NCBI GenBank assembly: GCA_026414995.1
Contig: JAOAHY010000010.1
Coordinates: 1 to 42,591, forward strand
DNA length: 42,591 nt
Direction of reading: 5' to 3'
Origin: Caldisericia bacterium
GTDB lineage: Bacteria; Caldisericota; Caldisericia; B22-G15
Shown piece by piece: positions 1-42,591 of this stretch. Position numbers and translations under genes: made by a program. Under the pieces are notes generated by a model. It did no database searches, had not been told where the DNA came from, and saw nothing but the letters and a program-made list of their open reading frames with translations. Position 1 is the stretch's first letter, and each line of letters opens with the position of its first letter.

Positions 1-253
1 GACCTGGACAATCTATATGAGCGTAATGCCTCTTTTCAGTTTCATACTCAACATGTGAAATGTTTATTGTAATACCTCTTGCTTTTTCTTCTGGAGCATT
101 ATCAATTGACCAGAAGTCTCTAAATTGTGTTCTTCCTAAAGTTGCTAAAACCTTTGTTATTGCAGAGGTTAATGTTGTTTTACCATGGTCAATGTGACCA
201 ATGGTTCCTACATTCACATGAGGTTTAGTTCTTTCAAATTTCTCTTTTGCCAT
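1..253 (-). CDS. tuf: Elongation factor Tu, N-terminal part (runs off window start)
   Basis: EF-Tu is the GTPase that brings aminoacyl-tRNA to the ribosome. Only about the first 84 residues are inside the window. They start [20 protein letters not shown] and contain the P-loop GHIDHGKTT, the switch I element ARGITI and the beginning of the DxxG motif (HIDCPG) where the window ends. The ATG at 253 is preceded by a strong AAGGAGGT Shine-Dalgarno that overlaps the fusA stop region, so tuf is the last visible gene of the rpsL-rpsG-fusA-tuf str operon and is presumably co-transcribed and translationally coupled with fusA. Identification is secure; nothing can be said of the C-terminal domains. Confidence 0.97.
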
Positions 254-268
254 ATTCGTTCTACCTCC

Positions 269-2356
269 TTAAAATACATTCTCAATTCCTCTAACCCTTT
301 TAATTATTTTTTCGTATACGGGTTGAGGAACCACTTCATATTTGCTAAATTGCATAGTATAACTTGCTCTTCCCTGACTTAATGAACGAAGTTCTGTTGC
401 ATACCCAAAAAGTTCTGCTAAAGGAATTAATGCTTCAATTATTCTTAAGTTTCCTTCACTCAAAATGTTGTTTATTTTTCCTCTTCTTAATGATATGCCT
501 TGAATAATATCTCCGAGATAATTTTCTGGAGTGATGATTTCAACCTCCATTATTGGTTCAAGTAGAATTGGACCGGCTTTTCTTGCTCCTTCTTTAAATG
601 CTTTTGATGCAGCAATTCTATATGCAATCTCAGATGAATCAACAGGGTGGTATGAACCATCAATTAATTCAACACCAATGTTAATTGCTGGATATCCAAG
701 AACTATTCCAGTCTCAAGGGAACCTCTTACTCCATCTTCAACTGCAGGTATAAATTCATCTGGAATTACACCACCTCTTATTTTGTTAACAAACACAAAT
801 TTCTGATCTTTCACTGGAAATATTTTTAACACAACATGTCCATACAAGCCCTTTCCACCGCTTTGTCTTATATATTTTCCTTCTTCAATAACTTCTTTTG
901 TAATAGTCTCTCTATAATTAACTTCAGGTTTTCCGATTTTTGCTTCAACACCAAATTCTCTTGTTAATCTATCAACTATTATTTCAAGATGAAGTTCACC
1001 CATTCCAGAAACAATAGTTTGACCTGTTTCTTCATCATATCTTACCTTAAAAGTTGGATCTTCAAGAGCGAATTTTCTTAAAGCAAGAGATAGTTTATCT
1101 TGTTCTGATTCAGATTTTGGTTCAATTGCAATTGAAATAACAGGTTCTGGAAATTCAATTTTTTCTAAAACAATTGGATATTTCTCATCACATATTGTAT
1201 CTCCTGTTACACTATCTTTTAAACCAACAATACCTCCAAGTTCTCCTGCCTTTAACTCTTTTATATCCTCTCTTTTGTTTGCATGTAATCTTAAAATTCT
1301 TGAGACTCTCTCTTTTCTTTTCAAATTAGGGTTATAAACATATGAACCTGATGAAATAACACCAGAATAAACTCTTATATAATGAAGTTGACCAATATAA
1401 GGATCATTTTGAACTTTAAAAACAAGTGCTGTTAATGGATCATCAATTGAGTGGTTCCTTAATTCTTCTTTTCCATTTTCAGGATTTATTCCTTTTATAG
1501 GTGGAATATCGAGTGGAGATGGTAAATAATCAACTATAGCATCTAGAAGAGGTTGTATTCCTTTATTTTTAAGAGAACTTCCAAAAAGCAAAGGATAGAA
1601 ATACCCTTTAATTGTTCCATATCTTATGGCTCTCTTTATTTCATCATGAGTAATCTCTTCACCATTTATATATTTTTCTAATAGTTTGTCATCAGATTCG
1701 CAAACCCTTTCAATTAGTTCATTTCTTAATTTCTCTATTTCTGAGTCAATTTCACAAGGAACAGTTTCATATTCTTCACCAGTGCCTTCATTTGACCAAA
1801 TATATTTTTTAAGTTCAATTAAATCAATAACTCCTGAAAATTTTTCTTCTTGACCAATGGGAAGTTGAACCAAAAGTGGGTTAACATTTAATTTTTCTTT
1901 TATTGTTTCTATAACTTTATGATAATTTGCTCCTGTTCTATCCATCTTATTTACAAAAATTATTCTTGGGACTTTATATTTTGATGCTTGTCTCCATACA
2001 GTTTCTGTTTGAGGTTGAACTCCACTAACTCCTTCAAGGATAACTATTACTCCATCCAAAACTCTTAAGGATCTTTCAACTTCAGCTGTGAAGTCCACAT
2101 GACCTGGTGTGTCTATAATGTTAATAATAGAATCTCTCCAGAAACAAGTTGTGACTGCTGATGTTATTGTTATTCCTCTTTCTTTTTCTTGAATCATATA
2201 GTCCATTGTTGCTGTACCTTCATCAACATTTCCTAATCTATGAGTTTTCCCAGTATAATATAATACTCTTTCTGTTGTGGTAGTTTTACCAGCATCAATA
2301 TGTGCTATAAATCCAATATTTCTTATTTTTTTGATTTCGTATCTATAAAACTCCAT
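269..2356 (-). CDS. fusA: Elongation factor G
   Basis: Ribosomal translocase GTPase. From the ATG at 2356 it is 695 residues, the normal length for bacterial EF-G. Visible motifs are the P-loop [19 protein letters not shown], switch [14 protein letters not shown] (G3), NKMDR (G4) and the C-terminal domain IV/V region containing [13 protein letters not shown]. The reading frame can be extended to a GTG at 2362, but the ATG at 2356 overlaps the rpsG stop (TAATG) and has AGGTGG just upstream, so I prefer it. It lies between rpsG and tuf, 15 bases from tuf, in the standard str-operon order. Nothing unusual in the sequence. Confidence 0.98.
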
Positions 2357-2826
2357 TACCACCTGAAATGAGCAAATGCTCTGTTTGCCTCAGCCATCTT
2401 GTGAGTCTCTTCTCTTTTCTTCATTGTTGCACCTTGATCTGAAAGAATATCAAGCATCTCTTTTGCTAACCTTTCAATCATTGTTTTCTCTCCTCTATCT
2501 CTTGCAAATTTAACTAACCATTTTAGAGCAATTTTTATTCCTCTTTGAGGTTCAACTTCAACTGGAATTTGATATGTTGCTCCACCAACTCTTCTTGGTT
2601 TTAACTCCACAAGTGGCCTTGCTTTATCTAAAACCTCTTGTAAAGCAATATCTCCTCTTTTACCTGTTTTCTCTTCGACAATTTTTAAAGCAGAATAGAC
2701 AATCTTTCTTGCCTTCTCTTTTTTTCCACCACTCATAACTTTATTTATTAATTTATGAACCAAAACACTTCCATACACTAAATCTGGCTCAATTTCTCTT
2801 GGTTTAACAGGACCTTTTCTAGGCAC
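2356..2826 (-). CDS. rpsG: 30S ribosomal protein S7
   Basis: S7 is a primary 16S rRNA-binding protein that organises the head of the small subunit. The 156-residue product starts [20 protein letters not shown] and ends [12 protein letters not shown], both typical of bacterial S7. The start codon is GTG, overlapping the rpsL stop (TAGTG) and preceded by GGAGGTG, so translation is coupled to rpsL; its own stop overlaps the fusA start. In E. coli S7 represses its own operon by binding the rpsL-rpsG junction. Here the two genes overlap with no spacer, so that control site cannot exist in the E. coli form. Confidence 0.98.
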
Positions 2827-3212
2827 TATTCACCTCCTACCTTTTTAGGTCTTTTAGCACCATATTTTGATCTTCCTTGTTTTCTTCCCTCAACTCCTGC
2901 ACAATCATAAACTCCTCTAACAATATGGTATCTAACACCTGGAAGATCTTTAACTCTTCCTCCTCTTACAAGAACAACTGAGTGCTCTTGAAGATTATGT
3001 CCTATTCCAGGAATATATGCAATAACTTCTCTTCCATTTGAGAGTCTCACCTTTGCAACTTTTCTTAATGCAGAGTTAGGTTTTTTAGGAGTGGTTGTAT
3101 AAACTTTTATACAAACGCCTCTTTTAAATGGATTTCCTTCTAAATCCTTTGAACGAGACTTACTTATAACTTTTTCTCTAGGTTTTCTTATTAATTGGTT
3201 AATTGTTGGCAT
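2826..3212 (-). CDS. rpsL: 30S ribosomal protein S12
   Basis: S12 is the decoding-site protein of the small subunit. The 128-residue sequence starts [20 protein letters not shown], carries the conserved loop [12 protein letters not shown] with lysines at 43 and 44, and the second loop [12 protein letters not shown]43 is the residue classically changed in streptomycin-resistant mutants and is wild type here. ATG at 3212 with GGAGG upstream. First gene of the str operon, behind a consensus promoter at 3302-3329 and an untranslated leader of about 80 bases holding two hairpins. Confidence 0.98.
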
Positions 3213-3244
3213 AAAACCTCCTCATATCTTCTAAAAAAATTTTT

Positions 3245-3292
3245 GGCTAAAATTAGCCTTAAAAATTTCAAAAAACTCTATTCAAAATAGAG
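3245..3292 (-). promoter_or_regulatory. Two inverted repeats in the str operon leader
   Basis: The leader between the promoter and rpsL holds a 7-bp stem with a 3-base loop (CTCTATT / AATAGAG, 3276-3292), which would lie very near the 5' end of the transcript. Downstream is a GGCTAA / TTAGCC inverted repeat (3245-3258) flanked by A and T runs. The second could act as a weak attenuator because T-rich sequence follows it on the transcribed strand. Function is inferred only. Confidence 0.4.
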
Positions 3293-3301
3293 CAAATTAA
3301 A

Positions 3302-3329
3302 ATTATACATTATATTACAACTTTGTCAA
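3302..3329 (-). promoter_or_regulatory. Promoter of the str operon
   Basis: On the minus strand TTGACA (3324-3329) is followed after 16 bases by TATAAT (3302-3307), a perfect match to both sigma-70/A hexamers. It begins a few bases past the stop codon of the cation transporter gene upstream and drives rpsL-rpsG-fusA-tuf. Confidence 0.85.
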
Positions 3330-3333
3330 TAGA

Positions 3334-4245
3334 TTAAATTGGTTCTGCGTGAATTGTAACATTTGAATTTTTAATCTCTTTTTCTATTGCTTTTTCTACA
3401 ATACTTATTTTTTCATGAACTTCATTTAAAGTTCTATCACCTCTAAGTTTCACATGAAATGTAATTTCAATTTGATTTCCATAATCATGAATATGAATAT
3501 GATGAACATCCTCAATGAAATCAAATTTATTTGATATATCTTTAATTTTTTTAATAATGTTTTGAGATGGTTCTTCTCCTATTAAAAAACTACTTGACTC
3601 AAACAAAATAGAAATTCCAGTATAAATAATTAAAGCTGAAACTCCCATTCCAAAAATTCCATCAAGAATGAACAAACCATATTTAAAAGTAATAAAGCCA
3701 ATAATTATAAAAAGAGTTGCAATTGAATCACTTCTATGATGCCATGCATCTGCTTTTAGAGAAGAAGAATTAATTTTCTTACCTAGTTCATTTGAAATAA
3801 AAGTTAAAAATTCTTTAATTAAGATTGTAATTATTAATATAAAAATAATTAATATATTTACATCAATTTTTATTGGATTCTTAAATCTATGGTAAGAGTT
3901 TATAAAAAATTCAAAACCAACATAAATAAGAAGAATTGACATAAAAATTGCGATAATTTTTTCAATTCTACCATGACCAAATGGGTGTCTTTTATCTGGT
4001 TTTTTTGATGAAAGGTAAAATCCTATTATAACCATAATCGAAGTTAAAATATCTGAAAGTGTATGAAAAGCATCAGCTCTAAGTGAAATTGAATTTAATA
4101 AAATGCTTAAATAAAATTTAACTAAAAAAATTATTAAATTAAAAATTGAAGAAATGGTTCCTTCAAAAATTCCAAAATTTTTGAACTGATCTCCTTTATC
4201 GAGTTTAAAAAATTTAATTACAAAATTTATTATCTTCTCTTTCAT
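3334..4245 (-). CDS. Cation diffusion facilitator family transporter
   Basis: Predicted inner-membrane proton-coupled exporter of divalent metals (Zn, Fe, Mn or Co type; the metal cannot be told). The 303-residue protein has about six hydrophobic segments, the two metal-binding helices with paired H/D residues (ADAFHTLSD in helix 2 and ADAWHHRSD in helix 5), the GHGRIEK loop after helix 3 and a C-terminal cytoplasmic domain (about 210-303) with histidines in the stretch DVHHIHIHDYG. The ATG at 4245 has no Shine-Dalgarno, but a TTGACA-N16-TAAAAT promoter ends only 9 bases upstream, which implies a nearly leaderless mRNA. It stands alone between a terminator and the str promoter. Confidence 0.9.
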   Translation of the reverse strand: MKEKIINFVIKFFKLDKGDQFKNFGIFEGTISSIFNLIIFLVKFYLSILLNSISLRADAFHTLSDILTSIMVIIGFYLSSKKPDKRHPFGHGRIEKIIAIFMSILLIYVGFEFFINSYHRFKNPIKIDVNILIIFILIITILIKEFLTFISNELGKKINSSSLKADAWHHRSDSIATLFIIIGFITFKYGLFILDGIFGMGVSALIIYTGISILFESSSFLIGEEPSQNIIKKIKDISNKFDFIEDVHHIHIHDYGNQIEITFHVKLRGDRTLNEVHEKISIVEKAIEKEIKNSNVTIHAEPI

Positions 4246-4254
4246 TATTTCAAT

Positions 4255-4282
4255 ATTTTATTCCAAAAAAGATTTGTGTCAA
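4255..4282 (-). promoter_or_regulatory. Promoter of the CDF transporter gene (near-leaderless)
   Basis: Minus strand TTGACA (4277-4282), 16-base spacer, TAAAAT (4255-4260). Only 9 bases separate the -10 box from the ATG at 4245, so transcription should start about 3 bases before the start codon. The promoter sits directly behind the terminator stem of the upstream nucleotidase gene. Confidence 0.7.
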
Positions 4283-4287
4283 ATTAA

Positions 4288-4320
4288 TAAGAGGCAGGGA
4301 TAATAACACCCTGCCTCTTA
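4288..4320 (-). terminator. Hairpin terminator after the nucleotidase gene
   Basis: A perfect 12-bp stem (TAAGAGGCAGGG at 4288-4299, complement at 4309-4320) with a 9-base loop. It lies 27 bases past the stop of the 5'-nucleotidase gene. On the minus strand it is followed by TTATTAATTTG, a mediocre U tract. It is clearly more GC-rich than its surroundings and insulates the next promoter. Confidence 0.75.
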
Positions 4321-4346
4321 AAAAAATTCTTTTTAACTAATCTTGT

Positions 4347-7300
4347 TTAATCTTCTACATATACTATTCTTCCTTCAACTTGAGGATTAAGAGGTGTGCG
4401 TTTCTTAATATATTCAACAAAATCATCCCTCATCCAATTTCCAGTAACCCAAACTAAGGATTTTGAATTTTTAAAGGAGGTATATCCATCTCCACCTGCA
4501 GCCATAAAATCATTTGTTGCAACAGTATATACCTTATCTAGTTCAATTGGTTTTCCTTTAATTAAAACTTCAACAACTCTACTCATTGGTGGCTTCTTTT
4601 TGTTAACCTTAACTACTAAACCTGAAACTTGAGGAAATCTACCAGCCCCTGCTTCAATCTGCGAGAAACCATTTTCAAGTGCAGCAAGTATATCTTTTCC
4701 AGTAAGTTCAATTTTTACTATAAGATTATCAAAAGGAAGAACATTATAAACATCTCCAATTTTAATTGATCCCTTTTTAATACTCGCTCTTATTCCTCCA
4801 CCATTTGTTATTGCAATATCTGAATTTGCCAACTCTCTCATCATATCCGCAATTAAGTTTCCTAAATTTGTCTCTTTACTTCTCACATTTGCTCTCTCTC
4901 CATCAAGGTCAACTAAAGTTTCACCAATCACTACTTCCATTTCTTTTTTCAATTTTTCTTCATATGGTGTAATAAGTGATTTAATAGTATCGTCCTCTTT
5001 TATTGAATCTGTAATTGGGATTAATGTATATCTAAAGTTCTTTAATTTTGAACCAGAATATGTATTTTCAAAGTCAAGATAAATTCTTCCTAAATTCAAT
5101 CCTTTTTCTCCTGTCTGTACAATGTAAACTCCATTTACTAAATCTGCTTGTTTTAAAACAGTATGAGTATGACCACCTATAATTAAATTAATTCCAGAAA
5201 CATTAGAAGCAAGAGTTTTGTCATCATCTCCTGCTCCATCATTATATCCTAAGTGTGAAATTGCTATAACAAAATCAACTTCTTCTTTTTTAAGAGTTTC
5301 AACTGTAGTTTTTGATGTATCAATTGGATCAAGTATTTTTAATCCCTCTATTCCTTTTGGATTAACTAGAATTGGCAATTCTTTTGTTTCTAATCCAAAG
5401 AATCCTAATTTTAAAGTTGAAAATTCAAGTGTATCATATGCTTTAGGTGCAAATGTTTTTCCTGTTGAAGTATCAATTAAATTTGCACAAAGGTAAGTAT
5501 ATTTTGCTTCTTTTATTCTTTGAAGTGTTAACTCTTTCCCCCAATCAAATTCATGATTTCCAAAAGTTGCGTAGTTATATCCCATTGCATTATAAATTTC
5601 AACAACATTTTGACCTTTAAAGAAGTTTGCTATATTTGCACCTTGAAGGTGATCTCCAGCATCTATTAAGATCGTATTTGGATTTTTTGCTTTTTCTTCT
5701 TTGACAATAGTATAAATTCTTGCAAGACCACCATTTTTAGCATCTGTTCCGCTTAAATAACCATGGAAATCATTTGTGTGAAGAATTGTAATAACTGGAA
5801 ATCTTGCATTAACAATTAATTCGAGAGCTTCTCCAAGTGTTAATTTTTTATTTGGTTCAAGTTTGTTATCTTTCGGTTTAACTATACCTTTTAGAATTGC
5901 CCATGCAAAAGTATTTCTAGCCCATGATGAAATCAAAGCACTATCTTCGAATTTATTAAGAATAGAACTATCTACTTTTTGAGCATCCTTTAGACCTCCA
6001 ATAGTGTATACAGTCATAAGAATAGCTTCCTCTTTTGTTATTGGAAGTCCAGGGAAAAATGTTCCATATCCTGTTAAAATTCCATAATCAACTTTAAGTT
6101 CATTTAATGTGAATTCTGTTGATTTACTTAATAAATATAAGAAGTGATTCTTTGTTAAAGTCATAGATGGATCAATATCATAAACTTTATATGGATAAGT
6201 ATCAATTTTTACATTTCTAAAAAATGTATCAAAAATATTTTTTCTAGAATCAAGAAGATAAGCTGCACTTGGATACATTTTCCAGTTGTTATCAACTTCT
6301 GGATAAATTAATTTTTTCTTTTGTATATATTCAATAATTAAATTTCTAATTTCTTCATCAGACTTCCATAAAAGTGGTGCATTTGCAAGCATTGTATAAC
6401 CGCCACCACCATTTCCTCTATAATTATTTACAGCAAGTTTAAATTTCTGTGTCATTGAAACAGGTTTTCCCTTATAAGTCATCTTTATAACTCTTTGACC
6501 AATGGGCTTTGTAATATCAACTTCATATTCTATTCCTTGGACTGTATCAAAGTTATATCCCCTTATGTTTGGATTAACAAGTGGAGTATCTGTTAAACCA
6601 AAATCGTATGTATTGTAATATCTATATGACCATTCTAGTGCTTCTTTTATATCTTTTCCTGTTACCTCTTTTACCCAAAGAGTATTTTCATAAATATAAA
6701 GCGAATAGACATCTCTAACTTTGATTGCGCCTTTTTGCCACACTGGAGGTACAGTTGGAAGCATTGCTGCTATAGAAATATCTGCTCCTGTTATCTCAAG
6801 TTGAACTTTATGTATCAAATCTAACATAGCATTATCCATTAACCTACAATTTGTACCATCAATTGTTTCAACTGCTTCTCCAATTGGGGAGTCAACATAT
6901 TTAACAGTCTTATCGTGATAATCCTTTACAAGATCTAATATTTCTTGTGCTGCTTCAACTTTATCATCTACAACTAAATTGACGCCTTCTTTTTTAACAA
7001 TTTTCCATTTATCCCCAGATTTTTCTAAAGTTATATCAAGTTTTGCTAATGCTTGACCCCAATTACTTGGTTGTACACATAAAACACCATTTCTTAAAAA
7101 TGGTGCGATATTATAATGATCATGACCAGTAATTAATATATCTATTTCAGGATATTTCTGAACAATTGCATCTGCAACATTTCCTTCTCTTAAAGGTTCA
7201 AGATATTTGAAATTCTTTGTATCATTACCAAATTCGAAACCCATATGTGCAGATACAATTAAAACATCAACTTGTGGTCTTAAAAGTTTTACATATTTTC

Positions 7301-7919
7301 CTACTGCTTCAACTGCATCTGTAAATTTATGACCCTTTAAATTATATGATGGAGTTACAGTGTTTGTTTCTTGAGTTGTAACTCCGATTATTCCAATTTT
7401 TATTCCATTAACTTCTTTAATAATGTATGGTTTAAGAGGATTTTCTCCAGTTGCCTCATTAATCATATTTGCAGATAAAAATGGAAAGTTAGCGTCTTTT
7501 TGAACTTTAACAAGCCAATCATAACCATAATCTTGAATCTCATGATTACCTATAACCATTGCATCATAACCCATATAATTCATAACAAGCATCATTGGAT
7601 GAGTTTTCTCTTTTTCTATTTTTGTGAAATAATATGTAAGAGGTGTACCTTGAATATTATCGCCATTACTAATTAAAACAACATTTGGGTTTTCTTTTTT
7701 AACTTGTTTTATAAGAGTGTAAACTTTTGCAAGTCCTCTATTTGCTGATTTCAGAGTGTAATAATCAATTGGGTATACATTTCCATGCTCATCAGATGTT
7801 GCAAGAACTGTAATTTTTGTTTGATTTTGGTTTACTTTAGAATAAGAAATGTTTAATAACCCAAAGATTAACGAAAAAACTAAAATTAAAGTTAATAAAA
7901 TTTTTGAAAATTTACCCAT
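4347..7919 (-). CDS. Secreted tandem 5'-nucleotidase/cyclic phosphodiesterase with internal SLH region
   Basis: Likely exported, surface-bound metallophosphoesterase that removes phosphate from nucleotides. The 1190-residue protein has a signal peptide (1-27) and two complete UshA-like modules. Module 1 (about 35-545) has the metallophosphoesterase motifs TSDEHGN (42-47), NGDN (85-88), GNHE (124-127) and GHDH (265-268), then the substrate-binding domain ending NNYRGNGGGGY. Module 2 (about 709-1190) has HTNDFHG (714-720), DAGDHLQG, FGNHEFDWG, GGHTHT and TNDFMAAGGDGYTSF. Between them (about 579-706) lies sequence resembling S-layer homology repeats (FEDSALISSWARNTFAWAI, then LTLGEALELI). The ATG has GGAGGTTAGG upstream. 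It is transcribed divergently from a two-component system, which may regulate it. Confidence 0.9.
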   Translation of the reverse strand: MGKFSKILLTLILVFSLIFGLLNISYSKVNQNQTKITVLATSDEHGNVYPIDYYTLKSANRGLAKVYTLIKQVKKENPNVVLISNGDNIQGTPLTYYFTKIEKEKTHPMMLVMNYMGYDAMVIGNHEIQDYGYDWLVKVQKDANFPFLSANMINEATGENPLKPYIIKEVNGIKIGIIGVTTQETNTVTPSYNLKGHKFTDAVEAVGKYVKLLRPQVDVLIVSAHMGFEFGNDTKNFKYLEPLREGNVADAIVQKYPEIDILITGHDHYNIAPFLRNGVLCVQPSNWGQALAKLDITLEKSGDKWKIVKKEGVNLVVDDKVEAAQEILDLVKDYHDKTVKYVDSPIGEAVETIDGTNCRLMDNAMLDLIHKVQLEITGADISIAAMLPTVPPVWQKGAIKVRDVYSLYIYENTLWVKEVTGKDIKEALEWSYRYYNTYDFGLTDTPLVNPNIRGYNFDTVQGIEYEVDITKPIGQRVIKMTYKGKPVSMTQKFKLAVNNYRGNGGGGYTMLANAPLLWKSDEEIRNLIIEYIQKKKLIYPEVDNNWKMYPSAAYLLDSRKNIFDTFFRNVKIDTYPYKVYDIDPSMTLTKNHFLYLLSKSTEFTLNELKVDYGILTGYGTFFPGLPITKEEAILMTVYTIGGLKDAQKVDSSILNKFEDSALISSWARNTFAWAILKGIVKPKDNKLEPNKKLTLGEALELIVNARFPVITILHTNDFHGYLSGTDAKNGGLARIYTIVKEEKAKNPNTILIDAGDHLQGANIANFFKGQNVVEIYNAMGYNYATFGNHEFDWGKELTLQRIKEAKYTYLCANLIDTSTGKTFAPKAYDTLEFSTLKLGFFGLETKELPILVNPKGIEGLKILDPIDTSKTTVETLKKEEVDFVIAISHLGYNDGAGDDDKTLASNVSGINLIIGGHTHTVLKQADLVNGVYIVQTGEKGLNLGRIYLDFENTYSGSKLKNFRYTLIPITDSIKEDDTIKSLITPYEEKLKKEMEVVIGETLVDLDGERANVRSKETNLGNLIADMMRELANSDIAITNGGGIRASIKKGSIKIGDVYNVLPFDNLIVKIELTGKDILAALENGFSQIEAGAGRFPQVSGLVVKVNKKKPPMSRVVEVLIKGKPIELDKVYTVATNDFMAAGGDGYTSFKNSKSLVWVTGNWMRDDFVEYIKKRTPLNPQVEGRIVYVED

Positions 7920-7990
7920 AACCTAACCTCCTAAAGATTTAGATTTAAAATTTTTAATTTATCACCTCCTTTTCCTTAAATAGCAATATA

Positions 7991-8048
7991 ATTATACCTC
8001 AATTATTTGTTAATTAAATTTTAAAAATAAATTTATATTTCTTAACAA
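7991..8048. promoter_or_regulatory. Divergent control region with TTGTTAA/TTAACAA inverted repeat
   Basis: Between the nucleotidase and response-regulator genes an inverted pair TTGTTAA (8007-8013) and TTAACAA (8042-8048) lies 35 bases centre to centre. The first abuts the nucleotidase promoter (TATAAT on the minus strand, 7991-7996, with no good -35 box). The second is the -35 box of the regulator promoter. TTAACA-type repeats are the known PhoP box of Bacillus, so activation by the neighbouring regulator under phosphate limitation is a reasonable guess, not shown. Confidence 0.45.
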
Positions 8049-8070
8049 TTCCTTAATAATTTATTATTAT
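8042..8070 (+). promoter_or_regulatory. Promoter of the two-component operon (leaderless)
   Basis: TTAACA (8042-8047), 17 bases, TATTAT (8065-8070). The ATG of the response regulator is at 8081, ten bases after the -10 box, and no Shine-Dalgarno lies between, so the mRNA should start at or within a few bases of the start codon. Confidence 0.6.
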
Positions 8071-8080
8071 AAATTTAGTT

Positions 8081-8746
8081 ATGAAGATTCTTATAATTGA
8101 GGATGATAAAGAGATTTCAAAACTTATAAAATTATATCTTGAAAAAGAAGGATATGAGATAATTTATTCATATAATGCGAATAATGGAATAGAAAAATTT
8201 TATGAAGAGAATCCAAATCTTATAATACTTGACCTTATGCTTCCAGATTTTTCTGGTCTTAAAGTATTAGGGGATATAAAAAAGGAAAAAGATATACCAA
8301 TAATAATAATTACTGCCAAGGGAGAGGAAGACGATAGAGTTATTGGTTTCATCAAAGGAGCAGATGATTATATTACAAAACCTTTCAGTTTTAAAGAGCT
8401 TGTATTGAGAGTGAAGGCAGTTTTAAAAAGATATGGTGATGCTGATTTTATAAAATTTAAAGATTTAGAAATTTATCCTGAAAAATTTAAATTATTTAAA
8501 AACAAAGAAGAGGTCAAACTTTCATCTTTAGAATTTAAAATTTTTATGACACTATATAAAAATAAAGGTAAAGTTCTTTCAAGAGATGATATTCTTGATT
8601 CCGTACATGGATTTTATGGTGAGCCAGTTATTGATAGAAGCATAGATGTTCATATTACAAATTTAAGAAAAAAATTAAATGATGATCCAAAAAAACCTAA
8701 ATACATTGAAACAATTAGAGGAATAGGTTATAAAATGGTGGAATAA
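8081..8746 (+). CDS. OmpR/PhoB-family response regulator
   Basis: Cytoplasmic DNA-binding regulator phosphorylated by the kinase encoded next. The receiver domain (1-115) has the acidic cluster EDD at 7-9, phospho-acceptor D51 in LIILDLMLPD, the conserved threonine in IIITAK and K100 in TKPFS. The winged-helix domain (about 125-221) ends RGIGYKMVE as in the PhoB/OmpR class. Length is normal at 221 residues. Its stop codon overlaps the kinase start (TAATG). No ribosome binding site precedes the ATG. Divergence from the nucleotidase gene suggests that gene is a target; Pho or envelope-stress roles are both possible. Confidence 0.93.
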   Translation: MKILIIEDDKEISKLIKLYLEKEGYEIIYSYNANNGIEKFYEENPNLIILDLMLPDFSGLKVLGDIKKEKDIPIIIITAKGEEDDRVIGFIKGADDYITKPFSFKELVLRVKAVLKRYGDADFIKFKDLEIYPEKFKLFKNKEEVKLSSLEFKIFMTLYKNKGKVLSRDDILDSVHGFYGEPVIDRSIDVHITNLRKKLNDDPKKPKYIETIRGIGYKMVE

Positions 8747-9825
8747 TGAAAATTAGATGGAAGATAATTATATTATCAATTATAATAGTTTTAATTGTTT
8801 TAATCTTTATAATTTTCTTTCTCAATTATCAAATACCTCAGCAATTTGACGAAGCATTAAGAAGACATGGACCTCCATTACCAAATGAAAGAGGTCCAAT
8901 GAGATTAGAATTTTTAAATAGAATAAGAAATTCACTTATATTTGGTGGTTTAATTTCTATTGGTATTTCAGTTGTTCTCTCTTATGTTTTTTCAAGATAC
9001 ATTGAGAAACCAATTATTGATCTTAAAGAGGGTGTAAAGAGAGTTGCAAAAGGAGATTTTGATTTTTATGTTAAAAAAGAGAGTGATGATGAAATAGGAG
9101 AGTTAGTAGATGATTTTAATTTAATGGTAAAGAAATTAAAAAACCTTGAAGAGATAAGAAAAGATCTTGTATCAAAAGTAACTCATGAAATATCAACTCC
9201 TTTAACAGGAATTGCTGGTTTTATTGAGGCAATAGAAGACAGAATAATACCAGAACAAGAAATTCCAAAAGTAATTAAAACAATCAAGGAAGAGGTTGAT
9301 AGATTATCTAAAATGATTGATGACTTAAGGAACTATTCTTTTATTGAATCTATAAATTTTAAACTGAATTTTGAAAAAATTGATATTAAAAATGAAATTG
9401 AGTATGCATTGGAGATAATTAAAAATAAATATAAAGATAAGAATATAAAGATAGATATTAATATAAATTCAATTTTGATTGATGGTGATAAAAAAAGAAT
9501 AAAGGAAATTTTTATTAATATTCTTGATAATGCCTTTAAATTTTCAAAAGATAATGGCTCTATTTTTATTAAGAATTTTAAAGATAAAAGATTTGTTTAT
9601 GTTTCTATAAAGGATGAAGGAATTGGAATAGACGAAGATGATTTAAATAAAATTTTTAATAAGTTTTATAGGGGTAAAAACGCAGAAACGAATGAAACAA
9701 AAGGAACAGGTTTAGGTCTTTTAATAACAAAAGAATTAATTGAAGCACATAAAGGAAAAATTGAATTGAAAAGTGAAAAAAATAAAGGAACTGAAGTTAT
9801 TATCTCTTTACCAATTTCTCAATAA
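8746..9825 (+). CDS. Membrane sensor histidine kinase
   Basis: Partner of the response regulator. The 359-residue protein has a first membrane helix (about 6-27), a short external loop of about 38 residues rich in charge and proline (RRHGPPLPNERGP), a second helix (about 65-84), a HAMP linker, a HisKA domain with the H box VTHEISTPLTG (phospho-acceptor H147) and an HATPase domain with N box NILDNAFKFSKDN, G1 DEGIGID and G2 GTGLGLLI. The small external region suggests sensing in or near the membrane, or through a partner. Translation is coupled to the regulator. Its last 7 bases overlap the convergent protease gene. Confidence 0.93.
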   Translation: MKIRWKIIILSIIIVLIVLIFIIFFLNYQIPQQFDEALRRHGPPLPNERGPMRLEFLNRIRNSLIFGGLISIGISVVLSYVFSRYIEKPIIDLKEGVKRVAKGDFDFYVKKESDDEIGELVDDFNLMVKKLKNLEEIRKDLVSKVTHEISTPLTGIAGFIEAIEDRIIPEQEIPKVIKTIKEEVDRLSKMIDDLRNYSFIESINFKLNFEKIDIKNEIEYALEIIKNKYKDKNIKIDININSILIDGDKKRIKEIFINILDNAFKFSKDNGSIFIKNFKDKRFVYVSIKDEGIGIDEDDLNKIFNKFYRGKNAETNETKGTGLGLLITKELIEAHKGKIELKSEKNKGTEVIISLPISQ

Positions 9826-10892
9826 GAAAAAAGATTCCAAAGAATATTTTCAAAACCACTTTCTTTAAAAAATGAAAGGTTAATTGGAAGATAAAATTCA
9901 GGAAAATAAAAAGAAGCACCAGATAAATTTATTTTAAAACTATTTTTGTCAATTAATATTAATTCATCTTTATAATGTAAAATTTCAGGAAAATAATTTT
10001 TATAGAATTCGAAGAAATCAACATATTTATTATTTAATGGAATCAAATAATTTTTTCTTAAATTAATTAATGAATCTTTATTTTTAATTTTATTTAAGTT
10101 TTCTTTTAAAAAAGATAATAATTTCTCAGTTTCTTTTGTGTTTATTACTGAAATTTGGATCTCTTCTTTCCCTTGTGAACCAAAATTATATGAGTCAAAG
10201 TATGATTCAGCAATTTCTTTTGCAATAACTTGAGGAATAAGGTTTTTATCATTTATCTTTGATATATTATTGAAAATATCATCATAAGGAAAACCATCAA
10301 GAGGAACATAAGTTTGAGAGCCAATTATATAATCAACAAAATTTCTGAGTTCATATGAAACTTCAATTGATTGCATAAAACAAGCATCAAACATTAAAAT
10401 ATCTATTTTTCTTCTATAATTTTTATATAAATTTTCCAAAACACTTTTAATCTCTTGAATAGTTAAATAGTCACTTGAATTTTCATCAAAACAAACTCCC
10501 TTAAATGTGCTACCTTTAAAATTTCTACCATCACCATGTCCCCAGAGAATAAGAATTATGTTTTCAGGATAATATTTTGAAATTCCAAATTTAATTAAAG
10601 AATATAAAACTTGAGGATCTCCACTATTTAAATTTTCATAAATCTTTAAAATTTCCTCTTTATTTTTTTCAATTTCCAAAAGTTTAGTATCATAAATGCC
10701 ATCAAAGAGTGCTATTATTTTTGAATTTATTTTTTCTCCACTCTTTAATTCATTCAAATCGTCAAGTGCATTATTATAAAGATCATTATCCGCTGCTATA
10801 TAAATTAAAAATAGGTTTTTAGTCTCATTTTTCTTAATTGGTGTTATAAATATTAATAAAATAAGAAAAAGTAAAAATATTCTATTTTTCAT
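9819..10892 (-). CDS. Clostripain-family (C11) cysteine peptidase, exported
   Basis: Predicted secreted cysteine protease. An N-terminal hydrophobic segment (about 4-18) serves as signal peptide or anchor. The caspase-like fold of family C11 is shown by LWGHGDG with catalytic H119, followed by MFDACFMQS with catalytic C171, plus YIAADNDL near the start and YELRNFVDYIIGSQ after the cysteine, all typical of clostripain relatives. Family members usually cleave after basic residues. At 357 residues it is short and has no extra domain. Its start overlaps the end of the preceding gene, so the two are co-translated; their products may work together at the cell surface. The 3' end overlaps the kinase gene on the other strand. 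Confidence 0.88.
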   Translation of the reverse strand: MKNRIFLLFLILLIFITPIKKNETKNLFLIYIAADNDLYNNALDDLNELKSGEKINSKIIALFDGIYDTKLLEIEKNKEEILKIYENLNSGDPQVLYSLIKFGISKYYPENIILILWGHGDGRNFKGSTFKGVCFDENSSDYLTIQEIKSVLENLYKNYRRKIDILMFDACFMQSIEVSYELRNFVDYIIGSQTYVPLDGFPYDDIFNNISKINDKNLIPQVIAKEIAESYFDSYNFGSQGKEEIQISVINTKETEKLLSFLKENLNKIKNKDSLINLRKNYLIPLNNKYVDFFEFYKNYFPEILHYKDELILIDKNSFKINLSGASFYFPEFYLPINLSFFKESGFENILWNLFSY

Positions 10893-11712
10893 AGATAATT
10901 GTTACCTTTTGTTCTTTAGAATCCCAAAAAACATAAGAGTTTAGTGCTTCTGCAACAAATCTTATTGGAACAATCGTTCTTCCATTTATAACAGTTGGAG
11001 GAACATCAAGGGCATATTTTTTGTCATTTATATATGAAATATTATTATTTAACCACATTAATATTTCTTTATCTTCAAACTTTATTTTTATACTTTTATC
11101 ATCATTATTCCAAACAACTTCTCCTCCAAAGCTTTCAACGACAAATCTTAAAGGAACCATAGTTCTTCCTTTTATAATCATCGGTGGAATTTCTAATTCT
11201 ATTTCTTTGTCATTTAAATAACCAATTTTATTATTTATAAATATTTTTATTACTTTTGATGTTAGTTTAAAAATATGAAATTTTTTCTCAACTATATTAT
11301 TTTCTTCATTAACTTCTTTTATCTGGTGTCCACTGTCAATTTGGACCACAAGAGTTCTATCTCCTGATGGAGGTAAGTATGATGAAGAAAAAGTTTTTGC
11401 GCTTAAATCAATAGAAAACTTAACATCAATACAATCTTTTTCTATTTTTTCAATCACTTTGCTATCAATATGTGTAAATCTTGATGGTTTATCCCAAAAA
11501 ATTGAAACTATAAATTGTGAGTTAAAATTTTTTAAATTTTCTATTCCAGAGATACATAAATTTATCAATATATCAAATTTTTCGTTCTCAAAAATTATTT
11601 CTTTTGAAAAAATTAAATCTTTTATTGATAAATCTATCTTGTCTTCTGAAAATGCTAATTTTGCTGTGGATAAAGTTAAAATTAGAATTAAAATAAAAAT
11701 TATTTTTTTCAT
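10882..11712 (-). CDS. Exported protein: CARDB-like domain plus two copper-amine-oxidase-N-like repeats
   Basis: A 276-residue protein with a signal peptide (1-22). Residues about 27-150 look like a CARDB/adhesion beta-sandwich (DLSIKDLIFS, then PPSGDRTLVVQID and KEVNEENNIVEKKF). They are followed by two tandem stalk repeats of the copper amine oxidase N-terminal type: PPMIIKGRTMVPLRFVVES with W(N/D) later, and PPTVINGRTIVPIRFVAEA with VFWD later. Such repeats are common in secreted proteins of Clostridia and thermophiles and are thought to bind cell surface or carbohydrate; they do not imply oxidase activity. GAGGTT precedes the ATG. It overlaps the clostripain gene by 11 bases, so a functional pair is likely. 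Confidence 0.75.
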   Translation of the reverse strand: MKKIIFILILILTLSTAKLAFSEDKIDLSIKDLIFSKEIIFENEKFDILINLCISGIENLKNFNSQFIVSIFWDKPSRFTHIDSKVIEKIEKDCIDVKFSIDLSAKTFSSSYLPPSGDRTLVVQIDSGHQIKEVNEENNIVEKKFHIFKLTSKVIKIFINNKIGYLNDKEIELEIPPMIIKGRTMVPLRFVVESFGGEVVWNNDDKSIKIKFEDKEILMWLNNNISYINDKKYALDVPPTVINGRTIVPIRFVAEALNSYVFWDSKEQKVTIIYEK

Positions 11713-11742
11713 GTTAACCTCTAATATTTAGAGAGTAAAAAA

Positions 11743-11976
11743 TTAATTTTGTTTCAGGAAAAATTCTGCAATTATTGTTGTTTTTTTTCCTTCTCTTCTT
11801 ACTGATACAGAAAGGTCATTTTCTGTTATTTTTACATATTTTAAAATAAGATTTGCAAAATCTTTTTTAAGATTTTCAATCTGTTTAGGTGATAAAGATA
11901 ATCTATCTGAATCAAGAACAAAAGAAATTCTCTCTTTTGCTATTAATCCACTCTTTTTAGTACGAAATAAACTCAT
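11743..11976 (-). CDS. minE: Cell division topological specificity factor MinE
   Basis: MinE stimulates MinD ATPase and drives Min oscillation, positioning the division site. The 77-residue protein contains the contact helix AKERISFVLDSDR that binds MinD and the C-terminal beta domain (LSVSVRREGKKTTIIAEFFL). It overlaps the minD stop by 4 bases (ATGA), so the two are coupled. No minC lies here, although MinC is the actual inhibitor of FtsZ in the usual system; it must be elsewhere or absent. Confidence 0.93.
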   Translation of the reverse strand: MSLFRTKKSGLIAKERISFVLDSDRLSLSPKQIENLKKDFANLILKYVKITENDLSVSVRREGKKTTIIAEFFLKQN

Positions 11977-12776
11977 CTCTTTTCTCTCTTAAATATACCT
12001 GAGATTTTATCTAAAAATGATGTCTTTTCTTGATATATTGTAAGTGGTATTTCTTCTCCTAAAATTCTTCTTACAATATTTCTTAATTCTTTTCCACCAA
12101 TGGAATTGTCGTTTAAAACCGCTGGTTCCCCAATGTTTGTAGAAATTGTTATGTATGGATCTTCTGGGATTATTCCAATAACTTTAATTGAAAGAATTTC
12201 TTCAATATCGTTCCAATGGAGCATTTCACCTTTTTTTACCATATCAACTCTTACTCTATTAATTATTAAACTTGGCTCGAAAATTTCCATTGATTCAAGT
12301 AGACCAATTACTCTATCTGCATCTCTAATTGAAGTTATCTCAGGTGTAGTTACAACTATTGCTTCTTCTGCGGAGAGAGTTGACATTCTGAAACCATGTT
12401 CAATTCCTGCTGGAGAATCTAAAATAACATAATCAAATTTTTTCTTGAGTTCATTTACTATGAGTTTCAAATCTTCAACTTTCACTTCTTCTTTAAGTCT
12501 TGTTTGTGCAGCTGGAAGAAGAACAAGATTATCTTTAAATCTTTTGTCTTTAACAAGTGCTTGTGAAAGTTTGCAATTCCCTTCAATAACATCCATGATG
12601 TTATATACAATTCTATTTTCAAGACCAAGAACAAGATCAAGATTTCTTAATCCAATATCAACATCAATTAAAGCAACTGTTTTTCCTAGTGAGGCTAAAC
12701 CAACCCCAATGTTTCCTACAATAGTAGTTTTACCAACCCCTCCTTTACCAGAGGTAACAACTATGCTTTTTCCCAA
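11973..12776 (-). CDS. minD: Septum site-determining ATPase MinD
   Basis: Membrane-associated ParA-type ATPase. The 267-residue protein has the deviant Walker A SGKGGVGKTT, switch LIDVDIGLRNLDL, Walker B YVILDSPAG and a C-terminal basic tail ending SGIFKREKR, the place of the membrane-targeting amphipathic helix. The start codon is TTG at 12776, supported by GGAGGG six bases upstream; no ATG is available nearby. It follows rpsI by 30 bases and overlaps minE, so Min proteins appear to be expressed from the rplM promoter along with ribosomal proteins. Confidence 0.96.
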   Translation of the reverse strand: MGKSIVVTSGKGGVGKTTIVGNIGVGLASLGKTVALIDVDIGLRNLDLVLGLENRIVYNIMDVIEGNCKLSQALVKDKRFKDNLVLLPAAQTRLKEEVKVEDLKLIVNELKKKFDYVILDSPAGIEHGFRMSTLSAEEAIVVTTPEITSIRDADRVIGLLESMEIFEPSLIINRVRVDMVKKGEMLHWNDIEEILSIKVIGIIPEDPYITISTNIGEPAVLNDNSIGGKELRNIVRRILGEEIPLTIYQEKTSFLDKISGIFKREKR

Positions 12777-12806
12777 TTTCCCTCCTTAATTTAAAAATTT
12801 ATTTAA

Positions 12807-13190
12807 TTATCTTTTTCTATATTGTCTTCTTTTTCTTGCTGAATGAAGTCCTGGTTTCTTTCTCTCTTTTATTCTACTATCAAATGATAAAAATCCTTTT
12901 GATTTTAATATTCCTCTTGTAGAAGGATCAAGTTCAATAAGTGTTCTTGATATTGCATGTCTTAATGCCTCTGCTTGAGAACTAATTCCCCCACCTTCAA
13001 CTTTTACTTCAAAATCATAAAGATTTTCTTTATTTGTGATTTTTAAAGGCTCAAGAACTTTTAATCTAAGATATTCAATTGGAAAATATTCTTCAAATTT
13101 TTTTCCATTAACAATTATATTACCGTTCCCATTTTTAACTTTAACTCTAGCAACTGCAGTTTTTCTTCTTCCACTAATTAATCCAATCAT
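12807..13190 (-). CDS. rpsI: 30S ribosomal protein S9
   Basis: Small-subunit protein whose C-terminal tail reaches the P-site tRNA. The 127-residue product shows SGRRKTAVARVKV near the start, GGGISSQAEALRHAISR in the middle and the diagnostic tail KKPGLHSARKRRQYRKR. It overlaps rplM by 4 bases (ATGA), the conserved L13-S9 pair. Confidence 0.98.
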   Translation of the reverse strand: MIGLISGRRKTAVARVKVKNGNGNIIVNGKKFEEYFPIEYLRLKVLEPLKITNKENLYDFEVKVEGGGISSQAEALRHAISRTLIELDPSTRGILKSKGFLSFDSRIKERKKPGLHSARKRRQYRKR

Positions 13191-13627
13191 TTTTCCTCCT
13201 TAAATTCATATAGTATTGGATTTTGAGCTTTATGTGGATGATCTTCACCAGCATATACCTTTAATCTTCTCATCATTCTATATTTTAATCTATTTTTAGG
13301 AAGCATTCCTTCGACTGCCTCTTTAATTGGCCAATCAGGATGCTTCTTAATTAATTCATTAAATGTATATTCTCTTAAACCTCCTGGATAAAGTGAAGCG
13401 AAATAATATTTTTTTGTCTCCATTTTATCACTTGAAAGTTTAACTTTATCTGCATTGATTACAATAACATAATCTCCAGAATCTGCTGAAGGTGTATAAT
13501 CTACTTTGTGCTTTCCCATAAGAAGTCTTGCAATTTCAACAGATAATTTTCCAAGAGTTTTATCTTTTGCGTCTATAAGCCACCAGTTTCTTTTAACTTC
13601 ATTAGGTTTTATAAAAGTTGTTTTCAT
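13187..13627 (-). CDS. rplM: 50S ribosomal protein L13
   Basis: Large-subunit assembly protein. The 146 residues include WWLIDAKDKTLGKLSVEIA, SGDYVIVINADKV, the PGGLRE element and the MLPKNRLKYRMMRRLKVYAG helix with basic residues, all typical of L13. ATG at 13627 with AAGGAGG upstream. It leads a likely operon rplM-rpsI-minD-minE and possibly the two exported proteins beyond. Confidence 0.98.
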   Translation of the reverse strand: MKTTFIKPNEVKRNWWLIDAKDKTLGKLSVEIARLLMGKHKVDYTPSADSGDYVIVINADKVKLSSDKMETKKYYFASLYPGGLREYTFNELIKKHPDWPIKEAVEGMLPKNRLKYRMMRRLKVYAGEDHPHKAQNPILYEFKEEK

Positions 13628-13650
13628 ATATCCTCCTTAAAACATTCAAT

Positions 13651-13678
13651 ATTGTATTACAACTTGAATATTTGTCAA
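13651..13678 (-). promoter_or_regulatory. Promoter of rplM-rpsI
   Basis: Minus strand TTGACA (13673-13678), 16-base spacer, TACAAT (13651-13656), 23 bases before the rplM ATG. The bases GTTGTAATA just before or at the -10 box also occur in the str promoter at the same end of the spacer. Confidence 0.8.
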
Positions 13679-13731
13679 GTTCTTAAAAATTATATCATAA
13701 ATTTTTATTTATAAAAGAAGGTTTGATTTAT

Positions 13732-14523
13732 TTATGCAGAAATATCCTCTCCACCATCAACTCTTATAACATTTCCTGTCATCCAGTAAAGATCTTTATC
13801 ACAAAGAACTGCTATTGCTTTTCCAACATCTTCAGGTGTAGTTAATCTTTTTGAAGGATTTTTTTTAATAGCAATATCAATTAACTTTTCGTATTGAGGA
13901 ATTTTTCTTAATGCAGGTGTATCTGTAACTCCAGCTTTAATAGCATTAGCTGTTATACTAAAAGGTGCAAGTTCATAAGCAAGTTGCCTTATGAATGCTT
14001 CAATTGCAGCTTTTGCGCCTGAAACTGCACCATAATAGGGAAAAACTCTGTCATCGCCTGAACTAACTAGCGCAAAAATTCTACCACCCTTTTTAAATAG
14101 TCCTCTATAAAAAATATCTTGAACCCAATAAATGAGTTGATTAGCCATAACATCAAGAGTCATTTCAACTTGTTTCTGATTAATTGCTTCTTCTTTATTT
14201 TCATCAATAAATTTTCTTAAAGTTCCAAAAGCAAGTGAATGCAAAACTATATAAATTGAATTCTCCTCTAAATCATTTTTAAACTTCTCCTCCACTTTAT
14301 TTAAAACTAACTCTCTATTTTTAGGATCTGCTGCATTCAAATTAAAAAAAACAGCCTCAACATTAAAACTTTTTATTTTATTTATAATCTCCTCAACTTT
14401 TGGTAAATTTTCTCTTCTATCAAAGTGAACTCCAATTATATGATAACCTTTTTTAGCCAATTCAATAGATGTTGCTGCACCAAAACCACTTGATGAACCA
14501 AGAATTAAAGCCCACTCTTTCAT
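13732..14523 (-). CDS. Enoyl-ACP reductase-like SDR (FabI/FabL type)
   Basis: Probably the NAD(P)H-dependent enoyl-ACP reductase finishing each elongation cycle. The 263-residue short-chain dehydrogenase has the nucleotide motif GSSSGFGAATSIELAKKGY, the catalytic Y164-x6-K171 pair (YYGAVSGAK; the seven-step spacing is that of enoyl reductases, whereas FabG uses Y-x3-K) and the C-terminal MTGNVIRVDGGEDISA. It follows fabF by about 60 bases, has its own GGAGG and completes the fab set in this operon. FabI and FabL cannot be separated by eye, and a different 2-enoyl reductase substrate is possible. Confidence 0.75.
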   Translation of the reverse strand: MKEWALILGSSSGFGAATSIELAKKGYHIIGVHFDRRENLPKVEEIINKIKSFNVEAVFFNLNAADPKNRELVLNKVEEKFKNDLEENSIYIVLHSLAFGTLRKFIDENKEEAINQKQVEMTLDVMANQLIYWVQDIFYRGLFKKGGRIFALVSSGDDRVFPYYGAVSGAKAAIEAFIRQLAYELAPFSITANAIKAGVTDTPALRKIPQYEKLIDIAIKKNPSKRLTTPEDVGKAIAVLCDKDLYWMTGNVIRVDGGEDISA

Positions 14524-14553
14524 AAGGTTCCTCCAATTGAAAATAAAAAATGA

Positions 14554-14578
14554 AAATTTTATAACCCCCCTAAAATTT
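14554..14578 (-). other. AT-rich hairpin with G6 loop between fabF and the enoyl reductase gene
   Basis: On the minus strand AAATTTTA and TAAAATTT form an 8-bp A/T stem around a loop starting with six G residues. The G run is striking in this AT-rich sequence. It could be a pause or processing site, but no U tract follows, so I do not call a terminator. Confidence 0.25.
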
Positions 14579-14584
14579 AAATAA

Positions 14585-15829
14585 TTAAATGAACTTTTTA
14601 AATATTAAAGCAGTATTTACACCACCAAAACCAAATGAATTTGAAAGAGCATATTTAATTTTATATTCTCTTCCAATGTTTGGAACATAATCAAGATCAC
14701 AGTCAGGATCTTTTACTTCTTGATTTATTGTTGGGTGTACAAAATTTTCTTTTATACATAATATAGTTGCTATTGCCTCAACTGCACCAGCAGCACCTAG
14801 AAGGTGTCCTGTCATAGATTTTGTAGATGAGATAGGTATTTTGTATGCTCTTTCTCCAAAAACCTGTTTTATTGTATCAGATTCAACCTTATCGTTTAGA
14901 GGTGTTGAAGTTCCATGTGCATTTATATAGTCAATCTCATCTTTCGGAACATTGCCTTTATTTAAAGCAATTTCAATTGCTTTTGCTCTTGGAATTCCAG
15001 TTGGTTCAGGTGCAGTAATGTGATATGCATCTGAAGTTTGTCCATAAGAAATTACTTCTGCATATATTTTTGCTCCCCTTTTCTTTGCGTGTTCTAAATC
15101 CTCAAGAACAAGAACTCCTGCTCCTTCTCCCATTACAAAACCATTTCTCAATTTATCAAAAGGTCGTGATGCTTTTTCTGGAATTTCATTACTTGTTGAG
15201 AGTGCTTTTGCTTGTGAAAAACTTGCAATTCCTATTGGACAGATAGATGCTTCTGTGCCACCTGCAAAAATTATATCTGAATCTCCTCTTTTAATTGCTT
15301 CATACGCCTCACCAATTGCTGTAGCACCAGCTGAACATGCTGTTGTTGGACAAGAATTATAACCTGTTATTTTTAATTTCATTGAAACCCACCCTGTTGC
15401 CATATTTGGAATCATCATTGCTGCAAGATATGGAGATACAAGATTTGGTCCTTTAGTTATTAAATTCTTGATACCTTCTTCTAAACTAATAATGCCTCCA
15501 ATTCCTGAAGCAATTATTACTCCAACTCTATATGGATCAATTTTTGATAATTCAAGTCCTGAATCTTCAAGTGCAAGATAAGATGCAGCAATTGCAAATT
15601 GAGAAAATCTATCTATTCTTTTTAATTCAATAGGTTTTATATCTTTTTCGTAGTTTCTTAAATCAAAATCTTTTACCTCTGCTGCAATTTGAACATCAAA
15701 ACCTTCTGGATTAAAAAGAGTTATTTTTGAAACCCCAGATTTTCCTGAAAACAAATTATTTTTAAACTCCTCTAATGTTTTTCCAATTGGAGATATTACC
15801 CCCATCCCTGTAACAACAACTCTCCTCAT
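14585..15829 (-). CDS. fabF: Beta-ketoacyl-ACP synthase II
   Basis: Condensing enzyme extending acyl-ACP with malonyl-ACP. The 414-residue protein has the nucleophile C165 in TTACSAGATAIGEAYEAI and the two active-site histidines in NAHGTSTPLND and SMTGHLLGAAGAVEA, giving the Cys-His-His triad of elongating KAS enzymes, and ends SNSFGFGGVNTALIFK. Length is normal. It starts 5 bases after the acpP stop. No fabH (initiating synthase) is in this operon. Confidence 0.97.
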   Translation of the reverse strand: MRRVVVTGMGVISPIGKTLEEFKNNLFSGKSGVSKITLFNPEGFDVQIAAEVKDFDLRNYEKDIKPIELKRIDRFSQFAIAASYLALEDSGLELSKIDPYRVGVIIASGIGGIISLEEGIKNLITKGPNLVSPYLAAMMIPNMATGWVSMKLKITGYNSCPTTACSAGATAIGEAYEAIKRGDSDIIFAGGTEASICPIGIASFSQAKALSTSNEIPEKASRPFDKLRNGFVMGEGAGVLVLEDLEHAKKRGAKIYAEVISYGQTSDAYHITAPEPTGIPRAKAIEIALNKGNVPKDEIDYINAHGTSTPLNDKVESDTIKQVFGERAYKIPISSTKSMTGHLLGAAGAVEAIATILCIKENFVHPTINQEVKDPDCDLDYVPNIGREYKIKYALSNSFGFGGVNTALIFKKFI

Positions 15830-15834
15830 AACTA

Positions 15835-16068
15835 TTATGTTTTGGACAAAAGATAATCTATAGCAGATTTTACATCTTTAATTTTAGGAATATCTGAATC
15901 AGGAACCGAAATTCCAAATTCCTCTTCAAGTCCAGTAATTAAATCCATCACCCCTAATGAATCAAGACCTAAATCATCAATAAATTTGTCTTCCTCTTTA
16001 AACTCATCAATTCCAGTTTTTTCAAAAAACACTTTTTTAAATTTTTCAAAAACCTCTTCTCTTGTCAT
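15835..16068 (-). CDS. acpP: Acyl carrier protein
   Basis: 77-residue acidic carrier of growing acyl chains. The phosphopantetheine attachment site is S37 in DLGLDSLGVMDL. ATG at 16068 with AAAGGAGGAG upstream, placed between fabG and fabF as in many bacteria. Confidence 0.97.
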   Translation of the reverse strand: MTREEVFEKFKKVFFEKTGIDEFKEEDKFIDDLGLDSLGVMDLITGLEEEFGISVPDSDIPKIKDVKSAIDYLLSKT

Positions 16069-16079
16069 AAACTCCTCCT

Positions 16080-16835
16080 TTAAATTTGAAATCCGAGGGA
16101 TAGCCCTCCGTCAACTATAAAAACTTGACCTGTTATATAAGAAGAGTCATCTGATGCAAGAAATGTTACAAGTTTAGCAACTTCTTCAGGTTTACCATAC
16201 CTTTTTAATGGAATCATACTTAAAATCTTCTCTTTTGTCTCTTCATTTAAAATTTCTGTCATCTCAGTTTCAATATATCCTGGTGCAATTGCATTAACTC
16301 TTATATTTCTTGAAGCAACTTCTTTTGCAACTGATTTTGTAAATGATATTAACCCTCCTTTTGATGAAGAATAATTAGTTTGTCCTTTATTTCCGAAAAT
16401 TCCCACAATTGAAGAAATATTTATAATAGAACCTTTCTTTTCTTTAATCATAAATGGTAAAACTTCTTTTGTCATTAAAAACGCACCAACAAGATTTGTT
16501 TCTAAAACTTTCATAAAATCTTCAAATGTCATTCTTAAAATAAGGTTATCTTTTGTTATACCTGCATTATTAACCAAAAGATCTATATTATTAAACTCTT
16601 TTATAAATAAGTTAACTATATTTTTAACTTCCTTCTCTTTTGAAACATCCCCTTTGAGCAAAATAACTTTTATTCCAAAATTTTCTTCAAGATCCTTTTT
16701 AATTTTTTGAGCAAGCTCTATGTTCTTTAAAAAATTTAATCCTATATTGTATTTTTGCTTTGCAAGTTCATATATAATTGCTTTACCTATGCCTCTTGTT
16801 CCACCTGTTACGATAGCATTTTTAAACTCTTTCAT
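16080..16835 (-). CDS. fabG: 3-oxoacyl-ACP reductase
   Basis: NADPH-dependent reduction of beta-ketoacyl-ACP. The 251-residue SDR has TGGTRGIGKA, NNAGIT, the catalytic serine in ISSIVG and the Y-x3-K pair in YSSSKGG, and NAIAPGYIETEM plus a typical C-terminus ITGQVFIVDGG. It overlaps fabD by 14 bases and lies directly upstream of acpP. Confidence 0.95.
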   Translation of the reverse strand: MKEFKNAIVTGGTRGIGKAIIYELAKQKYNIGLNFLKNIELAQKIKKDLEENFGIKVILLKGDVSKEKEVKNIVNLFIKEFNNIDLLVNNAGITKDNLILRMTFEDFMKVLETNLVGAFLMTKEVLPFMIKEKKGSIINISSIVGIFGNKGQTNYSSSKGGLISFTKSVAKEVASRNIRVNAIAPGYIETEMTEILNEETKEKILSMIPLKRYGKPEEVAKLVTFLASDDSSYITGQVFIVDGGLSLGFQI

Positions 16836-17739
16836 ATTTGTCTTCTTTAATAATTGATTCTGAATTTAAAACTCTTAAATTTGAATAATCTTTTGATATA
16901 AGATTTGTTAAAATCTTATTTGGACCAACTTCATAAAATTCATTTACCCCAAAGGAGATGAGTTTTTCAACTGTTTGAATCCATCTAACAGGTTTTGTTA
17001 TTTGATTCATTAATACATTTTTAATTTCTTCACCATTTTGAATAACTTCATTAACAACACTTGAAATATAAAGATATTTTGGAGAGTTAAAGGTTACTTT
17101 ATCCAAAATTTGTCTAAACTCATCTTCTGCTTTTTTCATAAGAGGAGAGTGAAATGGAAGAGAGGTTTTTAATGGTAAAATTTTACCTCTTAATTTTTCT
17201 ACCTCTTTTTTAAATTCTTCGATTAAACTCTCTTCTAAAGAAACTACAATTTGTGTTTTTGAATTATATCCTGCAATTTGAATAACTCCATTTTCTTGAA
17301 ATAATTCAATTAATTTTTCTAATTCATTAAGATTTAAATTCATAACTGCCAATTGAACTCCTCTAATTTCACCAATAAACTTTTTCATAACTTTTGCTCT
17401 TTCTCTAACCAAAAGAAGGGCATCTTTAAATTCTAAAACTTCACTCACAAGAAGTGCAGAATATTCTCCAAGAGAGTGTCCACAAACATAATAAGGAATA
17501 ATTCCTTTTTTTTCTAAAAATTTAAAATATATATAACTTGTGAGAAGAATTGAAATTTGAGCATTCTCAGTATCTTTTAATACATCATCATCTGCCTCAA
17601 ATAGAAGATATCTTAAATCAATGTTTAAAATCTCTTCTCCTATTCTAATATACTCTTCACATTTTGGAAATTTTTCTAAAAGTAGAACTCCCATTCCTTT
17701 ATATTGAGAACCTTGACCTGGAAAAATAAAACTTCTCAT
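16822..17739 (-). CDS. fabD: Malonyl-CoA:ACP transacylase
   Basis: Transfers malonyl groups from CoA to ACP. The 305-residue protein starts with FPGQGSQYKGMG, has the nucleophile S89 in CGHSLGEYSAL, the conserved arginine in the following LLVRERAKVM helix and histidine in LPFHSPLM. ATG at 17739 overlaps the fabZ stop (ATGA). Normal length. Confidence 0.95.
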   Translation of the reverse strand: MRSFIFPGQGSQYKGMGVLLLEKFPKCEEYIRIGEEILNIDLRYLLFEADDDVLKDTENAQISILLTSYIYFKFLEKKGIIPYYVCGHSLGEYSALLVSEVLEFKDALLLVRERAKVMKKFIGEIRGVQLAVMNLNLNELEKLIELFQENGVIQIAGYNSKTQIVVSLEESLIEEFKKEVEKLRGKILPLKTSLPFHSPLMKKAEDEFRQILDKVTFNSPKYLYISSVVNEVIQNGEEIKNVLMNQITKPVRWIQTVEKLISFGVNEFYEVGPNKILTNLISKDYSNLRVLNSESIIKEDKYERV

Positions 17740-18170
17740 TTCTTAATCTCCTCCTTTCTTTTTAAAGTTGCAATTATTTTACCCTCACAAACTATTTCTT
17801 TATCCTTTGTACATTTAACATCAAATTTAACAAACCCCATCTTTTCAGAAACAACAAAAGATTCAAGAAAAAGAATATCACCTGGAAAAACTGGTTTTTT
17901 AAAAGTAAAATTTTCAATTTTTACAAATATTGGAATTTTTCCTTCTATTAAATCTTTAAAAATTAAAAGTGATACTTGAGCAAGTGCTTCTAAAATTAGA
18001 ACTCCTGGCATAATTGGAAAATTCTCAAAATGTGCATTAATCCAGAAAGAATCCTCTTTAACTTTGTATTGTCCTAAAATTTTCTTGCCTTTTTCTAACT
18101 CAATTATTTCATCAACAAAAAGAAATGGCTCTCTATGAGGTAAATATTTTTTAATTTCATCTAATTTCAA
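17736..18170 (-). CDS. fabZ: 3-hydroxyacyl-ACP dehydratase
   Basis: Hot-dog fold dehydratase, 144 residues, with YLPHREPFLFVDEI carrying the catalytic histidine and HFENFPIMPGVLILEALAQ with the catalytic glutamate. It starts with TTG at 18170 (GGAGG upstream) and overlaps the stop of the small membrane protein gene upstream (TTGA), so fatty acid synthesis genes are translationally linked to the sigma-factor cassette. Confidence 0.95.
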   Translation of the reverse strand: MKLDEIKKYLPHREPFLFVDEIIELEKGKKILGQYKVKEDSFWINAHFENFPIMPGVLILEALAQVSLLIFKDLIEGKIPIFVKIENFTFKKPVFPGDILFLESFVVSEKMGFVKFDVKCTKDKEIVCEGKIIATLKRKEEIKK

Positions 18171-18358
18171 CTTTTCCTCCTAAAAATAAAAATTAAAAAA
18201 ATCGTCAAAGAAAGAGCAAGAATTGTGATAAGAATTTTTTTTGTCTTTTTGTTTTTAACCTTTTCTTTTATGAGTCTTGAAACAATTTCTGGTGAAAGGT
18301 GAACATTTGTTTCTTTTAAAGAGAGAAGTTCTTTTCTTATTGCGTCATAATCATTCAT
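18167..18358 (-). CDS. Small single-pass membrane protein, candidate anti-sigma factor
   Basis: 63 residues: a charged N-terminal half (MNDYDAIRKELLSLKE...) and one membrane helix near 41-58, followed by RRKS. There is no His/Cys zinc motif of ZAS anti-sigma factors. The functional guess comes only from position: its start overlaps the stop of the ECF sigma gene, the usual sigma/anti-sigma arrangement, and its topology (short cytoplasmic N-terminus, single helix, almost nothing outside) would suit a membrane tether. It has too little external sequence to be a sensor by itself. Confidence 0.5.
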   Translation of the reverse strand: MNDYDAIRKELLSLKETNVHLSPEIVSRLIKEKVKNKKTKKILITILALSLTIFLIFIFRRKS

Positions 18359-18878
18359 AACTCTCTCCTAATATCTTTTTAAGATTTTTCCTTGCTCTAT
18401 GAATTCTAACTTTTGTAAGGTTTAATGATATTTTTAAAATTTTTGAAATCTCTTCATATGAATACCCTTCAATATCTCTCAAAGTTAAAATTTCTCTATC
18501 CTTTTTATCAAGTTTATTTATTGCAATTAAAAGTTTTTCCTTTTTTTCATCCTTTATAATTTCTTCATCAATTTTTATTTCTTTCTCTTCTTCATAAAAG
18601 TTTAAATTTTTTTCAATTTTTCTTTTCCTCAATTTTTTGAAGCATGAATTTCTTGCTATTCTTAAGAGCCAAAATTTAAAATCATCATCCTTTTTAAGAG
18701 TATTAATATTTATAAAAGCCTTCAAAAATGTCTCTTGAGTCAAATCTTTTGCATCCTCCCTATCTTTTAAAATAAATAAACAATAAGTAAAAATTTCACT
18801 TTCATATTTCTCTACCAATTCTGCAAAAGCACTAATTTCACCTTTTTTAACTCTTCTAACAAGTTCTTTATCTATCAC
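18351..18878 (-). CDS. ECF-type RNA polymerase sigma factor
   Basis: Alternative sigma factor of 175 residues with region 2 (AFAELVEKYESEIFTYCLFI, then DLTQETFLKAF and FWLLRIARN) and region 4 (LDKKDREILTLRDIEGYSYE, EISKILKISLNLTKVRIHRA). The linker is lysine/glutamate rich. Start is GTG at 18878 with AAGGG upstream. It heads an overlapping series sigma, membrane protein, fabZ, fabD, fabG, acpP, fabF. The upstream gap contains two TTAATGTTA repeats (18901-18909, 18916-18924) that may mark its control region. Confidence 0.92.
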   Translation of the reverse strand: MIDKELVRRVKKGEISAFAELVEKYESEIFTYCLFILKDREDAKDLTQETFLKAFININTLKKDDDFKFWLLRIARNSCFKKLRKRKIEKNLNFYEEEKEIKIDEEIIKDEKKEKLLIAINKLDKKDREILTLRDIEGYSYEEISKILKISLNLTKVRIHRARKNLKKILGESYE

Positions 18879-18900
18879 TTTATATGACCCTTAAAACTAT

Positions 18901-18928
18901 TTAATGTTACATACTTTAATGTTATAAT
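18901..18928. promoter_or_regulatory. Direct repeats and promoter between divergent sigma and DUF4388 genes
   Basis: TTAATGTTA occurs at 18901-18909 and 18916-18924, 15 bases apart; on the minus strand this is a repeated TAACATTAAA upstream of the ECF gene. For the plus-strand gene TATAAT (18923-18928) is a good -10 box that overlaps the second repeat. A factor binding the repeats could control both genes. ECF -35 elements often contain AAC, so autoregulation is possible. Confidence 0.45.
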
Positions 18929-18957
18929 TTTATAACAAAAGATAGGAGGTGGATAAA

Positions 18958-19794
18958 TTGGAATTACAAGGTAATTTAAAAGATTTTTCTTTAGAAGATT
19001 TATTAAAATTCGTAAATTTGACGAAAAGAACTGGAATTATTCAAATTAAAGGAAAGATAGAAAAAGAAGGTGATAAAACTGCAAAAATATATTGTAAAGA
19101 AGGAGAAATTATTGATGCTGAAATAGATTCAAAAACTGGTGAAGGAGCTCTATATTATATCTTAGCAATAAAAGAAGGAACATTTGCTTTTTCAAAAGAA
19201 CTTCCTCCAAACAAAGAGATTAAAATAACAAAAAAATTAGAAGAGCTTCTTTTTGAAGCTTCAAGACAAGTTTCAACTCTAGAAGAAATTCTTAAAAGAC
19301 TACCACCAATTGATACAATTTTAAAAATAAATCCAGCTCCTCCAACAACAAAAATATCTTTAAGCAAAGATGATTGGACAATTCTAAATAGATTTAGAGA
19401 TGGAAGAACAATTAAAGAAGTAAGGGATGAATCTAATTTAGGTGAAGTTGAAACATTAAGAAGCATTCTTTCACTTTTAAGTGCAAATCTACTTATACCA
19501 GAAGAGGTAGATATCATGAAAATTGTTCCAGAGCATTCTGAAAGAGCAAAACAAGTTTTAAAAACATACATTGGTCTTGATGTTAGTGTTTTCCCTACGC
19601 CTAATGTAAGAGCAAATAACTTTTTCTTTAAAGTTGATGGTAAAAAGACACTGGAGCAACTTATGAATGAAATGAAACTAAAAAGAAAAGATGCTCTATC
19701 ACTTTTTCTGCTTCTTGTAAAAGAAGGAGCTCTTAAAGCAAAAGTTTCTCCAAGTGTTTATCAAAAAATAGAAGAAGAGATAAGTAAAAGTTAA
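18958..19794 (+). CDS. PATAN/DUF4388 domain protein
   Basis: Starts LELQGNLKDFSLEDLLKFV and continues with RTGIIQIKG, IYCKEGEIIDAEID and a GEGALYYILAIKEGTFAF segment, the signature of the DUF4388 (PATAN) domain found with response regulators and gliding or chemotaxis-like proteins. The rest (about 120-278) has no domain I recognise but contains two short similar helical parts (TILNRFRDGRTIKEV and FKVDGKKTLEQLMNEM) that look like paired winged-helix-like or PqqD-like modules. A GTG at 18949 lies inside the AGGAGG, so I take the TTG at 18958, giving 278 residues. No signal peptide. Confidence 0.75.
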   Translation: MELQGNLKDFSLEDLLKFVNLTKRTGIIQIKGKIEKEGDKTAKIYCKEGEIIDAEIDSKTGEGALYYILAIKEGTFAFSKELPPNKEIKITKKLEELLFEASRQVSTLEEILKRLPPIDTILKINPAPPTTKISLSKDDWTILNRFRDGRTIKEVRDESNLGEVETLRSILSLLSANLLIPEEVDIMKIVPEHSERAKQVLKTYIGLDVSVFPTPNVRANNFFFKVDGKKTLEQLMNEMKLKRKDALSLFLLLVKEGALKAKVSPSVYQKIEEEISKS

Positions 19795-19814
19795 AAAATA
19801 AATTTAAAAAATTT

Positions 19815-21731
19815 ATGAAAAAAAATTTATTTATATTTTTTATATTTTTATTAATTATTAATTTTTCCATAAAAGATGTAATTTCTAAAGATTATTATTT
19901 TAAAAGAGTTTATACAGAGATTTACATAAATAAAGATGGTTCGTTTGATGTAAACATTGAGAGAACATATCACTTTTCTGGTTCTTTCACATGGGGTACT
20001 TATTATATTGATAAAAAGGGATTCACAGAAATTAGAGACTTTTCTTTAAGAGACGAAGAGAAGGAATATAAAAAAGAAGATTATGAATCTCAAGCAGATG
20101 GAACTTATATATTTAAAGATTTAGGAAATCAATATTTCATAAAATTTTATTTTAAGGCAGAAAATGAAGATAAGGTGTTTCATTTTAAATATAAGGTAAT
20201 TGGTGGAATAAAATCTTATCTCGATATTAGTGATTTTTATTGGAAAGTGATAGAAGATAGATGGGAAAAGGACACTCGTGAATTTGAATGTAAAATATAT
20301 CTTCCAGAAGAAATAAAAGAAGAAAATTTCTATGTTTTTGCACATGGACCATTATGGGGAAAAATAGAAAAATTAGATGGTAAAGGCGCAAGACTTTATA
20401 TAAAAGATTTACCAAAAGAAACATTTGTAGAAGCAAGAATTTTATTTCCAAGTGAAATACTTGAGACAGAAAAAATTTCACAATTTAAATTAGATGAAAT
20501 TTTAAAATATGAAAGAGATTTAGCAAATAAATCTAATATCGTTAGATTGAGAGTTAAATTTATTTTTTATTTAATTATCATTATTCCAATTATTTTATTT
20601 TTAATTTGGTTATTATTGTTTAGAAAATTTGGTATTGAGTATAAAGTTATTAAAAATTATGAATATTACAGAGAGCCACCAGATAATCTTGATCCTGCTA
20701 TTGTTGGATATCTTATGAATTGGAAAAATGTATCATCAAAAGAGTTTATTGCAACACTAATGGATTTAATTAGAAAAGGATATATAGAGGTTGAATCAAC
20801 AAAAAAAGAGGTTGGGACAATTTTTAAAAAAGAGAAAGATGTTTTGCTTTTTAGAAAAACTAACAAAGATCCATCCTTTTTAAAGAGTTATGAAAAAATT
20901 ATTTATGATTTTTTATTCACAAATCTTATTTATGAAGATCTTTTAAAGTATTACATAGATAAAAAGAAGTTGAAATATTGTGAAAAATTCATAAAAGAAA
21001 AGAGTAAACCTCTTTCAGATTTTGCTGGAAGAAGTGATACTGTTGTTTCTTCTATTGATATTGAAAATTATATAAAAAGAAATAGACAAGAATTTAAAAC
21101 TCTATTTGATGCATTTAGCGAACAAGTTAAAGAAGAAGGAAAATCATATAATTTCTTTGAAGAAAAAGGTTTTAATTTAGTTGTTTTAATGATTGTATTA
21201 ATAATTGTTTATGCATTTATTTCATTTATTTTAGTTGGAAACTTAAAATTATCAACCTCTTTAATAATTTACTCAATTATTTCATCATTTATTTTATTTT
21301 TTCTTTCGACATTTATGCCAAGAAGAACCTTAAATGGTGCTGAAACATTCAATAAATGGAATGCATTTAAAAAATTTTTAAAGGATTTTTCAAATTTAAG
21401 AGAGGCAATTCCAATGTCAATTATTTTATGGGAAAAATATCTTGTCTTTTCAACTCTCTTTGGAATTAGTGAAAAAGTTTTAAATGAATTAAAATATTTA
21501 ATTCCAAAAATGAGTGAAGAGGAAATTAGAAGAAGTAATCTTTTTTCAATTTCTTATCATGGAGGTTCTTTAAATTTCTCAAATGTTTCTGCAAATTTGA
21601 ATTCATTAGCTTCTTCATTTAATTCAATTTCAAGAATCGCAACATCATCTCTATCTTCCTCTGGTGGTGGAGGAGGATTTTCTGGAGGAGGGGGTGGAGG
21701 TGGTGGAGGTGGTGGGGGAGGAGCAGGTTAA
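19815..21731 (+). CDS. DUF2207 family membrane protein with glycine-rich tail
   Basis: 638 residues: signal peptide (about 1-25), an external beta-rich DUF2207 domain (about 26-235; YFKRVYTEIYINKDGSFDV near its start), a membrane helix (about 248-268), a cytoplasmic helical domain, two further helices (about 452-500) and a C-terminal tail that is almost pure glycine (last 22 residues). This architecture is standard for DUF2207, whose function is unknown. No Shine-Dalgarno is visible before the ATG; it follows the DUF4388 gene by 20 bases and may be coupled to it. The tail codons create a G-rich DNA tract at 21661-21728. The last 4 bases overlap murI on the other strand. Confidence 0.82.
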   Translation: MKKNLFIFFIFLLIINFSIKDVISKDYYFKRVYTEIYINKDGSFDVNIERTYHFSGSFTWGTYYIDKKGFTEIRDFSLRDEEKEYKKEDYESQADGTYIFKDLGNQYFIKFYFKAENEDKVFHFKYKVIGGIKSYLDISDFYWKVIEDRWEKDTREFECKIYLPEEIKEENFYVFAHGPLWGKIEKLDGKGARLYIKDLPKETFVEARILFPSEILETEKISQFKLDEILKYERDLANKSNIVRLRVKFIFYLIIIIPIILFLIWLLLFRKFGIEYKVIKNYEYYREPPDNLDPAIVGYLMNWKNVSSKEFIATLMDLIRKGYIEVESTKKEVGTIFKKEKDVLLFRKTNKDPSFLKSYEKIIYDFLFTNLIYEDLLKYYIDKKKLKYCEKFIKEKSKPLSDFAGRSDTVVSSIDIENYIKRNRQEFKTLFDAFSEQVKEEGKSYNFFEEKGFNLVVLMIVLIIVYAFISFILVGNLKLSTSLIIYSIISSFILFFLSTFMPRRTLNGAETFNKWNAFKKFLKDFSNLREAIPMSIILWEKYLVFSTLFGISEKVLNELKYLIPKMSEEEIRRSNLFSISYHGGSLNFSNVSANLNSLASSFNSISRIATSSLSSSGGGGGFSGGGGGGGGGGGGGAG

Positions 21732-22489
21732 ATAGAAATTTTTTCTACATTAATTTTCATATCTTCTAAAAAAATCTTACTTCTCTCTTTAAAAGTTTCA
21801 GGGTCTTTTGTTGTATAAAATTTTTTAATTCCATTTCCATTATTTTTTATAAGATGTTTAATAAATGGAATTATTTCATATGCTGGATCAACAATTTGAA
21901 TGTTTTTAAGATTTTTTCTAATTACTTCTTCAAGGGCTGGAAAATGTGTACATCCTAAAATTAGAGTATCAAAGTTTTCAAAAGGCTTTAGGATTTCTTT
22001 AACTAAATTAAATGTAGGTGATTCATTTATAATTCCATTTTCAACAATGTTTACAAGTTCTTGAGAACCTACTTCAAGAACTTCAATATTTTCATTTAAA
22101 GAGTTTATTTTATTTTTATAGACATGAGTTTTTGCAGTTAAAGGAGTAGAGATTACTCCTATTTTATTGTTTCTTGCTATTTTGATTGCTTTAATAACAG
22201 CACCATCTATAACTCCAATTATTGGAACTTTAAAATTTTCTTTAAGATAAGAGAGCGCAACAGAACTAACAGTGTTGCAAGCAACAATAATAAGGTCAAT
22301 ATCTTTTTTTATTAAAAAATTAACAATTTTAAGACTTCTATCAATTATCTCCTCTTTTGTCTTTATACCATATGGGTAATATGCTTCATCTCCAACATAA
22401 AAAAAATCATTTTTTGGAAATTCTTTATAAATAACTTTAAAAACAGATAAACCTCCAATTCCTGAATCAAAAATTCCAATTTTACTCAT
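21728..22489 (-). CDS. murI: Glutamate racemase
   Basis: Makes D-glutamate for peptidoglycan. The 253-residue protein starts IGIFDSGIGGLSVFKVI and has both catalytic cysteines, C71 in VACNTVSSVA and C180 in LGCTHFP. The start overlaps the amidase gene stop (ATGA), so two cell-wall functions are co-expressed. Confidence 0.95.
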   Translation of the reverse strand: MSKIGIFDSGIGGLSVFKVIYKEFPKNDFFYVGDEAYYPYGIKTKEEIIDRSLKIVNFLIKKDIDLIIVACNTVSSVALSYLKENFKVPIIGVIDGAVIKAIKIARNNKIGVISTPLTAKTHVYKNKINSLNENIEVLEVGSQELVNIVENGIINESPTFNLVKEILKPFENFDTLILGCTHFPALEEVIRKNLKNIQIVDPAYEIIPFIKHLIKNNGNGIKKFYTTKDPETFKERSKIFLEDMKINVEKISI

Positions 22490-24783
22490 TGATTAAAATA
22501 TTCAGATATTGCTTCAAAAATTGCTTCTGCAAGTTTTTGTCTCATATTTTCATTTAAAATGATCTTCTCTTCATTTGGATTTGAAATATAAACTGGTTCA
22601 ATTAAAACACTTGGCATTGTGTTTATATCTTTAACAACTGCAAAACCTTTATTTCTAACTCCTCTATCTATAGTGTTTAAAGCATTTATAATTTTTTTGT
22701 GAACTAACTCTGCAAATTTTAAACTAAATGGATGAAAATAGTATGTTTCTGTACCTGAAGTTGAACTTGAAGTTGAAGCATTTAGGTGAATTGATAAAAA
22801 TAAGTCTCCTCCAGAGGAATTTGCAATTTGAACTCTCTGATCAAGATTTGGAGTACTTTTATTATTTTCTTCTGTTCTTGTCATTAAAACAATAGCTCCA
22901 CTTTTTTCAAGAAGTTCTTTAATTCTTAATGCAATATCTAGAACAATTTTACTCTCATATGCTCCAGAAGGACCAACTGCACCAACATCATAATAAACGC
23001 CTCCAGTATAAGCACCATGTCCTGGATCAAGAATAACAAGTTTTCCGCTTAGACCTTTTGATACATCTCTTGAAAGAGAAATTTTAATTGAGGGAGGTGC
23101 TTTTGTTGAAGTAATTTGAATATTTTTATAACCACTCTCAAGCTTCAAAACAATTTTTGTTATTGGAGAAATTGAAGTAGATCTTTCCTTTGTTTCAATA
23201 TTTGATACAAAATCATATGTTTTGAAATCAACTTCTGGATATGGAAGTGCATTTATTGATAAAGTAAGATTATTTCCTGAGATTGAATAAGTATATTTTG
23301 AGATAAAAGATAAATTTATTGTATAGATTACTTTATCTAAACTTTCCTTGTTTATATCAATACCATATATGTATGGGTCAAGATAAAGATTTTTATTATC
23401 TTTGTCATAAAAAACTCCTGTATCAATCATAAATGGAAGAAAATCAATTGGAACAAAAAATGTATCTCCTATGATTGCTGCTGTTATAGAAAATTCTCGA
23501 GTTTTATTTCCTCTTTGAACTTTTTTAAAATCTAAAATATCAACTTTTAGACCTTTATAGAAAAATGAAAATGTTTTAGAGTTATCATCATATTCTGAAG
23601 AGATACCTATTGAAGATAAAAATGATTTAAGAGGTATAAAAAGTGTTCCACTTTTTTCAACAGGTGATGGAAAAAGATAAACATAATCATCTGAGAGATA
23701 GACATTATATAAAGAAGCGTTTCCCTGAGATAAAATTGCTATTTGAATACCATTTGTTATCTTTTTGATATTATATTTTATATCTCTTGATAAATCCACA
23801 ACAATCCTTGTAATTTTTGGGTTTGAAGAAAATTGACTTGCTCTGACTCTTAATATTCCATATTTTTGAATTTCTTTTGTAATTGAACCAGAAAGAATAA
23901 TTGTATTTTGTATATCTACAACAATTCTTATTGGGTTAGATAAGACAGAATCAGAATAATTTTTTATTTCTCCATTTCCTAAAATATTTATTATTATATT
24001 CCCATTTTGTTCAACAAAATTTATATCATTTATCTGAACTTCACCTTGAGTCTGTTTTGGAACTTCTTCACTTGATTTTATCCAAAATAGTTTTCCATTA
24101 AAAACTATTTCATAAAAATATATATCTGGAAAAATCAAAGAAATACCAACAATTTGAGTCTCTTTTCCACTAGAAATAATTTCACCTGTTTTCATCTCTT
24201 CAGATGGACCCTCATAAAGAAATTTATCTGTAAGAAGTTTATATTTTGTATTTATAAGTTTTGTATCTACAACTTTTTCTATATAAATTAAATTTACTCT
24301 TTCTGAAAAAACCCAACCTGCAGAATTGTCTATTTTTGCAAAATACCAAACTTCATTTGAAGAGTTTAGTGCCATACCAGATATTAAAATTTTTGTATCT
24401 GGTTCTAAACTTCTTATAACTTCATATGAAATGGAGGGTCCGGTTCTTAAATTTGTATATTCTTTTATAACTCCAGAATTTTCTTTTTTTGTCTCTTCTT
24501 TTTTCTGAACTTCAACAACCCAAGAAGCAACAAAACCTTCTTTTCCAAGTTTTTCTATTTTAACTTTATACCAAACTCTTCCATCACCATCTTTTGCTTC
24601 AGATAGAACTTTAAGAACCATTCTTTCTGTAATTGTAGTTAAGATATCATAGTTAAGGCCAGGGCCTGTTCTAATGTTTGTTGGAGGGGTAATGATTACT
24701 TCTTTAATTTGAGATATGACAAAAGAAATAGGTAAAATTAAAGAAAAAATAATAATAAATAAAAGAAGTTTTTTAATAACCAT
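22486..24783 (-). CDS. Exported N-acetylmuramoyl-L-alanine amidase (SH3b-AMIN-Amidase_3)
   Basis: Peptidoglycan hydrolase of about 765 residues. After a signal peptide come two clear SH3b modules (TPPTNIRTGPGLNYDILTT and EYTNLRTGPSISYEVIRSL) and a probable third degenerate one, an AMIN-like domain (IRIVVDIQNTIIL, then ITRIVVDLSRDIKY), a copper-amine-oxidase-N-like region (VYLFPSPVEKSGTLFIPLKS) with a second AMIN-like stretch, and the catalytic Amidase_3 domain (VILDPGHGAY, then YESKIVLDIA, LSIHLNAS, VLIEPVYISNPNEE) with the His-Glu-His zinc ligands and catalytic glutamate. I prefer ATG 24783, inside the smpB end, because a TTG at 24801 sits one base from GGAGG and the ATG gives a proper signal peptide. 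Confidence 0.93.
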   Translation of the reverse strand: MVIKKLLLFIIIFSLILPISFVISQIKEVIITPPTNIRTGPGLNYDILTTITERMVLKVLSEAKDGDGRVWYKVKIEKLGKEGFVASWVVEVQKKEETKKENSGVIKEYTNLRTGPSISYEVIRSLEPDTKILISGMALNSSNEVWYFAKIDNSAGWVFSERVNLIYIEKVVDTKLINTKYKLLTDKFLYEGPSEEMKTGEIISSGKETQIVGISLIFPDIYFYEIVFNGKLFWIKSSEEVPKQTQGEVQINDINFVEQNGNIIINILGNGEIKNYSDSVLSNPIRIVVDIQNTIILSGSITKEIQKYGILRVRASQFSSNPKITRIVVDLSRDIKYNIKKITNGIQIAILSQGNASLYNVYLSDDYVYLFPSPVEKSGTLFIPLKSFLSSIGISSEYDDNSKTFSFFYKGLKVDILDFKKVQRGNKTREFSITAAIIGDTFFVPIDFLPFMIDTGVFYDKDNKNLYLDPYIYGIDINKESLDKVIYTINLSFISKYTYSISGNNLTLSINALPYPEVDFKTYDFVSNIETKERSTSISPITKIVLKLESGYKNIQITSTKAPPSIKISLSRDVSKGLSGKLVILDPGHGAYTGGVYYDVGAVGPSGAYESKIVLDIALRIKELLEKSGAIVLMTRTEENNKSTPNLDQRVQIANSSGGDLFLSIHLNASTSSSTSGTETYYFHPFSLKFAELVHKKIINALNTIDRGVRNKGFAVVKDINTMPSVLIEPVYISNPNEEKIILNENMRQKLAEAIFEAISEYFNQ

Positions 24784-25231
24784 ATTTAATTTCCCTTTCA
24801 ATCCTCCTCTTTAATTCTCTTTCCTTTATCTCTTTTCTTTTATCATATAGTTTTTTTCCTTTTCCAAGACCAATTAAAACCTTTATAAGGCCCTTCTCAT
24901 TTAAATAAATTTGTAAAGGAACAACTGTATAACCTTTTTCTGTAACTTTTCCCAAAAGTCTCATAATTTGATTTTTATGAAGCAGAAGTTTTCTTTTTCT
25001 CATTCTATCATGATTTCTAATTGAAGCATTTGGATATGGACCTATATCTAAATTTATAACATATGCTTCTCCATTTTGAAATCTAATATAAGAGTCTTTG
25101 AAACTAACTCTTCCTTCTTTTATAGATTTCACCTCACTTCCTAAAAGTGAGATTCCAGCTTCAATTTTCTCTTCTACATCTAAAGTTTGAATTGCTTTTT
25201 TGTTTGTTGCAATAATTTTTTCTATGCTCAT
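24773..25231 (-). CDS. smpB: SsrA-binding protein SmpB
   Basis: tmRNA partner in ribosome rescue, 152 residues from ATG 25231. It has EEKIEAGISLLGSEVKSIKE, the RMRKRKLLLHKNQI motif and the VPLQIYLNEKGLIKV and GLGKGKKLYDKR regions of SmpB. The frame extends to a TTG at 25252, but those codons coincide with a perfect TATAAT (25239-25244). With the -10 box ending 7 bases before the ATG, transcription should begin at or just before it: a leaderless gene. No ssrA gene was recognised in the window. Confidence 0.96.
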   Translation of the reverse strand: MSIEKIIATNKKAIQTLDVEEKIEAGISLLGSEVKSIKEGRVSFKDSYIRFQNGEAYVINLDIGPYPNASIRNHDRMRKRKLLLHKNQIMRLLGKVTEKGYTVVPLQIYLNEKGLIKVLIGLGKGKKLYDKRKEIKERELKRRIEREIKYGY

Positions 25232-25238
25232 CTTTTCT

Positions 25239-25244
25239 ATTATA
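25239..25244 (-). promoter_or_regulatory. -10 box of smpB (leaderless)
   Basis: TATAAT on the minus strand, exactly 7 bases (AGAAAAG) before the smpB ATG. The -35 region is weak. The same TATAAT-N7-ATG layout precedes the HD-GYP gene. Confidence 0.6.
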
Positions 25245-25288
25245 CTATACAATTAGATAAAACACATAAGAGTTTGTTTCAGATTTGA

Positions 25289-25294
25289 TATAAT
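25289..25294 (+). promoter_or_regulatory. -10 box of the LapA-like/queT operon
   Basis: TATAAT about 35 bases before the ATG at 25330, divergent from smpB. The -35 hexamer is poor. Confidence 0.45.
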
Positions 25295-25329
25295 TATATA
25301 ACCTGATAAAATTTTTATAGGAGGTGAAA

Positions 25330-25791
25330 ATGATTAGAACTATAGTATATCTTGTTCTCTTCATCCTCACTTTAATCTTTCTCTTTCAGAATGGAACAAC
25401 TCCAGTAACTTTAAAATTTTTAAGATGGCAAACTCCAACAACTATTCCTGTTGGATTTGTTTTTGTTGGAGCTCTTCTTGTTGGGGGAGTTATTGTTTGG
25501 CTTTATCATCTTCCAAAAATGATTTTTTTGAAAACGAAATTAAAGAATTTAGATAGAAAGATAACATTACTTATGGAAGATATAAAAAGAAAAGAGAGAG
25601 AAATTGAGGAACTAAAAAAGAAAAAAGAAGAACTTGAAGGAAAAATAAAGGAAAAGATAGAAGAGAAACCTAAAGAAGAAAAACCTTTAGAAGAAAAAAC
25701 AAAAGAGGGTGAAGAGAAAAAAGAAGAAAAGAAAAATATTTTTTCAATTTTTAAGAGAAAAAGAGTTGATGAAAACAAAGAATTTAATTAG
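25330..25791 (+). CDS. LapA/DUF1049-like membrane protein
   Basis: 153-residue protein with two membrane helices (about 3-18 and 41-61) joined by a short loop containing TTPVTLKFLRWQTPTTIPVG, the form of the LapA (DUF1049) domain, then a long lysine/glutamate-rich coiled coil to the C-terminus. In Proteobacteria LapA helps lipopolysaccharide assembly; in other bacteria the domain has no defined role. A GTG at 25324 lies in the GAGGTG ribosome site, so ATG 25330 is the better start. The end overlaps queT by 23 bases. Confidence 0.7.
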   Translation: MIRTIVYLVLFILTLIFLFQNGTTPVTLKFLRWQTPTTIPVGFVFVGALLVGGVIVWLYHLPKMIFLKTKLKNLDRKITLLMEDIKRKEREIEELKKKKEELEGKIKEKIEEKPKEEKPLEEKTKEGEEKKEEKKNIFSIFKRKRVDENKEFN

Positions 25792-26275
25792 AGGATCTTT
25801 AATTGGTGCAGTTTATTTTGCTCTAACAGTAATTTTTGCTCCAATAAGTTTTAAAGCATTTCAAGTAAGAATTTCAGAAGGTTTAACTCTCCTTCCATTT
25901 TTAACAAAAGATGCAATATGGGGACTTTTTATAGGATGTTTTATTGCTAATTTTTTCTCTCCATTTGGATTGGTTGATATGATATTTGGTTCTCTTTTAA
26001 CACTTTTTGCAGCATATTTAACCTATCTATTAAGAAAAACTAAAAAATTATTTTTAGCACCTCTCCCACCAATCTTAATAAATGGATTTGGTGTCTCATT
26101 TTATATAACTCTTCTATCAATGGAAAGACCATCAATATCCTCTTTTCCAATTAAAATGTATTTTTCAATTTCTTTATCAATAATTTTGGGAGAGGCATTA
26201 TCAACATATATAATTGGTTTGCCTTTAACATATTATCTTTCAAAATTAAATTTTTTAAAGGAGGAATCTATATGA
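25769..26275 (+). CDS. queT: QueT family transporter (queuosine precursor uptake)
   Basis: Predicted S component of an ECF-type importer for a queuosine precursor. The 168-residue protein has about five hydrophobic helices and the family pattern GAVYFALTVIFAPISFKAFQ followed by VRISEGLTLLPFL. The frame is open further upstream inside the LapA-like gene, but the ATG at 25769 gives the normal N-terminus. No riboswitch is seen, since the gene sits inside an operon; its energising module is not in the window. Confidence 0.85.
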   Translation: MKTKNLIRGSLIGAVYFALTVIFAPISFKAFQVRISEGLTLLPFLTKDAIWGLFIGCFIANFFSPFGLVDMIFGSLLTLFAAYLTYLLRKTKKLFLAPLPPILINGFGVSFYITLLSMERPSISSFPIKMYFSISLSIILGEALSTYIIGLPLTYYLSKLNFLKEESI

Positions 26276-27117
26276 AAGTATCACTTGCTCAAATTAACAC
26301 AAAACTCGGAAATATAGAAGAAAATGTTGAAAAGCATAGGTTTTATATAAATAAGGCTATTGAATTAAAAAGTGATCTTATCATCTTTCCTGAACTTTCA
26401 CTATCTGGATATTATCTACTTGATGGAACCCTTGAAGTTTCAATTAAAAAAGATGAAATATTAAAAATTTTTAAGGATGAATCAGAAAAAATTGATATTT
26501 CATTAGGATTTCCTGAGTTAGGAGAAGATAATATAACATATATATCTCAAATTTATCTTTCAAAAGGAAAAATTTTAAATGTTCATAGAAAAATTTATCC
26601 ACCAAACCATGGAATGTTTGAAGATTTAAAATTTTTTGGAAGAGGAAAGAGAGTAAAAGCTTTTGATACACCATTTGGAAAATTTGGAACTCTTATTTGT
26701 AGAGATTTCTTTCATCCATCTCTCCCTTTCTTATATTATTTACAAAACATAAATTTATTAATTTTAGTATCTGCAATTCCTGTAAGAGGTGGCTATAAAG
26801 AAGAGGGTTTATCAATTTATGAATCAACAGAGAAACTTCTATCAATTTATTCACAAAGATTTCAATTTTATATTGTTTTTGTTAATAGAGTTGGTTTTGA
26901 AGAGGGAGTTCCATTTATGGGGGGTTCGATGGCTTATGATTCATCTGGAAGAAAAATTTTAGAATTACCATTAATTAAAGAGAGTTTTGAAAGTATTGAA
27001 ATTAATTTTGAAACAACTAAAAAAGATATATTTAATCTACCATTAAAAAGAGAGGAAGATATAAATTTAATTTTTGAAAACTTAAAGGAGATAAAAGATG
27101 GTGAATTTAAAGATTAA
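26272..27117 (+). CDS. Nitrilase-superfamily amidase, probable glutaminase partner of NadE
   Basis: 281-residue carbon-nitrogen hydrolase with the full Glu-Lys-Cys triad: E41 in FPELSLSGY, K107 in HRKIYPPNHG and C143 in TLICRDFFHP. It overlaps queT by 4 bases and nadE by 20 bases. In many bacteria a nitrilase domain fused to the N-terminus of NAD synthetase supplies ammonia from glutamine. Here the two parts are separate overlapping genes, so this is probably the glutaminase subunit; an independent omega-amidase-like or N-carbamoyl hydrolase role is the alternative. Confidence 0.8.
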   Translation: MKVSLAQINTKLGNIEENVEKHRFYINKAIELKSDLIIFPELSLSGYYLLDGTLEVSIKKDEILKIFKDESEKIDISLGFPELGEDNITYISQIYLSKGKILNVHRKIYPPNHGMFEDLKFFGRGKRVKAFDTPFGKFGTLICRDFFHPSLPFLYYLQNINLLILVSAIPVRGGYKEEGLSIYESTEKLLSIYSQRFQFYIVFVNRVGFEEGVPFMGGSMAYDSSGRKILELPLIKESFESIEINFETTKKDIFNLPLKREEDINLIFENLKEIKDGEFKD

Positions 27118-27919
27118 TTGTCCTTTTGCAAGAGATTTGATTGTCTCTTTTATTAAAGAGGAAAGTGAAAAAATTGGACTTAAAAAAGGAGTTATTGCTT
27201 TGAGTGGTGGTCTTGATTCAACTCTTATTAGTTTTCTTACAACTTTATCTTTAGGAAAAGAAAATATTTTTTTAGTTAATATGCCTTATGGTGAACTTGG
27301 AGAAAAAGGGAAAGAAGATTCTATTAAAATTGCTGAAGAACTTGGAGTTTCATTAGAGATTGTTGATATTAAAAATATTGTTGATGCATATTTTAGAACT
27401 GAGGCAGATAAATTAAGAAAAGGTAATTTTATGGCAAGAATCAGAATGGCAATAGTTTTTGATATTTCTAAAAAAGAAAATGGTTTTGTTATAGGTTGTT
27501 CAAATAAAAGTGAACTTTTAGTTGGATACTCAACTTGGTATGGTGATATGGCTGCATCAATTCTTCCTATAGGTGATCTATACAAAACTCAGGTAAGGGA
27601 ACTTGCCAAATTTATTGGAGTTCCAGATTTTATTATTGAAAAAATACCATCAGCAGAACTTTGGGAAGGACAAACTGATGAAGGTGAGATGGGTATAACA
27701 TATGAAGAGTTGGATAAAATTCTTTTTCTTTTGGTAGATAAAAGAATGAAGGTCGAAGAAGTTGTTAATGAAGGTTTTGATATTCAAAAAGTAAATAAAG
27801 TTAAAAAGATGGTAGTTAACTCACATTTCAAAAGAAGATTACCTCCAATTCCGAAAATTTCTGATAGAACAGTTGGAATAGATTATTTATATTTTAGAGA
27901 TTATAAAAATTATGATTAA
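27098..27919 (+). CDS. nadE: NAD synthetase
   Basis: Last step of NAD synthesis: amidation of deamido-NAD. The 273-residue protein has the PP-loop VIALSGGLDSTL, the GCSNKSELLVGYSTWYGDMA segment and the PSAELWEGQTDEGEMGITYE segment, all typical of NadE. It lacks a fused glutaminase domain, which is supplied by the overlapping gene upstream. ATG 27098 with AAAGGAG upstream. The last 8 bases overlap the HAD gene. Confidence 0.95.
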   Translation: MVNLKINCPFARDLIVSFIKEESEKIGLKKGVIALSGGLDSTLISFLTTLSLGKENIFLVNMPYGELGEKGKEDSIKIAEELGVSLEIVDIKNIVDAYFRTEADKLRKGNFMARIRMAIVFDISKKENGFVIGCSNKSELLVGYSTWYGDMAASILPIGDLYKTQVRELAKFIGVPDFIIEKIPSAELWEGQTDEGEMGITYEELDKILFLLVDKRMKVEEVVNEGFDIQKVNKVKKMVVNSHFKRRLPPIPKISDRTVGIDYLYFRDYKNYD

Positions 27920-28562
27920 ATTAGTTATTTTTGATTTTGATGGTACACTTTTTGATACAAAATTTGATATTGCAAGAAGTGTTAATATTTATTTAGATGA
28001 AATTGGATTTCCAAAATTAAAAGAAGAGACTCTTTTTAAATTTATTGGAAATGGTTCAGACTATCTTCTTCAAAAAAGTTTAGAGGAAGTTGGAGCAAAA
28101 GATTTCAAAAATTATGACATTGAAAGGTTTCTTGAAATTTATAAAAATGAAGCAACAAAAACAGTTAAACCATTTGATGGAATAGAATCTATATTAAATT
28201 ATTTAAAAGATAAATTTGTTTTATATATTGTCACAAACAAAGATGAAGAGAGTACAAAAATTATTTTAAAGAAATTTGATTTTGAAAAATATTTCAAAAG
28301 AGTTATTGGAAGAGATAGTTTTGGCATTAAAAAACCTGAAAAAAGACTTATGGAAAGAATTATTGAAATTGAAAATGTAAAGCCAGAAGAAATTCTTGTT
28401 GTTGGTGATAGTGAGATTGATTTTCAATTTGCAAAAAGCGTAAACTCTAAAATTGCAATAGTTCTTTGGGGAGGAATAGGAGATATTGAAGAATTAAAAA
28501 AATTAGATGTAGATTACTTTTTATATAAACCTCAAGAAATATTAGAAATCTTTAAATCTTGA
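27912..28562 (+). CDS. HAD-superfamily phosphatase (phosphoglycolate phosphatase-like)
   Basis: 216 residues with HAD motif I IFDFDGTLFDT, motif II in YIVTNKDEEST, motif III lysine in FGIKKPEKRLM and motif IV VVGDSEIDFQFA, plus a helical cap between motifs I and II. This is the Gph/PpaX/YjjG-like subgroup; the substrate cannot be told. Co-translated with nadE. Its 3' end overlaps the HD-GYP gene on the other strand by 11 bases. Confidence 0.88.
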   Translation: MIKLVIFDFDGTLFDTKFDIARSVNIYLDEIGFPKLKEETLFKFIGNGSDYLLQKSLEEVGAKDFKNYDIERFLEIYKNEATKTVKPFDGIESILNYLKDKFVLYIVTNKDEESTKIILKKFDFEKYFKRVIGRDSFGIKKPEKRLMERIIEIENVKPEEILVVGDSEIDFQFAKSVNSKIAIVLWGGIGDIEELKKLDVDYFLYKPQEILEIFKS

Positions 28563-31089
28563 TTTTACCTTCTTCAATTAATTTTAATGCAATATCAACG
28601 ATTTGAGGGTCATACCATGACCCTCTGTATTTTTTAAGTTCATCAATAATTTTCTCTCTTGACAATCTTGGTCTATATGGTCTATGTGTACTCATTGCTT
28701 CAATGCTATCTGCAACACAAATTATTCTTGCTTCAATTAAAATTTCATCATTTTTAAGTCCATATGGATAACCACTTCCATCATACTTTTCATGATGTTC
28801 TAAAACAACATCTTTAATATTCCATGGAAAGTCTATCTCTTTTAAAATTTCATATCCAATTTCAGGATGCTTTTTTACAAAATCCCAATCAATTGGTGAA
28901 AGTTTTACAGGTTTATTTAAAATCTCCATTGGAATTTCTATTTTTCCAATATCATGAACTAAACCTGCAACTCTAATTGTTTCAATAGTATAATCTGAAA
29001 GTTTTAACTCTTTTGCAATTAAAACACCAATTTCAGCAGTTCTTCTTTGATGTCCTGCAGTATAGGGCTCTTTCATTTCAACAATTTTTGCAAGTAAATT
29101 TATTGTTTGATAGAAAGATTTATGAAGTTCTTCCTCCTTTTTCTTAAGTAAGTTTAAATTTCTTACAGATTCTGTAATATCTCTTATTAATACAAGTGAT
29201 TTATCCTCTTCAAATTTTACAAATCTTGCTTCATAAAAGCATTTTTCTTCTTTATTATGAGGACAAGGTAGGTCATAAACAAATGATGTTAATACATTTT
29301 CTTTTAAAGTTTTTTTAATTGATTCTTTTGTTTTTTCTCCTATATCTTTTCCCATCACTTCAATTATATTTTTACCTAAAAACTCCTCTGGCTCTAAAAG
29401 AAGTTTATTTAAATCTCCGTGATAATTTAAGAAATTTCCATCTTTATCTAAAATAAAAATTAAATCTGGCATAACATCAATAATTGCTCTTAATCTATTT
29501 TCTTCTATTTTTAAGTTCTCAAAATATTTTACTCTTTCATCTATATCTTCAACCAAAGTGATAAAATATTTTATATTTCCTTTTTCATCCTTGATAGCAT
29601 TTGTTGTTATTTTTCCCCAAAATATACTTCCATCTTTTCTTATAAATCTTTTTTCTAATATATAATTATTTATTTCTCCTTTCTTTATTTTTTCAAATAA
29701 TTCAATATTTTTTTCAAGTTCTCCTGGATGAGAATAATCTTTAAAAGTAAATGTCTTTAACTCATCGAGTGAATATCCAAGCATTTTTTGAAGTGCTTTA
29801 TTGCTTAAAAGAACCTTTCCTTCTGAATCTGTAATATTAACACCAACAGAAAATTGATCGAAAATTGCTTTTATCAACTCTTCTTTCTCTTTTAAATCAA
29901 AACTAAATTTAATCTCTTTTGTAATATCAACAACAACTGCTATAGCATATAAAAATTTTCCATTCTCATCTTCAACTCCAACAACATAATCCCTATTGTA
30001 AACAATTTCTCCATCTTTTCTTATAAATTTTATATCTAATTCAAAGTTTTTAATTTCTCCTGAAACTAATTTGTTATATATTTCATTTACTCTCATAAAA
30101 TCATCAGGATGAATGATATCTTTAAATGTTTTTTCTAACATTTCTTCAACTGTATACCCGAGTATTTCAGCTCTTTTTTGATTCATATATAAATATTTTC
30201 CATCTTTATCAAGTATTGCAATACCAACATTTGTTGAATCAAAAATTTTTCTAAATCTCTCTTCACTTTCTTGAATTTTTCTTAAATATTCTCTTTCTTT
30301 AGTTATTTCTATAGTTGATTCAACAACATATTGAACCTCACCATTTTCATTTAAAACAGGTATTCCTTTAATATGCCAAATTCTTCCATCTGGAGTAGTT
30401 ATTTCGCCCTCTTCAAATTTTTTTGTTATAAAAGCAATTTTTACAGGACAATTTTCACAAGGAGTGTTCCTCTGATGCCATATTTTAAAACACTTTTCAC
30501 CAATAAGTTCATCTGGTTTTTTATTTACTGAATCTCCTGCTGCTTTGTTTGCAAAAAGAATATTTAAATCATTATCTTGAACTGTGATAAGTTCTTTAAT
30601 ATTATTTACAACTTTATTAAGTAATTCTCTTTGTTCCTCAATACTTTTAATTAATTCTTCTCTCTCTAAAGAAGCCTCAATAACTTCAACACCACTTTTT
30701 AAAGCATAAATATCAAATGGTGAGATTTGTCTTTCTTCATTCAAAATTAAAAATCTAATTACACCTTTTAAATCATTATTTACTAAAATAGGAAAAAAAG
30801 CTTCTTTTTTTAAATTTATAGCTTCATCTTTCAATAATATTTCTATTTTATTTTCATCTAGTTCTAATTTTACATCATTATCTTTATAAATCTCATTACT
30901 AACCCATTCATATTTTTTTATGAAAAAATTTTTGATATCTTTTTCATAAAAAGAAACTTTGTTAAAACCTCCTGCCTCACCAAGTTTTTTGAGAGCATAC
31001 TCTATCTTCTCTCTTATAGTATGAGATTTTAATAGTTCAAATGTTATCTCTCTAGCAGAGTTCAATATGTCATAATAAATTGTATCCAT
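28552..31089 (-). CDS. Multi-PAS HD-GYP protein, predicted cyclic di-GMP phosphodiesterase
   Basis: About 845 residues, cytoplasmic. A GAF-like N-terminal region (about 1-145) is followed by four PAS domains (about 165-270, 280-395, 405-520, 530-640). The first carries a cysteine cluster (CFKIWHQRNTPCENCPV) that could hold a metal or act as a redox sensor. The C-terminal HD-GYP domain (about 655-845) has AGHQRRTAEIG, HDIGKIEIP, KKHPEIGYEIL and HHEKYDGSGYPYGL, with metal ligands and the GYP signature intact, so hydrolysis of cyclic di-GMP is likely. ATG 31089 lies 7 bases after a TATAAT; an upstream in-frame ATG (31098) overlaps that box, so the gene appears leaderless. Confidence 0.92.
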   Translation of the reverse strand: MDTIYYDILNSAREITFELLKSHTIREKIEYALKKLGEAGGFNKVSFYEKDIKNFFIKKYEWVSNEIYKDNDVKLELDENKIEILLKDEAINLKKEAFFPILVNNDLKGVIRFLILNEERQISPFDIYALKSGVEVIEASLEREELIKSIEEQRELLNKVVNNIKELITVQDNDLNILFANKAAGDSVNKKPDELIGEKCFKIWHQRNTPCENCPVKIAFITKKFEEGEITTPDGRIWHIKGIPVLNENGEVQYVVESTIEITKEREYLRKIQESEERFRKIFDSTNVGIAILDKDGKYLYMNQKRAEILGYTVEEMLEKTFKDIIHPDDFMRVNEIYNKLVSGEIKNFELDIKFIRKDGEIVYNRDYVVGVEDENGKFLYAIAVVVDITKEIKFSFDLKEKEELIKAIFDQFSVGVNITDSEGKVLLSNKALQKMLGYSLDELKTFTFKDYSHPGELEKNIELFEKIKKGEINNYILEKRFIRKDGSIFWGKITTNAIKDEKGNIKYFITLVEDIDERVKYFENLKIEENRLRAIIDVMPDLIFILDKDGNFLNYHGDLNKLLLEPEEFLGKNIIEVMGKDIGEKTKESIKKTLKENVLTSFVYDLPCPHNKEEKCFYEARFVKFEEDKSLVLIRDITESVRNLNLLKKKEEELHKSFYQTINLLAKIVEMKEPYTAGHQRRTAEIGVLIAKELKLSDYTIETIRVAGLVHDIGKIEIPMEILNKPVKLSPIDWDFVKKHPEIGYEILKEIDFPWNIKDVVLEHHEKYDGSGYPYGLKNDEILIEARIICVADSIEAMSTHRPYRPRLSREKIIDELKKYRGSWYDPQIVDIALKLIEEGKIKI

Positions 31090-31096
31090 TTTTTTC

Positions 31097-31126
31097 ATTA
31101 TATCAATTTTTTATATTTAATGTTAA
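31097..31126 (-). promoter_or_regulatory. Promoter of the HD-GYP gene (leaderless)
   Basis: Minus strand TTAACA (31121-31126), 18 bases, TATAAT (31097-31102), then GAAAAAA and the ATG at 31089. No Shine-Dalgarno is possible in this space. Confidence 0.6.
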
Positions 31127-31204
31127 TATAATTTCAAAATTTCTAATTTGAATTAAAATTAAGTAAAATATTATTTATGATTTATTTTAACACGAGGAGG
31201 AGAA

Positions 31205-32335
31205 TTGATTTATAGAAAGTTTATAAAAGGAGATATCTTGATTTCTCAACTTGGTTTTGGAGCAATGAGATTTCCAACTATTTCAAATGAAGAGGATGTT
31301 GATATAAAAAAAACTTACGAAATGCTTGATTATGCTATTGAAAATGGAATTAATTATATAGATACTGCATATCCATATCATCATGGTATGAGTGAAATCA
31401 TTCTTGGAGAATATTTTGAAAAAAGGGGGATAAGAGATAAAATTTTTCTTGCAACAAAAATGCCAGTTTGGAAAATAGAAAAGTTTGAAGATTTTGATTT
31501 TTATTTTAATATTCAATTAAATAGATTAAAAACTAATTATATAGATTTTTATCTACTTCACTCTTTATGGAAAGGTTCTTGGGAGAAAATTAAAAATCTG
31601 AAAGTTTTAGATTGGCTTTTAGAAAAGAAAAAAGAGGGAAAAATAAAATTTTTTGGATTCTCTTTTCATGATGAGTTTGAAGTTTTTAAAGAGATAATTG
31701 ATTTTTATGATTGGGATTTTTGTCAGATTCAACTAAATTATATGGATATAAATTATCAAGCAGGAGAAAGAGGGCTTTCTTATGCTTTTGATAAAGGAAT
31801 TCAGGTTATTATAATGGAACCAGTTAAAGGAGGTAAACTTGCTAATCCACCAAAAAATGTATTAAAAATTTTTGAAAATTATAAAGTAAATAAAACACCA
31901 GTTGAGTGGGCTTTATCTTTTTTATTTAATAAAAAAGAGGTCTTAACAGTTTTAAGTGGTATGAGTTCAATTGAACAAGTTAAAGAAAATATCTCAATTG
32001 CTAGTAAATATAATGTAAGTTCATTAAGTGAAGAAGATTTAAATATTATTTTAAAAGCAAGAAATGAGTGGTTAAATATTAGAACAATTGATTGCACAAA
32101 ATGTAGGTATTGTTTACCATGTCCTTATGGGGTTAATATTCCAGAAAATTTTGAAATTTACAACAATTTTGTTATGTATGGCGATTTAAATGAAGCACTT
32201 TGGGAATATGAATATTTGAAAGAAGAAGAAAGAGCATCAAATTGCAGAGAATGTGGTGAATGTGAAGAAAAATGTCCTCAAAATTTACAAATTAGAGAGT
32301 TATTAAAAAAATTAGTGGAATCTTTTAATAAATAA
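31205..32335 (+). CDS. Aldo/keto reductase with C-terminal 4Fe-4S domain
   Basis: 376-residue oxidoreductase. The barrel (about 1-285) has LGFGAMRFPT, the catalytic tyrosine in DTAYPYHHG, YIDFYLLHSL, and QIQLNYMD. The tail (about 290-376) has eight cysteines in two ferredoxin-like groups, CTKCRYCLPCPYG and CRECGECEEKCPQ. Many anaerobes have such proteins; substrates are unknown. It starts with TTG at 31205, directed by GAGGAGGAG. Convergent with the metallopeptidase gene, 7 bases between the two stops. Confidence 0.9.
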   Translation: MIYRKFIKGDILISQLGFGAMRFPTISNEEDVDIKKTYEMLDYAIENGINYIDTAYPYHHGMSEIILGEYFEKRGIRDKIFLATKMPVWKIEKFEDFDFYFNIQLNRLKTNYIDFYLLHSLWKGSWEKIKNLKVLDWLLEKKKEGKIKFFGFSFHDEFEVFKEIIDFYDWDFCQIQLNYMDINYQAGERGLSYAFDKGIQVIIMEPVKGGKLANPPKNVLKIFENYKVNKTPVEWALSFLFNKKEVLTVLSGMSSIEQVKENISIASKYNVSSLSEEDLNIILKARNEWLNIRTIDCTKCRYCLPCPYGVNIPENFEIYNNFVMYGDLNEALWEYEYLKEEERASNCRECGECEEKCPQNLQIRELLKKLVESFNK

Positions 32336-32342
32336 TTTTAAT

Positions 32343-33188
32343 TTATAAATCGCGAGCGTTAAAAGTGTCCCAATTATCTAAATTTCCTGTTTGATAACCT
32401 TTGTAAAACCATCTTGATCTCTGTTCTGAAGTACCATGAGTAAATGAATCAGGAACTACATATCCTTGCATCTCTTTTTGAATTCTATCATCTCCCACAG
32501 CACTTGCAGCATTTAATGCTTCATCTAAATCTCCTATTTCAAGATAACCTAATTCTTCAACATATCTCGCCCAAACTCCTGCAAGATAATCTGCTTGTAA
32601 TTCTAATCTAACTGAATATTCATTAAACTCCTTAGAACTTACCCTTTGCCTTATTTTTTCAATTTGATCAGTTATACCTAAAAGGTTTTGAACATGATGA
32701 CCAACTTCATGCGCAATAACATAAGCAATTGCAAAATCACCTGTTGCTCCAAATCTATCTCGAAGTTCCTCGAAAAAGCTCAAATCAAGATATATTGTTT
32801 CATCTGAAGGACAATAAAAAGGACCTGATTGAGAACTTGCTATACCACAGCCAGAATAAACAGCATCAGTGAATAAAACAAGTTTTGGTGGAACATATGT
32901 TTCGCCATAATCTTTAAATATATCAGTCCATGCATCTTCTGTATCAGCTAAAACAACTGATACAAATTCTGACAATTCTTTTTCTTCTGCTGTTTCTATA
33001 TATGTTGTGTTGTTTTTATTATCATTTGTTAAATTATTAAAAATATCTGTTATATTTCCTCCACTGAGAAGTGTATAAATTAATAATAGAATTATACCTA
33101 TTGCCCCTCCTGCCATAGCAAAACCACCAACACCTCTCCCCCTTCTATCTTCAACATTTTCACTTCTTCTTCTTTCTTTCCATTTCAT
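32343..33188 (-). CDS. Membrane-anchored neutral zinc metallopeptidase (YpfJ family)
   Basis: 281 residues. A basic N-terminus (KWKERRRSENVEDRRGRGVG), one membrane helix (about 29-43), then an external metallopeptidase domain with VIAHEVGHHVQNLLG (HExxH zinc site), LELQADYLAGVWA as the downstream glutamate helix, and a C-terminal FTHGTSEQRSRWFYKGYQTG conserved in this family. Physiological substrate unknown. GGAGAGGAAAG precedes the ATG. Confidence 0.9.
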   Translation of the reverse strand: MKWKERRRSENVEDRRGRGVGGFAMAGGAIGIILLLIYTLLSGGNITDIFNNLTNDNKNNTTYIETAEEKELSEFVSVVLADTEDAWTDIFKDYGETYVPPKLVLFTDAVYSGCGIASSQSGPFYCPSDETIYLDLSFFEELRDRFGATGDFAIAYVIAHEVGHHVQNLLGITDQIEKIRQRVSSKEFNEYSVRLELQADYLAGVWARYVEELGYLEIGDLDEALNAASAVGDDRIQKEMQGYVVPDSFTHGTSEQRSRWFYKGYQTGNLDNWDTFNARDL

Positions 33189-33332
33189 TCTTTCCTCTCC
33201 TTTAAATTTAGATTTCTAATTTTATTTTATCAAAATAAATAAGATATTTTATTGAACTTAAATATTATTAATTTTCATTTAAAACATCTTGGGTTTTAAA
33301 ATTTGAATTTAGAAATTAAGTTATCTTATACA

Positions 33333-33358
33333 TGGTGCCGAGGGAATGGAAATTTGAA
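33333..33358 (-). other. tRNA 3'-end-like remnant, possible old attachment site
   Basis: On the minus strand the segment reads TTCAAAT (T-loop-like), about eight bases, then CCTCGGC-A-CCA, which resembles the acceptor 3' strand, discriminator and CCA of a leucine-type tRNA. The spacing between loop and acceptor is about three bases too long and no 5' half exists upstream, so it is not a functional tRNA. It is the only GC-rich patch in this gap. Elements that integrate in tRNA genes leave such fragments. Confidence 0.3.
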
Positions 33359-33523
33359 TAGTAAAGAAAAATATTTTAAATTTGAGTTTGAAATAAAAAG
33401 TGAATTGATAAGCAAAAAATGATCTTAAAACTTTGTAAAATATTTTAGAAATTTACTGAATTAAAATTATTTATATTTTAATACTAAATTTTTCATTGTG
33501 TTATTTTATATTTTGTATTTAGA

Positions 33524-33567
33524 TTATTATTAATAATTTAATAATAATTCACTAAATTTAGTATAAT
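33524..33567 (+). promoter_or_regulatory. rmuC promoter with two palindromes
   Basis: TATAAT at 33562-33567 is immediately preceded by the perfect palindrome ACTAAATTTAGT (33551-33562). A perfect 10-bp inverted repeat, TTATTATTAA and its complement with a 4-base gap, lies at 33524-33547 over the expected -35 region. Both could be operator sites; the A/T content makes chance symmetry possible. Confidence 0.45.
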
Positions 33568-33598
33568 AAATAAAAAAAATTCAGGAGGAAAAATTATC

Positions 33599-34534
33599 AT
33601 GAATATAGAATTGATTCTATTAATTTCAATTTTGGCTATTTTAGTTATAAATTTAATAATTTATCTTGTAAAAATGAGTGCTCTTAAAACTGATACATCA
33701 AAAATTGTGGATAACATATCATTAAAATTACCAGAAAATCTATTTAATGTTTTAAGTAAAATGGGTTTAAATGAACAAATAGGGAGTTTAAAAACTCTTG
33801 CAGAAAAAATAGAAAAAGTAAGTGGAGAACTTACTCAAATTTTTAAAAACCCACAAGAAAGAGGTTATTTAGGTGAAACAGTTCTTGAGAATATATTAAA
33901 AGATACTTTACCTACAAATCTTTATGGTATAAAAGAAAAGATTCCATCTATTGGAAATAAAATACCAGATGCGTATATTAAACTTGATAGTGAAATTATA
34001 TGTATAGATGCTAAATTCCCTCTTGAAAATTATAGAAAAATGTGTGAAGTTAAAGACGATAATAAGACAAGGTATAAAAATGAGTTTAGAAAAGATGTTG
34101 AAAAACATCTTAATAAAATTTTAGATGACTACATTAAACCAGAACAAGGAACAGCAAAATTTGCTTTTGCTTTTATACCAGCAGAAAGTGTTTATTATTA
34201 TCTTTTAACAGAAGAATCAGATATGATGAAAAATTATTTAAAAAAGGGTGTTATACCTGCTTCACCTAATATGCTTTACAGTCAATTAACAGTTGCAAAA
34301 GCAGGTTTTTATGCTAAAGCACTTAGAGACTCAGCAGATAAAATTGTAAGTCATATAGATTCTATTAAATCAACTGTTGATAAACTTGAGAGAGAATGGT
34401 CAACATTTTTTAACACTCATTTTCAAAATGCTTACAATAAAGCAAAAGAGATCCCATATTATATTCAAGAATTATATAATAAAATATCAGAACTTATTAA
34501 TACAACGAAATTTACTGATTCAAATATTAATTAA
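33599..34534 (+). CDS. rmuC: RmuC family DNA recombination protein
   Basis: 311 residues: one N-terminal membrane helix (about 5-23), a short helical linker and the RmuC nuclease-like core (about 80-285) with RGYLGETVLENILKD, the PD-(D/E)XK-type pattern IPDAYIKL then IICIDAKFPLENY, and FAFIPAESVYYYLL. In E. coli RmuC limits inversions at short repeats. This version is short, lacking the long coiled coil. GGAGG precedes the ATG. It stands alone next to the mobile cassette, and could be a host gene or cargo. Confidence 0.88.
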   Translation: MNIELILLISILAILVINLIIYLVKMSALKTDTSKIVDNISLKLPENLFNVLSKMGLNEQIGSLKTLAEKIEKVSGELTQIFKNPQERGYLGETVLENILKDTLPTNLYGIKEKIPSIGNKIPDAYIKLDSEIICIDAKFPLENYRKMCEVKDDNKTRYKNEFRKDVEKHLNKILDDYIKPEQGTAKFAFAFIPAESVYYYLLTEESDMMKNYLKKGVIPASPNMLYSQLTVAKAGFYAKALRDSADKIVSHIDSIKSTVDKLEREWSTFFNTHFQNAYNKAKEIPYYIQELYNKISELINTTKFTDSNIN

Positions 34535-34543
34535 CAGTTAACT

Positions 34544-34714
34544 TTAATCTTTTTTTATTAACTCATCTTTTAATAAATCGATTGAATTTTTAAGTTCCAT
34601 AATTGCATCTTTAAGCTTATCAATCTTTCCATTTGTTCTTAATAGTAAAAATGTTGCAACAACTATTGGAAAGCCTACTTGAGAAATAAGTTTAATTAAT
34701 AAATCTATTTCCAA
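34544..34714 (-). CDS. YvrJ family small membrane protein
   Basis: 56 residues starting with TTG at 34714, behind AAAGGAGGTGA. Sequence begins MEIDLLIKLISQVGFPIVVA, continues with TFLLLRTNGKIDKL and ends in a charged helix. The pattern VGFPIVVA-x-FLLLR followed by an amphipathic helix is that of YvrJ proteins of Bacilli and Clostridia (function unknown, holin-like size). In other genomes YvrJ is often beside DUF1659 and DUF2922 genes, which lie just upstream here behind a terminator. Confidence 0.75.
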   Translation of the reverse strand: MEIDLLIKLISQVGFPIVVATFLLLRTNGKIDKLKDAIMELKNSIDLLKDELIKKD

Positions 34715-34796
34715 AAATGTTCACCTCCTTTAAAAATTTTTATTAAAAATAATTTGTTTTAAAATATAAGTAAGAATAAAATAGTTGGAGGATAAA

Positions 34797-34976
34797 ATGA
34801 CAATTAAAAGATGCGGAGAATGTCCATGTTTAACAAAAAAGACAAAGGGTGGTCCAATTTTTTTCTATGATGTATTTTGGTGTAATAAATATGATTTAGA
34901 GAAAGACCCTAATCAAGAAGCATGTGCATATGCTAAAGACAGAAGCAGTAAAGGTTATAATTTAGATTGCAAGTAG
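34797..34976 (+). CDS. Small cysteine-rich protein, unknown function
   Basis: 59 residues with six cysteines: CGECPC near the start, then WCNKYD, EACAYAKD and a terminal LDCK. The spacing suggests a small zinc- or iron-sulphur-binding fold. Start is ATG 34797 (TTGGAGGAT upstream; a TTG at 34785 lies within that site). It is the only plus-strand gene in this part, divergent from yvrJ and convergent with DUF2922 across the big hairpin. No family recognised. Confidence 0.6.
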   Translation: MTIKRCGECPCLTKKTKGGPIFFYDVFWCNKYDLEKDPNQEACAYAKDRSSKGYNLDCK

Positions 34977-34985
34977 AATTTTACT

Positions 34986-35062
34986 AAAAAAACTCCGACC
35001 TGCCGAGACAAAGAAGCTTTTCCCTTAATTCTTTCAACCTCTTCTCGCACAGGTCAGAGTTT
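34986..35062 (-). terminator. Large multi-segment hairpin terminator of the mobile cassette
   Basis: On the minus strand a 13-bp outer stem (34990-35002 with 35050-35062, one mismatch) is followed by seven T residues, a classical intrinsic terminator. Unusually the loop is 47 bases and holds two more paired segments, CGAGA/TCTCG (35004-35008, 35043-35047) and AAAGAA/TTCTTT (35010-35015, 35029-35034), making an extended structure. It lies between the convergent DUF2922 and cysteine-rich genes. Confidence 0.75.
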
Positions 35063-35072
35063 AAATTTTATT

Positions 35073-35291
35073 CTATGGAACTAAATCTGTTCTTGTTGTT
35101 TCAACTATTCCTGCATCTACAAGAGAAGTAAGTTCACCATATCTTGTCAAAAATATATTTTGGTTTATAACCCAATTTGCAAAATTTTGAATATTTTGTT
35201 GTGTTAAATTATTTTTTGGATTACTAAATCTCATTGTGAAGGTTCTTCCTTCAGTTTCTGTTGCAAATACAATATAAACTTGTTTGTTCAA
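35073..35291 (-). CDS. DUF2922 family protein
   Basis: 72 residues from a TTG start at 35291, directed by AGGAGGTGA. YIVFATETEGRTFTMRFSNP, the middle QNIQNFANWVI and the end GELTSLVDAGIVETTRTDLV fit the small DUF2922 family. Function unknown. Families DUF1659 and DUF2922 are usually adjacent, as here, and distantly similar to each other (beta strands, then a helix with NFxxWV, then a closing strand). Confidence 0.75.
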   Translation of the reverse strand: MNKQVYIVFATETEGRTFTMRFSNPKNNLTQQNIQNFANWVINQNIFLTRYGELTSLVDAGIVETTRTDLVP

Positions 35292-35354
35292 TAATAATCA
35301 CCTCCTCTCTTTTTTATTTATTAAGTTTTAATTTAATTTTTTAAAAACTTAAAA

Positions 35355-35549
35355 TTATCCATACTGCTTCCTTATCATTCTGTAAGAAGTGAATATTGGG
35401 TCATTAACTAAATTTGCAACCTGCTGGACAAAACCTTCAATTTGTGTATCTGTTGCTGTAGGTTTTATGAAATTTTGGGTCTCACTTCTTGTGTTTCCTT
35501 CTGTTCCAAATACAATTCTTATTGAGTGTCTTTCATCTACTACTGGCAT
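35355..35549 (-). CDS. DUF1659 family protein
   Basis: 64 residues from ATG 35549 (MPVVDERHSIRIVFGTEG), with AAAGGAGG eight bases upstream. The TSYRMIRKQYG end and the helix DTQIEGFVQQVANLV fit DUF1659. The start lies inside the end of the holin-like gene (17-base overlap), so it is coupled to it. Function unknown. Confidence 0.7.
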   Translation of the reverse strand: MPVVDERHSIRIVFGTEGNTRSETQNFIKPTATDTQIEGFVQQVANLVNDPIFTSYRMIRKQYG

Positions 35550-35847
35550 CAAACTCACCTCCTTTCATTTTTGATTTTTCAAATAAATCTTTCCAGAAGA
35601 GGTTATATGCAATTTGAGAGATTGAAAATATTTCTAAAAGTGTATATTCAAAATTGTTTGTGTTCATAAAAAATTTACCTTGAAGATAAACTGAGAGAGT
35701 TCCTATAAGAAAAGAAAAAAGAAAAGCAATAAGAAATTTAATTTGTCTTGACCAATTTTTATTTATAAAGAATTTGACAACAATAGGCATAAATATACCT
35801 AAAAAAGAGTTGAACCATATAGGCTTTATCTCTTTAATTAACTCCAA
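35533..35847 (-). CDS. Small membrane protein, holin-like candidate
   Basis: 104 residues with three hydrophobic segments (about 9-27, 35-57 and 72-86) and a charged C-terminal tail. TTG start at 35847 with AGGAGG eight bases upstream. Size, topology and position in the same operon as an endolysin suggest a phage-type holin, but I do not recognise a specific holin family, so this rests on context. Confidence 0.5.
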   Translation of the reverse strand: MELIKEIKPIWFNSFLGIFMPIVVKFFINKNWSRQIKFLIAFLFSFLIGTLSVYLQGKFFMNTNNFEYTLLEIFSISQIAYNLFWKDLFEKSKMKGGEFDASSR

Positions 35848-35862
35848 AAGAAGCGCCTCCTC

Positions 35863-35943
35863 TCATATTTTTATTCTTGAGAAGAAATTTTTCAGAATAG
35901 ATGATATTTGAAAATTTTTAGTGCTAATTGAACAATTTTTCAT
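35863..35943 (-). CDS. Possible 26-residue micro-protein
   Basis: ATG at 35943 preceded by AAAAGGGTGA and ending at a TGA that touches the ribosome site of the next gene. It starts MKNCSISTKNF and is basic. It fits the tiling of the operon, but coding at this length is uncertain. Confidence 0.3.
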   Translation of the reverse strand: MKNCSISTKNFQISSILKNFFSRIKI

Positions 35944-35947
35944 AAAA

Positions 35948-36151
35948 TCACCCTTTTCTTTTTAATGAATTAATTTCATTAAGAGAAGAGTTTTCATTAC
36001 TCTCACCTTTAATCTGTGATAAATCATCTTTTATTTTTCTTACTTGAAATTCAAGAACTCTTACTCTTGTTTCAAGTGAACTATTAAGCATTTCATAGCT
36101 TTTAAGGAGTTTCTCAATTGCCTCTAATTCTTTTTTGATTATTTCATCCAT
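35948..36151 (-). CDS. Small coiled-coil protein
   Basis: 67 residues starting MDEIIKKELEAIEKLLKSY at ATG 36151 (AAGGAAGGTG upstream). The central part is a heptad-like helix (ETRVRVLEFQVRKIKDDLSQ) and the tail is polar. The frame is open upstream to 36289, but that part overlaps another small gene in a different frame. No family recognised; resembles small phage coiled-coil proteins encoded near holins. Confidence 0.6.
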   Translation of the reverse strand: MDEIIKKELEAIEKLLKSYEMLNSSLETRVRVLEFQVRKIKDDLSQIKGESNENSSLNEINSLKRKG

Positions 36152-36167
36152 ATTTTCACCTTCCTTT

Positions 36168-36320
36168 TTATTCATTTTTATTAAAAAGAAACTCTTTTGC
36201 CTCTTCAAAACTTCTAAAAACTTTAATCTCATCTTCTCTAAAAACAATAAAATTTCCTTCATTGTCTTTTGTGATAAATTCATTTTCATTTTTTTTAAAA
36301 ATAATCTCTAACCTTTTCAT
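36168..36320 (-). CDS. Small protein, unknown function
   Basis: 50 residues, starting MKRLEIIFKKNENEFITKDN with AAAAGGAGG 12 bases upstream, and ending FRSFEEAKEFLFNKNE. The alternation of short strands and a helix looks like a small folded domain. It fills the space between the Hjc-like and coiled-coil genes. Unrecognised. Confidence 0.5.
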   Translation of the reverse strand: MKRLEIIFKKNENEFITKDNEGNFIVFREDEIKVFRSFEEAKEFLFNKNE

Positions 36321-36339
36321 TGAAAATAAAAACCTCCTT

Positions 36340-36600
36340 TTAAAAATTTAAGAAATCTTTTAATTGGGAGATTTCTCCCAAATTTATAAAAATCACTTCC
36401 ATATCTTTGATGAAATTTATTTGAAAATCTTTTCCTTTTTTACATTGAATTAAAAGAATTCTATTGTTTGTTGTATCAATTCCTAAAATATCAATCGGTG
36501 AGTGAGAGCCTGAACTTCTTAAAACTATGTTGAATTTGTCTTTTAAAAAATTCATAACTATATATTCAAATCTTCTTCCTTTTTCATAAAACCTATTCAA
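36340..36600 (-). CDS. Hjc-like PD-(D/E)XK nuclease
   Basis: 86 residues from a TTG start. KGRRFEYIVMNFLKDKF, RSSGSHSPIDILGID and ILLIQCKKGKD match the order of Hjc-type Holliday junction resolvases: E in the first helix, SGS, PID, then (E/Q)xK. The usual glutamate of the last motif is glutamine (QCK), a variant seen in Mrr-like enzymes. It is shorter than archaeal Hjc (about 120). Likely role: resolving junctions of the element's DNA. It begins 2 bases after the endolysin stop. Confidence 0.7.
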   Translation of the reverse strand: MNRFYEKGRRFEYIVMNFLKDKFNIVLRSSGSHSPIDILGIDTTNNRILLIQCKKGKDFQINFIKDMEVIFINLGEISQLKDFLNF

Positions 36601-36601
36601 T

Positions 36602-37198
36602 TCAATTTCCGCTCCTTAAAAAATCATAGAAATTTTTTAATACTGTAAGAAATGTTCCAAAATCAACAATCTCATCAGGTGAATGAATGTTTTTTATCCA
36701 TCCAACTTTTAATGCATAATCAATTGAATTTTGTTTGTATGAATTTATATCTAAAAGGTATTTTGAAAATTTATCCCAAGGAAAATTTTTTCCAGGGCAC
36801 TTTGTTTGAACTATATCTTTATGTCTTAAAACTCTTTCTGGTGAAATTTCATATTTTTTCATTAATTCTTTTACAAGGTACGCTCCTTCATGAAGTTGAA
36901 TTGGAGTTATAATTTCTAATTCAAAATTACCAATGAATGAGATTGCTAAACTTCTTAAATTAAAATAGTCATCACCTGAATGGATACAGAAGTTATCTTC
37001 ATCTTCTCCTTTAAATATATTTCCTTTAGGACCTATACCATAGTGATATGGTGCTTTACTCCAAGGAAATTTTTCTTTATATTCTTTCTGGTGATTTTTT
37101 AAAATATTATTCCAAATTCTCTCACCTGTTGGATCTTTCTCAATATTTAATGTTCCTGTATGATGAATTATTATGTATTTCACTTCAATTAATTTCAT
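36602..37198 (-). CDS. T7-lysozyme-type N-acetylmuramoyl-L-alanine amidase (endolysin)
   Basis: 198 residues without signal peptide. The Amidase_2/PGRP domain has IIIHHTGT with zinc ligand H12 or H13, YHYGIGPKGNIFKGE, LAISFIGNFE, H126 in VLRHKDI and C134 in TKCPGKNFPW: the His-His-Cys zinc set of T7 lysozyme. About 45 extra C-terminal residues (YALKVGWIKNIHSPDEIVDF and following) may bind cell wall. Lack of a signal peptide means it needs a holin or other export route; the holin-like gene downstream would provide one. GGAGG precedes ATG 37198. Confidence 0.9.
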   Translation of the reverse strand: MKLIEVKYIIIHHTGTLNIEKDPTGERIWNNILKNHQKEYKEKFPWSKAPYHYGIGPKGNIFKGEDEDNFCIHSGDDYFNLRSLAISFIGNFELEIITPIQLHEGAYLVKELMKKYEISPERVLRHKDIVQTKCPGKNFPWDKFSKYLLDINSYKQNSIDYALKVGWIKNIHSPDEIVDFGTFLTVLKNFYDFLRSGN

Positions 37199-37225
37199 TT
37201 TTTGAGCCTCCTTTAAAATTTTTCA

Positions 37226-37897
37226 TTATCTTCTTGAACCTCCTTGAATAAAGATTTTAAAATTCATTGAAGACAACCTATCCATTGCTCTTGGATATTC
37301 ATCCTTTAGTTTCTTCTCTGAAAGATTTGATGTTATTATAGTTGTTAATTTAAATCTATACCTATAATCAATTAGATAATCAAAAAAACTTTTATTCCAC
37401 TCATTTTTTACTTCAACTCCAAGGTCATCAATGAGAAGAATTTTCTTGTTTAATAAACTCTCATCTTGCTCTTCAAAAATTTTATATGAGTGATTGTAAT
37501 AAAATGGATAATACTTTTTAAATAATTCTTGAATAATTAAAAAGAGAATGCTTGTTTTTCCTGAACCAACTGAACCAATTATTGTTAAACCTTTTCCATA
37601 TAAGATAAATTTTTGAATGTTATTAATATATCTTTCAATTTTCTCTCTTATACTCTCCTCAACTTTATCAAGAGATATATTTAAGAAAGTTTTTCCAAAG
37701 TTTTCTTTTAAAAAGTTTTGGTATATTAAGCAAGAGTTTTGACCATAAGAATCACAATTAAATGAAATTCCATCTATTTGAAAATCTCCATCAATACAAC
37801 TCTCACACCTTTTTGGAATTTGTGGAATTGATATTTTCTCCTTTTTATCTTGAATATCTCTTATAATTTTTTCAATTAAATTTTTAATTTCATCCAT
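37226..37897 (-). CDS. DnaC/IstB-like AAA+ helicase loader
   Basis: 223 residues. Four cysteines in the N-terminal part (C31, C34, C48, C56) look like a zinc-binding knuckle. The AAA+ core has Walker A GSVGSGKT (108-115), Walker B KILLIDDLG (152-160), TIITSNLSEK as sensor 1 and RAMDRLSSM as the arginine/sensor 2 region. Phages and plasmids use such proteins to load the host replicative helicase. It follows the initiator candidate directly. Confidence 0.88.
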   Translation of the reverse strand: MDEIKNLIEKIIRDIQDKKEKISIPQIPKRCESCIDGDFQIDGISFNCDSYGQNSCLIYQNFLKENFGKTFLNISLDKVEESIREKIERYINNIQKFILYGKGLTIIGSVGSGKTSILFLIIQELFKKYYPFYYNHSYKIFEEQDESLLNKKILLIDDLGVEVKNEWNKSFFDYLIDYRYRFKLTTIITSNLSEKKLKDEYPRAMDRLSSMNFKIFIQGGSRR

Positions 37898-37909
37898 AAT
37901 TGAATTCTC

Positions 37910-38767
37910 CTAACATTCACCAAAAAACTCTTTTACTGCTTCTTCACCTGTAAAACCTTTGAAACTGAAAGTGATGACTTCTTCTTGAGTGTTTTCAATT
38001 AAACCACTATCTTTTTTAGAAAAGAGTTTTGGAGTTTTCTCTTTTTCTCTCCATTTGAGATTCATTCTTTTTGAAATCTCATAAAGATAAGGAATATTTG
38101 GTACTTCTCCTTTTTTCTCTTTTATTGTTTTAAGTAAAATTGCCTCAAATTGTCTTGGGGTTGAAAAAGAAAGAATACCTTTAATATATGGAAGATCTTT
38201 TTCTCTTATTTTTCCACCATATTTATAAAAGGTTTTTATAATTTCTTTTTCATATTTTGGGAGTGAGAGAGTTTCAATTTGTTGAAACTCTAAAAATTTA
38301 TTTATAAATTTTTCATTTATAATATTTTTTTCTTTTTCTTTTAGAAGTTTATAAGAAACCTTTTCTTTTTCTTTTTTAAAAAATTGTGGTGAATGTTCAC
38401 CTTTTTGAGAAAAGAGTTGAGTTGAAGAGAGTTTTGAGAGTGAACATTTATGAAGAGAATTCTCATTAGGGTTTTCTATTAAATGTTCACCTTTTTGAAA
38501 AGATGGTTGATTTAGAGAATTTTCGATTGGTGAACATTTTAAAGGTGAACATTCTAAATTAAAATCAATTATTAAAAGATTTACTTTTCCTTTCACTCCA
38601 AACTTTGTTATGTGTTTTAACTCTTCCTCTTTTTGTACTTTATAGATATTTTTCACAACAAGAGATGGAGAACATTTATATTTTCTTGAGATTTTTCTAA
38701 CATTTATATCTTTTCCTTCATAAGCAAGAATTTTTACCTCTTTTCTTATAAGTTCACTTATGCTCAT
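37910..38767 (-). CDS. Replication initiator candidate (HTH protein with internal origin-like repeats)
   Basis: 285 residues. The N-terminus (about 1-50) is a helix-turn-helix (GKDINVRKISRKYKCSPSLV). The middle (about 70-130) is a repeated low-complexity region encoded by iteron-like DNA. The C-terminal half (about 150-285; YKYGGKIREKDLPYIKGI) is helical and ends in a motif-poor tail, like DnaD-type phage replisome organisers, though I cannot assign a family with certainty. Position before a DnaC-like loader is the classical initiator-loader pair. ATG 38767 overlaps the upstream small gene. Confidence 0.65.
   Translation of the reverse strand: MSISELIRKEVKILAYEGKDINVRKISRKYKCSPSLVVKNIYKVQKEEELKHITKFGVKGKVNLLIIDFNLECSPLKCSPIENSLNQPSFQKGEHLIENPNENSLHKCSLSKLSSTQLFSQKGEHSPQFFKKEKEKVSYKLLKEKEKNIINEKFINKFLEFQQIETLSLPKYEKEIIKTFYKYGGKIREKDLPYIKGILSFSTPRQFEAILLKTIKEKKGEVPNIPYLYEISKRMNLKWREKEKTPKLFSKKDSGLIENTQEEVITFSFKGFTGEEAVKEFFGEC
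38392..38553. repeat. Iteron-like GGTGAACATT repeats inside the initiator gene
   Basis: Five copies of GGTGAACATT or its complement AATGTTCACC: 38392-38401 (complement), 38439-38448 (AGTGAACATT), 38482-38491 (complement), 38529-38538 and 38544-38553. Two imperfect 58-bp units, 90 bp apart, each have one copy at each end in opposite orientation. In the protein the two orientations give GEH and CS(P/L), so the shared feature is the DNA. Candidate replication origin. Confidence 0.6.
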
Positions 38768-38915
38768 TTTTCTTTACCTCAATTCTTTCTAAAAATTCTT
38801 TTATCTCTTCATCTTTCTTTTTTGATAGAGAAATTATTTTTCTCATAAGAAGAACTTCATCATACTCATTGAAAACTTTTGCTAAAATGAGGTATATTAA
38901 ATGAGTATCTTTCAT
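38754..38915 (-). CDS. Small charged protein, unknown function
   Basis: 53 residues, starting MKDTHLIYLILAKVFNEYDE, with AGAAGGTG upstream. Helical and highly charged; its end overlaps the initiator start. Unrecognised; its position suggests a role in replication control. Confidence 0.5.
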   Translation of the reverse strand: MKDTHLIYLILAKVFNEYDEVLLMRKIISLSKKKDEEIKEFLERIEVKKNEHK

Positions 38916-38927
38916 CACCTTCTAAAG

Positions 38928-38949
38928 GGAGAGGGGTTTAACCCTCTCC
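38928..38949 (-). other. Hairpin at the junction of two small genes
   Basis: Perfect 8-bp stem GGAGAGGG/CCCTCTCC with a 6-base loop that contains the stop codon of the 25-residue gene. There is no U tract after it. It may set relative expression or mRNA stability. Confidence 0.4.
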
Positions 38950-39015
38950 TTCTTTCTTTTCCTCCTCTTTTAATTCATCAATGAATTTTTCAATTATTCT
39001 GTCAAGTTTTGACAT
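38938..39015 (-). CDS. Possible 25-residue acidic/basic micro-protein
   Basis: MSKLDRIIEKFIDELKEEEK then KKEGEG; ATG 39015 has AGGAGG nine bases upstream. A single amphipathic helix. Spacing and ribosome site favour translation. Confidence 0.4.
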   Translation of the reverse strand: MSKLDRIIEKFIDELKEEEKKEGEG

Positions 39016-39016
39016 T

Positions 39017-39229
39017 TTACTTTTCCTCCTCTTCATCATCATTTTCAATTTCAAAATAGATACTCTCAATTGATGCAATTCTTACATAACCTGTGCAATA
39101 ATCACTTTTTAATTCAACATATTCATCTTTAACATCTGTAATAAAATACTCTTCCCATTCATCACCAGATTTTGTTTTGATTTGATTTACCATCTTACCC
39201 TTTAAATTTTGGAGAAGCTCTTTAAACAT
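39017..39229 (-). CDS. Small protein, possible SH3-like fold
   Basis: 70 residues with GKMVNQIKTKSGDEWEEYFI, then VKDEYVELKSDYCTGYVRIA, ending in an acidic tail. The succession of short strands resembles small SH3/Sm-like domains of phage early regions. AGGAGG precedes ATG 39229. Unrecognised at family level. Confidence 0.6.
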   Translation of the reverse strand: MFKELLQNLKGKMVNQIKTKSGDEWEEYFITDVKDEYVELKSDYCTGYVRIASIESIYFEIENDDEEEEK

Positions 39230-39392
39230 TTTTACCTCCTAATAACTCCTCAATGTGAGGAGAAATTATTTTTATAAAATAAGATAAAATTTCATCAAAA
39301 TCTTTTTCTCCATAAATTTCAACAATTTTTAATTCTTTTTCTTTGCCAACTTTTATAACTTTTTCTTCTTTTTGTTTTGTTTCTAAAACCAT
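39222..39392 (-). CDS. Small protein, first gene of the mobile cassette
   Basis: 56 residues starting MVLETKQKEEKVIKVGKEKE at ATG 39392 with AAAGGTG upstream. The frame is open to 39476 but that part contains the promoter, so the internal ATG is chosen. The C-terminal DEILSYFIKIISPHIEELL helix is hydrophobic on one side. Unknown function. Confidence 0.5.
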   Translation of the reverse strand: MVLETKQKEEKVIKVGKEKELKIVEIYGEKDFDEILSYFIKIISPHIEELLGGKNV

Positions 39393-39424
39393 CTTTTCAC
39401 CTTTAAAAATTTCTGTTATTATTT

Positions 39425-39485
39425 TTATAGCATTAACTAAATATATTATAGCAAATAATATAATATTGTCAAGCATATGCTATAA
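39425..39485. promoter_or_regulatory. Operator-like TTATAGCA repeats around the cassette promoter
   Basis: TTATAGCA occurs at 39425-39432 and 39446-39453, and inverted (TGCTATAA) at 39478-39485, that is downstream of, across, and upstream of the minus-strand promoter. The palindrome AGCATATGCT (39472-39481) joins the -35 box. Three 8-base sites around one promoter look like repressor binding sites. Confidence 0.5.
39445..39472 (-). promoter_or_regulatory. Main promoter of the mobile cassette
   Basis: Minus strand TTGACA (39467-39472), 16 bases, TATAAT (39445-39450) preceded by TGC, so close to an extended -10. All minus-strand genes from 39392 down to 35073 can be read from it. Confidence 0.8.
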
Positions 39486-39566
39486 AAATGTTTTAATTAA
39501 AATTGGGAATAGTTTTTTAAATAAAATTTTTTTATGTAATTAAATTTTGAAAAAATTTTTATTCTA

Positions 39567-39594
39567 TTGACAACTTGAAAATATTTTTTATAAT
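39567..39594 (+). promoter_or_regulatory. Promoter of the methyltransferase operon
   Basis: TTGACA (39567-39572), 16 bases, TATAAT (39589-39594), both perfect. Together with the divergent promoter at 39445-39472 it forms a phage-switch-like layout. AAGGAGGTG follows at 39611-39619. Confidence 0.8.
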
Positions 39595-39621
39595 ATTAGC
39601 AAATAGTATAAAGGAGGTGAG

Positions 39622-39738
39622 ATGACAAGTAATGAAAAGATAAAAAAATTAAGAGAAAAATTAGGTCTTTCAATGAGTGAATTAAAGAGGGAAAGTTTGA
39701 AAATGTATATGTTTTATTATTTAAGGAGAAAGAAATGA
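39622..39738 (+). CDS. 38-residue leader protein upstream of the methyltransferase
   Basis: Starts MTSNEKIKKLREKLGLSMSE and ends YYLRRKK; AAGGAGGTG upstream. The first 25 residues resemble the first two helices of an XRE/Cro HTH domain, but the protein stops before a full domain. It could be a truncated repressor or a coupling peptide. Its stop overlaps the methyltransferase start (ATGA). Confidence 0.5.
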   Translation: MTSNEKIKKLREKLGLSMSELKRESLKMYMFYYLRRKK

Positions 39739-40042
39739 CTAAAGAAGAAAAGTTTTTTAATGCTTTAAAAGATATATTTATCGGAGCAAAAATTGAAGGG
39801 GTTGGTGGATTTGTTAATTTAATGAAAATAAAAACAAAATATTATGATAATATTGAGAAAATTCTAAAAGATGATATTGAAAAAGCACTAGAAAACTATC
39901 CAACTTTCAGAGATGAACTATTTGATAAACTATATACATTTTTTAGTAGATATTTCACAGAAAGTGGTAGTGTATATTTTAATTCAACACCATTTCATAA
40001 CAATGTATATGAAAAGGTTTATACAGATGATAAAGATGTAAT
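39723..40042 (+). repeat. 320-bp direct repeat, copy 1 (methyltransferase 5' end)
   Basis: Starts at the AAGGAG ribosome site and covers the first 102 codons of the methyltransferase gene. It is identical to 42185-42504 except for one synonymous C/T change at 39782 versus 42244. Sequences differ on both sides of the repeat. Confidence 0.95.
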
Positions 40043-42152
40043 TCTATTTTGGAAAACTCATATGCTTTATTATGTTAAAACAGATAGATTATTCAGAAGT
40101 ATACCAGTAGAATTTGATGGTAAGAAGTTTTATTTTGACGCTTCAAAAATTGAAAATAAAAAAGCAAATGAAAAAAGAGAATTGATTTATAAATTAAAAG
40201 AGATAAAAAAAGATAATACAATTGTCTTTGATGTTTATTATTCAGAAAAAGGTAGTAAGACAAATGTTGAAAATATATTGAGAGAAGTGAAAAAGAAAAA
40301 AATAGATTTAAATTATGATGATTTAGAGAAAGCATTTAGAATATTTGAAAGGCAGAGGGAGGTTGATTACTTTATTTATAAAAATGCTAAAGAGTTTTTA
40401 CAAGAGCAGTTTAATTTATGGCTGTATCAATATTTTTGGAATGGTGGTAAAGAGTGGAATGTTGATAGAGTAAATCAACTTCAAATATTAAAAGATATTG
40501 CTTACAAAATAATTGATTTTATTTCACAATTTGAAGAAGAGTTGAAAAAAATATGGAATAAACCAAAATTTGTGAAGAATTCAAACTATGTTATTACACT
40601 TGATAGAATAGTATCAAAAGAGAGTGGTTTATCTGTTTTAAAAAAGATATTGAATCATAAAAATATAGAAAAACAAATAAATGAATGGAAAGAGTTAAAG
40701 ATTATAGATGATAGTTTTAATAAAAATGAAATTATAGTGAATGATGTTTTTGGTGATAAGTTAAATGATAAATATAAATTTTTACCAATAGATACAAAAT
40801 ATTTTAAAGATTTAGAATTAGAAATTGTTGGATTGTTTGATGATTTAGATAATGAATTAGATGGATGGTTGATTAAGAGTGAAAATTATCAAGCATTGAA
40901 TACAATATTACCTAAATTTAAAGAAAGAGTGCAGACTATTTATATAGATCCACCATTCAATAAAGAAAAAGATGCTGATTATTATTACATAATAAAATAT
41001 AAAGATTCTACTTGGGCTACAATATTGGAAAATAGATTAAGATTAGCAAAAGAGATTTTAAAAGATACTGGAAGTATATTTGTTAGATGTGATTACAATG
41101 GAAATTGGATTGTTAGACCATTGATGGAAGAAATTTTTGGTAAAGAGAATTTTAGAAATGAGATAGCGGTAAAAAGAACAGTTATGATGAAAAGAGAAAC
41201 AAGAAAATTAGAAGTTGAATATGATATTCTAATTAATTATTCTAAAAATTTAGTAAATAGTAAATTCAATTTAATATGGGAAGAAATTCAACCTAAATGG
41301 TCTAAAATGCCAATTAAATATAACAAAGGTGGGCCTACAGGAAAACCAATCATTATTGAAAATAAAAAATTTATCCCTCCTGATGGTTATAGTTGGGCTA
41401 TTGGTAATGAGATAGCAAATGAAATGTATAAAAATGGAAGATTAAAAATCGAAAAAGACACTTTATATGTTTTATTTGATAAAAGAGCAGTCGGAACAAA
41501 TTGGCTTGATATATCTGGATATTCAACGAATTGGGGCTTCTCTACAGAAAATTCAGAAGTAATGATTAAAAGAATATTAGAAATTTCATCAGATTGTGGT
41601 GATTTAGTTATGGATTTCTTTCTTGGTTCAGGTACTACAACAGCTGTAGCACATAAATTAAGAAGAAAATGGATTGGAGTTGAGTTAGGTGAGCATTTTT
41701 ATTCTGTTGTCTTACCAAGAATGAAAAAAGTGTTAGCATTTGATAAATCTGGAATTTCAAAAGAAAAAGAAGTAAAAGAAAAATATAATGAAAAATTAGC
41801 AGGTGGATTTTTTAAATATTATGAATTAGAGCAATATGAAGAGACATTAAGAAAGGTTAATTATGAAAATTCAGATTTATTTGATAGTTCTGACAAAGAT
41901 ATTTATAATCAGTATATTTTTATGAGAGATTTAAAGTTATTAGATACACTTGAAATTGATTATGAAAATAATAAAGTAAATGTTAATCTATCAAAATTAT
42001 ATGAAAATATAGATATATCTGAAACTTTGTCTAATTTACTGGGCAAATGGTTAAAAAAGATAACTTCAAATGAAGTTATCTTTGAAGACGGTGAAAAGAT
42101 AGATATCAAAAATTTAGATTATAAATTAATAAAACCATTAATATGGTGGTGA
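39735..42152 (+). CDS. Type III-like (Mod) adenine-specific DNA methyltransferase
   Basis: 805 residues. The long N-terminal region (about 1-370) is helical with no catalytic motif (NVYEKVYTDDKDVILFWKTH). The methyltransferase core has motif IV DPPFNKEKD (about 405-413), the following STWATILENRLRLAKE helix, a variable region (about 470-590) that may recognise the target, and the SAM-binding motif FFLGSGTTTAVAHKLRRKW (about 627-645). Order IV before I is that of beta-class m6A enzymes such as type III Mod. No restriction subunit is seen after it inside the window. It is transcribed away from the mobile cassette and may be a defence, or anti-restriction, gene. Confidence 0.85.
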   Translation: MTKEEKFFNALKDIFIGAKIEGVGGFVNLMKIKTKYYDNIEKILKDDIEKALENYPTFRDELFDKLYTFFSRYFTESGSVYFNSTPFHNNVYEKVYTDDKDVILFWKTHMLYYVKTDRLFRSIPVEFDGKKFYFDASKIENKKANEKRELIYKLKEIKKDNTIVFDVYYSEKGSKTNVENILREVKKKKIDLNYDDLEKAFRIFERQREVDYFIYKNAKEFLQEQFNLWLYQYFWNGGKEWNVDRVNQLQILKDIAYKIIDFISQFEEELKKIWNKPKFVKNSNYVITLDRIVSKESGLSVLKKILNHKNIEKQINEWKELKIIDDSFNKNEIIVNDVFGDKLNDKYKFLPIDTKYFKDLELEIVGLFDDLDNELDGWLIKSENYQALNTILPKFKERVQTIYIDPPFNKEKDADYYYIIKYKDSTWATILENRLRLAKEILKDTGSIFVRCDYNGNWIVRPLMEEIFGKENFRNEIAVKRTVMMKRETRKLEVEYDILINYSKNLVNSKFNLIWEEIQPKWSKMPIKYNKGGPTGKPIIIENKKFIPPDGYSWAIGNEIANEMYKNGRLKIEKDTLYVLFDKRAVGTNWLDISGYSTNWGFSTENSEVMIKRILEISSDCGDLVMDFFLGSGTTTAVAHKLRRKWIGVELGEHFYSVVLPRMKKVLAFDKSGISKEKEVKEKYNEKLAGGFFKYYELEQYEETLRKVNYENSDLFDSSDKDIYNQYIFMRDLKLLDTLEIDYENNKVNVNLSKLYENIDISETLSNLLGKWLKKITSNEVIFEDGEKIDIKNLDYKLIKPLIWW

Positions 42153-42156
42153 TGAT

Positions 42157-42204
42157 ATGATGAAAAGATATTTACAAGATATGAAAGGAGAAAGAAATGA
42201 CTAA
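42157..42204 (+). CDS. Possible 15-residue peptide, or truncated start of an ATPase gene
   Basis: ATGATG with GGTGGTGAT upstream encodes MMKRYLQDMKGERND and stops inside the second methyltransferase copy. MKRYLQD is how many DUF4143-type AAA+ ATPases start, so it may be the first few codons of such a gene cut off by the junction at about 42185. Weak evidence because of length. Confidence 0.3.
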   Translation: MMKRYLQDMKGERND

Positions 42205-42504
42205 AGAAGAAAAGTTTTTTAATGCTTTAAAAGATATATTTATTGGAGCAAAAATTGAAGGGGTTGGTGGATTTGTTAATTTAATGAAAATAAAAACAAA
42301 ATATTATGATAATATTGAGAAAATTCTAAAAGATGATATTGAAAAAGCACTAGAAAACTATCCAACTTTCAGAGATGAACTATTTGATAAACTATATACA
42401 TTTTTTAGTAGATATTTCACAGAAAGTGGTAGTGTATATTTTAATTCAACACCATTTCATAACAATGTATATGAAAAGGTTTATACAGATGATAAAGATG
42501 TAAT
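42185..42504 (+). repeat. 320-bp direct repeat, copy 2
   Basis: Second copy of the methyltransferase 5' end, 2462 bp after the first, one base different. At 42505 the sequence leaves the methyltransferase and continues as tyrosyl-tRNA synthetase-like coding sequence. Confidence 0.95.
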
Positions 42505-42591
42505 AAAATTTCTAAAATATTTTACCTTTATTTCAAAAGAAAAAATCTTGGAAATAGAGAAAACGCTTGAAAAATCACCAGAAAAAAGAGA
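42197..42591 (+). pseudogene. Chimeric frame: methyltransferase N-terminus joined to TyrRS-like sequence (runs off window end)
   Basis: The first 102 codons equal the methyltransferase. From about codon 96 the translation TDDKDVIKFLKYFTFISKEK continues ILEIEKTLEKSPEKR. From memory of the family this matches the bacterial TyrRS stretch TDD(R/K)DVI(R/K)YLKYFTFLSKEE...EKR, which lies after the KFGKT loop and before the anticodon-binding part. The frame is kept across the junction. The codons for TDDKDV (about 20 bases) fit both parents, so the switch took place within a short shared stretch. A functional protein is very unlikely. Confidence 0.7.

Follow-up and report, generated by a model that had tools for sequence, protein, structure and literature searches.

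The window analysed here, 42,591 nucleotides long, is the entire contig C10 of a 1.27-Mb assembly from a Caldisericia bacterium. Caldisericota is a little-known heat-loving bacterial lineage with, to our knowledge, almost no cultured members. The window holds a cassette in which the genes for a putative replication initiator and a helicase loader are accompanied by genes of lysis type:

34544..35847, minus strand: holin-like ORF and DUF1659, DUF2922 and YvrJ genes, all of the same cassette (Pfam/PHROG matches)
36602..37198, minus strand: Amidase_2, endolysin-like (E 1e-19)
37226..37897, minus strand: DnaC-like helicase loader (AAA+), 223 aa (phrog_50, E 1.6e-23; phrog_3277, 3.5e-19)
37910..38767, minus strand: putative replication initiator, 285 aa, with an HTH, a linker and a helical C domain
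38276..38374, no strand: AT-rich candidate unwinding tract, 24/24 codons identical to the relative in genome G001; its stability is within the lowest 1-2% of the window
38392..38400, minus strand: decamer copy in the opposite orientation, part of the near-palindrome GGTGAATGTTCACC (38388-38401), codes GEH
38440..38448, plus strand: decamer copy with A replacing the first G, codes CSL
38482..38490, minus strand: decamer copy in the opposite orientation, codes GEH
38530..38538, plus strand: decamer copy, codes CSP
38545..38553, plus strand: decamer copy GGTGAACATT, codes CSP
38668..38676, plus strand: weaker copy GAGAACATT with one mismatch, within the HTH codons; G001 has an exact AATGTTCACC here
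38754..38918, minus strand: 54-aa ORF ahead of the initiator, also present in G001 and the sister clusters
39445..39472, minus strand: consensus promoter of the early operon, TTGACA-16-TATAAT (12/12)
39567..39594, plus strand: divergent consensus promoter (12/12), serving an HTH-like short ORF
39622..39738, plus strand: 38-aa ORF weakly matching the beginning of a phage-type repressor

The loader gene is located directly downstream of the initiator gene, and this adjacency was kept in the two related genomes, G001 and G003. A helicase loader beside the initiator gene had been claimed in a preliminary description of this DNA, and the match of the next gene to the DnaC-type phrog_50 bears this out. 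Both divergent promoters were found to be perfect sigma-70-type promoters upstream of the initiator operon, and TAGCAAATA-type repeats were found at 39450 and 39598, one at each promoter. The repressor-like ORF stops where a type III methylase gene starts, and insertion of that gene may have cost the cassette its repressor. A 320-bp repeat, 99.7% identical, is located at 39723-40042 and 42185-42504; the latter repeats the beginning of the DNA methylase (mod) gene, and this second copy starts immediately behind the first and is truncated by the end of the contig. An 86-aa ORF at 36340-36600 gave a sub-threshold match to the archaeal Holliday-junction resolvase Hjc. The att-like repeats flanking the cassette were just 13-bp low-complexity matches, and no tRNA was found.

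In the AlphaFold model of the initiator, residues 1-50 form a confident three-helix HTH, followed by a disordered linker (52-139), a helical C-terminal domain (139-242) and a last helix (274-282). According to the model and the translation, the disordered linker holds all linker decamer codons. The Pfam scan gave no family for the initiator at E<1, no match to the O N-terminal domain models of the lambda O family and no RepA_N domain, and no sequence match was found in the PDB. The sole PHROG match had an E of 0.46. The best BFVD match of the C domain, which has no Pfam match, was to a DnaD-like replication protein and is weak (E 0.27). By sequence, the initiator is outside the lambda O and RepA_N families.

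The cassette was found to be present in two genomes of the same genus, on contig C89 of G001 (JAKPCM010000007.1, a Caldisericota MAG) and on contig C215 of G003 (JAAYUH010000099.1). Sequence identity within the genus is about 60% for the initiators and about 52% for the loaders. The G003 initiator is cut off at residue 185 because the contig breaks off, so that G003 is uninformative on the linker and the comparison is between the only two complete linkers in the collections searched, those of the window and G001. Two G003 contigs (L050 and L007) overlap by 131 bp. The flanks differ: the neighbour of the cassette is a STAND NTPase gene in G003 and rmuC in the window. The near-complete congener G002 has no initiator and no clear loader; the module is therefore accessory. 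No further initiator homologues were found in IMG/VR (by protein, alignment or DNA pattern) or by tblastn in INPHARED and PLSDB, and a profile search of 386 genomes gave none beyond G001 and G003, with two marginal matches. Neither INPHARED nor IMG/VR gave a match to the loader. Distant loaders at two other loci have unrelated neighbours and added nothing to the comparison. Sister clusters consisting of the 54-aa ORF, amidase, DUF1659, DUF2922 and YvrJ genes were found in G000:C27 (L048:2131-4387) and G002:C1 (L049:9585-11841); they lack initiator and loader and are divergent from an HTH + Peptidase_S24 repressor. Of the 54 genomes of the phylum, 33 carry DUF2922, usually once per genome, and it is also found in Thermotoga maritima.

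The preliminary description had reported five decamers within 162 bp of the initiator gene, in both orientations and inside two 58-bp units spaced 90 bp, with the opposite orientations coding for different residues. All of this was found in the window. The motif scan gave five exact GTGAACATT 9-mers at 38392-38553, and the translation reads CSP, CSP, GEH, CSL and GEH. The full GGTGAACATT is present at four of the five sites, the 38440 site having A as first letter, and the two units (38392-38449 and 38482-38539) are about 81% identical. The whole window contains seven copies of GTGAACATT compared to 0.41 expected, and no shuffle reached seven. The two remaining copies are isolated, at 18299 and 34716, one in a stretch free of long ORFs and the other at a ribosome-binding site. 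No other 9-mer in the window has at least five non-overlapping copies per 200 bp, making this its densest 9-mer cluster. In the 1.27-Mb genome, pairs of GTGAACATT at most 40 bp apart and pairs of TGTTCACC at most 30 bp apart occur only here. Host oriC DnaA boxes were rejected as an identity for the decamers; the box cluster at the dnaA site is TTTTCCACA in three congeners.

The linker of G001 was found to be a 36-bp array of nine units, five of which contain an exact TGTTCACC. Together with one copy in the HTH codons and one at 1031, the latter in another frame, this gives seven exact copies. The two species thus share the octamer but differ in the length and arrangement of the linker and in most of its residues. 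The variable columns of the G001 units fall on codon position 1 in 5/12, position 2 in 9/12 and position 3 in 6/12; position 2 being the most variable, the peptide is not conserved, and the pattern is opposite to that of a constrained protein. Cys is sometimes replaced by Ser, GEH is absent, and one site is read NVH. The TTCACCA just before the AT tract is aligned in both species and is read as SP in one and HQ in the other. It is an arm of the 38392-38400 site and aligns with the last site of G001, which lies in another frame there. Comparison with a homologous cassette had been put forward as a check in the preliminary description; conservation at the DNA level, as first proposed, was supported by it, and this same-genus homologue favours DNA-level selection on the linker repeats.

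Random synonymous recoding gave five AATGTTCAC in 16 of 5000 runs for the window and seven TGTTCACC in 0 of 5000 for G001. Some of the G001 copies stem from tandem duplication and are not independent of each other, and the test is supporting rather than independent because duplication copies codons. When any 9-mer was allowed to count, 289 of 1000 recodings of the window reached five, which is not significant because the KEKEK codons also repeat.

A second conserved element was found outside the coordinates given in the preliminary description (38392-38553). Right after the array, at residues 132-164, 24/24 codons are identical between the window and G001 compared to 14.5 expected. Synonymous sites elsewhere are saturated, with the same codon at 56% of shared residues versus 61% expected from codon usage, and the longest runs of identical codons are 7 in the loader and 8 in the amidase gene. 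The 24-codon block has a P of about 10^-6; for a run of this kind at any place within the four genes P is about 5e-5, and permutation within the gene gave 0.00085. The overlapping stretch 38300-38390 is 86% AT. An overlapping ORF was rejected for this tract, as the 41-aa frame of the window stops early in G001. Judged from sequence, the frozen tract at 38276-38374 is the best evidence for a putative origin at this locus.

In phage lambda, ori lies in the middle of the O gene, where the initiator sites (iterons) are followed by an AT-rich tract; the gene after O supplies the helicase loader, and a repressor-controlled early promoter is located upstream (PMC7466680, PMC5043065). In pSK41, the origin is central in rep and codes for a dispensable linker between an N-terminal DNA-binding domain and a helical C-terminal domain (PMC5703833). 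Features of a lambda O-type intragenic origin were found in the cassette: clustered repeats inside the initiator gene, an adjoining AT-rich tract frozen at the DNA level, and the loader gene next to it. The two divergent consensus promoters resemble those of lambda dv. The cassette differs from lambda in its motif, which is 9-10 bp and occurs in both orientations in the window and as direct repeats in G001, whereas the lambda iterons are 19-bp inverted repeats. It also differs in its loader, which is a DnaC-type AAA+ protein and not lambda P, and in an initiator without an O-family match in the Pfam scan. The loader matches the DnaC-like phage helicase loaders of phrog_50 and phrog_3277. Like pSK41 Rep, a RepA_N protein, the initiator has an N-terminal HTH, central linker codons bearing the sites and a helical C domain; unlike it, there is no RepA_N match, no partition genes were seen and a loader gene is present.

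We consider it probable that the replication origin of the cassette is located in the linker codons of the initiator gene, which would then have two functions; the preliminary description had proposed an origin within this gene, and the sequence comparison supports it. The early operon would be transcribed from the promoter at 39472, and the N-terminal HTH of the initiator would bind the GGTGAACA/TGTTCACC sites. The bound array would open the adjoining AT-rich tract, and the C-terminal domain or tail of the initiator would pass the site on to the DnaC-like loader from the neighbouring gene, and the loader would load the host replicative helicase. This route of binding, opening and loading is proposed because it is analogous to lambda and pSK41. 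Repeat cluster, DNA-level conservation, frozen tract, gene order and promoters are properties of the sequences themselves; the protein that binds the sites, the melting of the tract and the start of replication there we infer. Several observations count against an origin. The decamer spacings (15, 36, 42 and 48 bp) show no helical phasing, repeat orientation differs between the species, being mixed in the window and uniformly direct in G001, and no integrase or partition gene was seen in the cassette. A GC-skew change at the decamers, which the preliminary description had put forward as a check, was not found; skew in the window tracks gene strand and carries no origin signal.

The repeats could instead be selected in the protein, where a repetitive Cys/His linker (CSP, GEH, CSPH) would serve in structure or in metal binding. 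The five window sites and the G001 array sites are all in frame and all give Cys or His, and the CSP tripeptide is common to both species. However, the variation of the G001 units at codon position 2, the occasional Ser for Cys, the absence of GEH from G001, the NVH reading of one site and the predicted disorder of the linker all speak against this, and the synonymous freeze of the AT tract would be left unexplained. We therefore find selection on the peptide quite improbable. An operator or titration array for the initiator or another factor, with replication starting elsewhere or never, is unlikely, if somewhat less so. A regulator would also use a mixed-orientation array of a short motif, and the divergent promoters of the cassette form an operator-like region, but the array is located about 900 bp inside the operon, away from the promoter, and a frozen AT-rich tract better suits an unwinding element.

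Inverted decamers might also form mRNA hairpins controlling translation of the initiator or loader. The window mRNA is indeed more stable than its shuffles through paired decamers (z -4.1), whereas G001, with direct repeats only, has no excess folding (z -1.1), and no Rfam match was found; there is very little to recommend such an RNA element. Chance or neutral expansion of a low-complexity repeat in a free linker is scarcely more credible. Linkers expand easily and further tandem repeats are found at gene junctions in G001, but the two species share the octamer, which occurs in several reading frames and in both orientations next to a frozen tract, and the P values for the cluster, the recoding and the codon run argue against a neutral origin of the repeats.

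The intragenic arrangement has precedents in phage lambda and in certain plasmids of staphylococci; it is very probably present in this cassette too, where the initiator is unrelated to theirs and unclassified. A replication origin in these linker codons suggests that initiators with no sequence relationship to lambda O or RepA_N can also come to contain an origin, and that a synonymous-site comparison of just two species can locate one. It would provide a defined origin together with the initiator and loader that belong to it, a useful seed for a replicating vector. It is conceivable, though rather doubtful, that a lysis-type cluster (amidase, DUF1659, DUF2922, YvrJ), resident across Caldisericota and lacking replication genes at its other sites, acquired or retained an initiator, a loader and an intragenic origin in this genome. 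The cassette would then be a chromosomal island re-replicating locally or a mini-replicon, controlled by a phage-type repressor and without virion genes.

Tandem repeats were also found in G001 at L006:274-459 and L006:2292-2463 (62 bp x3 and 35 bp x5), where they duplicate the ribosome-binding site and start codon before the initiator and amidase genes. In G052, a distant member of the phylum, the gene upstream of a DnaC-like loader (L013:2067-3173) carries a tandem SSLNP repeat in its middle and is, from its sequence, a candidate for another intragenic origin.
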